Assembly: GCA_030710605.1 (NCBI GenBank) | Contig: CP092869.1 | Span: 13,461,295-13,525,294, forward strand | Reading direction: 5' to 3' | Source of the DNA: Cordylochernes scorpioides | Lineage: Eukaryota; Arthropoda; Arachnida; Pseudoscorpiones; Chernetidae | Length of the DNA: 64,000 nt | Shown: positions 1 through 64,000 of the stretch, piece after piece | How positions within the stretch are numbered: the stretch's first letter is position 1 | Layout of the letters: every line of letters begins with the position of its first letter | Program-made: the position numbers and the translations under genes | Notes under the pieces: generated by a model | What the model saw: only the letters and a program-made list of their open reading frames with translations | The model's database searches: none | Told to the model about the DNA's origin: nothing

Positions 1-289
1 AGTTACAACAAGATTACAGCTATCAGCATTATAATAAAATATTTACATGATATCAGACTCGAGGCCTTCCCCGAGGGACGTCTAGATTACATCAAGGGCT
101 ACAAGCCGCCCTGAGTCCGGATAGGTGCTTAGCATTACAGTTAGAGAATACCTCTCTTATATATACAATGGATAGTTTTCATTTCCAAAATTTCCTTTGT
201 TTACTAATTAGAAACTCTCTGGTAAGAGGACAACTCTCCTTAAAGGACACTTAAGCTCTGTAACTAGGTGTCTTTTACAGATAAATTCT

Positions 290-470
290 GATACACACAC
301 ACAAAGCTTTATTAAGACCACCAGTCTTATACAGATTCACCACAGGAAGAAATAATAGATGGAGCTCCTATACTCCAGACAGTACAGCACCCAACAACAG
401 CCTCCTGGTCCGACGCATGTCCAATGGCCACACGTTCCTTTGTGCATACGTCATGGTTAGCGAATCACTG
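290..470 (-). mobile_element. 3' end of a (TG)n-tailed retroelement (family C)
   Basis: Read on the minus strand, this ends with a short hairpin (AAGAC...GTCTTAATAAAG) followed by a (TG)n tail. The same arrangement recurs at 25065-25175, 41942-42075, 46360-46510 and, interrupted, near 49690-49790. A 3' hairpin, an AATAAAG signal and a simple-repeat tail suggest a 5'-truncated non-LTR retroelement or a SINE using its machinery. No coding region is attached, so the clade is unknown. Bases 1-289 hold no recognisable gene; 150-289 is AT-rich and resembles the decayed pogo-like sequence near 49340-49448. Confidence 0.5.
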
Positions 471-530
471 AACAGGCTAGTGAGTTCTGATATACTTAAA
501 ATATCTTTTAAAAATGTGTAGAAAAGTCAG

Positions 531-596
531 TGGATGAGAGGTTAAAACCCTCGATTCCCGACACCCATGAACCAGGATTGAATCCCGTATTGGACA
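531..596 (+). mobile_element. tRNA-derived SINE head, copy 1
   Basis: A tRNA-like segment with a degenerate box-A region (GTGGATGAGAGGTTAAAACC) and a box-B-like GGATTGAATCC about 40 bp downstream, ending TTGGACAC. It matches 885-960 and, in reverse, 44344-44412. A cousin is at 51721-51792 and 51920-51996. It lacks a foldable acceptor stem and is dispersed, so I read it as a SINE head rather than a tRNA gene. Confidence 0.5.
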
Positions 597-690
597 CTAT
601 GTTTTAATATGTGAATAACCTTCATATATATTATTTATTGTGAAAAAATAGTACAAATGTGATAGTGTACTGGGATATGGTGCATAAATT

Positions 691-836
691 ATGAAAAAAT
701 GCATCTCCTTATCGTGCAACTGAAAGTTGGTATTTGGCCAATTCTGGAATAATTAAAAATCAACAAGAATAGTTGATATTTATTCCGATAGATGGCGCAA
801 CTTTCAGTTGTACGATAAAGAGATGCCTTTTTTCAT
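691..836. mobile_element. Hairpin MITE (family D), copy 1
   Basis: Inverted arms: GCATCTCCTTATCGTGCAAC at the left and a near-complement ending GATAAAGAGATGCC at the right, around a core containing TTGGCCAATTCTGGAATAAT. Further copies lie at 8115-8275, 43668-43790 and 45680-45745 (short). Non-coding; likely a non-autonomous DNA element, superfamily not determinable here. Confidence 0.65.
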
Positions 837-884
837 GAATTATTCAGGTGGAAGTTCTGAATTAGTGATGACTAGTTTGGTAGA

Positions 885-960
885 CGACATAGAGTCGGTG
901 AACAAGTGGGTAACACCCTCGATTCCCGACAGTCATGAACCAGGATTGAATCCCACGTTA
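885..960 (+). mobile_element. tRNA-derived SINE head, copy 2
   Basis: Same family as 531-596: starts GTCGGTGAACAAG, passes through CCCTCGATTCCCGAC and ends at the box-B-like GGATTGAATCCC. Differences from copy 1 are scattered, as in old SINE copies. Confidence 0.5.
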
Positions 961-1195
961 ACATTTTGTTTAATATGTTATTAATCATATTATTCATTGT
1001 TGTAAATATCATAAACTAGGTTGCTCTTTTTGAGAAGCACCTAGTAAAGTTATTTTGGAATCGAAAAAACGTGTAGATGGATGGTTTTAATGCAAAGATA
1101 GCGGATAGAGTGGATAGCGTAATCTATCCATTGACCGAAGACCAAGTTCTGCAGCTCGTGTTACTTCTGAATGATATGTATGTGTATTGATGTAT

Positions 1196-1850
1196 GTAGA
1201 AGAAAACCCTGCTGGTTTATAATATGCTTAGTATCCACTTCAGTGTTAAGTGAGCAACAGTAAATTGGTTTCTACTCATATTTTAAGTACACCTATCCCC
1301 CGATTTACACGGTACTTGTTTTACACGTTTTCGCTTTTACACGGTTTTCCAAATAAGTTTTTTTTTATCGCACTATACTAAATGCTACTGTGATTGAACA
1401 TATGCGCTGTGTACACATCTCACGAGGAATCCCGAGCTTATGTGCTGACTACATATTTTAACCTGTCAATGCATTTTATTTTTATTTCTGTGTACACCTA
1501 TTCCCCGATTTACACGTTTTTCTCAGGAACGTATCTACCGTGTAAATCGGGGGATAGGTGTATAATGTGAATGTTTGCAGTGATGTTTGATGTCTTCATT
1601 AGGTTGTGCTAACCTAAAGTTAAATTAACATAGTCAAAACTAAAGATTAAATTGTATAACTGCCAACAATCAGCAACTTAGGGAGATAGGTTTTACCACC
1701 AAAGCTTCAGCCTTAGTGAAGACATTTTCAAATCATTTCAAATTTGATTTTAAAAAGGTAGGAGACACTTGTATTCTCAGTTTTAAAAGCTTGCATAATT
1801 GCATTCAACAATTCTTCTTTACTAAATTCATATGAAATATTGTATGTATA
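1196..1850 (+). repeat. Dispersed repeat interrupted by a MITE (copy 1)
   Basis: The sequence either side of the MITE at 1290-1560 matches 3420-3800 collinearly: CTGCTGGTTTATAATA, then GAATGTTTGCAGTGATG, then CAACAATCAGCAAC. The copy at 3420-3800 has no insertion, so it serves as an empty site. No coding potential is seen. Bases 1850-2100 hold nothing recognisable. Confidence 0.7.
1290..1560. mobile_element. TA-flanked MITE, ends CACCTATCCCCCGATTTACA (copy 1)
   Basis: A 271-bp element whose ends are inverted (CACCTATCCCCCG ... CGGGGGATAGGTG) and flanked by TA on both sides (1288-1289 and 1561-1562), the target-site signature of the Tc1/mariner/pogo superfamily. A second, inverted copy is at 12352-12620. 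An internal repetition of the terminal motif occurs near 1495-1520. It carries no transposase. Confidence 0.8.
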
Positions 1851-2100
1851 TGTGATTCTAAAGATCTTTGATCTCTTTAGAATGTGTGTTGTCTTCAAGG
1901 ATGACCTTTAAAATATTCGCCTCTACGACTTGCTAATGTCATATACAAGGAACTCATTATGTGTCGCCCCCATAAAACTTTGCCCCACAGTCTCCCGTTG
2001 TCACGACATGCTTAGTCATTGGTGTCCCCCCTTCTCTCTAGCATCGGCTGATAACCTCCGTGATGATGTTTTACAGCAGGTCTTCTTTCTTGTAGTGTCT

Positions 2101-2547
2101 TACAAGGTTGTTTCAAAAGTTCGTAAACATATTATGATTTTGCAAGTGTTTACGAACTTTTGGCACAACCTTGGTAACCATGGTAAAATTATAACAGAAT
2201 TCTTATAGAAGAATGGTTTAATCTCTGATGTTCTATATCAAGGGTGGTCAATCAGTAGGTAGGCCAAGTTTCAGAATTACAAGGTTGTCCCAAAAGTTCG
2301 TAAACCTATTATGATTATGATTTATATTTTGGATGTTTACGAACTTTTGGGACAACCTTGTAATTCTGAAACATAGCCTACCTGCTGATTGACCACCCTT
2401 GATATAGAACATTAGAGATTAAATCATTCTTCTATAAGAATTCTGTTATAATTTTACCATGGTAACCAATATTACTAAAGTTGTCCCAAAGGTTCGTAAG
2501 CACTTGCAAAATCATAATATGTTTACGAACTTTTAGGCCAATCTTAT
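2101..2547. mobile_element. Nested palindromic MITE complex (family F)
   Basis: About 445 bp that fold back on themselves around ~2320. The central hairpin is ACAAGGTTGTCCCAAAAGTT/AACTTTTGGGACAACCTTGT, and each outer arm carries its own smaller hairpin of the same terminal motif. This looks like three family-F ends combined into one palindrome. Family F recurs at 13128-13833, 20970-21345, 32938-33112 and 62728-62905. Confidence 0.7.
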
Positions 2548-2573
2548 AGCAACAGTTCAAACTAATCTATATA

Positions 2574-2928
2574 CACTCATAGACAAAACTCAAGAAAGTG
2601 GAATTCTTTGATGTCGCTGGTTGTCTGTTTGTTTTTAAGGATACAGTAGCAATTTTGTTCACACTTGGTTATCTCATGTCTTCAATAAAGGTCACTGTAA
2701 TATCTTTCAGATTTATTGTCTCAATACCGATATACATGCTAAAAGTTACAACTTCTTTAAGTTTTGTCCATGAGTGTATCTTTCAGAGTTATTGTCTGAA
2801 TCCCGATAAACATGCTGAAAGGTACAACTTCCTTAAGTTTTGTCCATGAGTGTATCTTTCAGAGTTATTGTCTGAATCCTGATAAACATGCTGAAAGGTA
2901 CAACTTCCTTAAGTTTTGTCCATGAGTG
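2574..2928. mobile_element. TA-flanked MITE with three 77-bp repeats (family E, copy 1)
   Basis: Begins after TA with CACTCATAGACAAAACT and ends AGTTTTGTCCATGAGTG followed by TA. The right half contains about three tandem 77-bp units (TCTTTCAGAGTTATTGTCTG...), each carrying a copy of the right terminus; a partial unit runs on to ~2950. Relatives: 27560-27761 (one unit) and 53201-56172 (~37 units). Small open frames within are products of the repeat. Confidence 0.7.
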
Positions 2929-3419
2929 TATCTTTCAGAGTTATTAAATATTCAGCATGATTAACTCTCTCTCAGGCTTACTGTATCATTAAAACACTGT
3001 ACTTCATTGTTAATTGTTGATCCAGTAGACCTGAGTTAGCTCTCTCGAAACCTATCCAGATATTTATTAAAGAACCACAGTACAATTCATTCCTTTTACT
3101 TCTATAAATCCACCAAATTCTGCAGTGGTGGCAGAGGCGCCATATTCATTATACATAGTATCATGCATATATATAATTTTACTTCTATAAAGAAATAAGG
3201 CATCAATTTATAAGTTTATCTTCTTGTTCGGATGTCTCCTAAAGATCTAACCTAAGACAGATTCAATTGACTTTCTGGTCTCTAAAACCCTGTCAAATTG
3301 ACAAAATAAAATTCTCTCTATTTGCATATCTGCACTCAGTCAAATTTCTGTCGTTGTTTTCTGATAGGATCAATCTACCAAGCCATTTGATTGGGTGGAT
3401 ATGTTTACACCAAAATTTT

Positions 3420-3800
3420 TACAGAAGAACCTGCTGGTTTATAATAGGCTTAGTATCCACTTCAGTGTTAAGTGAGCAACACTAAGTTGATTTCTACTTA
3501 TTTTCTAGTGTAATTTGAATGTTTGCAGTGATGTTTTATGGTTTCAGTAGGTTTTGCTAACCTAAAGATAAATTAACTAAGCAATAAAGCAAAACTAAGG
3601 ATTAAATTGTACAACTGCCAACAATCAGCAACGTGGGGAGATGTTTTACCACCAAAGTCTTAGTGAAAACATTTTCAAATCATTTCAAATTTGATTTTAT
3701 AAAGGTGGAAGTTGCTTGTATGCTCCGTTTAAAATTTTGCATAAAATTGCATTAAACAATTCTCCTTTACTAAATTCAATTCAATATAAAATATTGTACT
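3420..3800 (+). repeat. Dispersed repeat, copy 2 (empty site for the MITE at 1290)
   Basis: Collinear with 1196-1289 plus 1561-1850 but without the 271-bp MITE; the junction here reads CTAGTGTAATTTGAATG. Bases 2950-3420 and 3800-4640 hold only short open frames with no recognisable similarity. A small repeat with ACCACATGT and a poly-T stretch near 4240-4300 also occurs near 15360, 20830 and 51550. Confidence 0.65.
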
Positions 3801-4643
3801 AAAAGGTGGATATGGCATTGTTTCTAAATATAAATGGACTCAAATAACTTGTGAGGAAGCTTTTCGAAGTTTTTGGAGGGAGTAGGACACGTAGAGTGTT
3901 TGTTGCGCTGATTTACCTGAGTCGACACTTCGTCTTACCTCTTTGAGTCCCTGCCGCTCCAGTTAAGCGATCCAATAAAGATAAGTAGTGTTATTCACCT
4001 TTTGTTTAGTTGGTGTGAATGGTTTTTATCACGCTTTGTTATGGTAAGCTTTGTTTTGTTATTCTACTCGTGCGTAGTAAGGTTTACTTTTGTCGTATCT
4101 CGCAGACAGCAATTTTTGTCATTCCTAGAAAATAGAGGTGTTTCTAGGGCAAGAGTCCGTTTTTTTTTAAATTATTATTTTAATCCCGAGTACACGTGGT
4201 ACAGTCCATGAGGTAGTAAGAGACTGCTTTCACTCTAAATGCACCACATGTTTACACAGGAAAAATGCAGTTAGATTTTTACACTTACAAGTGTTCCAGA
4301 GTCCCGTTTGTTACTTGCACTTGCTGGTGGGGTTGGACTTTTACAAGAACCGGAGTCATTGTAGCATTTTTATTTCCACTCATTCTTTCTATTCATGGAG
4401 CATTACATATTGCTTAACAGATTCAAAGTTACCTACTTACATCGAACATCGTGTTGATCTAATGATATTTTACATTTTTTAGACATCGATGCTTTTTTTC
4501 GGCTAAATAGAAAGCAATCTCTGCCAATTTCACACTGCGATGACAGAAAAAAATGGCGAAAGGATTCACCATTAATGAGCCAAATTCTCTCATCGAATTT
4601 TTCTATCATCACATTAAGGTCTAAGGAAGAGGTTTTGCTGATA

Positions 4644-4821
4644 CAGTTAAACCTGTCTATAGCGCCCCCTCTAAATAGCGCCTTCGTCTCTATAGCGCCC
4701 GATTTTAAACATTAAAATGTAAACATTTTACATTAAAAGTGACCTGTCTATTGCACCCCCTCTCTATAGAGCCCTATTTTTGGTAATTCCCAAGAGGGGG
4801 CGCTATAGACAGGTTTAACTG
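4644..4821. mobile_element. pogo-like MITE
   Basis: A 178-bp element with ends CAGTTAAACCTGTCTATAGC and its complement, flanked by TA (4642-4643; 4822-4823). Internal copies of the GCGCCCCCTCT motif occur near both ends. CAGTTAAACCT-type ends with TA targets are typical of pogo/Tigger-like mariner relatives (established knowledge). No coding capacity. Confidence 0.75.
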
Positions 4822-5139
4822 TATATTCAAAAAGAAGCATTATGGTAAAAAAAAAGTATGTTTTTTTTTTCGATAGAGAGATGACAATTTAGAGTTTAAT
4901 TTGCACCAATGTAAGGAAAGCCTGAATGAAACTAATAAGCGAAGTGTACGGAGAGTGCCTGAGGTGGGTGAAACCAGGTCAGATGAGGCCAAATTGGTCT
5001 TGAGACGAAAGAAAAAAAAAAAAGAAGACAAAGGAGTTTTTTTCTGGATGGCGTCACCTGCCAGTCTGATCATCCGATACAAATGTGTCAATAAGAACAA
5101 TTAACAATGGACTAATTGGGTCTGTAATCGTTGATAGCT

Positions 5140-5937
5140 TTGTGGGCAATATGCCGTGACGTTGAGCTTTGATTGGGTGGCGATGTGAGGCAGCTTTGAC
5201 GTAGAGATTTCCTTGGGGCGATGTGCTATTCCTCTGACGTCGAGGTTTTCTTGGGGCGATGTACTACTGTTCTGACGTCGAGGTTTCCTTGGGGCGATGT
5301 GCTACTGCTCTGACGTCGAGGTTTCCTTGGGGCGATGTGCTACTGCTCTGGGGCGATGTGCTTCTGCTCTGACGTCGAGGTTTCCTTGGAGCGATGTGCT
5401 ACTGCTCTGACGTCGAGATTTCCTTGGAGCGATGTGCTACTGCTCTGGGGCGATGTGCTACTGCTCTGACGTCGAGATTTCCTTGGGGCGATGTGCTACT
5501 GCTCTGACGTGGAGGTTTCCTTGGGGCGATGTGCTACTGCTCTGACGTCGAGATTTCCTTTGGGCGATGTGCTACTGCTCTGACGTCGAGATTTCCTTGG
5601 GGCGATGTGAGGCGGTTTTGACGTCGAGATTTCCTTGGGGCGATGTGCTACTGCTCTAACGTCAATCGTTCCTTGGGCGATGTGCTACTGCTCTGACGTC
5701 AATCGTTCCTTGGGGCGATGTGCTACTGCTCTGACGTCAATCGTTCCTTGGGGCGATGTGCTACTGCTCTGACGTCAATCGTTCCTTGGGACGTTGTGCT
5801 ACTGCTCTGACATCGAGATTTTCTTGGGGCGATGTGCTACTGCTCTGACGTTGAGATTTCCTTGGGGCGATGTGCTACTGCTCTGACATCGAGATTTTCT
5901 TGGGGCGATGTGCTACTGCTCTGACGTCGAGATTTCC
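5140..5937 (+). repeat. ~38-bp tandem array rich in TGACGTC
   Basis: Roughly 20 imperfect copies of a 38-bp unit (GATGTGCTACTGCTCTGACG followed by TCGAGATTTCCTTGGGGC). Most units contain TGACGTCG; a run of four near 5645-5800 carries the full palindrome TGACGTCA. Some units are truncated to the CTCTGGGGCGATGTG part. No gene lies on either side, so any cis-regulatory role is speculation. Confidence 0.85.
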
Positions 5938-6749
5938 TAGAAAAAATTCTGTTATTATTGTAGATATTTTATAGTGATGTTTTATAACTTTTGTTTTAAG
6001 AAGTTGACAGAGTTCATCGTCGTGTGTGTGTTATGGCATATCTTCCTATATTTCAAAGAGAGCATGTTATAATCTAAATAACATTGATGAGGGTTTCACA
6101 GGATATTTAACATTCTGATCATTCTTCATTTTCATCAATATTCTCATCAGCAAAATTGAGTTTAAACTTGTTGACATTTCTAGAATTAAATAAATACGTT
6201 GTCGAAATTTCAAAATGTAAAGAAATCGAACAAATTTACTTGATCGACTCTGTGCTTTAATACAAGTGGATAAAAGCCAAGTTCTCTCTGCAGCGCTGAC
6301 AGAGGCGCCATGTTCTTTGTACATAGTATGATGTATATATATGTTATGAATAATTTGTTTGTTGTTAGATAAAGGCTTGATAAGACAAAGGATCGATAAG
6401 ATAAAGGGTTGAAGGTGAAGTCATGATAAAAAAAATATATAATTATTTAACATCAAGTAGCTTTTATTTTCAATTACTTGAGGTAATATTACACATTAGT
6501 TATTTTCACATTATATAGAATTTATAAAGTTAATTCTATATTAGTGATTTAAAAAGATAGATATGTTAACTACCTATATTCTCACAACACACACAAAACT
6601 GAAAGTTATTCTAAAAACGATGATAACGAAAGTAAAATTATCAATGAATAAAAATAAAATATATATTTTTTAAAATATAGAAATATTTGAGTTTTTAGAT
6701 TATATAATATATATATAATTATTAACACAAAGCAATAACGCGCCATCTA

Positions 6750-7165
6750 TATATATAAAATAAAAGGATTTAAAAGCGCGAATGTTTCTTTTATACATAA
6801 AAAGAACTTCTACTGTCCTTACTGCGATGAAAAAATATATTGGGAGGGCTTGGCTCATCAGTGGTGAACCCTCCCAGCGGTTTCGCCAATATAATCCACC
6901 AGACCGCTTTTCAGAGCTCTAATACTGTATTGGATCATTCTGCTTTTATATGCTACACTGAAGGATGGAATCTTTTGAAATCAGTTTTAGAGCTCAGAGG
7001 AGCGGTCTGGTGGATTAAATTGGCGAAACCGCTGGGAGGGTTCACCACTGATGAGCCAAGCCCTCCCAATATATTTCTTTCATCGCAGTAAGGACAGTAG
7101 AAGTTCGTTTTATGTATAAAAGAAACATTCGCGCTTTTAAATCCTTTTATTTTATATATATATAA
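6750..7165. mobile_element. Long-hairpin MITE (family A), copy 1
   Basis: Two ~175-bp arms, nearly perfectly complementary, around a short unique loop (~6925-6988). Landmarks from the outside inwards: AAAGCGCGAATGTTTC, CTACTGTCCTTACTGCGATG, TGGGAGGGCTTGGCTCATCA, CAGCGGTTTCGCCAA. Family members: 17148-17313, 23434-23760, 44533-44719, 48538-48754, 49590-49860 (interrupted), 52943-53089 and 57352-57573. The open frame across it is a by-product of the palindrome. Confidence 0.8.
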
Positions 7166-7496
7166 TTATATTTTTTAAATAGTACAGACTGTGTACTTTT
7201 GTACATATTTTCAAGATGTCAATAAAATTATTGTATTGTATAAGCTAGGTTTCAAAGGATAAAAATGAACGATTCTCTCACTGAATCTTTCTGTAGGGAT
7301 GTAACTATTCTTCAGAGAGTATCGTTGTTGATCTGGTAGCTGTTGTTGCGCCAGTATTTACGGCCCATCTGGCAGTTTTTATGGGCATGTTGGCCTACTG
7401 AGACATGTGCCACACAGGCAACACTGATCATTGAATCGCTCCGTGTTGTTGCTTGGTATCTCATGTTTCATTGTGTGAGTTGAGAAACGCTTAAAT

Positions 7497-7843
7497 TATC
7501 TTCTTCTTTCTTATCTCCACTCAATCATATTACGGAATCAAGCTTGTAAAGTTTGACAACCATCATAATTGGGTGAAGTAAAATGCGTCTGTCTTTGTCA
7601 TTAAGACTGGGAGCACTACTCAGTAGCAGGCCGACTTAACTCCAAAAGAAATGGCCGCCTCTGACATGAGGAACAGACGCCATGTGCAGCCGCTCCTAAC
7701 ATGGAGTACAGCCGCTGCTCATCCTATATCCCTGGATTAGGAGCCCTTACAGGGTACTATCAGCCGGGCCAGCTGAGCCCAGGTTTTTTAGTGAGCTTGT
7801 TACTGCTCCCCCTCCTCCTTTTTCATCCGGGCTTGGGCGGAGT
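7497..7843 (+). repeat. Dispersed ~350-bp repeat (family B), copy 1
   Basis: Starts in the CTTCTTTCTTATCTCCACTC region and ends near TTTTTCATCCGGGCTTGGG. Five good copies occur: here, 8484-8780, 33148-33487, 34949-35300 and 62941-63260. Fragments of the start, reversed, are at ~18767 and ~18858. One frame reads a leucine-rich stretch (GFLVSLLLLPLLLFH), but copies differ by indels, so I do not call it a protein. Element class unknown. Confidence 0.7.
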
Positions 7844-8114
7844 TATTTAAATTATACTTTTATAGAATATCAGAAACGTTAGCCTTCTTATACATTAATA
7901 TCCTCGGTAGAAACCATTCTAAAAAATATATTGTAAAGATAGAGGCCTTCTGGCCGGCATTCATAGTTATTAAAATTGAAGATACTTCGACCAGTAAATC
8001 TTTTTGTTATCTTTTTATTATCATAAAAAGATTTACTGCCCCAAATATATGTTCAATTTTACGAACTAATAAATATATGAAAAAATAGTACACATGTGAT
8101 ATTGTAATGGGATA

Positions 8115-8275
8115 AGGTGCAAACATTATGAAAAAGGCATCTCCTTATCGTGCAACTGATTTGGCCAATTCTGGAATAATTAAAAATCAACGAGAATAAT
8201 TCATGTTTATTCCGATAGATGTTGCAAGCCATCAGAAACTTTCAGTTGCACGATAAGGATATGCCTTTTTCATAA
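8115..8275. mobile_element. Hairpin MITE (family D), copy 2
   Basis: Same termini and core as 691-836 (GGCATCTCCTTATCGTGCAA ... GATAAGGATATGCC). It shares flanking sequence with copy 1 (TATGAAAAAATAGTACA...TGTGATA near 640-670 and 8075-8105), so the copies may have spread as part of a longer unit. Confidence 0.65.
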
Positions 8276-8483
8276 TAAATATATGTTACAAATAAGTTTA
8301 ATTTAAACCTACACAATATACACCTTATAACAATACGATCAACTGTAAAAAAAAGTCAAAATACAGGATTACAGAGAACAGAATTTCCGATCAACTATAG
8401 ATTTTTCATTTCTAGGAGAATCAATGAGAGGGCGCTACAAGAATCTAAGCTTTATACATAATTTGTAGGTTGTCGTCTCTTCT

Positions 8484-8780
8484 TCTTCTTTCTTATCTCC
8501 ACACTGGGTGAAGTAAAATGCGTCTGCCTTTGTCATTAAGACTGGGAGCACTACTCAGTGGCAGGCCGACTTAGCTCCAAAAAAAAAAAAGGCCGCCTCT
8601 GACATGAGGAACAGACGCCATGTGCAGCCGCTCCTAACATGGAGTACAGACGCTGTTCATCCTGTATCCCTGTATTAGAAGCCCGTACTATCAGCCGGGC
8701 CAGCTGAATCCAGGTTTTTTACCGAGCTTTTTACTGCTCCCCCTCCTCCTTTTTCATCCGGGCTTGGGACCGGCAAAGGC
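8484..8780 (+). repeat. Dispersed repeat (family B), copy 2
   Basis: A shorter family-B copy lacking part of the 5' section and containing an A-run (8580-8591). It ends GGGCTTGGGACCGGCAAAGG, showing that the family extends slightly past the GGGCTTGGG landmark. The minus-strand open frame over its end is a shadow. Confidence 0.65.
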
Positions 8781-8893
8781 GTAGTTTGTAGGTTACCGTG
8801 ATACTCCTGTGGAAGGACTGACAGGTCCGAAAGCTAGAGAATAAAGTTTGAACAAGAAACTTAGCCCTGGAGACTTTATTTTCTTTATAATAA

Positions 8894-11566
8894 CACTGGT
8901 CAACAAGATTTTTGCACAAGAGAACCTGATTATGTTTCTAGTGTAACTTTTCATGCTGAACTCAAAAATCTAATCAGAAATTTCCCATCACCTATGGTTT
9001 TTGCGTGACGGTCTTTTTTTAGTATTGGGATAAATACAGTAAAAAATGCAAACAATGTTACGTAAGCAGTTTTGCATAACCCTTATTACATTACACTGGT
9101 TTATCAAAAAATATTTTTCTTTGTCTACAAAGAAATAGCATCTTATCTACATGTCCTGAATCCAAATATACCATTAGTTTTTTTTCTATTACGCAATATT
9201 TCTGAGATACACCTACTTGAAATTTGGAAATATTGTTAATATATAGGCATATATGAACGAAATATATTTATTTATTGAAAAGCAGTGACAGTGGATTTTC
9301 TTCTATACTTTGCTTGTGGTAGATCCCTCTTGAGTGTCCAGCAGTAGTCGGCAAGCATAGCGGGACTCCATTTACCTTGGTACCGCTTCTTCATGCTTGA
9401 TATATCTTGATGAAACCTCTCACCATGCTCATCGCTAACAGCGCCAAGATTGTCTGGAAAGAAATCTAGATGTGAATGCAGGAAATGGATCTTGAGGGAC
9501 ATGTTACATCCCAGTGCCTTGTAGGAAAGCAAAAGATCATTAACTATGTCTCGGTAATTTTCAACCTTGACACTTCCTAAGAGGTTTTTGCAAACGTTTC
9601 TAAAGGAATTCCATGCTGCTGCTTCAACTTCATTCAAACTATTTTGAAATTTCTATCCTGCTGCAATTCTCGAATCTGAGGTCCAACGAAAATGCCTTCT
9701 TTAATCTTCGCTTCACTTATACTAGAAAATTTTTGTTTTAGGTAGGCAAATCCACTGGCATTTCGATCCATTGCCTTGACAAAGTTATTCATTAATCCCA
9801 GTTTAATATGTAATGGTGGTAAGTAAATATTTTCTGATTCGATCAGGGGTAGATTTGCAATATTTTTATATCCTGGAGTGAAGATTTTACGGTTTGGCCA
9901 GATTTTTTTAATGTAATGCCTTTTCCCTATCTCTGCTATCCCACTCACACAGAAAACAACAAAATTTTGTATATCCAAGCTGTAATCCACGCAAGAGAGC
10001 AACGACTTTCAAATCGCTGCATATTTTCCAACCGTATCTTTCATATTCTATCTTTTTCAAAAGCAGTTTCATGTTTTCGTAAGTCTCTTTCATGTTGGAT
10101 GCATGGGCTATTGGCACTGATGGGAACTTATTTCCATTGTGAAGGAGAACAGCTTTCATACTAATTTTTGAAGAATCAATGAATAAACGCCACTCTTCTG
10201 TATCATGGTCATGACCAAGCGCTTCCATTAGACTAACAACATCATTGCAATATACTAAATCATTCTCTTGTGAAAAGAAGTCTTGAAATTCATCTTGACG
10301 CTTGCGAAAAAAAGCATACTTTTGTGCCTTTATGCAGCAGATTCCAGCCTTTTAACCTAGAGCCTAAAAGTTCACTCTGTTTTTTGGATAAATCTAAATC
10401 ACGTACGAGGTCGTTCAAATCTCCTTGGGTTAATAAATGAGGTTCAGATAAAGCACCTGCTTCAAAATTTGTGTCATCCCACTGTTGCTCTCGTCTATCT
10501 GAATCATCGTCACTAAATATTACATTTTCAGGAGGCTGTGGAACAGGTAAAATATCACTATGAGGAACCGGTCTCATAGCAGAAGGCAAATCTGGATATT
10601 CAACTGTATGTCTTGATTTGGATGTAATACCTGTAGTCTTTGTCAAACAAAAATAACAGTCTGAAGAATGGTCTTTAGGTTCCCTCCATATCATTGGAAC
10701 CGCAAAAGGCATATGACGTTCACCTTTAATCCACCCTGTAAGATGTCGAACACAAATTACACAACAATGGTGAGGAGCCCAAGTCTTATCTTGGTCACCG
10801 ACTTCAAAGCCAAAATAAAGTTCATAGCACTTTTTGATGAGCGGTGTAAAGTTTCGCCTTTGAACTTTGAAAGTTAATTCCCCACAAATATAACAGAAAA
10901 TATTAGGAATATTAATGCAACGCCTCGGCATATTGACACAGTCTAGTGCACACGATTTATAAAAGCAAATCGATAGAGAAGAATAAACTAATCACTTCAA
11001 ATTTACCTGTCACTTCTGCTGCGAATCTATTAAACAAATCGGTAGGTTCAATTTAAATATATATATATATATTTAAGTAACCCAGGTTCCTGGAGCGTAC
11101 AGAATAAATATATATATTAAAACTGTTAATGAGCAAATAGCATTACAGAGCTTGTCGTTATTTTTGAGTTGAAAGCAAAACACAGCTTATAATATTATAT
11201 AAAAATAAATTATATATATTCAATTAAAATTTCAATAATTTGTTATTTAAATTAATATTTATGCATATATAAAGAGCAAAATTTAATTAATAACAAATAA
11301 AATAAAGCTTTTGGCTCCACATACCAACTCTTCTTGTCAAAAATAAAGCGCTAGCTTAGTTAATGATGTAACTTAAAAAATGCTTACGTTACATTGGTTG
11401 CATTTATTACTGTATTTATCCCAATACTAAAAAAAAGACCATCAGGCAAAAACCATGGGTGATGGGAAATTTCTGATTAGATTTTTGAGTTCAGCATGAA
11501 AAGTTACACTAGAAACACCATCAGGTTCTCTTGTGCAAAAAAAAAAGTTTTTTTTGTAGACCTGTG
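8894..11566 (-). mobile_element. Complete 2.67-kb DNA transposon with long inverted ends
   Basis: Left end CACTGGTCAACAAG and right end (complement) CACAGGTCTACAAA begin inverted repeats of about 175-190 bp (8894-~9075 and ~11379-11566), sharing for example CACAAGAGAACCTGAT and AGTATTGGGATAAATACAGT. TAA at 8891-8893 and 11567-11569 fits a 3-bp target duplication. The single coding region, on the minus strand, is broken (9272-10931). The superfamily is not certain: TAA targets recall PIF/Harbinger, but the protein does not read like a Harbinger transposase. The ~450 bp between coding region and right repeat (10932-11378) hold no other frame. Confidence 0.8.
9272..10931 (-). pseudogene. Frameshifted transposase-like protein of the 2.67-kb element
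   Basis: Four overlapping minus-strand frames make one continuous protein of roughly 550 residues when read in order 10931-10290, 10228-9908, 10002-9634, 9637-9272. Breaks: an extra T in a T-run near 10306, a frame change near 9920 and a lost T near 9637. The N-terminal part has paired-cysteine motifs (CYICGEL, CCVICVRH, CYFC) suggesting zinc binding. The middle has FIDSSK and CSDLK plus a CFLCEWDSR cysteine pair; the C-terminal part has SDEHGERFHQD. An acidic D-D-E arrangement within an RNase-H-like fold is my inference. The architecture resembles uncharacterised proteins common in arthropod genomes. It lies wholly inside the inverted repeats, so it is the element's own gene. Three breaks make this copy non-functional. 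Confidence 0.75.
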
Positions 11567-11897
11567 TAATTTGTTGATGACAATTCTTTCTGTAAAAACT
11601 GGAAGAAAATCTTGACCAACTGATTGTGAATACTGTAGTTTTGTGGATAGATATACCACTTTGTCTTTTTTATAATATTTTACATATCTGTATGGTTAAG
11701 TGAGAAAATATATTGTTATTATATAAATACGTTCATCTTTGAAACATTTTGGTAACATGTTTTCTCTATTCTTAATTGGAAAATTAGAACTTCTAGTAAC
11801 ACTAAATAATTTTAAATTTATTCACACGTTTTGAGCCAGGCCTATAATGCAATAGATGGTTCTTAAGTTAATGATAATATTAAATAATGAACATTGT

Positions 11898-12106
11898 ATT
11901 AAAATTACAAATATATTATCACAATGAGTATCTTTTTTATTTAAAAAAAACGTTAGCTTTCAAGTGATAATCGCTCTTCAACGGGCTTACTATAATATCG
12001 ACTTTATCCCACCAGAAATATTTCTGCGAGCGATTAACGCTTGAACGCTAGCGTTTTTTAAATAAAATAGATACTCATTGTAAGAATATATTTGTAATTT
12101 TAAAAC
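11898..12106. mobile_element. Inverted-repeat element (MITE-like)
   Basis: Arms of ~45-50 bp: AATGAGTATC...TTATTTAAAAAAAACGTTAG at the left and CTAGCGTTTTTTAAATAAAA...GATACTCATT at the right, with an internal inverted GATAATCGCTC/GAGCGATTA pair. Non-coding. Bases 11570-11897 and 12107-12350 hold nothing recognisable. Confidence 0.65.
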
Positions 12107-12351
12107 TTTTTTCATAATTTTATCATGAATAGAGAATAAACATTGTAATAAAAACTTACTATAACAAACACAATGTTCAGTTTCTACAATGTATGAGCGT
12201 CATTTATAATCAACCTAGAACAAAAAATCTTTTATAACAACCAACATTTTCCACAACTTCATTTTAATAAGTTTTTTTTACCGTAATGACATTTCCGCAT
12301 ATTCTATATTCTTTTACAAACATCTTTAGTTAGATAATGAAAAGGCATATA

Positions 12352-12620
12352 CACCTATACACGGTAGATACGTTCCTGAGAAAAACGTGTAAATCGGGGG
12401 ATAGGTGTACACAGAAATAAAAATAAAATGCATTGACAGGTTAAAATATGTAGTCAGCACATAAGCTCGGGATTCCTCGTGAGATGTGTACACAGCGCAT
12501 GTGTTCAATCACAGTAGCATTTAGTATAGTGCGATAAAAACAAAAAAAAAAACTTATTTGGAGAACCGTGTAAAAGCGAAAACGTGTAAAACAAGTACCG
12601 TGTAAATCGGGGGATAGGTG
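12352..12620. mobile_element. TA-flanked MITE (copy 2, inverted relative to 1290-1560)
   Basis: 269 bp with the same ends and interior as the first copy, in reverse orientation, flanked by TA at 12350-12351 and 12621-12622. The left terminus is slightly diverged (CACCTATACACGG). The two minus-strand open frames over it are repeat shadows. Confidence 0.8.
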
Positions 12621-12622
12621 TA

Positions 12623-12862
12623 TTGGATTGAATAAAATATTTATTTGCCAATATTTCGGTTGGCTGAACGCCAAACCTTTATCAAGACATTACATTTTTG
12701 TATACACAAACTCAGCGCAGTATAGTGTTATAATATCACAGTTGAAATAATGAATAAATCCGGCGCTGAGTTTGTTTATACTAAAATGTAATGCCTTGAT
12801 AAAGGTTTGGTGTTCAGCCAACCGAAATATTAGCAAATAAATATTTTATTAAATCCAATATA
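12623..12862. repeat. ~240-bp palindrome with CCAATATTTCGG arms
   Basis: Arms ~95 bp long (AAATATTTATTTGCCAATAT... GGCTGAACGCCAAACC... and complement) around a loop containing ATATCACAGTTGAAATAATG. It abuts the preceding MITE. Similar palindromes ending in an AATATTTCG motif occur at 24866-25018 and 52585-52800. Such motifs resemble ends of Penelope-like retroelements, but no reverse transcriptase is attached. Confidence 0.65.
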
Positions 12863-13127
12863 TGCCTTTTTATTATCTAATGAATTAAATATGGATTGCT
12901 CTATTTTCAAAACATCTTTAGTGGGATATTTAACTGAAATATCTCTATCAAGCCTTTTAAAAATAGATTGATCCAAAAATATTACTAAATTTGGTTTATA
13001 ATTGAAAGTTTTCCTACGTAGTTGATTGACATGTTTTGTTTTCCCACTTCCTTCAAAAACTTCTATTATAGAACTTGTAGATGCTGAAGATTGGGCTAGA
13101 ATCCCAAATTATTCTTCCTCTTTAAAA

Positions 13128-13833
13128 CAAGGTTGTCCCAAAAGTTCGTAAACACTTGAAAAAAATTGAAATACCAATATTATTCGCCATAATTTTATTG
13201 GCCGTTATGTATAATGTCTTTGTATCATGCTTAAAGTAATTGTATAATATGGTGGTGGTGTCTTGTCCATGGAGCAGATCAGATCGGTCCATGCACCCTG
13301 ATCACAATACCGGCCAACTGAGATATCTTGTCCATGGAGCAGATCAGATAGATCCATGCACCCTGATCACAATACCGGCCAACTGAGATATCTTGTCCAT
13401 GGAGCAGATCAGATAGATCCATGCACCCTGACCACAATACCAGCCAACTGAGATATCTCGTCCATGGAGCTGATCAGATCGGTCCATGTACCCTGATCAC
13501 AATACCTGCCAACTGAGGTGGTAGTGGTGTCTTGTCCATGGAACAGATCAGATCGGTCCATGCACCCTGATCACAATACCGGTCAACTGAGGTGGTGGTG
13601 GTGCCTTGTCCATGGAACAGATCAGATGGGTCCATGCACCCTGATCACAAAACCGGCCAACAAAGGTGCCTTGTTCGTATGGATTGCTTCTTCTGGATTG
13701 ATGTCTGTCATATAGAGGGCTGCAATGATGGCCGGGTATATATGGTCCGGAGTAAGTTGTATTAAGTATTCGCCGTAATAATATTATTCGCCAAGTAATA
13801 AGAAAAACACAAACTTTTGGGAAAACCTTATAA
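13128..13833. mobile_element. Family-F MITE interrupted by a LINE-tail array
   Basis: Left part ACAAGGTTGTCCCAAAAGTT...AATACCAATATTATTCGCC and right part ATTATTCGCCAAGTAATAAG...CAAACTTTTGGGAAAACCTT are the two halves of a family-F element (compare 32938-33112). Between them, 13246-13755 is a LINE 3'-end repeat array. The insertion lies inside the MITE core, giving a clear relative age. Confidence 0.7.
13246..13755 (-). repeat. Tandem array of a LINE 3' end (6 units)
   Basis: Six copies of a ~66-73-bp unit (CTTGTCCATGGAGCAGATCA ... ACAATACCGGCCAACTGAG). On the minus strand each unit reads the end of a LINE RNase-H-region protein (QLAGIVIRVHG) and a short 3' UTR. The array leads into the beginning of the less-repeated LINE segment (GGATTGATGTCTGTCATATA). 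The homologous locus at 57749-58713 shows the attached protein. Short plus-strand open frames here are shadows. Confidence 0.75.
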
Positions 13834-13919
13834 TAAATATATCTTTTAAAACAAAATGTTTATTTCATTTATTTATAGATAATTTTGATGCTAGGTTTTT
13901 ATTCCTTCTAATACAGGGA

Positions 13920-14110
13920 TCTGATGCTTGATCTATATATTGCCACTTGGAAAATTAAGAAAGACAAACTTCAGGATGAAACAGCAATTTATTTAAGTCA
14001 AGAACAAACTATAATTGATAGAATACAAGATAAGCAAAGAGGGAAGTTTACAGAGTAACAAAATATAAATATTAAAATTGATAATCTATTAATAAAATAA
14101 TAAATATTTT
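13920..14110. mobile_element. Short dispersed element (family G), copy 1
   Basis: Begins ATTGCCACTTGGAAAATTAA and ends ATAAATATTTTGTTACAAT. Copies at 41212-41396 and, reversed and inside a family-F MITE, at ~21117-21290. Shared landmarks are GACAAACTTCAGGATGA, AATTTATTTAAG and an AGAGTAACAAAATATAAA box. Non-coding; class unknown. Confidence 0.55.
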
Positions 14111-14210
14111 GTTACAATATTCTGTAATGGCAAATTGTGTCGATGGAAGAATGGTTCGTATTCCTAAAATGTCCCTTTGCATGTATGATGGGCTGATACA
14201 TACCCTATAA

Positions 14211-14410
14211 CAGGAGTCGGCAAACTTTTGAGTCAGAGGAGTCAAAAATTACAATTCACAAAATTTCAAAGTTTTTAAAGAGACACAATTTTTTTCCTTG
14301 CCAAAAATAAATAGTACTCACATAAATAATATTTACATATGGAACTATATAAAGAGCCTCACATCCAAAGAGCCGCATGTCGCTCGCGAGCCGCAGTTTA
14401 CAGACCCCTG
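14211..14410. mobile_element. hAT-type MITE, copy 1
   Basis: 200 bp with ends CAGGAGTCGGCAAAC and (complement) CAGGGGTCTGTAAAC, interior ATTTCAAAGTTTTTAAAGAG and AAAGAGCCGCATGTCGCTCG. CAGGGGTCGGCAAAC-type ends are characteristic of hAT elements. The second copy is at 17551-17748, and a half copy, reversed, at ~42505-42582. Bases 14411-15780 hold no gene. A GAGCTTTCGGGCAACGCCCTTC motif near 14653 resembles Penelope-type termini, and 15340-15575 contains short repeat fragments shared with 20820-20930 and 63890-63950. Confidence 0.7.
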
Positions 14411-15794
14411 GTCTATGCTGTTTTTGAAAAGAGTTTCGAGGCATTTAACCTTTCTTATCAATTCCTCAATCCATTAGGAAGAAGATGGAATCTGTGAGCA
14501 TTCTGTAATGGCGGGAGGTTTTTCTCCATGAGGTGCCTCAAAACCTTGACCCAGGAAGGATTCCATAACGACCTGGGGTGGTAGATAGTATGATAGGATG
14601 TTCAAATCTAAAAGCTTGAGGGATGAGTTTCTTTTGCAAATAAATTTATTTCGAGCTTTCGGGCAACGCCCTTCTACAGGAAAATTAAAAATAAAGTAAA
14701 TTAAATTATATTACACTGAGATTAAGCGAGGCAAATGTATAACAAACTATTTAAAATAAATATCAGAAACAAACACACGTGAGACTACTCGTGCGTCAGA
14801 TACATATGAATAAATCAATAAACTGAAATTTTGATATTTGTGTATATATATATAGCGAATTTGAATGTCTAAAATATGAACTGATATAGAATCGGACTAA
14901 GAATATGGCATATTTTGGAAATATAGGACAGAATAACTATTGAATTTGTGGTCTCTGAGTTCATGATACAGTATGTCTATCTTTATCATGTCTTTCTTGG
15001 ATCATTGCTGTCTATCTCCTTGACAGTCAGTTAGGACTGTCTATCTTCAAAAATCTAATATCCTATACTCCCTATTTAAATTAAAAGGACATATATTGTA
15101 GAACGAAGTTTGACAACTACACCGCAAATGTTTCTTTTGAACGAAAAAATCGAAATTTATTTTAAGAAGAAATAACGATTATTTCTAACCTTAGGGACAT
15201 ATATTATATCTAAAATAATTCATTCAATCGTTACATGGCTTAATAGAAACCTAGATCAATTTATATAACATATAAAAGGCGTTAAGACATGTTTCGAAAA
15301 GAGAAAGTAAATTTAAAAGTAAATTTGCACTCATAAATGCAAAAGTCGAACTGCTTTTCTACAAGTGTAGACATGTGGTGTACTTACAGTAAAAAGCAGT
15401 CGCCTACTTCTACTCACCATGATTATCATGGCCTGTACCACGTGTACTAGGGATAATAATAATTATTTTAATATCAAGGGAAACAGGTTAAATCAACGTT
15501 TAGTTGATTTCTGTTCCACTAGATAGCGCTCTGCCATATAAAAAACGTTCATGCTAGTGGTCAGGATATGCCTAATTTGTTTTTAATAATTTTATATTGT
15601 TTGTGTCTAAGAGAATGTATTCAATGAGTCATTCAAAGCTTATCTCAGCCACTTGAAATGTTGAAATGTCGACTGCAGATGATAAGACGCTCTGTTGAGG
15701 TTTCTTATTGCCTGTTGTAATCTCAGACCATGTCTTAGAAACTTGATCATTTTACTGTGAAATATCCCAAAGATCCTGTTTTATGGCTACATGT

Positions 15795-16225
15795 TAGATT
15801 TGTATAGTTTATTATTTAATTTACACCAAAAAGTATTGATACTGAATTGTGTTTTACTGGATTGTTGTCAAATCCAGATTTGTGACTACATGCAAACAAG
15901 GATAGGTTGGGTTCTATCAGTTTTGTACTTAGTACATACTGAAAATGTTCTAAAAAGACACTTGTCTTATTATGTATTTGAAACACTCCGAGATTTGAAT
16001 AGTTTATTGTCTAATTTACACCAAAAAGTGGGGATAATGTATTGTGTTTTACTGGATTGTCGTCAAATCCAGTTTTATGGCTACATACAATCAAGGAGAG
16101 GTTATGCACTATCAGTTTTTTACTTAGTATATACTGAAAAGGTTTTAAAAGACTCTTGTCTTCTTATGTATTCGAAACACTCCGAGATTTGCATAGTTTA
16201 TCGTCTAATTCACACCAAAAAGTAG
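15795..16225 (+). repeat. ~194-bp tandem repeat, 2.2 copies
   Basis: Three starts of TAGTTTATT.TNTAATTTACACCAAAAAGT at ~15805, ~15999 and ~16193 give a period of ~194 bp, with TGTGTTTTACTGGATTGT and ACTTAGTAYATACTGAAAA inside each unit. The 144-residue open frame spanning it repeats itself and looks like a by-product. Bases 16226-17147 are AT-rich with no recognisable gene. Confidence 0.7.
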
Positions 16226-17147
16226 TGATACTTATATATATATATGTTATATTCAATTTAATTTTTTAATGATATATAAATATTTTTTCTAATTTGACCA
16301 AAAAAAAAAAGCTTTTTTAAATTATTATTTTGTGCTGTTGTATATATCGATTTTTTTTGGTTGGTTAAATGTGTTTTTTCTAATAAACTCATTTGCCAAA
16401 AATATTATATAGTTAAATTTGTTTAAAATAAAATAAGCATATTTGCTAATAATTGATATTTCATTCTTTTTTTTTATTTTTAGTAAGTAGAATTTGCATT
16501 CGACAAACTAAACATTCTTTTAATAATCAATATTACTTTTCTTTATTCTCTCCTTCTCCACTCGGAATATAAGATATATATATATTTTTGTAGTGGCTAT
16601 GTACAATGTACATGGCGTCTCTACCACCGCTGCAGAGTTTGGTGGAGAATCACCAGCGGGTCTCCAGCGACGCCACGTATTTCGACGCAATAGAAGAATA
16701 GATTTTGTGTCTATTTTATTTGATGGGAGAGTTGTTATTTTAGATATAAATTTCTTTGCAAAATTTTAATCCATAGAGAACGTTAAAAATTCGGATAAAA
16801 CTTTTAATGTTACATGGCACCAGAGTTGTTGCACCATCTTGACCTTCAACGGTACACCACTTGGCGTTGCTTATTCCAAACTCCACTTAAGTATTGAGAA
16901 GAAGAAAAAAGGAACGTTTACTCTCCATGCATCTAGTTAATTACGGTGTCATTGAGCAAATGGCGTGGAGCTACTAATTGGTTCTAATTACTTATTTAGT
17001 CGACGAGGGACCTGAAGGTTATGTACCTGCCAAGGTATACAGTCCGTGAATTGATAGCGCGTAGACAATTCAATATATTGTATTGACACCCTTAGTGAAT
17101 TGTTATAAAATTCAAAGAGAAATTAAACAAAGATAAATGTAAATTCG

Positions 17148-17313
17148 AAATTATTATAGACGCGTATGATTCTTTCGAAAATTAAATAATTTCTACTACC
17201 CTTACTGCAATGGAAAAATTAATTTGAGGGCCTGGCTCATCAGAAGTGATCCCTCCCAGAAGTTTTGCCAGTTTAATCTATAATAGTTTCTAATTTTCAT
17301 AACAGACAACGCG
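17148..17313. mobile_element. Family-A MITE, internally deleted copy
   Basis: Left arm GACGCGTATGATTCTTTC...ACCCTTACTGCAATGG...GAGGGCCTGGCTCATCAG joins directly to ATCTATAATAGTTTCTAATTTTCAT, the far right edge of the family. The second arm is therefore almost wholly missing. Confidence 0.6.
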
Positions 17314-17550
17314 CTAATGCATCATAATATAAAGATAAATGTGATTATTTACAATTAGGGGATAAAAATATAAAAAGCAGTTCTCAGGAAGGAAGGCTCC
17401 TCCATCTTGTCTTACTTCAGACAAGGACAGGATCTCTCAGTTCAATGTTGAGATTAAACTTATAGAGACACACTTTGCAGATGATGATCCGTAGAAAGAA
17501 ATAGAGCTACCACGTAGGGTAAACCATCAACTACCCGCTCTGTACTTCCA

Positions 17551-17748
17551 CAGTCTAGGTCGGCAAACCTTTGAGTCGGAAGAGACAAAAATTACAATTT
17601 ACAAATTTTCAAAGTTTTTAAAGAGCCATAAAATGTTTTCTTGTTAAAGAGTACTCACATAAATAATATTTACATATGGAACTATATAAAGAACTTCACA
17701 TCCAAAGAGCCGTATGTGGCTCGCGAGCTCCAGTTTGCCTGCCCTTGG
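17551..17748. mobile_element. hAT-type MITE, copy 2
   Basis: Matches 14211-14410 along its length: TCGGCAAACCTTTGAGTCGG, ATTTTCAAAGTTTTTAAAGA, ACATAAATAATATTTACATA, GTATGTGGCTCGCGAGC. Ends are diverged (CAGTCTAGGTCGG / GCCTGCCCTTG). Confidence 0.65.
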
Positions 17749-18044
17749 TTTAGACGAAACTTCCAGTTATGGGGATAACAGCTTGCTACGGCTGGGATGT
17801 TTACCAGTTAGTTCCAGCCCGAGTCTGGCAGTATGGCTAGATATGTATTTCAAGAAACAAAACTGCTTGTAACCTGTATAACAGGAAAGCTGGACAATTG
17901 AAAAGAGATAGTCTACCATTATGGTTCTTCCCACTCTTAAAGACAGCAAGATCTATATGTCAGAGATCTGAAAGAACATGACTGTGGCCAGTATGGATTG
18001 TTGCGTTGACCATTCCAAGCTTATATTACTCATGATCCATTATC

Positions 18045-18355
18045 GACACTCTTTATTGAAAATGTAAACTATGTTCCATTATATGTATGTTCCATATGTA
18101 AATACATGTTTTTTCCTCTTTTCGCTCTCTACTTCTTCCATCCATATTTCCAAATCCATATTCTTATTTTCCATAGGATCATTCAAATAATAATCTGTAT
18201 ATATTTACCATATGTATATAATCTTTCTTAATTTTTACCCCTTTGTATATTTCCCACTTTCATGGGTTTCTCCGTCTTGTAACCCCAAGGAGAATCCTCT
18301 GTAAGACCTGTGTGTCTTAATAAAGGTTTGTGTGTGTATGTGTGTGAAAATGTAA
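18045..18355 (+). mobile_element. 3' UTR of a (TG)n-tailed non-LTR retroelement
   Basis: Starts near TTCCATTATATGTATGTTCC (also at 49278-49330) and ends GTAAGACCTGTGTGTCTTAATAAAGG followed by a (TG)n tract. The terminal hairpin plus AATAAAG plus TG tail parallels family C. No reverse-transcriptase frame remains upstream. Bases 18356-18975 contain two short reversed starts of family B and nothing else recognisable. Confidence 0.5.
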
Positions 18356-18975
18356 ACTATTTAAACGCGTGGATTTTGTTAATTTTTTATTATTAAAACA
18401 AATTTCTACTGCTTTTGGTCAATGATAAAGATTATGGAAGAACATGGTTCATCATTGCAGTAAGGGCTTTAGAAAATAGTGTTATTTAAAAGAGAAACAT
18501 AGGCTATAAATAGTTGACATTCTCAATAGCAAATGGCGTGTTAATGTATCGTGTTTGAATTAGTCTAAAACATTATGACACTATTCCACTCAATAACTTC
18601 ATCAAAATTGCATGGTTGCAAGGTTTTCCCATTATTTACTAAGTGCAATTCTCAATCTGCAACTAAAATCCACATTATTGACTGTATTTGATCATCCATT
18701 AATGAGCTCTACTCATCCTCAGCACAGACACCATAGACAAACTCTACAAGTTTGATACCCTGATATGATTGAGTGGAGATAAGAAAGAAGAAGAGACTCA
18801 TCTCCAGCAGACACCATCAACAAGCCTGCTACAGGCTTGATATTATAATATGATTGTTGAGTGGAGATAAGAAAGAAGATTAAGATTGTTATAATAAACT
18901 ACGTTGAATCATGTCTTTCTTCATTTGGAGAATCTATCAAGCCATGAGAATAGTCTGAAGAGAAACGTGACTTGA

Positions 18976-19173
18976 CAATGTGAGAACAAGGAAGAACATC
19001 AGGACATACCATCGCCTCAAAAGACTGTCAGGCGAAAGGGAAAATTAGCGAGGACTGTTGTGCCGACCTTCAAATCAAGGTGTCACTTTGTTGATAATGA
19101 CAATGATATTCATTTCTTGTCGGAGAAGGAAGACAGGAAGGCCTTGGTGTCCGTCATGTCTTACCCTCAGTGA
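18976..19173 (+). other. Protein-like open frame, 65 codons, no start codon
   Basis: Stop-bounded frame from 18976 to the TGA at 19171-19173. Its translation is of ordinary composition (charged, with KKTVRRKGKLARTVV-like and HFLSEKEDRKALVS-like stretches), unlike the low-complexity frames around it, and it is GC-richer than its surroundings. I cannot assign a family. It may be a terminal exon, a retrocopy or chance. It has no ATG and sits 134 bp before the U6-like sequence. Confidence 0.3.
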
Positions 19174-19306
19174 GCTCTTTGTCTGTTACCACGTATCCCA
19201 ATTACACATGGCCCCATTTTCCCGTTAGTCAGTCACATTTCGGAGTTCCCTGTTCACGGTTACCGTAGCGGCTCACGACACCGTACTACAGGGCAGTCCC
19301 TTACTT

Positions 19307-19411
19307 GTGCTGCTTCTCCCGCAAATCTACTATAATATTGGAACGATACAGAGAAGATTAGCCTGGCCCCTGCGCAAGGATGACACACAAAATCGTGAAG
19401 CGTTCCATATA
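19307..19411 (+). ncRNA. U6 snRNA-like sequence, near full length (probably a pseudogene)
   Basis: About 105 nt align with U6 from the GTGCT 5' end to GCGTTCCATAT. The TTGGAACGATACAGAGAAGA segment, with the ACAGAGA box that pairs with the 5' splice site, is intact. The AGC triad follows (GATTAGCCTGG, one base changed after AGC), then CCCCTGCGCAAGGATGAC and AATCGTGAAGCGTTCC. The 5' stem-loop is damaged (GCTTCTCCCGCAA in place of GCTTCGGCAGCAC). No T-run follows directly; the first TTTTT is ~10 bp later. I see no TATA box at the expected upstream distance. This argues for a retro-pseudogene, though a divergent gene cannot be excluded. It is the only unamplified U6 copy here. Confidence 0.75.
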
Positions 19412-20282
19412 ATATACGCTATTTTTAGTTATATATATTTATTAATTTTACATGATGTTTGTTTTATTCGCATTCTGATTGGATGATCAATGCCACATGA
19501 TCTCAATCGTCCAATCATCGTTGAGTTCATTATCCAATCAACTTTCAGAGTTTCTTTAGCTCATAGATTGCATTGAACAATACATTTCTTATTAAATATA
19601 TGATCATGGTTTCGATTCAAGGAAGTTCTCTTTGTTTTTTTTAATTAAAATTTTTCAATTTCATCATTCTAATTGTATATATACTTTTAAAAATCACTTT
19701 TTTTTTAATTTCTCAAGGTTTTTTTCAAGTATCGTGTTGATTACAAAAAAGTATAAGACGTCCCAACTTTTTGACCTTATATAGTTTTTTTTAAATCTTT
19801 GTACAATACTTGTATTATAAGGATCTTACACTCCTTAATCTGTAATAGGGAATTTCAGCGGAGTGAGAAGGGTCCAATTTTATTAAATCGAGATGTTTTT
19901 AGGTTTAAATTGTTCTTGAAATGTACCGTCGCATGTTCTACGAGAGAGAGACTGTAGTTTTAATGTTCTAGTAAAACAAGAGATAGGTAAACCCACGAAA
20001 TATGGTTAAAAATCACGTTACGGGAGTAACCAACGTGTGATTGAGCAAGGCATTCCGTAACATGGCACGCAAGCATTAAGGCAATTATAGACCAGTAAGG
20101 AGAGAGCGTGCATCAAAAATTTGGAAGCCGTAATTTAATGTGCTTGCATATTTCTCCAATTTCAGGAAGGCGAGCTCTTGCTTGTAGACACGCAAGACTG
20201 TCGTTTTTACATTAATGGCCTTCATTCAGTCTCTCTCTCTTCGAACTACAATAGCTCTTCCAGCGCATAAACCTCTCTCTGC

Positions 20283-20534
20283 TTGATCTCACTTCTTCAC
20301 TCTTTCAAGGGATTTTTATCAAAATTTAGAGCGGTTGAAGACTCTAGCTGTCATTGCGGAAACGAATTTCAGGACTCGAGATACCTACTGCTGGAATACC
20401 CACTTTTCTTCACCGCTAGACAACAGACAATAAATAATGTTGTAGATCTATATCAATTTGTAAATAGCATAGAGAATTATCACAGATTTAACTATTTTTG
20501 TAAATATATTTATGATTATCTCTTTCTAACCTGA
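20283..20534 (+). pseudogene. LINE ORF2 C-terminus, decayed
   Basis: An 83-residue frame resembling the extreme C-terminus of R1/I/LOA-type retrotransposon proteins, after the RNase H domain: the SSCHCGNEFQDSRYLLLEYP segment corresponds to the usual C-x-C-x8-H-x4-C zinc motif. The histidine and last cysteine positions are tyrosines here, so the motif is broken. A plausible 3' UTR and AAATAAATAAATGAG tail follow (to ~20700). Bases 19412-20282 hold no recognisable gene. Confidence 0.5.
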
Positions 20535-20969
20535 AAGGTTCAGGTTCCTAATATATATTATTGTTTCTCTTTTTTATTTTTGATTACTTTTTCTTGTATA
20601 ATATGTTTATAACTGTTTCTGTTTTTAAAAAAATGTAAATCAACGCAATTATCCCTAGCCGGGATATCGCGTTTTGTGTGTTGAAATAAATAAATGAGAT
20701 GGTGTTGTTGATGCTGTAGCCACTAACAGCTTGGCTTGAAAGAAGTCAACCGGGAACAGTAACATGTTCCCCTACATGCCATACAGTAGATGCATGATAC
20801 TATATAAACATTGCTTTGACTCTTTGGAAGTGCAAAAGTCGAACTGCAATCTACAAGTGTAGACAGGTGGTGTTCTTACAGTAAAAGGCATTCGTTAACT
20901 ACCTACAATTATTATCGTGACAGGTACAACGTATACTTGAGATAAGCAAAAAAGAAAAGAGATTTAATA

Positions 20970-21345
20970 CAAGGTTATCCCAAAAGTTTGTAAATACTTG
21001 CAAAAAAATTGAAATACCAATATTATTCGCCGTTATGTTTAATGTCTTTGTATTATGTATAAAGTAATTTTATTATTATGTATTCGCCATAATATTATTG
21101 TGTAGCAAGGTATTTATTATTTTATTAACAGAGTATCATTTTTTATATTTATATTCTGCTACTCTGTAATCTTACCTCATTGTTTATCTTTTGTTTATCA
21201 TTCAGTTTGTTCTTGCCTTAAATAAATTTTTGTATCATCCTGAAGTTTGTCTTTCATAATTTTCACACACGTAGCACTGTTATTCGCCAAGTAATAAGAA
21301 AAACAAAGTTTTAAGAAGAACAGGAACTTTTGAGATAACCTTAAT
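20970..21345. mobile_element. Family-F MITE carrying a nested family-G insertion
   Basis: Outer halves AAGGTTATCCCAAAAGTTTG...GTATTCGCCATAATATTATTG and TTATTCGCCAAGTAATAAGA...GAGATAACCTT form a family-F element. Between ~21117 and ~21290 lies a reversed family-G element (GTATCATCCTGAAGTTTGTC etc.). The 20640-20960 stretch holds short repeat fragments only. Confidence 0.65.
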
Positions 21346-21834
21346 ATGAGTGTATCAGCGCTCTAAATGCATTTTTTTCTAGATTATCCAGAGAAACGAG
21401 AGAGAAAACGAGGAAGTCTCAAGGAGAATGATGGGGGTTGGTCAGAGAAGAAATATTGAGGCAATTATTTCTCAGTTCCCCACCCACATTGACAAAGTTA
21501 AGGACAAATAATGGACGGTGGATGAAGGAATGAACATCCCTAATGGAATACATTCCAACATCCCATTTGTTTCTTCTTGGGCTTGCAACAAGGCGCGTGC
21601 ATGCTTACAACAATGCCCTCACTAATTGTTCTGATCATCCTTTGAAAAATGGCCTTGTCTTATATAACAACCTCTTCGTTCTAAATTATAGACTTGTTCA
21701 TACTTGTTTTTACCTCATAGTCTTGTTGATTAGGTATAACACGAAATGTTTGGGTTGAATATATCGTTGTGTTCTCTTCGTTTCTTTATTTTGATGAAAA
21801 CGCTCTTTGGATTTTGTATTAAGTAATTTGATAA

Positions 21835-22030
21835 GGCCTCTTCAACTTCTTTGAATAACTCAAATTTGCGCTTTCGTAGAATTTTTTCTATTGATCGGAA
21901 CAGACCATAATGAGAGGAAGAGCAGTGTCAGGATTGTAGAAGGATGAAGCAGGATCTTAACTTCAGATCCAAATCTTCAAATTTCTGTTTAGTCATTCTA
22001 GCAGTGTGGTCTTGATGGAACACAACCTGA
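21835..22030 (-). pseudogene. mariner transposase relic
   Basis: The minus strand reads fragments matching the C-terminal half of a mariner transposase: a FHQDHTARMTKQ segment corresponding to the usual HDNARPHTA region, then after frame breaks a YGLFRSIEKILRKRKFELF-like stretch. No continuous frame survives. The preceding 21346-21834 contains only a short open frame without similarity. Confidence 0.5.
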
Positions 22031-22775
22031 TTTCAACCAACAATAACTGGGTACTTCAGTACATCCTACATTATGTCTAGCTGTTGACAGTAAAGTACTG
22101 TTTAGTCATTCTAGCGGTGTGGTCTTGATGGAACACAACCTGATTTCAACCAACAATAACTGGGTACTTCAGTACATCCTACATTCTGTCTAGCTGTTGA
22201 CAGTAAAGTACTGTTTAGTCATTCTAGCGGTGTGGTCTTGATGGAACACAACCTGATTTCAACCAACAATAACTGGGTACTTCAGTACATCCTACATTCT
22301 GTCTAGCTGTTGACAGTAAAGTACTGTTTAGTCATTCTAGCGGTGTTGTCTTGATGGAACAAAACCCGATTTCAACCAACAATAACTGGGTACTTCAGTA
22401 CATCCTACACTCTGTCTAGCTGTTGACAGTAAAATACTGTTTAGACATTCTAGCGGTGTTGTCTTGATGGAACAAAACATGATTTCAACCAACAATAACT
22501 AGGTACTTCAGTACATCCTACACTCTGTCTAGCTGTTGACAGTAAAGTACTGTTTAGACATTCTAGCGGTGTTGTCTTGATGGAACAAAACCTGATTTCA
22601 ACCAACAATAACTGGGTACTTCAGTACATCCTACATTCTGTCTAGCTGTTGACAGTAAAGTACTGTTTAGTCATTCTAGCGGTGTTGTCTTGATGGAACA
22701 AAACCTGATTTCAACCAACAATAACTGGGTACTTCAGTACATCCTACATTCTTTCTAGCTGTTGACAGTAAAGGT
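21985..22775 (-). repeat. 113-bp tandem array derived from the mariner relic (7 units)
   Basis: Exact period 113 bp, with GTTGACAGTAAAG recurring at 22084, 22197 and 22310 and onward to ~22761. Units differ by a few substitutions. Each contains the transposase fragment (minus strand, HQDHTARMTKQ codons) plus a CTAGCTGTTGACAGTAAAGT spacer. The first unit is continuous with the mariner relic at 21835-22030, which shows the origin of the array. Confidence 0.85.
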
Positions 22776-23433
22776 CTGAATTGATAGACAATTGGTATAA
22801 TAGCCTATTTAAACATTTTTAACCCAATGTGAAAAATTAGATTAAAAGTACGTTTTACAAATGTGATTCAAATTGTCCCCTAGTTACATATATCTCTGAA
22901 GCTGCCCATTATGTAAGCTGAAGGAAGAATTCAATGGCTCATTTGTCTGGTGATTGAGTGAATCAGCTCATCCTCGCTGAGTCAAGATCACCATATCCTT
23001 TGTGCTCTTGTGAATGGCTATTAACAAATCAATGCTATAAAGAATCAGACATTATATAATATCTAAAATTAAAGAACGAATTCAGAAATAGTTCTAGTTC
23101 AAATATATTCATCATGTCATTGTCCCCCACAGTAACCAGTTCATAAGAGTTCGAATTTTCTAGGAAAAATATTTGTATAAAATGAATAAAACAAGACAGA
23201 GAGATTTAAAAATATTTTATTGACATCATACACAAGTCAATGGTAGAACTATTTAATAATCATAAAAAGAGGGATAAAATAAAGGAGTAAAATATATACA
23301 GTTATGTACAGTCGAGGAGATTCCCCCAACGATAGAGAGTCCTCCTCCAGACAGAGAGAGATTGAGCTTGAAACTGATTTATTACATAGTCCATATAAGA
23401 TTATATAAGGTTAAATACAGAATAAATATCAAA

Positions 23434-23760
23434 ACTATTTTAAAGGCGTAAGATTCTTTTTGAAATTAAACAATTTCTACTGCCCTTACTGCAATGGAAA
23501 AATTAAAGGGAGGGCCTGGCTCATCAGTGGTGAACCCTCCCAGCGGTTTCGCCAGTTTAATCTACCATACCGCTGTTATATTGCATTTTCGGAACTTCCT
23601 TTTATAGTGATACTTTGCTAGACTCTTGGAATGGTTATTTTATAAGAAATATAGACATAAGCTTTGAGGACAGTAGAATTACATAATTTTTCCATTGCAG
23701 TAAGGGCAGTAGAAATTGTTTAATTTCAAAAAGAATCTTATGCCTTTAAAATTTTTTTTA
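23434..23760. mobile_element. Long-hairpin MITE (family A), copy
   Basis: Left arm GGCGTAAGATTCTTTTTGAA...CCCTTACTGCAATGG...GAGGGCCTGGCTCATCAGTGG; right arm CCATTGCAGTAAGGGCAGTA...AAAGAATCTTATGCC. The inner right arm has been replaced by ~130 bp of other sequence (23577-23690). Bases 22776-23433 hold no recognisable gene. Confidence 0.75.
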
Positions 23761-24044
23761 ATAACAGATGGCGCGCAAGTGCATCATAGAGTAATTATAA
23801 ATATAAATGAATAAGATTATATAATGATAAATATATGAATAAATAGATATAAGAATATAAATAGAGAGATAGAGATTGAAACATACTTTATTGACTTATA
23901 TTGTCAATGGTAAAACAAAAACAAGAAGAACACATAAAAAACATAGATTTCTAAATCAAAATGCCAGCTTGACACCTCGAAAATGAATCAATAGGTGAAA
24001 ACATACACAAATGCATAATATATACATTTATATAGAGATTCTCC

Positions 24045-24500
24045 ATTGATGGAGGGAGATATGGAGAGACCATGTGGCCTAACCTCAGTAGAGGAAGGCA
24101 TTGAAGGAGGGAGATATGGAGAGACCATGTGGCCCACCCTCAGTAGAGGAAGGCATTGAAGGAGGGAGATATGGAGAGACCATGTGGCCCACCCTCAGTA
24201 GAGGAAGGCATTGAAGAAGGGAGAAATGGAGAGACTATGTGGCCCACCCTCAGTAGAGGAAGGCACTGAAGGAGGGAGATATGGAGAGACCATGTGGCCT
24301 AACCTCAGTAGAGGAAGGCACTGAAGGAGGGAGATATGGAGAGACCATGTGGCCTAACCTCAGTAGAGGAAGGCACTGAAGGAGGGAGCTATGGAGAGAC
24401 CATGTGGCCTACCCTCAGTAAAGGAAGACATTGAAGGAGGGAGATATGGAGAGACCATGTGGCCAGCCATCCTCAGTAGAGGAAGGCATTGAAGAAGGAG
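24045..24500. repeat. 55-bp tandem array (~8 units)
   Basis: Unit ATGGAGAGACCATGTGGCCT followed by AACCTCAGTAGAGGAAGGCA and TTGAAGGAGGGAGAT. Eight near-identical copies, last one truncated. The minus-strand frame 24360-24725 crosses its end and is not persuasive as a gene. Bases 23761-24044 are AT-rich. Confidence 0.85.
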
Positions 24501-24865
24501 GAGTACAACCACAAAGTAGAAGTAATAACTGAAGATTCGCACTGCTTTCACCATCATTCTCCCACCCACGTGTGTAGCAGACGCATTCACCAGATTCTTT
24601 TGAAAAATCTGAGGAGTCATTAAGCGAGCGGAAACCTTAATTGGGTCTTGTGTTGATGCAGAAAGGATGTAAGTTGTGGATACACAGTTTCTTGGAAAAC
24701 CTTCAGATAGCACAGGAATACACAACAGATAAGCCTTAAATGAAAACCTACAAAAACTTTGAAAATTTTATATCAAATTCAAACCTTTTACTACAAAATA
24801 TTATATTCGTTACCGAGGGCACATATTGGAATATATTTGAAAATTAAAATAGAAGCATATTTTGG

Positions 24866-25018
24866 ATCAAAATATTTATTAAATTTCAATATTTCGACGA
24901 GGCTGTTCGCCTATCTTCTTCTTTTGAATTTTTTCCGAGAAGAAGATAGGCGAACAGCCTCGTCGAAATATTGAAATTTAATAAATATTTTGATCCAAAA
25001 TATGCTCCTATTTTAATT
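24866..25018. repeat. ~150-bp near-perfect palindrome
   Basis: Arms of ~68 bp, CATATTTTGGATCAAAATAT...CGACGAGGCTGTTCGCCTAT and complement, separated by a short loop (CTTTTGAATTTTTTCCGAG). The AATATTTCG-plus-AGAAGATAGGCGAACAGCC layout resembles Penelope-type retroelement junctions seen elsewhere in the window (12623, 52585). Confidence 0.75.
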
Positions 25019-25064
25019 ATCAAAAATAGATTGCTCTATATTCAACAGCATATTTGAAAATGTA

Positions 25065-25175
25065 TATATGTTGGGCTCTGCGCTGCCTGGAGTATATAAG
25101 TTCCATCTATGCTTCTTTTCTGGGGTGAATCTTTATAAGACCAGTGGTCTTAATAAAGCTGTATGTATGTATGTA
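25065..25175 (+). mobile_element. 3' end of a (TG)n-tailed retroelement (family C)
   Basis: TTGGGCTCTGCGCTGCCTGG...TATAAGACCAGTGGTCTTAA followed by TAAAG, then (TGTA)n. The terminal hairpin AAGACC/GGTCTT is perfect here. Minimal copy, no coding region. Confidence 0.55.
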
Positions 25176-25460
25176 TTTTACAGGCCCTCTCTAAAGATGA
25201 ATAGAAATGCATTCAAACACTACCTTTGTATAGCTGAGATGGTTTGGTTAGCATTTATAAATGTTTATTTACGTGAAAATACCCCACAAAGGTAGAAATT
25301 TAATCGCAATACATAATGTTATAATAGAATCAATATTTACCTATTTACATATATGCATATCTTCATTTTCCGTTTGTTCCCCCGCACGGTTTACAAACAC
25401 ATGAGCTGATGGAATTCCAAGTTTTTACATTTTAAATTAACGTGGTATTTATTTTGTTAG

Positions 25461-25610
25461 CATATGAAATACTATTAAAAATAAAGAAGGCATCTCCTGA
25501 CCACGAGCACATGTGCTCGTGGTCAGGAGATGCCTTCTTTATTTTTAATATCAACACCTGACCCACTTATCTTTTATTTTTTTCTATTGTTTTTTCATAT
25601 GAAATACTAT
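25461..25610. mobile_element. Insertion with a perfect 76-bp palindrome and 15-bp flanking repeats
   Basis: CATATGAAATACTAT occurs at 25461-25475 and again at 25596-25610, as expected of a target-site duplication. Between them 25474-25549 is a perfect palindrome centred at 25511/25512 (CCACGAGCACATGTGCTCGT at the centre), followed by ~45 bp of T-rich tail. The arm motif CATCTCCTGACCACGAGCAC resembles CATATCCTGACCAGGAGCAC at 34107 and 63872 and, reversed, 15555-15572. Bases 25176-25460 hold nothing else. Confidence 0.75.
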
Positions 25611-26871
25611 ATATAGCTAAATATATTATTTGTGTATTCTTTGTGTATTTGGGGGCTAGATGACCTTATCTGATAGGCCAATTAGCCCGGAATTTCAAGA
25701 CGACGATTTTGTGTATTTAGCCAAGTTGTTTCAATTAATTATTAGACTATTTTCAGAGAGTAGGGGCTATTTCTCAATTGGTGAAAATAAATATTATGAA
25801 AATATTTCAGGTTAATCCCATAAACCATGGTACTATTAAAGATTCTTAGAGAAAATTTGAAAAATTAGATCATCAAATAAAAGTAAAAGTAATCTAAAAG
25901 TACACTTTATCTACATATATATGTTATAATATATTAAGACATTTTGTTGAGAGATTAATTTCTGGTTCTATTGAGTACGTGAATATGTAATGGTATTGTT
26001 TGTAGTCATGTCATTTTGAATGAAAATTGGATAGTTGCCTGTTAAAGGACGTCAAAGTCCGATAGCTTGCCGAATTTACAGCATTAACCCGTAAGCGGTC
26101 GCAATGGGTAAAAATTACCCAGAAGGAACTTTTAGAGAATATTTCTATATTAAAAAATATATATATTCAAAATATATTATCAGTACCTTTCTAAATCTAT
26201 CTAAAGATTATTATAATAAACCTATAATTTTTATATAATGATATTTATTCCTTTTATTAGCATGTTTGGGTCAATTTTACTCAGTGCGACCTTTTGAGTT
26301 CTCGTCATTGGGTAATTTTTACCCAGCGCGACCTTTTATCGCTTTGTTTTTGGTTTTGCGTAATTAATAAAAGAAATACGTCACCGTTAACTGTTTTTCC
26401 TTCTTCAAGATAAAACAATCTACTATCCTCACTGCGGTTAATTTTTGAAAACAAATGTCTTTTTTACATAAAAGTTTATTTAAATGGATTTTTTCAAAAC
26501 AGATCTTAAGCAATATAACTAAAGGTGTGTCAACAAGTCAAAGTAAGAAACTTCCAAAGTTAGTGAAACATCTTCCCAACGTGACTTCCCAGCGCAGGAA
26601 TAAGATTACACATGCTGACTCACGCGGATTTCCTTCTCGTACACGGAAGTCGACCTTCTAAACCCACCTAACGTTAAACGATAATTGATTCTTTTAGCTG
26701 TTCACTGTCGACATAGCAGAGTTCTTTAAGTCTCATTTAAAAACATCTTGTAACTTTCAAGATTCTGTAGGACGTCGCGCTAAAATTTCCATCTAATCCA
26801 AGAAAACCAACAACCGCTCTCCTTCTGCAAAGGTCTGTACCTTCTTTGACTTTTCCAATTTAAAACTTGTT

Positions 26872-27300
26872 GAAAGGAGATAACTTAGACAAGTTGAAAA
26901 ACATAAGTCCAAGCATCTGTAAGAAGCGTAATATAACTAGCGTCTTCCTCGTTGGACACAACAGAGGAATGTCTATCCAAATGGGGAGCATAAAAAACTT
27001 TGCTCATAAAAAACATCTTCCTGGGACAATAGCTATCATTTTAACGTTGAACGTGTATGACTTTGGCAAATTGAAAAGCACAACACACACACAAACCTTT
27101 ATTAGGGATCAAGCCCCATACAGGATTCAAAAGTTGAAAAGCATAAGTCCAAGCATCTGTAGGAATCGTAACATACCTAGCATCCTCCTTTTTTGGACAC
27201 AACAGAGAAATGTCTATCCCAGAAGAAGCATGAAAAACCCCTTAGTCATAGAAAACATCTTCCTGGAGCAATATCTACCTAAGGATATCATAGAATATCC
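26872..27300 (+). repeat. Diverged direct repeat (two ~145-bp copies)
   Basis: GCATAAGTCCAAGCATCTGT...GGACACAACAGAG.AATGTCTATCC...AAACATCTTCCTGG occurs at ~26890-27035 and ~27130-27280. Between them lies a reversed (TG)n-tail fragment (CACACACACAAACCTTTATT AGGG...) with a hairpin as in family C. The 164-residue open frame across both copies is not recognisable and probably not a gene. Bases 25611-26871 contain no recognisable gene. Confidence 0.6.
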
Positions 27301-27559
27301 AATAGTAATTTTCATTGTCTCGGAGGGAAGAGAGGATATTAGCAGTTTCATACGCCTATAAAGGTAACAAATCAAAGATTTGCAAGATTTTCTCTGAATC
27401 ATTAATCGATAAAATATCTTTTTTCTTCTTATGAGACCAGTTCTACAGTTCAGTAGAAAAGTTAAGACTATCGTTCAAAAAGAAGAAGATGGCTACAAGG
27501 CACGTAGCGTTTGTTATGTCTCACCAACAAGCCTGTGCGTAACTGAATACCTATTTATA

Positions 27560-27761
27560 CTCATGAACAAACAAGTTTCATATTTTAATGTCGCTGGTTG
27601 TCTGTTTTTTTTTTTTGTAGGCAAGACAGAGGCAATTTTGTTTACACTTAGTTATCTCGTGTGTCTTCAATAAAGGTCACTGTAATATCTTTCAGAGTTA
27701 TTGTCTGAATCCAGATATACATACTAAAAGGTACAACTTCCTTAAGTTTTGTCCATGAGTG
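27560..27761. mobile_element. TA-flanked MITE with one 77-bp unit (family E, copy 2)
   Basis: Same family as 2574-2928 and 53201-56172: TCATGAACA...GATGTCGCTGGTTGTCTG... then one TCTTTCAGAGTTATTGTCTG unit ending TTTTGTCCATGAGTG and TA. It is the shortest form and so probably closest to the founder. Confidence 0.65.
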
Positions 27762-27836
27762 TACATAGTGATATGCTACCATTGATTTCTTTTTTTTTTC
27801 TTCTTTTTCTTAGACTTCAGAACGAGTCAATCAATA

Positions 27837-28775
27837 CAGGGTGCTTCAAAAAAATGTATACACACTTTGAACTTCCATAGAAAATTTATTTACCGTTCTA
27901 CAAAGTTAAATTTCAGGAAAATAGAAAACTGAAAGTCCAATATAAATGAAACATAAATAACAAATGTTAATACTGTTCAAATTGGTGACCTGCAGCATCA
28001 ATACAATTCTGAGTACGAGTCACCACAGATTCTGTACATCGTATCAAAACGTCCAATGAGATTTCTCTACACACTGCTTGAATCTCATTCCAAAGAATGT
28101 CTAGGTTACGTGGTTTACGTTTGTACACCCCATCTTTTACTGTGCCCCACAAGAAGAAATCCAGTGGTGTAAGGTCTGGAGAGCGTGCTGGAAACTCGAT
28201 TGGCCCCCTGCGTCCTATCCACTGGCCCGACAAATTTTGATCCAGGTAAGCTCGTACGTCCCTGTGATAGTGCGGCGGAGCACCATCTAGTTGAAAATAA
28301 AAATCATCATTACCGTATAATGCACGAATGGCAGGAAATATGGAATCAGCAAGCATTGTTAGGTAATTAATACCAGTTACAGTGCCTTCAAATAGAAAAG
28401 GTCCAATGAGTCCCCTTGAAGACAAACCGCACCACACATTTACACCACTGGATTTCTTCTTGTGGGGCACAGTAAAAGATGGGGTGTACAAACGTAAACC
28501 ACGTAACCTAGACATTCTTTGGAATGAGATTCAAGCAGTGTGTAGAGAAATCTCATTGGACGTTTTGATACGATGTACAGAATCTGTGGTGACTCGTACT
28601 CAGAATTGTATTGATGCTGCAGGTCACCAATTTGAACAGTATTAACATTTGTTATTTATGTTTCATTTATATTGGACTTTCAGTTTTCTATTTTCCTGAA
28701 ATTTAACTTTGTAGAACGGTAAATAAATTTTCTATGGAAGTTCAAAGTGTGTATACATTTTTTTGAAGCACCCTG
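27837..28775 (-). mobile_element. Fold-back mariner-type element
   Basis: 939 bp with ends CAGGGTGCTTCAAAAAAATG and its complement, flanked by TA at 27835-27836 and 28776-28777. Both arms, 336 bp each (27837-28172 and 28440-28775), are complementary with no difference visible to me. Each is a copy of the transposon's 3' part, including the transposase C-terminus. The 267-bp centre (28173-28439) keeps a single-copy piece of transposase. The element's own 5' end and N-terminal coding part are absent. Confidence 0.85.
27967..28515 (-). pseudogene. Tc1/mariner-type transposase, C-terminal catalytic half
   Basis: The DDE-type transposase of this family cuts and rejoins element ends at TA. The frame shows GVNVWCGLSSRGLIGPFLFE, then the second catalytic aspartate in FQLDGAPPHY and the third acidic position in ARSPDLTPLDFFLWG, with 36 residues between the two aspartates, and runs to the natural stop. 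The first ~16 residues (SFTVPHKKKSSG...) come from translation of the inverted arm. The helix-turn-helix domain and first catalytic aspartate are missing. The plus-strand frame 28382-28645 repeats the last ~63 residues because of the inverted arm. Not functional alone; its termini could still be substrates. Confidence 0.8.
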
Positions 28776-29147
28776 TATAAGACGAGATTTTGTTGCATAT
28801 CATGCATGAATGTGCCCATGATGGTACTATGGATACTTACCTAGTAGAAATAGTAAAAAAGAATGTACGCTGTCAACAAAGTGAGATACTTGGGAAATAT
28901 ATTTCTCCCTGAAAGTGGCAGTGCGATGGGTGACTTGAGGACGCCTCCTGTTCCACTGAATGACCCCAGGGCCGAGCACAGACAATGGTGACGGTGGGCG
29001 GAGGTCACGGGCCTCGCCTCAATGACGACCAAGAAAGAAGCTGACCATCTGTTTGCATGGCTCCATGAACTTTCACTACTCGTCTGTGACTTGGGTGCTT
29101 ATATCTTACTTTAGGTTATTGCACCAAGTTGTATCTTTGCAGGGTAA

Positions 29148-30386
29148 GGGATACAGAGAAGATTAGCATAGCACCCGTGATACCAGTTCGGCGGTACAAC
29201 TACTACAATAGGAAGGATACAGAGAAGATTAGCATGGCCCCTGTGATACCAATTCGGCGGTACAACTACTACAATAAGAAGGATACAGAGAAGATTAGCA
29301 TAGCACCCGTGATACCAGTTCGGCGGTACAACTACTGCAATAGGAAGGGTACAGAAAAGTTTAGCATGGCCCCTGTGATACCAATTCGGCGGTACAACTA
29401 CTACAATAGGAAGGATACAGAGAAGATTAGCATGGCCCCTGTGATACCAGTTCGGCGGTACAACTACTACAATAGGAAGGATACAGAGAAGATTAGCATG
29501 GCCCCTGTGATACCAATTCGGCGGTACAACTACTACAATAAGAAGGATACAGAGAAGATTAGCATAGCACCCGTGATACCAGTTCGGCGGTACAACTACT
29601 GCAATAGGAAGGGTACAGAAAAGTTTAGCATGGTCCTTGTAATACCATTTCGGCGGTACAACTACTACAATAGGAAGGATACAGAGAAGGTTAGCATGGC
29701 CCCTGTGATACCAGTTCGGCGGTACAACTACTACAATAGGAAGGATACAGAGAAGATTAGCATGGCCCCTGTGATACCAATTCGGCGGTACAACTACTAC
29801 AATAGGAAGGATACAGAGAAGATTAGCATGGCCCCTGTGATACCAGTTCGGCGGTACAACTACTACAATAGGAAGGATACAGAGAAGATTAGCATGGCCC
29901 CTGTGATACCAGTTCGGCGGTACAACTACTACAATAGGAAGGATACAGAGAAGATTAGCATGGCCCCTGTAATACCAGTTCGGCGGTACAACTACTACAA
30001 TAGGAATGATACAGAGAAGATTAGCATGGCCCCTGTGATACCAGTTCGGCGGTACAACTACTACAATAGGAACGATACAGAGAAGATTAGCATGGCCCCT
30101 GTGATACCAGTTCGGCGGTACAGCTACTACAATTGGAACGATACAGAGAAGATTAGCATGGCCCCTGTGATACCAGTTCGGCGGTACAACTACTACAATA
30201 GGAAGGATACAGAGAAGATTAGCATGGCCCCTGTAATACCAGTTCGGCGGTACAACTACTACAATAGGAATGATACAGAGAAGATTAGCATGGCCCCTGT
30301 GATACCAGTTCGGCGGTACAACTACTATAATAGGAAGGATACAGAGAAGATTAGCATGGATGACACGCAAAATCGTGAAGCATTCT
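29148..30386 (+). repeat. U6 snRNA-derived 66-bp tandem array 1 (19 cores)
   Basis: GATACAGAGAAGATTAGCAT recurs every 66 bp from 29150 to 30338 (18 intervals). Aligned to U6, TTCGGCGGTACAACTACTAC matches the 5' stem-loop region, AATAGGAA(C)GATACAGAG the ACAGAGA region, and GATTAGCATGGCCCCTG the AGC triad and 5' half of the internal stem-loop. The next unit's 5' end then begins (GTGATACCAG). Only the last core continues into the U6 3' domain (GATGACACGCAAAATCGTGA, then AGCATTC). Units 2-4 and 6-8 share the same variants (AAGAAGG, ACTGCAATAGGAAGGGTACA, AAAAGTTTAGC), so a 4-unit block was itself duplicated. Long frames on both strands (419 and 458 codons) follow from a stop-free unit of 22 codons. 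No TTTT interrupts the array. No U6-type promoter was recognised upstream. Confidence 0.92.
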
Positions 30387-30726
30387 AAAAAGGATGCTAT
30401 AAGAGGGTCACGTGTTTCCACAGGTCTGGGCACCGCAAGCTGCCGGAGGTGAAAGACCTGGGAAGTCGGGTCAGCCCTGGAAATCAATAGAGAACCTCCA
30501 CGATAGGTTTTGGCATGTCTCCGAGACCTCTGACGTCACGCTACCTTCTTTCCTCCTCTAGTCATCCTTTAACGACAACCAGAGCACAGACATTCATTCT
30601 ATGTAAACACACCTTCATCCTTGACTTTACAATTTAATAAAATCTACAAGCAATAAGGACCAAGTTTATTTTACTATTTATATATTTCTAGCTTTCGGGC
30701 TAATATGTCCTTCAACAGGAGAACTA

Positions 30727-31235
30727 ACACCTATTCACATATTCTCATGCCTAGCAATGGCCGCAGCCTTGCAGAAAATTGACATGGACCCAGATCAGCA
30801 GCTTTACACACCCAAGATAGAGGACATTGCGACTGCTCTGATAGAGATGTATGGGGACATCTGAGGCTCTTCATTGGACACAACAACAACAGAAAATTGA
30901 CATGGACCCAGAGCAGCAGCTTTACATACCCAAGATAGTGGACATTGCTGCTGCTGTGATAGAGATGTATGGAGACATCTGAGGCTCTTCATTGGACACA
31001 ACAACAACAACATAAAATTGACATGGACTCATAACAGCAGTTTTACACACCCAAGATAGAGGACATTGTGACTGCTGTGATAGAGATGCATGGAGACATC
31101 TGAGGCTCTAATTGGACACAGCAACAACAGAAAATTGACATGGACACAGAACAGCACCTTTACACACCCAAGATAGAGGACATTGTGACTGCTGTGATAG
31201 AGATGCATGAAGATATCAGAGGCTCTTGGATACGA
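30727..31235 (+). repeat. Tandem array of a LINE 3' end (4 units)
   Basis: After a partial LINE segment (ACCTATTCACATATTCTCAT), a ~120-bp unit encoding KIDMDPEQQLYTPKIVDIA...IEMYGDI, stop and a (CAA)n stretch is repeated four times. The same ending occurs once at 31912-32030. It is therefore the LINE's last ~30 codons plus 3' UTR in tandem. Minus-strand open frames here are shadows. A CTAGCTTTCGGGCTAATATG/GCATATTAGCCCGAAAACTAG inverted pair at ~30690 and ~31325 brackets the array. Bases 30387-30690 are GC-rich near 30410-30530 with nothing recognised. Confidence 0.75.
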
Positions 31236-31676
31236 CAACAACAAAGGAAGAACTAGTTGTATGACTTCCAACTAACTATAACGGAGTGTATAGATAGCTG
31301 GAAGTCATACACCTAGTTCTCCTTTTGAAGGGCATATTAGCCCGAAAACTAGAGAAATGCAAATAGTAAAAGAAACTTGGCCTTGAATTTTGCTTGTTGA
31401 TTTTTTAAAACTAAAAGTAAACACTACATATAATGCATTCTGTTTGCTGAGGATGGTATCATTCGGCGCTTTTTTCTGTGAATCTATAGGACGGATTTCT
31501 ATAATTAGAGAACTGAAGATGTAAGCCATCAAATGCAGAGAGACTCCATGATTACAATAGTGTTAGCGATCTGGAAGATTAAATGAATGAAATCGCTGGG
31601 GACATTCATCACTGATAAGTCAAACCATCCCAATTACGTATTTTACCATTAAAGAAGATATAGGTTTTGCTCTTCA

Positions 31677-32030
31677 TTGGAAAATGGGTGCCGTTGCCAG
31701 GTTAGTCACCTTGGAAACGTACCAGAATTTGGTCAAATATTCCAAGGGTCCAGGGGGGACCGCAGGGAGGTGTGGTCGGACTTCTCTCCCCTCCCAAATA
31801 CAATACATCCAGATGGCACAAGAACCTATAGGACATGCAACAACTGTCCTGGTGTGGAACTAACACCTACTCACATATTCTCATTCCCAGTAATGCCCGC
31901 AGCCTTTGAGAAAATTGACATGGACCCAGAGCAGCAGCTTTACACACCCAAGATAGTGGACATTGCTGCTGCTGTGATAGAGATGTATGGAGACATCTGA
32001 GGCTCTTCCTTGGACACAACAACAACAACC
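31677..32030 (+). pseudogene. LINE ORF2 C-terminal fragment
   Basis: A 107-residue frame (31677-32000) ending in a zinc-knuckle-like region: YRTCNNCPGVELTPTHIFSF carries C-x2-C and H, but the final cysteine expected after HIFS is F. Such segments follow the RNase H domain of non-LTR retrotransposons. The first ~45 residues look frameshifted, as GNVPEFGQIFQGSRGDRREV is not LINE-like. A (CAA)n tail follows the stop. The same family gave the array at 30727-31235; its relative is at 58360-58713. Confidence 0.6.
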
Positions 32031-32937
32031 ATTAAAGAACTGAAGATGAAAGCCATCATGTTGCAAGCAGACTCTATGATTGCAATATTAGCGTGATCTG
32101 CTAGATTTAAATTAGTGAAATCGTTTAAAAGTTTCACCACTAAGCCAAGCCTTCACAATTCTCTTTCATTTTCAGTTTACTAATCAAAGTAGTGTGGAAT
32201 ACAATAAATCTCTATTTCTAATTCTTTTTACAGAAATATATGGCTGAATAAATTCTTTATTAACCTTTAAGTGCATTCTCCAAACTGACTTGACATGGAT
32301 AAACGCCGCATTCATAACGAATTTCTATTTAAACATCCCATAATTATGCACATTGGGTAAATGAAGATATGGAAACGTGTGAAGTGTATGATTCACCCAC
32401 TGTAGGCATCTCCCAACTCAATCGTTTTACCCCAAGTCCTACCCTCGACTTGCCTCTACCAACTAATGGGGCAAGAAACATGAATCATCATGACTCATCA
32501 CAAAGGTACTCCGTGTGTGCATTTTTATTATTTCATTTTCCATGGAATAATTTATCTTCTGTGACGCCCCCTCCATCTGTGTCCTTGATTGTCCTTTCCA
32601 TGCTTGTGCTGTTTCTTCATCTTATCCTTTCGCCAAATACCTAAATAATAAGCAGCTTCATGAAGGTCTTCATTCTGATGGGTTCGTTTGCTGTTGATGG
32701 TACTGTGACAGTCAGACTTAGCTTCAGATATGATCGTTCCTAGCATGGAAAACAGACAACTTGGCTTCTGATTCTAACATGGATTCAGACATAGCTGTTG
32801 GTTTGTAGGGCTTACCTTTAATAGTGGTACATCATTTCACCATTCGCTCAGTATCGTCATTGGGTAGCTTCACTCCTTCTTAAGAGCAATGCCTTGTTTC
32901 TTTCAATTCCTTCTCTTTGAGAAGTGAAAACTATAAG

Positions 32938-33112
32938 GTTATCACAAAAGTTCGTGTATTTCTTATTACTTGGCGAATAATATTATTACGGCGAATACAT
33001 AATAATACAATTACTGTATACATAATACAAAGACATTATACATAACGGCGAATAATATTGGCATTTCAATTTTTTGCGTTTACGAAATTTTGGGGCAGCC
33101 TTGTATATGAAA
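32938..33112. mobile_element. Family-F MITE inside the duplicated segment
   Basis: About 175 bp, AAGGTTATCACAAAAGTTCG...GGCGAATAATATTATTACGG...GGCAGCCTTGTA. Uninterrupted copy showing the normal size of the family; its counterpart is 62728-62905. Confidence 0.65.
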
Positions 33113-33147
33113 GAATGACATCACAAGATATATATTATACTAGATAG

Positions 33148-33487
33148 CTCTTCTTCTTCTTTCTTATCTCCACTCAATCATATTAGGGTGTCAAGCTTGT
33201 AAAGCTTGAGATCATGATTGGGTGAATAGAATGCATCTGCTTTTGTCATTAAGACTGGGAGCACTACTCAGTGGCAGACCGACTTAGCTCCAAAAGAAAT
33301 GGCTGCCTCTGACATGAGGAACAGACGCCATGTGCAGCCGCTCCTAACATGGAGTACAAACGCTGCACAATCTGTATCCCTGGAGCCCTTACAGGATACT
33401 ATCAGCCGGGCCAGCTGAGCCCAGGTTTTTTAGTGAGCTTGTTACTGCTCCCCCTCCTCCTTTTTCATCAGGGCTTGGGACCAGATA
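33148..33487 (+). repeat. Dispersed repeat (family B), copy 3
   Basis: Full-length form, CTTCTTTCTTATCTCCACTC to TTTTTCATCAGGGCTTGGGA; counterpart in the second segmental copy is 62941-63260. Confidence 0.7.
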
Positions 33488-33867
33488 GCTCTGAAGTAGT
33501 ATAGTAAATACGTAGGTAAAAGCTTGATAGGTTTCTATTGATAATAATGTAATCAGATCTTTAATTTTGTGTGATTTGTGTTCTTTACTCTTTGACATAC
33601 ATCATAATGGACTTTTTATCAGGATTTGCCAAAGATGATGTTGTATCACATTCTCTTATTCAGCCACTACGTAAGAGTGATACATAAAATGCATTGTTCT
33701 GACGCACTATTATAAAGTTGCGTTGGTACTTATAAATATCATCCTTCCGTCAAATTCCGTCGAATGCATTCCTGCCTACCATCGGCCCTCTCAACCTCAT
33801 CAGATTAAATACCTTTTTGACCAATTCGACCGATTTCATGACTCTCGTGGGATGTTACAAAATTGAA

Positions 33868-33935
33868 GTCGCCTCTGTACTGATAAGAGACATACAGCCC
33901 GAAACTATTGTTTAAAAGTTACTAGCTTTAGTCTG
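33868..33935 (+). ncRNA. Degenerate hammerhead-ribozyme-like motif
   Basis: CTGATAA (33880-33886), a possible stem II and GAAA (33901-33904) follow the type-I hammerhead order, and the flanks match the better motif at 34388-34445 (GTCGCCTCTGTA versus GCCGTCCCTGTA). The catalytic CTGATGA has an A in place of the conserved second G (G8, the general acid in hammerheads), so cleavage is not expected. The copy at 63642-63709 has the same change. Confidence 0.45.
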
Positions 33936-34387
33936 AATTAGCCAAAACGGCTGTTATAGCCATTCTATTACTCAACCTGTAGGTTCTAAACAAGGATAAA
34001 TGTCTTGTTTTTATGCATTTTTACATAGGAGGAGACGTTCTTCCTCGCTTATGTAGATATTCCACCAAATTCTTATACAAACACAACTATCAAAAATGAA
34101 AATGACATATCCTGACCAGGAGCACATGGGCTTTACAGAAGGCAGAGTGCCATCTGGTGGAACAGAAATCAACTAAACATTGATTTAGCCTGTTCCTTGA
34201 TATTTGGCCAACTCAAATTTCTTGATAAATCAAGAAAAGCCATCCACGAACTATAAACATGAATATCATCTTTCTGAAACTTCATGTTGTAATCTTCCCT
34301 GAAAATCTTCCCTTGCTACTTGACCAGCTTAAACACCTGTATGGTAAATTTGACAGAATTCATAACTCCTCTTGTAGAATGAAATCG

Positions 34388-34445
34388 AAGCCGTCCCTGT
34401 ACTGATGAGATCCAAAGACCGAAACCATGGTATACAAGTTAGCTT
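34388..34445 (+). ncRNA. Hammerhead-ribozyme-like motif, type I
   Basis: Conserved core CTGATGA (34402-34408), stem II GATC/GACC with one mismatch and a CAAA loop, GAAA (34421-34424), a tiny stem III (CCATGG), the cleavage triplet GTA (34430-34432) and a stem I TGTA/TACA extended by AAGC/GCTT across an internal loop. The minute stem III is typical of hammerheads in Penelope-like retroelements. The stem II mismatch may weaken it. No reverse transcriptase lies nearby. Confidence 0.5.
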
Positions 34446-34948
34446 TTTGTCTGAATTTGCTAACACTGGTATTGTGACTCATCTTTATCATCATTAGTAA
34501 TGTTTTCCATTAGGGTGCTAATATTGTGGCGAAGAAATAATTTATTATTTAATTTAATATTATTCAACGAAAATATTCAACAGATTATAAAATATATATA
34601 TTACTCTGTATTTGTAAAGTTATCTTAAAAATATTTCTTTGCTTGCTTGTTCAAGATTCCCTGGCTGTAGATAGTTTTGTTGAGTCGTTGATATTTGTCG
34701 ACTGGTCGTGGTGACGTCATCAATAAATACTTTCACACCTTCAGATATACAAAGACTTGATTTCTACGCTACAATATAATGCATCGTACTTGGCATATTT
34801 AAAGGAAGAGATGCCTCTTTCGATACATGATTATCATCTTAGTTCAACTTTATGTTATACATACAACTATAATAAAAAATTCACAATTCTCTCAATATCA
34901 CTTATGCGCCAAAGAATTGTGCTGAACATAAATAAGCTGATTGATATC

Positions 34949-35300
34949 TTCTTCTTCTTTCTTATCTCCAATCAATCATATTAGGGTATCAAGTTGTGAC
35001 CCTTGATGGTGTCTGTTTGACAACCACTGGGTGAAGTAGAATGCCTTTGTCATTAAGACTGGGAGCACTACTCAGTGGCAGGCCGACTGAGCTCCAAAAG
35101 AAATGGCCGCCTCTGACATGAAGAACAGACACCATGCGAAGCTGCTCCTAACATGGAGTACAAACACTGCTCATCCTATGTATCTGGATTTGGGGCCCTT
35201 GCAGGGTACTATCAGCTGGGCCAGCTGAACCCAGGTTTTTTAGTGAGCTTGTTACTACTCTCCCTCCTCCTTTTTCATCCGGGCTTGGGACCGGTGAAGG
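34949..35300 (+). repeat. Dispersed repeat (family B), copy 4
   Basis: CTTCTTTCTTATCTCCAATC to CATCCGGGCTTGGGACCGG. Most divergent full-length copy (GAAGCTGCTCC for GCAGCCGCTCC). The 75-residue frame inside is the same leucine-rich stretch as in the other copies, with indels. Confidence 0.65.
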
Positions 35301-35487
35301 CGGAGTTGCTGATTGATATGAAGTTCATCAAAACATTTGATGTTTGTAAATCTCTTTTTTTAAGTTTTAAAGTTCTCTGAAATAATGTTGTTCTAACTAC
35401 GAAGCCTTGTTCTGACGCAGTGGCCGATTCGCTCTGGAAATAGACAATGTTTACCTAATCCACTTTAGCTTATGTTTCTCTCACCAG

Positions 35488-38388
35488 CTAAATACAGATG
35501 TCGAGGTTACTGGGTCCTATATATTGTATTAAACTTACTTCATTGCTGGTTCTGGTGGATTCCTTTATACCATGAGAAAATATTGGCTTGTTAGAGAATC
35601 CTCCAAAGGTATAAGTGATTTTGGAAAAAGTTGAGTATATTGGTTTAAAAGGTTTTGGTTCATTGGACAGGAATGGGTGAATTAGTTGAGAAGATCTAGG
35701 CTCATTGGACAGGGATGGGTGAATTTGTTGAGGAGGTCTAGGCTCATTGGACAGATATGGGTGAATTAGTTGAGAAGATCTAGGCTCATTGGACAGATAT
35801 GGGTGAATTAGTTGAGAAGGTCTAGGTTCATTGGGCAGGAATGGGTGAATTAGTTGAGAAGGTCTAGGCTCATTGGGCAGGAATGGGTGAATTAGTTGAG
35901 AAGGTCTAAGCTCATTGGGCAGGAATGGGTGAATTAGTTGAGAAGGTCTAGGTTCATTGGGCAGGAATGGGTGAATTAGTTGAGAAGGTCTAGGTTCATT
36001 GGATAGGAATGGGTGAATTAGTTGAGAAGGTCTAGGCTCATTGGGCAGGAATGGGTGAATTAGTTGAGAAGGTCTAGGCTCATTGGGCAGGAATGGTGGA
36101 ATAAGTTGAGAAGGTCTAGGTTCATTGGGCAGGAATGGGTGAATTAGTTGAGAAGGTCTAGGTTCATTGGATAGGAATGGGTGAATTAGTTGAGAAGGTC
36201 TAGGCTCATTGGGCAGGAATGGGTGAATTAGTTGAGAAGGTCTAGGTTCATTGGGCAGGAATGGGTGAATTAGTTGAGAAGGTCTAGGTTCATTGGATAG
36301 GAATGGGTGAATTAGTTGAGAAGGTCTAGGCTCATTGGGCAGGAATGGGTGAATTAGTTGAGAAGGTCTAGGCTCATTGGACAGATATGGGTGAATTAGT
36401 TGAGAAGGTCTAGGTTCATTGGGCAGGAATGGGTGAATTAGTTGAGAAGGTCTAGGCTCATTGGGCAGGAATGGGTGAATTAGTTGAGAAGGTCTAGGCT
36501 CATTGGGCAGGAATGGGTGAATTAGTTGAGAAGGTCTAGGTTCATTGGGCAGGAATGGGTGAATTATTCGAGAAGGTCTAGACTCATTGGGCAGGAATGG
36601 GTGAATTATTCTAGAAGGTCTAGGTTCATTGGGCAGATATGGGTGAGTTTGTTGAGGAGGTCTAGGTTCATTGGGCAGGAATGGGTGAATTAGTTGAGAA
36701 GGTCTAGGCTCATTGGGCAGGAATGGGTGAATTAGTTGAGAAGGTCTAGGACAATTGGGCAGGAATGGGTGAATTAGTTGAGAAGGTCTAGGCTCATTGG
36801 GCAGGAATGGGTCAATTAGTTGAGAAGGTCTAGGCTCATTGGGCAGGAATGGGTGAATTAGTTGAGAAGGTCTAGGACAATTGGGCAGGAATGGGTGAAT
36901 TAGTTGAGAAGGTCTAGACTCATTGGGCAAGAATGGGTGAATTAGTTGAGAAGGTCTAGGCTCATTGGGCAGGAATGGGTCAATTAGTTGAGAAGGTCTA
37001 GGCTCATTGGGCAGGAATGGGTGAATTAGTTGAGAAGGTCTAGACTCATTGGGCAAGAATGGGTGAATTAGTTGAGAAGGTCTAGGCTCATTGGGCAGGA
37101 ATGGGTGAATTAGTTGAGAAGGTCTAGGCTTATTGGACAGATATGGGTGAATTAGTTGAGAAGGTCTAGGACAATTGGGCAGGAATGGGTGAATTAGTTG
37201 AGAAGGTCTAGGCTCATTGGGCAGGAGTGGGTGAATTAATTGAGAAGGTCTAGGCTCATTGGTCAGATATGGGTGAATTAGTTGAGAAGGTCTAGGCTCA
37301 TTGGGCAGGAATGGGTGAATTAGTTGAGAAGGTCTAGACTCATTGGGCAAGAATGGGTGAATTAGTTGAGAAGGTCTAGGCTCATTGGGCAGGAATGGGT
37401 GAATTAGTTGAGAAGGTCTAGACTCATTGGGCAAGAATGGGTGAATTAGTTGAGAAGGTCTAGGCTCATTGGGCAGGAATGGGTCAATTAGTTGAGAAGG
37501 TCTAGGCTCATTGGGCAGGAATGGGTGAATTAGTTGAGAAGGTCTAGACTCATTGGGCAAGAATGGGTGAATTAGTTGAGAAGGTCTAGGCTCATTGGGC
37601 AGGAATGGGTGAATTAGTTGAGAAGGTCTAGGCTTATTGGACAGATATGGGTGAATTAGTTGAGAAAGTCTAGGCTCATTGGGCAGAAATGGGTGAATTA
37701 GTTGAGAAGGTCTAGGACAATTGGGCAGGAATGGGTGAATTAGTTGAGAAGGTCTAGGCTCATTGGGCAGGAGTGGGTGAATTAATTGAGAAGGTCTAGG
37801 CTCATTGGTCAGATATGGGTCAATTAGTTGAGAAGGTCTAGGCTCATTGGTCAGATATGGGTGAATTAGTTGAGAAGGTCTAGACTCATTGGGCAGGAAT
37901 GGATGAATTAGTTGAGAAGCTCTAGGCTCATTGGGCAGGAATGGGTGAATTAGTTGAGAAGGTCTAGGTTCATTGGGCAGGAATGGGTGAATTAGTTGAG
38001 AAGGTCTAGGCTCATTGGGCAGATATGGGTGAATTAGTTGAGAAAGTCTATGTTCATTGGGAAGATATGGGTCAATTAGTTGAGAAGGTCTAGGCTCATT
38101 GGGCAGGAATGGGTGAATTAGTTGAGAAGGTCTAGGCTCATTGGGCAGGAATGGGTGAATTAGTTGAGAAGGTCTAGGTTCATTGGGCAGGAATGGGTGA
38201 ATTAGTTGAGAAGGTCTAGGCTCATTGGGCAGATATGGGTGAATTAGTTGAGAATGTCTAGGCTCATTGGACAGGAATGGGTGAATTAGTTGAGAATGTC
38301 TAGGCTCATTGGACAGGAATGGGTGAGTTAGTTGAGAAAGTCTAGGCTTATTGGGCAGGAATGGGTGAATTAGTTGAGACGGCCTTGG
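35488..38388 (-). CDS. Long open frame through the 42-bp satellite (hypothetical; 967 codons stop-to-stop)
   Basis: The minus frame is open from the TAA at 38389-38391 down to a stop at 35488. It consists of ~65 repeats of PNEPRPSQLIHPFL plus a unique C-terminal tail of ~55 residues (SKITYTFGGFSNKPIFSHG and on to NLDICI). There is no ATG near its start; the first non-ATG candidate is TTG at 37560. Variation among units includes amino-acid changes (E to C, P to S, H to D), and the unit simply lacks stops in this one frame. Conservation of phase may therefore be passive. In favour of coding: the repeat passes in frame into non-repetitive sequence, and none of ~69 units has acquired a stop. Against: no start, no signal peptide, and a stop at each 2,100-bp block edge. 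A second frame of 700 codons (40488-38389) repeats the situation. Confidence 0.25.
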   Translation of the reverse strand, partial: PRPSQLIHPFLPNKPRLSQLTHPFLSNEPRHSQLIHPFLSNEPRHSQLIHPYLPNEPRPSQLIHPFLPNEPRPSQLIHPFLPNEPRPSQLIHPFLPNEPRPSQLIDPYLPNEHRLSQLIHPYLPNEPRPSQLIHPFLPNEPRPSQLIHPFLPNEPRASQLIHPFLPNESRPSQLIHPYLTNEPRPSQLIDPYLTNEPRPSQLIHPLLPNEPRPSQLIHPFLPNCPRPSQLIHPFLPNEPRLSQLIHPYLSNKPRPSQLIHPFLPNEPRPSQLIHPFLPNESRPSQLIHPFLPNEPRPSQLIDPFLPNEPRPSQLIHPFLPNESRPSQLIHPFLPNEPRPSQLIHPFLPNESRPSQLIHPFLPNEPRPSQLIHPYLTNEPRPSQLIHPLLPNEPRPSQLIHPFLPNCPRPSQLIHPYLSNKPRPSQLIHPFLPNEPRPSQLIHPFLPNESRPSQLIHPFLPNEPRPSQLIDPFLPNEPRPSQLIHPFLPNESRPSQLIHPFLPNCPRPSQLIHPFLPNEPRPSQLIDPFLPNEPRPSQLIHPFLPNCPRPSQLIHPFLPNEPRPSQLIHPFLPNEPRPPQQTHPYLPNEPRPSRIIHPFLPNESRPSRIIHPFLPNEPRPSQLIHPFLPNEPRPSQLIHPFLPNEPRPSQLIHPFLPNEPRPSQLIHPYLSNEPRPSQLIHPFLPNEPRPSQLIHPFLSNEPRPSQLIHPFLPNEPRPSQLIHPFLPNEPRPSQLIHPFLSNEPRPSQLIHPFLPNEPRPSQLIPPFLPNEPRPSQLIHPFLPNEPRPSQLIHPFLSNEPRPSQLIHPFLPNEPRPSQLIHPFLPNELRPSQLIHPFLPNEPRPSQLIHPFLPNEPRPSQLIHPYLSNEPRSSQLIHPYLSNEPRPPQQIHPSLSNEPRSSQLIHPFLSNEPKPFKPIYSTFSKITYTFGGFSNKPIFSHGIKESTRTSNEVSLIQYIGPSNLDICI

Positions 38389-40590
38389 TTAATTGGGCAG
38401 GAATGGGTGAATTAGTTGAGAAGGTCTAGGCTTATTGGGCAGGAATGGGTGAATTAGTTGAGAAGGTCTAGGCTCATTGGACAGATATGGGTGAATTAGT
38501 TGAGAAGGTCTAGGTTCATTGGGCAGGAATGGGTGAATTAGTTGAGAAGGTCTAGGCTCATTGGGCAGGAATGGGTGAATTAGTTGAGAAGGTCTAGGCT
38601 CATTGGGCAGGAATGGGTGAATTAGTTGAGAAGGTCTAGGTTCATTGGGCAGGAATGGGTGAATTATTCGAGAAGGTCTAGACTCATTGGGCAGGAATGG
38701 GTGAATTATTCTAGAAGGTCTAGGTTCATTGGGCAGATATGGGTGAGTTTGTTGAGGAGGTCTAGGTTCATTGGGCAGGAATGGGTGAATTAGTTGAGAA
38801 GGTCTAGGCTCATTGGGCAGGAATGGGTGAATTAGTTGAGAAGGTCTAGGACAATTGGGCAGGAATGGGTGAATTAGTTGAGAAGGTCTAGGCTCATTGG
38901 GCAGGAATGGGTCAATTAGTTGAGAAGGTCTAGGCTCATTGGGCAGGAATGGGTGAATTAGTTGAGAAGGTCTAGGACAATTGGGCAGGAATGGGTGAAT
39001 TAGTTGAGAAGGTCTAGACTCATTGGGCAAGAATGGGTGAATTAGTTGAGAAGGTCTAGGCTCATTGGGCAGGAATGGGTCAATTAGTTGAGAAGGTCTA
39101 GGCTCATTGGGCAGGAATGGGTGAATTAGTTGAGAAGGTCTAGACTCATTGGGCAAGAATGGGTGAATTAGTTGAGAAGGTCTAGGCTCATTGGGCAGGA
39201 ATGGGTGAATTAGTTGAGAAGGTCTAGGCTTATTGGACAGATATGGGTGAATTAGTTGAGAAGGTCTAGGACAATTGGGCAGGAATGGGTGAATTAGTTG
39301 AGAAGGTCTAGGCTCATTGGGCAGGAGTGGGTGAATTAATTGAGAAGGTCTAGGCTCATTGGTCAGATATGGGTGAATTAGTTGAGAAGGTCTAGGCTCA
39401 TTGGGCAGGAATGGGTGAATTAGTTGAGAAGGTCTAGACTCATTGGGCAAGAATGGGTGAATTAGTTGAGAAGGTCTAGGCTCATTGGGCAGGAATGGGT
39501 GAATTAGTTGAGAAGGTCTAGACTCATTGGGCAAGAATGGGTGAATTAGTTGAGAAGGTCTAGGCTCATTGGGCAGGAATGGGTCAATTAGTTGAGAAGG
39601 TCTAGGCTCATTGGGCAGGAATGGGTGAATTAGTTGAGAAGGTCTAGACTCATTGGGCAAGAATGGGTGAATTAGTTGAGAAGGTCTAGGCTCATTGGGC
39701 AGGAATGGGTGAATTAGTTGAGAAGGTCTAGGCTTATTGGACAGATATGGGTGAATTAGTTGAGAAAGTCTAGGCTCATTGGGCAGAAATGGGTGAATTA
39801 GTTGAGAAGGTCTAGGACAATTGGGCAGGAATGGGTGAATTAGTTGAGAAGGTCTAGGCTCATTGGGCAGGAGTGGGTGAATTAATTGAGAAGGTCTAGG
39901 CTCATTGGTCAGATATGGGTCAATTAGTTGAGAAGGTCTAGGCTCATTGGTCAGATATGGGTGAATTAGTTGAGAAGGTCTAGACTCATTGGGCAGGAAT
40001 GGATGAATTAGTTGAGAAGCTCTAGGCTCATTGGGCAGGAATGGGTGAATTAGTTGAGAAGGTCTAGGTTCATTGGGCAGGAATGGGTGAATTAGTTGAG
40101 AAGGTCTAGGCTCATTGGGCAGATATGGGTGAATTAGTTGAGAAAGTCTATGTTCATTGGGAAGATATGGGTCAATTAGTTGAGAAGGTCTAGGCTCATT
40201 GGGCAGGAATGGGTGAATTAGTTGAGAAGGTCTAGGCTCATTGGGCAGGAATGGGTGAATTAGTTGAGAAGGTCTAGGTTCATTGGGCAGGAATGGGTGA
40301 ATTAGTTGAGAAGGTCTAGGCTCATTGGGCAGATATGGGTGAATTAGTTGAGAATGTCTAGGCTCATTGGACAGGAATGGGTGAATTAGTTGAGAATGTC
40401 TAGGCTCATTGGACAGGAATGGGTGAGTTAGTTGAGAAAGTCTAGGCTTATTGGGCAGGAATGGGTGAATTAGTTGAGACGGCCTTGGTTAATTGGGCAG
40501 GAATGGGTGAATTAGTTGAGAAGGTCTAGGCTTATTGGGCAGGAATGGGTGAATTAGTTGAGAAGGTCTAGGCTCATTGGGCAGATATGG
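35657..40590 (-). repeat. 42-bp satellite (~117 units) with a 2,100-bp duplicated block
   Basis: Unit GAATGGGTGAATTAGTTGAG followed by AAGGTCTAGGCTCATTGGGC and AG, with strict 42-bp phase. Unit variants (GATATGG, GACAATTGG, GGAGTGGGTGAATTAATTG, GAATTATTC/TGAG) allow blocks to be followed. 36361-38460 and 38461-40560 (50 units each) read the same, line for line, with no difference I could see, and the block before (36301-36360 versus 38401-38460) differs by one base. On the minus strand the unit encodes 14 residues (PNEPRPSQLIHPFL). Confidence 0.95.
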
Positions 40591-40737
40591 GAACTGGCAG
40601 TCGAGGCTCGTCCGCAAAAACAAAACGGTGTCAATTAGGGGTATAATGGCCTTTGTTCGGCCTGCCCAAGCGAGACGGTCATCTAACGACGACCAGACCG
40701 TGCGACTTCTGAATGAAGCTTCAATGTATTTTATCAT
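40489..40737 (-). CDS. Short ATG frame entering the satellite (hypothetical)
   Basis: Starts with ATG at 40737, reads ~50 unique residues (MIKYIEASFRSRTVWSSLDD at the start, then AGRTKAIIPLIDTVLFLRTS) and joins the PNEPRPSQLIHPFL repeats in frame, stopping at the TAA of the block boundary (40489-40491). It could be the original upstream end of whatever sequence the satellite grew from. The DNA is GC-richer than its surroundings. No family recognised. The plus-strand frame opposite is equally long, so coding is unproven. Confidence 0.25.
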   Translation of the reverse strand: MIKYIEASFRSRTVWSSLDDRLAWAGRTKAIIPLIDTVLFLRTSLDCQFPYLPNEPRPSQLIHPFLPNKPRPSQLIHPFLPN

Positions 40738-41211
40738 TTGGATGCTGAGATGGCTTCTTTACCATTCATACCTATTGGACTCAGTTCCGAAGATCAGGTG
40801 TTGTTTGGAAGTTGACTCAGAAAGATTCCTCTGAGGATAGTGCCAGCAAGTCACTGAAACTTCTGGAGTTACATAAATCATTGATTGATGTGTTGTATTA
40901 GATTTAGGGTTGGAATGGATCTTGTCAAAGTTATAATAGATCCTTTACTTAAAGATCACTACTTCACTCTGTATGTTTCACTAGAACGTGTTGATTGGAA
41001 AAGAACGAAGCCTATGCTCATGTAGATAGAGGTCTTAATTCGATAATTCAATCCCCTGTCACAAATTAAGACGAAAACATCAGGCATTCAAAGAGGAGTT
41101 TCTTTAAAAAATAAATTAATATAACTCTCTAGCTTCCGTATCTGAAGGCCCTTTTTTTTCAAGAACAAGATAAAAATGATGATAAACAATTCACTTTATT
41201 ATCATTATATT

Positions 41212-41396
41212 GCCACGTGGAAAATTAGGGAAGACAAAAACTTCAGGAGTAGACAATAATTTATTTCATGCAAGGACAAACTATGAATGGTAAACAAAAG
41301 ATAGGCCACGAAGGAAAATTATAGAGTAGCAAAATATAAACATAAAAATGACCACTCTGTTAATAAAATTAATAAATACTTTGTTACAATATTGTT
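41212..41396. mobile_element. Short dispersed element (family G), copy
   Basis: TTGCCACGTGGAAAATTAGG...AAATACTTTGTTACAAT, matching 13920-14110 with indels. It sits between CTCTCTAGCTTCCGTATCTG (41129) and its near-complement GTAAGCTAGAGAG (41433), an inverted pair recalling Penelope-type junctions. Bases 41500-41900 have inverted TAAATAAATGCATATATTA motifs (41670; 41794) and a CGGGCGTTGCCCGGGTC box shared in kind with 56462. Confidence 0.5.
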
Positions 41397-41941
41397 ATCA
41401 TATTTTCCTTGTAGAAGGGCTTTCAATCCTGTAAGCTAGAGAGATAATCATATACTTTTTAAGGATACTCATCTTCGGAAATGTCTGATGTTTTCGCATT
41501 AATAAATTCTATATACAGTTACGAGCGTCATTTCTCATCGGCCTCTGTCACCGTTTGCTTTTTTTTTTGGAATGGCGCCCTCCTATTGGTCGGCTACGAT
41601 CACGCCACCTTTGCCCCCCCACTCGCTTTTTCGTTTTTGTAACTATTGTGTTGGAGCGGGTCGCTCCTTAAATAAATGCATATATTAGGCAATAACTAAA
41701 TGGAATCCTCTCTTTCCTTTTCCCAGTAAGAGACGCCTACGGAAGCCAACAGTACATAGACAGATAAAGCACATAGGCTATAGTTATTAACTAATATATG
41801 CATTTATTAAAGGCGCCAAATTTATAATTGTAACAAATAGTATTTGAATAAAAACATTCAATCGGGTAAAACACGGGCGTTGCCCGGGTCATTCGGCTAG
41901 TGATTTTATATTCACGAGTGAATTTTACACGGTGGATTCTA

Positions 41942-42075
41942 TGGCCACAGGATATGCATCGGACCTGGAGACTGTTGGACTCTGCGCTACCTGGAGTATA
42001 GGAGATACTTCTATGTTTCCTTCCTGTGGTGAATCTGTATAAGACCGTTGGTCTTAATAAAGCTGTATGTGTGTA
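41942..42075 (+). mobile_element. 3' end of a (TG)n-tailed retroelement (family C)
   Basis: GGCCACAGGATATGCATCGG...GGAGTATAGGAG...TATAAGACCGTTGGTCTTAA, TAAAG and TG-rich tail. A longer copy than 25065-25175. Confidence 0.55.
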
Positions 42076-42298
42076 TATTTACAAGCAAACTTATTAAATT
42101 TACTTCAATTTGGCGAAAATAAATCCGGGTAATTTACTTTAGTTTTACAGACGCCCAAACTTTTTAGCGGATGTAAGCAATTGATATATAATGTTTAAGT
42201 ACCAAATTGAGCTATGCTCTAGACATACTTTTCTTGTTTAGTTCAAATATCGTTGTCTAAACAGACTTATGGATTCTGATAAAAAGCAGTACTGGGAT

Positions 42299-42440
42299 AA
42301 GGATGTGAAACCCAATGATAACAGCAAGAAGCATGTGGTTTTGGCTTTTAAATAAAGAGGCTGCTCTACCTACTCCATGTTTAATGTTTATGGAAGATTC
42401 ATTGAAGAAATTGTAAAATCTCTGAAAGAAGAAAAAACTG
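42299..42440 (+). pseudogene. Fragment of the RPL29-like retrocopy (inverted relative to 43043)
   Basis: Matches the end of the RPL29-like pseudogene and its 3' UTR in the opposite orientation: the frame K-D-V-K-P-N-D-N-S-K-K, end TAA at 42353-42355, then GAGGCTGCTCTACCTACTCC and ATTCATTGAAGAAATTG. It keeps lysine (AAG) at the codon that is a TAG stop in the larger copy, supporting the view that the stop is a mutation. Confidence 0.65.
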
Positions 42441-42504
42441 GATGTTCATATATTGGATGTTCAAGAAAAAGGCATCTCTTTAAGGGAAAAAAATTGTGGC
42501 TCTT

Positions 42505-42582
42505 CAAAAACTTTGAAATTTTGTAAATTGTAATTTTTGACTCATCCTACTCAAAGGTTTACCGACCCCTGAGCCAGGCCTT
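42505..42582. mobile_element. hAT-type MITE, half copy
   Basis: Reads GTGGCTCTTCAAAAACTTTG...CAAAGGTTTACCGACCCCTG, the complement of the left half of 14211-14410. Bases 42590-42960 hold nothing recognisable. Confidence 0.6.
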
Positions 42583-43042
42583 TCTCATCGTAATAAGGAC
42601 ATTAGGTAGTTGTTTCATTTATCGAAAAAAAATCGTGTTGAATGGTTTCATTTCTTATGCAATTTTGAGATAATTGTTGAAGAATGTTGCATGGAACACA
42701 TTCCCAAATGTGGAGTTGTGTAGAAGATATAAATGTGTCGTGACCCAGGATGACCTCGAGAAGGTTCTTCATCCATTCCCTCCACGTTCCTCTATGTAAA
42801 TCTCTCTTGTACCTTTACACATCAAGGTAAAATGTGGATATATTTCACATTCAACCGTTTTTTATTATCCCTATATTGCATGTAAAGTCAAATTTACGAT
42901 ATCGATGTTTGTCATGGCACATAAAGAACTCTTGTATATTTGAATATCTGAATATACAGTTCTCTTCTTCTTTCAGAGATTTTCCAATTTCTTCAATGAA
43001 TCTTCCATAAACTTTAAACATGGAGTAAGTAGAGCAGCCTCT

Positions 43043-43264
43043 TTATTTAAAAGCCAAAACCATAGGCTTCTTGCTGTTATCCTTGGGTTTCACATCCTAA
43101 GCATTCTGGGGATTGTTTTGCTTCTTTGCAAAATGCATGTTGCGCAGGAACTTGGGTTCAACTCCCATCAATGAGGTCTTGAAGTACTTCCTTGGCCTCT
43201 TGATACCATTCCTGTGGTCCTTGTGATTTTGGTTATGATTGGTGTGATTCTTGAACTTGGCCAT
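43043..43264 (-). pseudogene. RpL29: Ribosomal protein L29 (eL29) retro-pseudogene
   Basis: eL29 is a small, very basic protein of the large ribosomal subunit. The minus frame starts ATG at 43264 and reads [20 protein letters not shown], then IKRPR...[20 protein letters not shown], the diagnostic N-terminal half of eL29. At codon 56 there is a TAG (43097-43099) where the inverted fragment at 42299 has AAG. Beyond it the frame stays open for 17 codons to TAA at 43043-43045. Substitutions at usually basic positions (S4 to F, R14 to H, R44 to H) also point to decay. No introns are seen. The same 3' UTR follows in both copies. A functional 55-residue product is unlikely because eL29 normally continues with a lysine-rich tail. 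Confidence 0.85.
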
Positions 43265-43600
43265 TGCTAACCGATTGAATTCGATTTAATATTATATCAA
43301 ATTCGCAAAATCTTCCAACGAAAACTAAAACAAATCATCCATAAATGGAAGAATAATCTCTTTTGAATAATGAGTGTTTTTGAACGATCTGACACATTCA
43401 CTTTCAACTGACAAGTAAACACTATTTCTATCGTACCAGAAGGTTGAGTATCAGTAGAAGAAAGACAAAGTTAGAAAGAATTTTCAAATATATTGAATTT
43501 TTCACATTGTGTCGCGGTCTCACGCAATTCTGGCCTTAACTACCCGTTTCATGATTTTTCAGGATTCCTTGAATGGCCTGTTTTTTGGTCGTTGAGGTAC

Positions 43601-43653
43601 AGCTTTACCACGCTGATGAGGGCCAACAGCCCGAAACGCGTCCGTGGTTAGCT
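43601..43653 (+). ncRNA. Hammerhead ribozyme, type I (Penelope-type)
   Basis: All conserved core elements are present in order: CTGATGA (43613-43619), stem II GGGC/GCCC (43620-43623, 43629-43632) with loop CAACA, GAAA (43633-43636), a minimal stem III (C-GC-G) and the cleavage triplet GTC (43640-43642). Stem I pairs ACCACG (43607-43612) with CGTGGT (43643-43648), then AGCT with AGCT across a TT/T internal loop. The predicted cut is after C43642. The GAAACGCGTC form with a tiny stem III is the one described for Penelope-like retroelements, where it processes transcripts. No reverse transcriptase is visible next to it. A family-D MITE starts ~20 bp downstream. Confidence 0.85.
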
Positions 43654-43667
43654 TTTCTTGATTAATC

Positions 43668-43790
43668 AAGAATGGGTATTTGGCCAATTCTGGAATAATT
43701 AAAAATCAACGAGAATAGTTGATATTTATTCCGATAGATGGCGCAAGCCATCAGCAACTTTCAGTTGCATGATAAGGAGATGTATTTTTC
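43668..43790. mobile_element. Hairpin MITE (family D), copy 3
   Basis: TATTTGGCCAATTCTGGAAT...ATGGCGCAAGCCATCAGCAA...GTTGCATGATAAGGAGATG; the left terminus is missing and is replaced by the sequence after the hammerhead. A short relic of the family is at 45680-45745. Bases 43791-44343 hold nothing recognisable. Confidence 0.6.
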
Positions 43791-44343
43791 AAATATATTG
43801 TTTATCGAAAAGTGACTGGAGCAAAGAAATTTCCAAGTAGATTGCTAAAAAAGATGCAGTAGTTTTATAAATAGCATTTATACATTGCATTCTGTCGATT
43901 GAAGAGAAAAGAAGTAGATTACTTATTGGTTCTTCCCATTTTTTTCATTTTGCTCAAGTTAGTTACATTTTAGAATCGAATTTTTCATCTTTTTTACTAT
44001 TCTCACGTGTATTAGCTCATACTTTATCACACACACAGCATATCATATACCAAAAAAGGTTAAAATTGGAATATCCATAATAAATATAATGTTGCCCATA
44101 CAAAACGATACTTTCTTTCTAAACAAGTAGTGAGTTATGTTCCTATCTTGTACATATGTTTATGCATGCAATAGTTAACCAGAAATTATTATAAAAAGTA
44201 AAACTAGATTTTTGAGGAGAGTTTCGTTATTTTAAGGTTCTGGTTCAAAATCACATTAATAGGTACCGCTCAGCAAGAGCAACCTAGTTCATGATAATTG
44301 AAACAGTGAATAATATGTGAAGGTTATTCACATATTAAACAAA

Positions 44344-44412
44344 ATTTTAACACGGGATTCAATCCCGGTTCATGACTGTCGGGAATCGAGCGTGTTACTC
44401 TCTCATCCACCG
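44344..44412 (-). mobile_element. tRNA-derived SINE head, copy 3
   Basis: Reverse complement of the family at 531 and 885: GGGATTCAATCCCGGTTCAT (box-B side), TGTCGGGAATCGAGCGTGTT and TCATCCACCGACTT. Flanking AAGGTTATTCACATATTAAA matches the sequence just after copy 1 (complement of ~603-625). Confidence 0.5.
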
Positions 44413-44532
44413 ACTTATTTTAAGGTGATGCAAGCTTTCAATCAAATTTTGCTCTTCAACGGGATAATCCAAAAACAAAAGGATTCACACATGGACATGA
44501 ATCAGACTATATTACAGCTAAATATAAAACCG

Positions 44533-44719
44533 TTATGAAAACTCGAAACTATTATAGACGCGTATGATTCTTTTAAAAATTAAACAATTACTACTTCCCT
44601 TTACTGTAATGGAAAAATTAATGGGAGGGCCTGGAATTTCTATTGCAGTAAGGGCAGTAGAAATTGTTTAATTTTCAAAAGAATCATTCGCGTCTATAAT
44701 AGTTTCGAATTTTCATAAT
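44533..44719. mobile_element. Family-A MITE, short hairpin form
   Basis: ATGAAAACTCGAAACTATTA...TACTGTAATGG...GAGGGCCTGG then TTTCTATTGCAGTAAGGGCA...CTATAATAGTTTCGAATTTTCAT. Outer arms are intact while the inner arm sequence is lost. Confidence 0.7.
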
Positions 44720-45357
44720 AGGTAGCGCATCATAAAATATTTATGTTTATAATTAATAATTTATAGAACGCTTAGCATATATAATAAAAGACGGAAGTTT
44801 TCTCTTTCGACACAGATTTCTTTGTTGCCACAAAAGCGAAAAGATAAGTTTGCGAAGAATCTCAATGTTTGACATCTATTATGAAATATGGCCAGATTCT
44901 GAATCATTAACTATTAAACCAGTAAAATTACTTTAATTCCACCAATCTAATAGTTAATCATTTAAGGTCTCTAACTAGCTTCCATAATAGATGTAGGGAA
45001 CCAGACGATTCTTCTTTGAAAAACTTCTCTTTTTTGTTTTTGTCTAGCAATAAAAGAATTTTGGCCCATATAGACAATTTTAACAATACAAAATATTTTA
45101 TTATTACAAGAATTAATGAGAAATTAAAAACAAATATAAATGATAGTATGAAAAATATTACAAAATTGAATTTGTACTTGGATTTATTTTATTTAACAGT
45201 TGGGAGAGACACGCTATATCCACAATTAGGATAATTGCGTGTATATCTTACATTATATACAATTAACACAATTGAACATTGGAAATCATTAAAATTAAAC
45301 GTTCGATGTCAAATTTTACATATAGCAATTATAAGTAGTAGCTTGAAATATGTACAG

Positions 45358-45633
45358 TCAACACTTTCGCGTTGAAATATACATCCTGCAGAATCTATTA
45401 AACTTGATGTATTGGTCTTTATTGCAAGCAGCTTGTTTTGTATTAGTCAGGTAAAGTTGGTTTTCTTCCCTTAGATCAGAAGTTAATGGACAGTTTATCA
45501 GGTGTTCAGGGGTTTGTTTTTCGTTTCCACAAGTGCATGCAGGTGAATCAATTTTGCCAATTCTAAACAAATATGTGTTGAAGTCACCATGTCCAGTAAA
45601 AAAATTGAACTTTATAGAAGTTGGGTTGAACAT
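45358..45633 (-). pseudogene. LINE ORF2 C-terminus
   Basis: A 91-residue frame typical of the region after RNase H in R1/I/LOA-type non-LTR retrotransposons: FFTGHGDFNTYLFRIGK, then ACTCGNEKQTPEHLINCPL, a complete C-x-C-x8-H-x4-C zinc motif, and a divergent end. No upstream RNase H or reverse transcriptase frame is left. It differs from the fragment at 20283, so it is another family or an older split. A family-D fragment follows at 45680-45745, and 44720-45357 holds only a short AT-rich frame without similarity. Confidence 0.65.
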
Positions 45634-46359
45634 AGTTAGGAATTCTTGAAGTTGGATCAGGTAGATAAATTAAGAAAAAAGACATTACCTGATCGTGCAA
45701 CTAAAATTTGCTAATTGCACGATAAATTGATGCCTTTTTTTCTTAATAAATGATAGTGTTTACAATTTAATTTTAATTAGTATAGTTTTTTGTTGCTGTT
45801 ATTGTTTTGTAATGTTCTATATTTGTGCCATTGGTTTAGTGGTTGTAATTCTAAAGGTATTTTGGACTTTTGATAATATGTGTGTAAATAATCTTTATTT
45901 CTTGTATAATTTATTGCTCTAAAATGTAAAATTAAATAACTTTCACTCTCTCTCTCTCTCTAAAACTATAAATAATTTGTATATATATATTTAAAAACAA
46001 TGTACATAAAATAGATTGAACATTTAAACGCAAATATTTATATAAGATATAGCGTGTGTTTTGTAATAAATAAAAAAAATAGTGTTTACAATTTGGGGGT
46101 AAAATATATACAGTTGTTCTCAGGAAGGAAGGCTCCTCAATCTTGTATTCCTCCAGACAGGATCTCTCAGTTCAATGTTGAGATAATTCTTATATAGACA
46201 TGTCTTGGTAAACTTTAGGATGGTCAGGGCGTCGTCATACAGGCCTCGCCCAAAGACCCAGCCCTTGCAGGTCAGGGGGCCACCTGATGATGGTAAATGC
46301 CTCCCAGAAAAGGCGCTTGACTCTATGTCTTCAACTAGTAAAGGTTTTTACTAAGCTGA

Positions 46360-46510
46360 TAAACTCCATACAGCTTTATCAAGATCACCGATCTTGTACA
46401 GATTCATCATAGAAAGGAAGCATAGATGGAGCTCTTATACTCTAGGCAGCACAGAACCTAGCAACCTCCAGGTCCGACACATGTCCAGTGGCCACACCGT
46501 GCATAAGTTA
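46360..46510 (-). mobile_element. 3' end of a (TG)n-tailed retroelement (family C)
   Basis: CCATACAGCTTTATCAAGAT CACCGATCTTGTACAG..., the complement of the family end, but the hairpin is AAGATC/GATCTT instead of AAGACC/GGTCTT: both strands of the stem changed together. Bases 45750-46359 and 46511-47031 hold no recognisable gene. Confidence 0.5.
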
Positions 46511-47031
46511 GCGTATCACTGAAAAGACGAATGTGGAATCAGCCGCGTTCTAGTCTTCGCTTTCCTCATCCAAATGGACCACGACATTCGGTGATTCTAT
46601 TAATCTCCTCCGAACGGTGACTGCGGCCTTGTAGAATTTATATAAACCAAAGACCTTGATCAACAATCATTGTATTCATCCAGTTATATATTTGTTGACT
46701 ATCGGATTGAAACAAGGATAAGTCGCACTAAGGTAATAAACTTTATTTATCGTTATGAGGCTTGATTAAAGGGAGAAATGTGCGATATAATAAAAGTATT
46801 TTCAATCTCTATTAGTTAGCTTTAAACGTAATCCGAATGGTAAGCTTCAGACTTGATACTATCTTTCAGTCTCAATCACAAAAGTCCATTAGCAACTACA
46901 CGTGATTATTTTGGCTGAAAACTTACCATGTTTCTCTTACAATCACATTTATTCTCTAAAATCGAGAGCAGCGCGTTGCACGAAATCATTTTATCGATAA
47001 ATCTCAAGTATGTAGATGATAAATTCTCCAA

Positions 47032-47340
47032 ATGGATCTTAAGTTCCACGTCTTGTTGACACAAGAACCTCTACGACCATATCGCGTGGTGCCTCAAAAT
47101 CAGAGCTTTGCCTTACCTAACAAGAACCGGGAAACCACAGCCTGCCAGGGACCACATGACACCGCTATATTGAAGGCCCAGCCAAAATGCACATTGTCGA
47201 CGAAACAAAAGAACACAACATCGACCCGGTTTACAAGTTTTGTCCAGAAAACTTCATCTTGGAACGTGACAAACCTGACATCCTCTGAACAAAGCCAAAT
47301 ACGATATTTACAAATTCTTCATCCACAAATATTTTGATTT
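47032..47340 (+). other. GC-richer stretch with an unrecognised open frame
   Basis: A 101-codon frame (47032-47337) plus an overlapping frame that from ~47183 reads KMHIVDETKEHNIDPVYKFC and on. The second looks more protein-like, which suggests a decayed coding sequence with a frameshift. I cannot name a family. Bases 47341-48036 hold no recognisable gene. Confidence 0.25.
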
Positions 47341-48036
47341 TTTTTTTAAATAGGGCTTATTTTGGATTTTAATAAGATTTTTTTTATTAATCCAATATTT
47401 TGATGGACCAATCGTCCATCTTTTACGAGGTTTTTTGTTATGAAGCACACAGCAGGTCGCGTGCTTCAAGTGAGCCACGGACGTCTTACAAGCTTATTGG
47501 GCGATAAACCATCTAATTCCGAAAGATTTTGATGTACCTCCTCTTTTCACTAACAAATTAATGTCATTTTTCAAAGTCGAAATAAAGGTCGATTTTGTGC
47601 TTCTTATACAACAAGATATATATCAATGATTAGAAACCTCTCCAAACTACAGTACCTCCAGAGATCGGTGTATAACAATATAAAAACACATTCTACAATA
47701 AAATACAACAATATCTTCAACAATAAACGATTGTAACGACGTCGTGTAGAAATAAAATCCCAGTGACCTCTTCCATCAGTGAAAATTTAATTGTTATCAG
47801 TGAATCAGACCGGCAACACTGATGTCACGCGCCTGGCTACGCTGTCAACAAGTTTTTTTTTTTCTTTCTTTCTTTCGCTCTCTATGTTAGCGGTGATAGA
47901 ATATCATTAGTCACGTGACATTAATCATTCTCTGACGTCATTCTTCCTCTTGAATAAGAAGGAAGTATTTATAGGGAATTGCTTCTATTTACACATTGGG
48001 TCTCTTCTATCACGTCTCTCTCTCTCTCTCTGTGCG

Positions 48037-48283
48037 ACCCCTACTCCGGGAGGTGTTTGCCTCCTGCGAAGTGCCCCTGGATTTGCAGGCCTGGCTCTTC
48101 GGCGTCGGCCTCCATCCCGAGGCAGTGAAGCTAACAAGTGTGGCGAAAGCTACCATCTACAAGTTCCATCTTGGTCTTGAGTTGGGTAACACCAGCCATC
48201 ACCTCGACCTGCCCACTCTGTGGGAAAGAACTCTCGCAGTCCATCGGTGGCGGACTCTTTCTCGCGGTGAGCGCCACCAATGA
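48037..48283 (+). pseudogene. Possible retroelement ORF end, unrecognised
   Basis: A distinctly GC-rich block amid AT-rich DNA whose frame (within 47996-48283) reads LDLQAWLFGVGLHPEAVKLT, then VAKATIYKFHLGLELGN, to a stop. An AT-rich 3' region follows, then AATAAAAAGTAGTTTCAATC and a (TC)n tract at ~48450-48470. The abrupt composition change and tail suggest a 5'-truncated retroelement copy. The preceding (TC)n run at ~48014-48032 may mark the insertion edge. No known domain recognised. Confidence 0.35.
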
Positions 48284-48537
48284 AGAACTTGTATATATAT
48301 TTATGTATATTTATCATCTATTTTATCTATTTATATCTATTTTTCATATATCTATCATTATTAATCTTATTTATTCATATTTATATTTATTCTGTATTTA
48401 ACCTTATATAATCTTATATGTACTTTGAAATAAAAAGTAGTTTCAATCTCAATCTCTCTCTCTCTCTTAGATTCTTGTAACATCTTTCTATGAAATATAG
48501 AACTACAGTAACACAAAGCAATAACGCGCCATCTATA

Positions 48538-48754
48538 CATTTAAAATGAAAGAATTTAAAAGCACGAATGTTTCTTTTATACATAATACAAACTTTTACT
48601 GTCCTTACTGCGATGAAAAAATATATTGGGAGGGCTTCACCACTGATATTCAAGTCCTCCCAATATATATTTTTCATCGCAATAAGGACAGTAGAAGTTT
48701 GTATTGTGTATAAAAGAAACATTCGTGCTTTTAAATCCTTTCATTTTATATAAA
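48538..48754. mobile_element. Family-A MITE, hairpin
   Basis: ACATTTAAAATGAAAGAATT...TCCTTACTGCGATGAAAAAA...GGGAGGGCTTCACCACTGAT, then AATATATATTTTTCATCGCA and the complementary arm. Shares the CAAAGCAATAACGCGCCATC flank with copy 1 (6728-6750), so the element extends outward beyond the hairpin. Confidence 0.75.
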
Positions 48755-48765
48755 AATACAGTAAA

Positions 48766-49448
48766 ACCTCTAACTCTCTAGCTAGAAGACGTCTTTCTAC
48801 AAAGGACATTTTCACCACCAAAATGATCATTGTTACTAATTAGCATTTATGCAAAAATAGAACCGAAAATGAATTAGAGAACATTATATATTTGAATGCA
48901 CGCCTCTTGACACGGAAAGAAAAATACTTTTCTCTAAGATAGGCCATACACACCTCACATTATATTCCTTATTATCCAACTTTATAGACAATAATTCAGT
49001 AGCTCTGAATCTATATAACTTCCATAAAAATGCTGTAAAAAAGAAAGACTTAACCGATCATCCAAACATACCAAAATTTCTGTTTGATGAGGAGGACAGA
49101 GCCAATATCCTATTATTTGTTTGGGCAGGTACGATAAGTCAACCCCCTACACCGATAAAACGGTGTTTACCTTACAACTCTGAACACTCGGATTTTCCTG
49201 GAAAATCTCTTAAAGATTTCTTGAAAAAAGTCATGGTCCACCTGTGCTGTGTGAGCACAGAAGGGCTTAAATTGACTTGTTCCATTATATGTATGTTCAA
49301 TATGTAAATACCTGTTTTTTTTTTCCCTCTTTTCGTTCTCCACTCCACTACTAATTAGCATTTCTTCGGTAAGAGGACACCTCTCCTTATCTAAAGTACA
49401 CTTTGTTTCTACAACTCGGCGTTGTTCTTTACAGTGAGTTTCTACTGT
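48766..49448. mobile_element. pogo-like element remnant
   Basis: Starts after TA with CAGTAAAACCTCTAACTCTC and ends TTTACAGTGAGTTTCTACTG followed by TA, inverted ends of a pogo-like type. A short frame near 49040-49090 reads a protein-like stretch (KKKDLTDHPNIPKFLF), but no catalytic motif is visible. Part of 49278-49345 matches the retroelement UTR at 18065-18150, so the element was probably invaded. Confidence 0.45.
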
Positions 49449-49589
49449 ATACAGCAACAACAAAAGCTATTTCGATTTGCATAGACTTGTATAGGAGAAT
49501 AAGAAGAAATAGGAAAACATAGGTAAAAACATCAATAAGTAAAAAGGTAATCAGCTATGTACAGTTTTGATAGTGAGATATATATGAAA

Positions 49590-49860
49590 TGTAAGGATTT
49601 AAGCCCGAATGTTTCTTTTATATACAATACAAATTTCTACTGTTCTTACTGCGATGAAAAAGTATATTGGGTGAGCTTGGCTTAGCAAAGCCAGGAAGGA
49701 AGCATAGATGGAGCTCCTATACTCCAGACAGCACAGAACCCAACAACAGCCTCCAGGTCCGACGCATGTCCAGTGACCACAGAATCCATGGTGAACTCTC
49801 CCAGCGGTTTTTCAAATTTAATCTACAGGACCGCTTCTTAGAGTTCTAATAATCAAGAAG
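49590..49860. mobile_element. Family-A MITE split by a family-C retroelement fragment
   Basis: Left: AGCCCGAATGTTTCTTTTAT...CTTACTGCGATGAAAAAGTA...TGAGCTTGGCT. Then 49690-49790 is a reversed family-C piece (GGAAGGAAGCATAGATGGAG...CCAGGTCCGACGCATGTCCA), after which family A resumes (TGGTGAACTCTCCCAGCGGT). Bases 49861-50370 contain a poly-G tract near 50317 and nothing recognisable. Confidence 0.65.
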
Positions 49861-50370
49861 GATTCTTCGTTTGATCTCTTGAAATATGAGACACTTCGGC
49901 CAGTAAAAGCTCTATTTGCCGGTGAGTCTTTTATTTCAAGAGCAATGAATATCGGCCAGGCAACCTCTATTTTCAAGATAGTTTGATATCATGCACCTGT
50001 TCTTCGAAGAGTTCCCCAGGCCTCCTGCCAACTTCGAAAAGAGCTGCAGCCTTTGGTTCGATTCCTGGAAAAAAAAAAAAAGATCTGTTCTAAGGAAACT
50101 TCCTGGATATCGCGAAATGTCCTGGGCCTCATAATCCCATAGTTTTCCGTCTATTTTGTCGAGAATGGTATTCTTTCTTTTGATAGATCAAATTCCTCCA
50201 GGCAAACTTTCCGTCTTCAAGATTTATATATACAAGGCCTAATTTAGGAGGATGCTTCAAGAGAAGGACATCCACAAATGAGCATTGTTCTATCACTATT
50301 TGGGGGCATGAAAGGGGGGGGGGGGCTATTTTCCTTCATCGCTATGTCCTCAATTTATCCGGTTATCAGT

Positions 50371-51156
50371 AGAACGCTTCACGATTTTGCGTGTCATCCT
50401 TGCGCAGGGGCCATGCTAATCTTCTCTGTATCCTTCCTATTGTAGTAGTTGTACCGCCGAACTGGTATCACAGGAACCATGCTAATCTTCTCTGTATTCT
50501 TCCTATTGTAGTAGTTGTACACAGGGGCCATGCTAATCTTCTCTGTATCCTTCCTATTGTAGTAGTTGTACCGCCGAACTGGTATCACAGGGGCCATGCT
50601 AATCTTCTCTGTATCCTTCCTATTGTAGTAGTTGTACCGCCGAACTGGTATCACAGGGGCCATGCTAATCTTCTCTGTATCCTTCCTATTGTAGTAGTTG
50701 TACCGCCGAACTGGTATCACAGGGGCCATGCTAATCTTCTCTGTATCCTTCCTATTGTAGTAGTTGTACCGCCGAACTGGTATCACAGAAACCATGCTAA
50801 TCTTCTCTGTATCCTTCCTATTGTAGTAGTTGTACCGCCGAACTGGTATCACAGAGACCATGCTAATCTTCTCTGTATCGTTCCTATTGTAGTAGTTGTA
50901 CAGCCGAACTGGTATCACAGGGACAATGCTAATCTTCTCTGTATCGTTCCTATTGTTGTAATTGTACCCGCTGATCACAGGGACAATGCTAATCTTCTCT
51001 GTATCGTTCCTATTGTTGTAATTGTACCCGCTGATCACAGGGACAATGCTAATCTTCTCTGTATCGTTCCTATTGTTGTAATTGTACCCGCTGATCACAG
51101 GGACAATGCTAATCTTCTCTGTATCGTTCCTATTGTAGTATTTCTACCGCCGAACT
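50371..51156 (-). repeat. U6 snRNA-derived tandem array 2 (12 cores, reverse)
   Basis: On the minus strand, 12 ACAGAGA/AGC cores are followed by one U6 3' domain at the low-coordinate end (complement of GAACGCTTCACGATTTTGCG, then TGTCATCCTTGCGCAGGGGC). This end keeps the normal U6 order CCCCTGCGCAAGGATGACAC. Most units are 66 bp. One near 50520 is shortened, lacking the CCGCCGAACTGGTAT part. Three units (50941-51120) are identical 60-bp variants in which the 5' stem-loop part is replaced by GTGATCAGCGGGTACAATTA. Long frames on both strands come from stop-free units in multiples of three. Confidence 0.92.
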
Positions 51157-51720
51157 CACAAGCGTGTTGCTACCAAAACTTTAGAGCTATCTGCTGAAAT
51201 TATAGCACAACGTTAAAACCCAAAATGAAATTATTAAGCACGACTTTGTTTTCTTTTCAAATGAAGCAAACTTCCTACTGTCCTTACTGAGATGACAAAA
51301 GTATTGGCAGTTGTCCTGGCACACATATATCAAAACTTTGTCTTTATTTTCAATTTGATTCAAGATGTACATATATCTGTTAGTCATCTTCCATAGCACC
51401 AGTAAGTCAGATGAAAGTTTCCCAGCTAGGACCAGAAAGAATCGAATAGAATGGGTGGGTAGAAATAGGACTTGATTTTACTGTCTCCATTCCAGCTATA
51501 GATGTCATTTACTGAACGAGTCCAATGTACATTGTGTAGAGGTTGGCGACTGCTTTTACTGTAAGCGCACCACATATCTACACATGTGAAAAACAGTTAT
51601 ACTTTGCACTTAAAAATGTGTCAGAGCCTCCTTTCGTTACTTTCACTCGCTGGTGGGATTGAACCTTTGCAAGAATCGAGGGCCATTGGAAAATTTTTAA
51701 ATATTTTTTAATCAGAAAAA

Positions 51721-51792
51721 AGTGCCCAATGCGGGAATCGAACTCCGGTCTTAGTAGTCGAAAACTAACGGTTTAGACCATCCTTCCACCAC
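51721..51792 (-). mobile_element. tRNA-derived SINE head (second family), copy 1
   Basis: On the minus strand GGATGGTCTAAACCGTTAGT gives a box-A-like TGGTCTAAACCG, and GGAGTTCGATTCCCGCATTG a box-B-like GTTCGATTCC, about 40 nt apart, followed by CACTTTTTTCTG. It does not fold into a complete cloverleaf, since its ends do not pair. It resembles the 531 family at both ends. Confidence 0.5.
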
Positions 51793-51919
51793 ATGTGAAA
51801 AGCAGTTCTACTTTACACTTACAAATGTGTCAGAGGCCCCGTTTTGTTACTTTCACTCGCTGGTGGGGTTGAATTTTTGCAAGAATCTGGGGCCATTGAA
51901 GCATTTTTTAATCAGAAAA

Positions 51920-51996
51920 AAGTGTCCAATGCGGGAATAGAACCCGGGTTGTAATGGTCGAAACCAACGGTTTAGACCATCCTTCCACCGACTCCC
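51920..51996 (-). mobile_element. tRNA-derived SINE head (second family), copy 2
   Basis: Same as 51721-51792, with CCCGGGTTCTATTCCCGC as box B and a 5' AGTCGGTGGAAGGATGGTC. The two copies and their flanks (ACAAATGTGTCAGAG..., CACTCGCTGGTGGG) form a ~200-bp direct duplication from ~51590 to ~51990. Bases 51157-51589 and 51997-52584 hold no recognisable gene. Confidence 0.5.
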
Positions 51997-52584
51997 TGAA
52001 TCAGAAAATACTTAGACATTAAGATACAACTTAGATATTAAGACATTCAGAGAGGAGATTAGAAGAATGAAAGAAGAACAAATGTCGATACAGACTCAGT
52101 GAACATCTACAGGACTCTCCCAGGATTCTACCCGGTAATCAAGTGATTCTTCATCACCTGCCCGAGGGAGCGCGGGGGTTTTTCTCATTACTTTCCTGCT
52201 TCACTTTTTAAAGATATCATCGATTCTGATGATCTCCCTGATTTGATCTTTCCGCTCATTACCATATTTAATGAGTTTTTTTTCCTACCTGTTAAGTAAT
52301 CACGGAAGTGTGGTGTTTGTTGACCTGTGGATTCTATATAATTTCCACGTCAAATAATTGTCAATCGTGAAACGTTGGTATAAATATAAGATAAATATAT
52401 GCAATCCGTGTATTTATTATAGATGGTGTCTAGTTTTGACTTTTATTTTGACGGGAGAGGCGCTCTATGCTTTTTAGATCATTTTCTTCCCGGAAAAATT
52501 TCCATCTATATATATTTTTTTGATAATTGAGCAATCCATATATTGAATTATTTGAAATTGCTTATTTTGTATCATATACTCTTT

Positions 52585-52800
52585 TGTTTTCCAATATTTC
52601 GTATGGCAACACGCCAAACTTCTTCGGGGGAACAAGAATGTTTTAAAATGCTCGCGTATCAATTTACGAGTATGTACAACTGTTTTAAATTTTATAGCAG
52701 TTGTACATACATACTCGTGAATTGATACGCGAGCATCTCAAAACAATCTTGTTCCCCGAAGAAGTTTGTCGTGTTGCCATACGAAATATTGGAGAATAAA
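52585..52800. repeat. ~215-bp palindrome with CCAATATTTCGTATGG arms
   Basis: Arms of ~95 bp: CCAATATTTCGTATGGCAAC...AAACTTCTTCGGGGGAACAA...GCTCGCGTATCAATT and complement, around ~25 bp. Same kind of structure as 12623-12862 and 24866-25018, all with an AATATTTCG outer motif but different inner sequence. Two 60-residue frames over it are shadows. Confidence 0.7.
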
Positions 52801-52942
52801 AATATATATTATCCAATATAAGCATTTTTAAACAATATATAAATATATATTTGAACTTTTGAGCTTAATATCTTCTACAAGTCCTAAATACAACTACCGC
52901 ATATGCATATATAGTATGCATTTTTATGCAGTAATTTTTAAC

Positions 52943-53089
52943 TATTTTTGACGCTTATGCTTCTTTTTGAAATCAAACAAATTTCTACTTACTGCAATGA
53001 TAAAATAATGGGAGAAACTTTTATTTTATCATTACAGCAAAGGCAGTAGATATTTGTTTCAATTTGAAAAGAAACATACATGTCAAAAA
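52943..53089. mobile_element. Family-A MITE, short hairpin
   Basis: TTGACGCTTATGCTTCTTTT...TTTCTACTTACTGCAATGAT and the complementary ATCATTACAGCAAAGGCAGT...; only the outer arms remain. Confidence 0.6.
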
Positions 53090-53200
53090 ATGGTCTATAA
53101 CAGATATCGCGCGAATGCATCATATTTAGCTTATATCGTTATAGTTGTTTTTAGGTCTTGTTGAAGATCTCAACCTCGAAATCTAGCCTGCGCGTTTATA

Positions 53201-56172
53201 CACTCATGGACAGGAAGTGGAAAGTCTTTGATGTCGCCGATCGTCTATATTTTTTGAAGGAGACAGAGGCAATTTTGTTCACACTTGGTTATCTCGTGTG
53301 TCTTCAATAAAGGTGTCACTGTAATATCTTTAAGAGTTATTGCCTGAATCCGAAATATACATACTAAAAGGTACAACTTCCTTAAGTTTTGTCTCCATGA
53401 GTGTATCTTTCAGAGTTATTATCTGAATCCCGATATACATACTAAAAGGTACAACTTCCTTAAGTTTTGTCCATGAGTGTATCTTTCAGAGTTATTATCT
53501 GAATCCCGAATATACATGGTAAAAGGTACAACTTCCTTAAGTTTTGTCTATGAGTGTATCTTTCATAGTTATTGTCTGAATCCCGATATACATACTAAAA
53601 GGTACAACTTCCTTAAGTTTTGTCTCCATGAGTGTATCTTTCAGAGTTATTATCTGAATCCCGATATACATGGTAAAAGGTACAACTTCCTTAAGTTTTG
53701 TCCATGAGTGTATCTTTCAGATTTATTGTCTGAATCCCGATATACATACTAAAAGGTACAACTTCCTTAAGTTTTGTCTCCATGAGTGTATCTTTCAGAG
53801 TTATTGTCTGAATCCCGATATACATACTAAAAGGTACAACTTCCTTAAGTTTTGTCCATGAGTGAATCTTTCAGAGTTATTATCTGAATCCCGAATATAC
53901 ATGGTAAAAGGTACAACTTCCTTAAGTTTTGTCCATGAGTGTATCTTTCAGAGTTATTATCTGAATCCCGAATATACATGGTAAAAGGTACAACTTCCTT
54001 AAGTTTTGTCCATGAGTGTATCTTTCAGAGTTATTATCTGAATCCCGAATATACATGGTAAAAGGTACAACTTCCTTAAGTTTTGTCCATGAGTGTATCT
54101 TTCAGAGTTATTATCTGAATCCCGAATATACATGGTAAAAGGTACAACTTCCTTAAGTTTTGTCCATGAGTGTATCTTTCAGAGTTATTATCTGAATCCC
54201 GAATATACATGGTAAAAGGTACAACTTCCTTAAGTTTTGTCCATGAGTGTATCTTTCAGAGTTATTATCTGAATCCCGAATATACATGGTAAAAGGTACA
54301 ACTTCCTTAAGTTTTGTCCATGAGTGTATCTTTCAGAGTTATTATCTGAATCCCGAATATACATGGTAAAAGGTACAACTTCCTTAAGTTTTGTCCATGA
54401 GTGTATCTTTCAGAGTTATTATCTGAATCCCGAATATACATGGTAAAAGGTACAACTTCCTTAAGTTTTGTCCATGAGTGTATCTTTCAGAGTTATTATC
54501 TGAATCCCGAATATACATGGTAAAAGGTACAACTTCCTTAAGTTTTGTCCATGAGTGTATCTTTCAGAGTTATTATCTGAATCCCGAATATACATGGTAA
54601 AAGGTACAACTTCCTTAAGTTTTGTCCATGAGTGTATCTTTCAGAGTTATTATCTGAATCCCGAATATACATGGTAAAAGGTACAACTTCCTTAAGTTTT
54701 GTCCATGAGTGTATCTTTCAGAGTTATTATCTGAATCCCGAATATACATGGTAAAAGGTACAACTTCCTTAAGTTTTGTCCATGAGTGTATCTTTCAGAG
54801 TTATTATCTGAATCCCGAATATACATGGTAAAAGGTACAACTTCCTTAAGTTTTGTCCATGAGTGTATCTTTCAGAGTTATTATCTGAATCCCGAATATA
54901 CATGGTAAAAGGTACAACTTCCTTAAGTTTTGTCCATGAGTGTATCTTTCAGAGTTATTGTCTGAATCCCGATATACATGGTAAAAGGTACAACTTCCTT
55001 AAGTTTTGTCTCCATGAGTGTATCTTTCAGAGTTATTGTCTGAATCCCGATATACATACTAAAAGGTACAACTTCCTTAAGTTTTGTCCATGAGTGAATC
55101 TTTCAGAGTTATTATCTGAATCCCGAATATACATGGTAAAAGGTACAACTTCCTTAAGTTTTGTCCATGAGTGTATCTTTCAGAGTTATTATCTGAATCC
55201 CGAATATACATGGTAAAAGGTACAACTTCCTTAAGTTTTGTCCATGAGTGTATCTTTCAGAGTTATTATCTGAATCCCGAATATACATGGTAAAAGGTAC
55301 AACTTCCTTAAGTTTTGTCCATGAGTGTATCTTTCAGAGTTATTATCTGAATCCCGAATATACATGGTAAAAGGTACAACTTCCTTAAGTTTTGTCCATG
55401 AGTGTATCTTTCAGAGTTATTATCTGAATCCCGAATATACATGGTAAAAGGTACAACTTCCTTAAGTTTTGTCCATGAGTGTATCTTTCAGAGTTATTAT
55501 CTGAATCCCGAATATACATGGTAAAAGGTACAACTTCCTTAAGTTTTGTCCATGAGTGTATCTTTCAGAGTTATTATCTGAATCCCGAATATACATGGTA
55601 AAAGGTACAACTTCCTTAAGTTTTGTCCATGAGTGTATCTTTCAGAGTTATTATCTGAATCCCGAATATACATGGTAAAAGGTACAACTTCCTTAAGTTT
55701 TGTCCATGAGTGTATCTTTCAGAGTTATTATCTGAATCCCGAATATACATGGTAAAAGGTACAACTTCCTTAAGTTTTGTCCATGAGTGTATCTTTCAGA
55801 GTTATTATCTGAATCCCGAATATACATGGTAAAAGGTACAACTTCCTTAAGTTTTGTCCATGAGTGTATCTTTCAGAGTTATTGTCTGAATCCCGATATA
55901 CATGGTAAAAGGTACAACTTCCTTAAGTTTTGTCCATGAGTGTATCTTTCAGAGTTATTATCTGAATCCCGAATATACATGGTAAAAGGTACAACTTCCT
56001 TAAGTTTTGTCCATGAGTGTATCTTTCAGAGTTATTATCTGAATCCCGAATATACATGGTAAAAGGTACAACTTCCTTAAGTTTTGTCCATGAGTGTATC
56101 TTTCAGAGTTATTGTCTGAATCCCGATATACATGGTAAAAGGTACAACTTCCTTAAGTTTTGTCCATGAGTG
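53201..56172. mobile_element. TA-flanked MITE expanded by ~37 units of 77 bp (family E, copy 3)
   Basis: Ends CACTCATGGACA and TGTCCATGAGTG are perfect complements, with TA on both sides (53199-53200; 56173-56174). The left ~125 bp match copies 1 and 2. From ~53327 the 77-bp unit (TCTTTCAGAGTTATTATCTG AATCCCGAATATACATGGTA AAAGG...) repeats to the right end. Two unit types alternate: one with CCCGATATACATACTAAAAG and one with CCCGAATATACATGGTAAAA. A block of units (53720-53880) recurs at 54945-55105, so blocks were duplicated as well. Each unit contains the right terminus. Confidence 0.85.
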
Positions 56173-56461
56173 TATATAGACCAGACTAACCAAGAAGCCG
56201 TCCAGAAGGTGACAGACAAACCTAGTGTCATAATGTCAATACTGAGTCACCTCCAGACCTCGACAACAAGACCAGTTCCTAATCTTACAGATAAAGTTCA
56301 GAGAGAACCCGGTCATACAGTGCCCTTCTGGAACAAGGTAACATCTACTCCACTTCTGTTGTTTTGTAGATGCTTGGAATCTACCTTTAGCTATCATTTT
56401 CCAATTCCAGAGGTATTTTTTTAACACTTCCTATTCCTTTCTAACCCATTTTTATAATATA

Positions 56462-57325
56462 ACTAGCGGACGTACCCGGCTTCGCCCGAGGTTTCACCCG
56501 AGTAAAGGTTTGTCTAACGAACTTATAAAAACTTATAAAACTTATAAACTTATAAAAAAGAAGATATATTTTGATAATTTGAAACTCGTAAATTTGAATC
56601 TCTCGATAAAGTGAACATTTTTTCCCGGTCCCTGTGTGCCGTGTCATCCTGAATTTTGTCTTTCATAATTTTCTACATTACAAAATCATCGTTTTATCTA
56701 GTGAACATATTTTCCCGGTCCCTTGAAAAATACTCGATAAGTTGAATAAAATCATGGTCGTGAATCTCTCGATAAAGTGATTATTTTTTCCCGGTCCCTG
56801 TGTGCCGTGTCATCCTGAATTTTGTCTTTCCTAATTTTCTACATTACAAAATCATCGTTTTATCTAGTGAACATATTTTCCCGGTCCCTTGAAAAATACT
56901 CGATAAGTTGAATAAAATCATGGTCGTTTATGGAAGATGGACGTAGTTCCCGGAGGTCACCCGCCCCCCGCGCGCCAGGACCTCTTGATCCCTCTAATTG
57001 GCCGGCGGCCGGACGGGGGGGGCTCTTGATTGGTCGGTGGGAACTTGGACTGTCCAACCAACTGGCCGGCGGCCGGACGGGGGGGGGGGGTGGCAGATCC
57101 CGTCGCAAGGTGGCGCTGCTTGCGAGTTAAAGCTACAAATCTGCAAATAACTCTAAGGATATTAAAGATATTCAAGATATTATTTTTCGTAAACCTTTCC
57201 GGGGATATGCCTAATAATATCCCAAAATTTCACGGCGATTGGATGTACGGTTTTTGAATCTATAGAGTACACACAGACCACAAACAGACAGACATTCAAT
57301 TTTATATATATAGATATATTTACGA
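56462..57325 (+). mobile_element. SINE/RTE-like element with an internal 175-bp duplication and GC-rich core
   Basis: Begins ACTAGCGGACGTACCCGGCT TCGCCCG and ends CAGACAGACATTCAATTTTA TATATATAGAT, a start and end style common in insect SINE/RTE-type repeats. Inside, a ~175-bp segment (TCTCGATAAAGTGA... TTTTCCCGGTCCC...GAATTTTGTCTTTC) is duplicated in tandem (~56586-56760-56935). 56940-57115 is GC-rich with GGCCGGCGGCCGGACGGGGG twice. The several ~70-residue frames over that core are by-products of its GC content. Bases 56175-56461 carry no recognisable gene. Confidence 0.5.
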
Positions 57326-57351
57326 TGCACTAGCGCGTCATCTGTTATGAA

Positions 57352-57573
57352 AATTAGAAACTATTTTAGACGCGTAAGATTCTTTTTAAAATTAAACAAT
57401 TTCTACTGCCCTTACTGCAATGGAAAAATTAATGGTAGATTAAAATGGCGAAACCGCTGGGAGGGTTCACCACTAATGAGCCAGGCCCTCCCATTAATTT
57501 TTCCATTACAGTAAAGGCAGTAGAAATTGTTTAATTTCAAAAAGAATCTTACGCGTCTATAATAGTTTCTAAT
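57352..57573. mobile_element. Family-A MITE, near-complete hairpin
   Basis: ATTAGAAACTATTTTAGACG CG...CTTACTGCAATGG...TTAATGGTAGATTAAAATGGCGAAACCG...ACTAATGAGCCAGGCCCTCC and the complementary right arm. The left inner arm is deleted relative to copy 1. At 57588-57700 a separate inverted motif (GGCACCTCTCCCGTCAAAAT) occurs; it is also seen at 52440-52510. Confidence 0.75.
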
Positions 57574-57748
57574 ATAATATATATAAGCATAGGGCACCTC
57601 TCCCGTCAAAATAAACCCTAAAACCTGACACCATCTATTTTGACGGGAGAGGCGCCCTATGCTTCTATGGATCAATTTCCTCCCGGCAAATTTTACATCA
57701 ATATATATATGCTTCTAGTTGCAAGCCACGTGTATCTATTAAGATTAT

Positions 57749-58410
57749 GGTGGTGGTGTCTTGTCCATGGAGCAGACCAGATCAGTCCATGCACCCTGAT
57801 CACAATACTGGCCAACTGAGGTGGTGGTGTCTTGTCCATGGAGCAGATCAGATCGATCCATGCACCCTGATCACAATACCGGCCAACTGAGGTGGTGGTG
57901 GTGTCTTGTCCATGGAGCAGATCAGATCGATCCATGCACCCTGATCACAATACCGGCCAACTGAGGTGGTGGTGGTGTCTTGTCCATGGAGCAGATCAGA
58001 TCGATCCATGCACCCTGATCACAATACCGGCCAACTGAGGTGGTGGTGTCTTGTCCATGGAGCAGATCAGATCGATCCATGCACCCTGATCACAATACCG
58101 GCCAACTGAGGTGGTAGTGGTGTCTTGTCCATGGAGCAGATCAGATCGATCCATGCACCCTGATCACAATACCGGCCAACTGAGGTGGTGGTGTCTTGTC
58201 CATGGAGCAGATCAGATCGATCCATGCACCCTGATCACAATACCGGCCAACTGAGGTGGTGATGGTGTCTTGTCCATGGAGCAGATCAGATCGATCCATG
58301 CACCCTGATCACAATACCGGCCAACTGAGGTGGTGATGGTGTCTTGTCCATGGAGCAGATCAGATCAGTCCATGCACCCTGATCACAATACCGGCCAACT
58401 GAGGTGCCGT
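57749..58410 (-). repeat. Tandem array of a LINE 3' end (9 units)
   Basis: Nine copies of a ~69-74-bp unit (TGTCTTGTCCATGGAGCAGA TCAGATCGATCCATGCACCC TGATCACAATACCGGCCAAC TGAGG), differing mostly in the number of GGT triplets. On the minus strand the last unit is the end of the LINE frame at 58360-58713 (APQLAGIVIRVHGLI and stop), so the others are duplications of its last codons plus 3' UTR. Same unit as 13246-13755. Confidence 0.8.
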
Positions 58411-58713
58411 ATGGATGTCCTCTTCTGGATTGATGTCTGCCATATAGAGGGCTGCAAGGATGGCCAGGTATATATGGTCCGGAGTGAGTTGGGTGTTGTA
58501 ACAGTTATTGCAGTTCCTGTAGGATAAAGTCATATCTGGGTTTATCTTCATTCTTTTGAAATGTCCTGTTCTGATTCTTGAAATTGTTGCCGTTAATTCT
58601 CTGTTTATGTTGAGGTTGCATATGTGCTGGGTATTTTGGTTTTTGTAGTGAGTTTTGCTTTTGTATTTACGTCTTTCAATGTTATTGAACTTGTTTCCAG
58701 TGGCTGTTTTCAT
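58360..58713 (-). pseudogene. LINE ORF2 C-terminal fragment
   Basis: 117 residues from the end of a non-LTR retrotransposon ORF2: LTATISRIRTGHFKRMKINP is the usual basic motif after RNase H, then YRNCNNCYNTQLTPDHIY with C-x2-C and H of the zinc knuckle; the last cysteine is lost in a small deletion. It ends QLAGIVIRVHGLI. The copy is 5'-truncated and meets the U6 array at ~58740; on the minus strand the U6 sequence lies immediately upstream, antisense. Confidence 0.7.
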
Positions 58714-58748
58714 CCTTCCTTCGCAAGGCCATCAGCTTGTTTATTGCC

Positions 58749-60887
58749 CAGTTCGGCGGTACAACTACTACAATAATAACGATACAGAGAAGATTAGCAT
58801 GGCCCCTGTGATACCAGTTTGGCGGTACAACTACTACAATAATAACGATACAGAGAAGATTAGCATGGTCCCTGTGATACCAGTTTGGCGGTACAACTAC
58901 TACAATAATAACGATACAGAGAAGATTAGCATGGCCCCTGTGATACCAGTTTGGCGGTACAACTACTACAATAATAACGATACAGAGAAGATTAGCATGG
59001 TCCCTGTGATACCAGTTTGGCGGTACAACTACTACAATAATAACGATACAGAGAAGATTAGCATGGTCCCTGTGATACCAGTTTGGCGGTACAACTACTA
59101 CAATAATAACGATACAGAGAAGATTAGCATGGTCCCTGTGATACCAGTTTGGCGGTACAACTACTACAATAATAACGATACAGAGAAGATTAGCATGGTC
59201 CCTGTGATACCAGTTCGGCGGTACAACTACTACAATAATAACGATACAGAGAAGATTAGCATGGTCCCTGTGATACCAGTTCGGCGGTACAACTACTACA
59301 ATAATAACGATACAGAGAAGATTAGCATGGTCCCTGTGATACCAGTTCGGCGGTACAACTACTACAATAATAACGATACAGAGAAGATTAGCATGGTCCC
59401 TGTGATACCAGTTTGGCGGTACAACTACTACAATAATAACGATACAGAGAAGATTAGCATGGTCCCTGTGATACCAGTTCGGCGGTACAACTACTACAAT
59501 AATAACGATACAGAGAAGATTAGCATGGTCCCTGTGATACCAGTTTGGCGGTACAACTACTACAATAATAACGATACAGAGAAGATTAGCATGGTCCCTG
59601 TGATACCAGTTTGGCGGTACAACTACTACAATAATAACGATACAGAGAAGATTAGCATGGCCCCTGTGATACCAGTTTGGCGGTACAACTACTACCATAG
59701 GAACGATACAGAGAAGATTAGCATGGCCCCTGTGATACCAGTTCGGCGGTACAACTACTACAATAGGAAGGATACAGAGAAGATTAGCATGGTCCCTGTG
59801 ATACCAGTTTGGCGGTACAACTACTACCATAGGAACGATACAGAGAAGATTAGCATGGCCCCTGTGATACCAGTTCGGCGGTACAACTACTACAATAATA
59901 ACGATACAGAGAAGATTAGCATGGTCCCTGTGATACCAGTTTGGCGGTACAACTACTACAATAATAACGATACAGAGAAGATTAGCATGGCCCCTGTGAT
60001 ACCAGTTTGGCGGTACAACTACTACCATAGGAACGATACAGAGAAGATTAGCATGGCCCCTGTGATACCAGTTCGGCGGTACAACTACTACAATAGGAAG
60101 GATACAGAGAAGATTAGCATGGTCCCTGTGATACCAGTTCGGCGGTACAACTACTACAATAATAACGATACAGAGAAGATTAGCATGGCCCCTGTGATAC
60201 CAGTTTGGCGGTACAACTACTACCATAGGAACGATACAGAGAAGATTAGCATGGCCCCTGTGATACCAGTTCGGCGGTACAACTACTACAATAGGAAGGA
60301 TACAGAGAAGATTAGCATGGTCCCTGTGATACCAGTTCGGCGGTACAACTACTACAATAGGAACGATACAGAGAAGATTAGCATGGTCCCTGTGATACCA
60401 GTTTGGCGGTACAACTACTACAATAGGAACGATACAGAGAAGATTAGCATGGCCCCTGTGATACCAGTTCGGCGGTACAACTACTACAATAGGAAGGATA
60501 CAGAGAAGATTAGCATGGCCCCTGTGATACCAGTTCGGCGGTACAACTACTACAATAGGAAGGATACAGAGAAGATTAGCATGGCCCCTGTGATACCAGT
60601 TCGGCGGTACAACTACTACAATAGGAAGGATACAGAGAAGATTAGCATGGCCCCTGTGATACCAGTTCGGCGGTACAAATACTACAATAGGAAGGATACA
60701 GAGAAGATTAGCATGGCCCCTGTGATACCAGTTCGGCGGTACAAATACTACAATAGGAAGGATACAGAGAAGATTAGCATGGTCCCTGTGATACCAGTTC
60801 GGCGGTACAACTACTACAATAGGAAGGATACAGAGAAGATTAGCATGGCCCATGCGCAAGGATGACACGTAAAACCATGAAGCGGTT
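58749..60887 (+). repeat. U6 snRNA-derived 66-bp tandem array 3 (32 cores)
   Basis: GATACAGAGAAGATTAGCAT recurs at exact 66-bp intervals from 58781 to 60827 (31 intervals). Two main unit types exist, CAATAATAAC and CAATAGGAA(C/G), arranged in blocks; GTTCGG and GTTTGG alternate in the stem-loop part, and CCATAGGAACG units recur as a higher-order pattern (59690-60300). The final core continues into the U6 3' domain, GCCCATGCGCAAGGATGACA and so on, with small changes (ACCATGAAGCGGTT). The first unit begins at the U6-like 5' part (CAGTTCGGCGGTACAAC). Frames of 736 and 728 codons on opposite strands result from the 22-codon stop-free unit. No TTTT occurs in either strand, so Pol III would not be stopped inside. 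Confidence 0.93.
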
Positions 60888-61059
60888 GGTGTTTCTCCCA
60901 GAGCTTGTTGTTCGGCTGATAGGAAGTTGTCCAGTCAGGGAAACGACAAACTAGCCGACATCCGCCCAGATAGACTGGCGGCACAAACATGCCTGGACGG
61001 AAGAAGGCGGTGGCTTCCGTTACTGCGTCATACATCTCCACTTCTTTCACATCTGTCAC
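60888..61059 (-). other. GC-richer, protein-like stretch beside U6 array 3
   Basis: The minus frame (from 61059) reads MTDVKEVEMYDAVTEATAFF, then FVPPVYLGGCRLVCRFPDWT and runs into the array. The unique ~63 residues look like ordinary protein sequence and the DNA is GC-richer than its surroundings. I recognise no family. It might be an exon or a retroelement scrap. Bases 61060-61911 are AT-rich; a ~90-bp direct repeat (CAAATCATTTTG...TTAAGCAAT.AAATATATAG) at 61185-61345 is the only structure seen. Confidence 0.25.
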
Positions 61060-61911
61060 TGTTTGAAGTTTATATAATTATTTTGTAATTATTCTTATTT
61101 TTTAATTCATAGAAGCATTTTTCTGGAAGACATATTCAATTTCTTTATCATCATCATTTTTTTTCCTTAGGTAGTTATCAAATCATTTTGTAATTGTAGT
61201 TTCTCGTGTTGTGTTCCTTTTTAAGCAATAAAATATATAGGAGTAAGGTGTAATAGTCAATCAAATCATTTTGCATTTGTAGTTTCATTTTTGTTTTGTT
61301 GTGTTCCTTTTTAAGCAATGAAATATATAGAACTAAGGTGTAATATTCAATTCAAGCATATGGAACCAACATCGATTCTTTTTTAAAACAAATCAAAATC
61401 ATAAGCTTATACAACTTTCACCTTTTCATATAGTCACCTCAACACTGGGTTCACACATGTCACTAAATCCTTCCTTTCTGATTCCTAAATCCCAGCATTC
61501 CTTTAAAACTTTCCATGAAATAAGCATGTTTAACCCTACCTTATGAATTGGCCTTTCTCTTGCATTGTAAATAAAACCAAGAAGACTTAAGTCTGAACGA
61601 TTACCTGAGTTGTTGACGATTTCTGTACGTGGCTCTAGAAGCCTGCTGGGTTAACCATGTAAATAACATACTAAATACAAATTCTCAAATCTGAGAATTG
61701 ACCTTTAAAATTGGCTCCCAAATTTACACATTATTTTATAACTTAACTCTTTAAAAACCTGTTATATATTTATATGCAACTTGAAGTTGTACGATCAAGT
61801 TATCTGTGTCTTTCATTCGTGCATTACACTAATTGTTAGACATTTTTACGATATCCATCTAAATTGTTTCTGCGTGTACAATTATAAAAAACAAACATAA
61901 TTAGCCTCAAT

Positions 61912-62011
61912 NNNNNNNNNNNNNNNNNNNNNNNNNNNNNNNNNNNNNNNNNNNNNNNNNNNNNNNNNNNNNNNNNNNNNNNNNNNNNNNNNNNNNNNNN
62001 NNNNNNNNNNN
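61912..62011. other. Assembly gap (100 N)
   Basis: A run of N that appears to be exactly 100, a conventional placeholder, so the true distance is unknown. The second copy of the duplicated segment starts directly after it. Confidence 0.95.
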
Positions 62012-64000
62012 TACAATAAATCTAGTTCTAATTCTTTTTAAAAAAATATGGCTGAATAAATTCTTTATTAACCTTTAAGTGCATTCTCCAAACTGACTTG
62101 ACATGGATAAACGCCGCATACATAACAATTTTCTATTTAAACATCCCATAATTATGCACAATGGGTAAATGAAGATATGAAAACATTTGAGGCAATGATT
62201 CACTCACTGCAAGCATTCTCCAACTCAATCGTTTTGCCCCAAGTTTCTACCCTCGACTTGCCTCTACCAACTAATGGGGCAAGAAACATGAATCATCATG
62301 ACTCATCACAAAGGTACTCTGTGTGTGCATTTTATTATTTCATTTTCCATGGAATAATTTATCTTCTGTGACGCCCCCTCCATCTGTGTCCTTGATTATC
62401 CTTTCCATGCTGTTTCTTCATCTTTTCGTCAAATGTCTAAAAAATAAGCAGCTTCATGAAGGTCTTCATTCTGATGGGTTCGTTTGCTGTTGATGGTACT
62501 GTGACAGTCAGACTTAGCTTCAGATATGATCGTTCCTAACATGAAGAACAGACAACTTGGCTTCTGATTCTAACATGGATTCTGACATAGCTGTTGGTTG
62601 GTAGGGCTTACCTTTAATAGTGGTACATCATTTCACCATTCGCTCAGTATCGTCATTGGGTAGCTTCACTCCTTCTTAAGAGCAATGCCTCGTTTCTTTA
62701 GATCACTTCTGTTTGAGAAGTGAAAATTATAAGGTTATCACAAAAGTTCGTGTATTTCTTATTACTTGTTAAATAATATTATTACGACGCGAATACATAA
62801 TACAATTACTTTATACATAATACAAAGACATTATACATAACGGCGAATAATATTGGTATTTCAATTTTTTGCGTCTACGAATTTTTGGGACAGCCTTGTA
62901 TATGGAAGAATTACACCACGAGATATATATTATACTAGATAGCTCTTCTTCTTCTTTCTTATCTCCACTCAATCATATTAGGGTGATTGGGTGAAGTAGA
63001 ATGCATCTGCCTTTGTCATTAAAACTGGGAGCACTACTCAGTGGCAGACCGACTTAGCTCCAAAAGAAATGGCCGCCTCTGACATGAGGAACAGATGCCA
63101 TGTACAGCCGCTCCTAACATGGAGTACAAACGCTGCTCATCCTGTATCCCTGGATTAGGAGCCCTTACAGGTTACTATCAGCCGGGCCAGCTGAGCCCAG
63201 GTTTTTTAGTGAGCTTGTTACTGCTCCCCCTCCTCCTCTTTCATCTGGGCTTGGGACTAGATAGCTCTGAAGTAGTATAGTAAATATGTAGGTACAAGCT
63301 TGATAGGTTTCTATTGATAATAATGTAATCAGACATTTCATTTTGTGGTTTGTGTTCTTTACTCTTTGGCATACATCCTGATGGACTTTTTATCAGAATT
63401 TTCCAAAGATGATATTGTATCACATTCTCTTATTCAGCCACTACGTAAGAGTGATACATAAAATGCATTGTTCTGACGCACTATTATAAAGTTGCGTTGG
63501 TACTTATAAATATCATCCTTCCGTCAAATTCCGTCGAATGCATTCCTGCCTACCATCGGCCCTCTCAACCTCATCAGATTAAATACCTTTTTGACCAATT
63601 CGACCGATTTCATGACTCTCTTGGGATGTTACGAAATTGAAGTCGCCTCTGTACTGATAAGGAACATATAGCCTGAAACTATTGTTTAAAAGTTACTAGC
63701 TTTAGTCTGAATTAGCCAAACGACTGTTATAGCCATTCTATTACTCAACCTGTACGTTCTAAACAAGGATAAATGTATTTTTGATGCATTTTTACATAGG
63801 GAAGACTTTCTTCCTCTCTTATGTAGATATTCCATTAAATTCTTATACAAACACAACTATCAAAAATGAAAATGGCATATCCTGACCAGGAGCACATGGG
63901 CTTTACAGATGGCAGAGTGCCATCTGGTGGAACAGAAATCAACTAAACATTGATTTAGCCTGTTCCCTGTTATTTGGCTAACCCACTTTCTTGATAAATC
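62012..64000. repeat. Segmental duplication, copy 2 (runs off the window)
   Basis: Collinear with 32199-34231, including nested family F (62728-62905), family B (62941-63260) and the degenerate hammerhead (63654-63678). Differences are scattered substitutions and short indels. A (CTTGTG)-type short deletion near 62410 and a missing segment near 62990 are examples. The match continues to the last base. Confidence 0.85.
63642..63709 (+). ncRNA. Degenerate hammerhead-like motif, second segmental copy
   Basis: CTGATAA (63654-63660) and GAAA (63675-63678) as in 33868-33935, with stem II further damaged (AGCCT in place of AGCCC). Not expected to cleave. Confidence 0.4.

Follow-up and report, generated by a model that had tools for sequence, protein, structure and literature searches.

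SVA-type retroposons are non-autonomous elements with an internal VNTR of variable length. Kojima is said to have described, in 2015, SINEs with snRNA-derived heads, that is, retroposons derived from snRNA, and a 2009 paper by Hasnaoui reportedly concerns, to judge by its title, an ancient U6 snRNA-derived repeat in primates. U6 pseudogenes have been described in mammals and other vertebrates (PMC4476161). In the available text of that source, processed U6 pseudogenes are attributed to LINE machinery and have target-site duplications, no poly(A) and pairing at the 3′ junction; tailless snRNA copies of mammals are ascribed to target-primed reverse transcription; and the word ‘tandem’ is absent from the main text (PMC4476161). 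LINEs are also known to switch template to U6 (excerpts of PMC4476161 and PMC13174262). The nearest published kind, in the literature as excerpted, is the squamate SINE-derived satellite (sSat), in which part of an element is repeated in tandem and a longer terminal unit runs to the element's terminus (PMC10702118). The titles and abstract openings of the open-licence papers listed by our searches describe no tandem U6-derived array, which leaves an earlier mention possible.

The arrays of the chernetid pseudoscorpion Cordylochernes scorpioides described here differ from SVA in parts and lineage, since what is arrayed is the 5′ domain of the element itself, and, compared by description only, they differ from SINEs with an snRNA head in having no separate tail region behind the U6 part. 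They resemble sSats, as these are characterised in the available part of PMC10702118, in occupying many dispersed loci, in their within-locus homogeneity and in a terminal unit that reaches the element end. Unlike sSats, their source is the snRNA U6 and not a SINE, both array ends are mostly U6 termini (a minor variant in sSats), and duplications surround some whole U6 arrays. With the U6 processed pseudogenes of the excerpted PMC4476161 the U6 copies here share LINE-type copying and the lack of poly(A), and also target-site duplications, these last around most single copies and some arrays; unlike those pseudogenes, the copies here reach the U6 3′ end, number thousands by pattern and include internal arrays. 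We put at about 0.6 the probability that they form a family of non-autonomous retroposons which derives from U6 snRNA and carries a tandem array inside the element.

The window, by which we mean the whole 64,000-nucleotide stretch of DNA that was analysed, contains a focal array, two further arrays and a single copy (Table 1). In the focal array, TRF reports a period of 66 with 31.8 copies, 97% matches and 0% indels, and the 32 cores located by a core motif are all spaced 66 apart, in agreement with the 66-bp unit, 32 copies and constant phase of the preliminary description. The first unit starts inside the junction sequence defined below, and by eye the 5′ end of the array likewise lies within it. 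Rfam cmscan calls U6 (RF00026) on many of the units with E-values of ∼1e-8 to 1e-10, which exclude a chance likeness, and most units, together with the ends of all three window arrays, score above the RF00026 gathering cut-off of 44 bits. As had been claimed, only the last unit passes into the U6 3′ domain: there the cmscan match extends over the full length, with the 3′ domain altered after ∼60887, and the other copies do not hold a complete RNA. Because the unit is 22 codons without a stop, it gives rise to long ORFs (737 aa on the plus strand and 750 aa on the minus strand). A protein product of these was considered and rejected, the single Pfam match being below the cut-off (17.7 vs 25 bits).

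Table 1. U6-derived features of the window (positions are those of the window unless a contig is given)
Feature	Position	Strand	Basis
Focal array: 32 units x 66 bp, GTGATACCAG junction plus U6 ∼nt 12-66	58748..60848	+	TRF, cmscan, unit listing, core spacing
Stretch with 17 units of the private AATAATAACG variant	58758..60178 = C7:13520052-13521472	+	exact genome matches
Last focal unit, running on into the U6 3′ domain	60791..60896	+	RF00026 positions 1-105, 87.5 bits, E 5.5e-21
Second array, ∼18-19 units, 5′ end truncated, 3′ end a partly deleted U6 3′ domain	29149..30394	+	TRF 29149-30359, cmscan to 30394, units
Third array, 12 cores, some 60-bp units, ending in a full U6 3′ domain	∼50363..51161	-	TRF, cmscan, units, spacings
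Single U6 copy, decayed 5′ part, no array	19305..19414	+	cmscan 87 bits, E 8e-21

The true U6 genes of the species form a group at C20:27.70-27.73 Mb, start with GTACTCGCTTGTTCGGCGGTACATATACTAAAATTGG, and have TATATAAG at ∼-30 and a seven-T run behind. The unit aligns to these genes, and with the cmscan scores chance is ruled out. It consists of a 10-nt junction, GTGATACCAG, followed by U6 from TTCGGCGG to CCCCT. The junction is non-U6 sequence common to the arrays; it occupies the place of the species' own U6 5′ end GTACTCGCTTG, so that the first 11 nt are replaced. The unit is also changed further in, reading CAACTACTACAATAGG where the genes have CATATACTAAAATTGG. The U6 origin of the unit therefore stands, while its extent, first given as the first ∼65 nt of U6, becomes ∼nt 12-66 behind the 10-nt junction.

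The second and third window arrays are built on the same plan as the focal array. The terminal U6 3′ domain of the second carries an internal deletion, and the third opens with a U6-like 5′ end, ACACGCTTGTGAG. With two further arrays in the window and a dispersed family sharing the junction, the view of the focal array as the sole local duplication of one U6 copy no longer holds.

Several other repeats lie in the window. Minisatellites beside U6 arrays at 57748-58406, 30772-31227 and 13261-13661 are also tandem, with units that read ...PQLAGIVIRVHGSI* and ...KIEDIVTAVIEMHGDI* and that to us resemble the terminal, 3′ part of a LINE reading frame; Pfam gives no match for the ORFs near them. A 77-bp minisatellite occurs twice (2701-2945 and 53325-56175), and its reverse complement stands, by eye, directly behind the U6 array of locus L071. 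A 42-bp repeat of 117.7 copies fills 35649-40591 and leaves the minus strand open over 966 and 699 codons. Finally, a 339-bp inverted repeat with 100% identity (27834-28172 / 28440-28778) flanks and overlaps an ORF at 27967-28530 (-), which is presumably mariner-like and has no Pfam match.

A search of the whole assembly with a 45-nt pattern across the unit boundary (≤3 mismatches) found 17,959 unit junctions, against 0 for the reversed control, which bears out a repeated unit and speaks against a single local event. This pattern recovers 355 of the 417 junctions in 15 arrays of which all or a large portion was read, a flattering recall because 12 of the 15 test arrays were picked through that pattern or the Rfam search. 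Exact array 5′ ends number 149 genome-wide with a strict pattern, and the 100 of these 149 matches that were listed fall on 12 contigs. Since the strict pattern catches only 3 of the 15 arrays read, our total of several hundred arrays is a guess and not a count. Matches to the U6 3′ domain number 2,452 in the genome (≤2 mismatches), and all 48 of the best full-length U6 candidates scored exceed 103 bits; in the U2 control, one copy reaches 133.6 bits and the next 101.3 among the 46 best candidates scored. Searches for the unit gave no match in a virus contig collection, scanned with two patterns, or in a prokaryote contig collection. U6 5′ ends also recur at C1:7578490-7579092 (steps of ∼113 bp), C6:97158598-97159119 (∼121), C14:58471143-58471498 (∼106 bp) and C19:69434721-69435872 (∼112). 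These ∼106-121-bp steps would fit tandem repetition of an entire U6 copy with a few extra bases, which may be a target-site duplication.

Single U6 copies have been retroposed in large numbers, as by LINE-type target-primed reverse transcription. Target-site duplications (flank score ≥8) accompany 22 of 27 single copies, as against 4.4% of 702 mismatched pairs; the 27 are those with both ends readable, from loci drawn either by the 3′ domain or by the 5′ end, and a few of their shared flanks are TCTC simple repeats in which a chance match is possible. At many loci drawn by the 3′ domain a full-length U6 ends in GTTC or GTTCCAT with no poly(A), others holding the 3′ part only, and by eye the 3′ flanks of single copies diverge directly behind these endings. 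No SINE body and no tail was seen in the single copies. Most sampled U6 copies begin (GT)ACACGC, and the genes begin GTACTCGC. None of the 30 loci drawn by the exact U6 3′ domain holds a 66-bp array; one of them, L041, has three diverged U6 3′ domains. Two singles, L096 and L097, share flanks.

The arrays share an outline that begins with a U6 5′ end, continues through n units with the common 10-nt junction and closes with a U6 3′ end. By script, a U6-like 5′ end opens 18 of 26 arrays, and in a table of the five commonest unit starts it occurs once per array. Duplication scores of ≥8 were obtained for 3 of the 7 arrays with usable ends (the ends of one, L075, were set by hand), compared with 2.4% of 42 mismatched pairs; below the threshold, L076 scores 7, and Wb, L074 and L080 score 4. 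At L078, 14 bp are duplicated on either side of ∼30 units plus a later insertion. The focal array has no clear target-site duplication by eye, and several arrays are missing either a U6 3′ domain or a clear duplication. Such gaps would fit a spread of the unit at the DNA level, by circles, conversion or segmental copying, with no RNA step for the arrays, as would the positions of the first 100 exact junction matches listed, all of them on C1 and at 1-7 and 63-69 Mb. The arrays L037 and L073 have common flanks, so some copying is segmental, in keeping with the same explanation. However, arrays that end at U6 termini and the duplications in 3 of 7 argue against it, and we regard DNA-level spread as the general route as highly improbable.

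In the sampled arrays the head-to-tail junctions are of one type, in which CCCCTG passes into GTGATACCAG or GTGATACTTG. Twelve of the sampled arrays were picked with the junction in the search pattern; nonetheless, all 8 long elements picked without it have units that pass the junction filter, like the other arrays. Anchoring tolerated ≤5 changes over a 22-nt core and so leaned towards units with conserved cores; the filter then kept a unit if it departed from the reference unit by ≤14 differences and its junction by ≤5 of 14 nt, and 491 units passed, the others being dropped. Because the junction is common, the duplication most likely arose once, in one founder event, and was then passed on and spread. 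The second spelling, GTGATACTTG, is nearer to the U6 5′ end, and we infer an order of the two spellings. L080 contains gene-like units behind the common junction, which suggests that the junction predates the change to CAACTACTACAATAGG. Alternatively, each array could have been made anew at insertion by repeated template jumps of a reverse transcriptase on U6 RNAs. Such jumps would yield just the outline of a 5′ end, n copies of the 5′ domain and a full 3′ end, and template switching of LINEs to U6 is known from the accessible portions of PMC4476161 and PMC13174262. The common non-U6 10-nt junction would, however, need remaking every time, and we consider this origin very unlikely. A single founder junction remains our reading; it would have formed when a reverse transcriptase that had reached the 5′ end of a U6 RNA jumped to a second such RNA at ∼nt 66 or, alternatively, through DNA-level duplication of a retrocopy.

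Besides being inserted, arrays have grown. The private AATAATAACG variant fills 17 of the 32 focal units, and 17 of its 17 exact genome matches lie in the focal array. Since this exact pattern is found nowhere else, the focal array has also expanded in place: after insertion it grew or was homogenised by unequal exchange or replication slippage. Hence, of the earlier proposal that one U6 copy underwent repeated internal duplication, duplication in place is borne out by the private variants and a purely local origin is not. Variants exclusive among the sampled arrays occur likewise in L077 (17 of 35 units) and L100 (7 of 10). Moreover, the between-array minus within-array distance is 1.14, and the maximum of 300 shuffles is 0.37.

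How many units an insert carried bears on what is mobile. Position 39 is mixed within 20 of 26 arrays and the junction spelling within 7 of 26, which suggests several junction units per insert; conversion between arrays could do likewise. When arrays are compared by position, unit 2 is alike across them (3.54 vs 5.60 for random units) and units 3-8 are not, which speaks against a fixed multi-unit master. For this comparison, units with indels were left out and L073 was dropped (its flanks are as in L037); both arrays are in the 26-array counts. Among 20 elements picked by a 38-nt U6-like 5′ end alone (exact matches to a pattern without the junction, tightly clustered rows left out), 11 are single, 8 are long arrays, showing 9-11 units before the 800-bp stretch runs out, and 1, L086, is complex.

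It is conceivable that only a one-junction dimer is mobile, that longer arrays grew in place, and that mixed variants came from recurrent mutation or conversion between arrays. The growth in place of the focal array, the frequency of private variants, the existence of a two-core element (L030) and a unit order held in common only as far as unit 2 agree with this account. The mixed junction spellings and position 39 would nonetheless require either conversion or inserts with at least two junction units, and none of the 20 elements picked by their 5′ end has 2-5 units; we therefore judge a dimer-only mobile form unlikely. We favour instead an account in which RNAs with one to several junctions would have been retroposed by a LINE to hundreds of sites, the arrays then growing locally after insertion. 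A bolder version, which we hold only tentatively and rather doubt, is that long RNAs of multiple U6 5′ domains were transcribed from some array, retroposed whole and re-seeded arrays, growth and spread feeding each other.

Transcription of the arrays bears on such RNAs. The preliminary description had noted that the unit lacks a T4 terminator, and indeed there is no TTTT on either strand of the reference unit. Its further suggestion of a Pol III transcript across the array fared less well: the gene-type TATATAAG was not seen before the focal array, and a limited search found no promoter-bearing array. By reading, the region upstream of the focal array has no TATA like that of the true genes at ∼-30. 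Among GTACACGC copies, none that might be a promoter-bearing source matches the start region of the true genes with ≤1 mismatch, and three matches on C2, with 2 mismatches to that region, have TAAAAAGTTGT before them. Sequence common to the upstream sides of L080 and L092 was considered as a promoter and rejected; it is a repeat with 1,040 genome places that adjoins a U6 5′ end in 3. The U6 5′ ends of L080, L092 and C22:39600166-39600201 lie within a few bases of one spot in this repeat, which would be an insertion hotspot or a chimera.

The array might itself function as an RNA gene, such as a decoy that pairs with 5′ splice sites. The focal array retains both ACAGAGA and AGC in 31 of 31 counted units, and the absence of a T4 stop from the reference unit would suit a transcribed gene. 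Elsewhere, however, the catalytic motifs decay in many arrays: across 26 arrays ACAGAGA is intact in 365 of 491 units and AGC in 442 of 491, and conservation at the ten positions of the two motifs does not exceed that of ten positions drawn at random (fraction 0.20), though the picking of units favoured the core. With many motifs lost, no special conservation and no promoter seen, we regard a working RNA gene as extremely unlikely; a splice-site decoy would be possible in principle and is unsupported by these sequences. No function need be invoked: satellite-like arrays that expand on retroposed seeds, whether selfishly or neutrally, would be enough.

In practical terms, results obtained with U6 probes, or normalised to U6, could be misleading for C. 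scorpioides. More broadly, a repeat of a known kind here has a new source, a U6 fragment, and the family offers a natural record of mobile copies turning satellite-like. It is not yet settled by what route dispersed retroposons turn into satellite DNA. The source here is a known, conserved RNA of ∼106 nt whose ends are exact, which allows break points, termini and units to be located at single-base resolution. One and the same variant occurs both as single copies and as long arrays, and a single founder junction is traceable across the genome. The exact ends, the coexisting forms and the traceable junction therefore open the succession of jump, insertion and expansion to testing, both in this arachnid and in related species.
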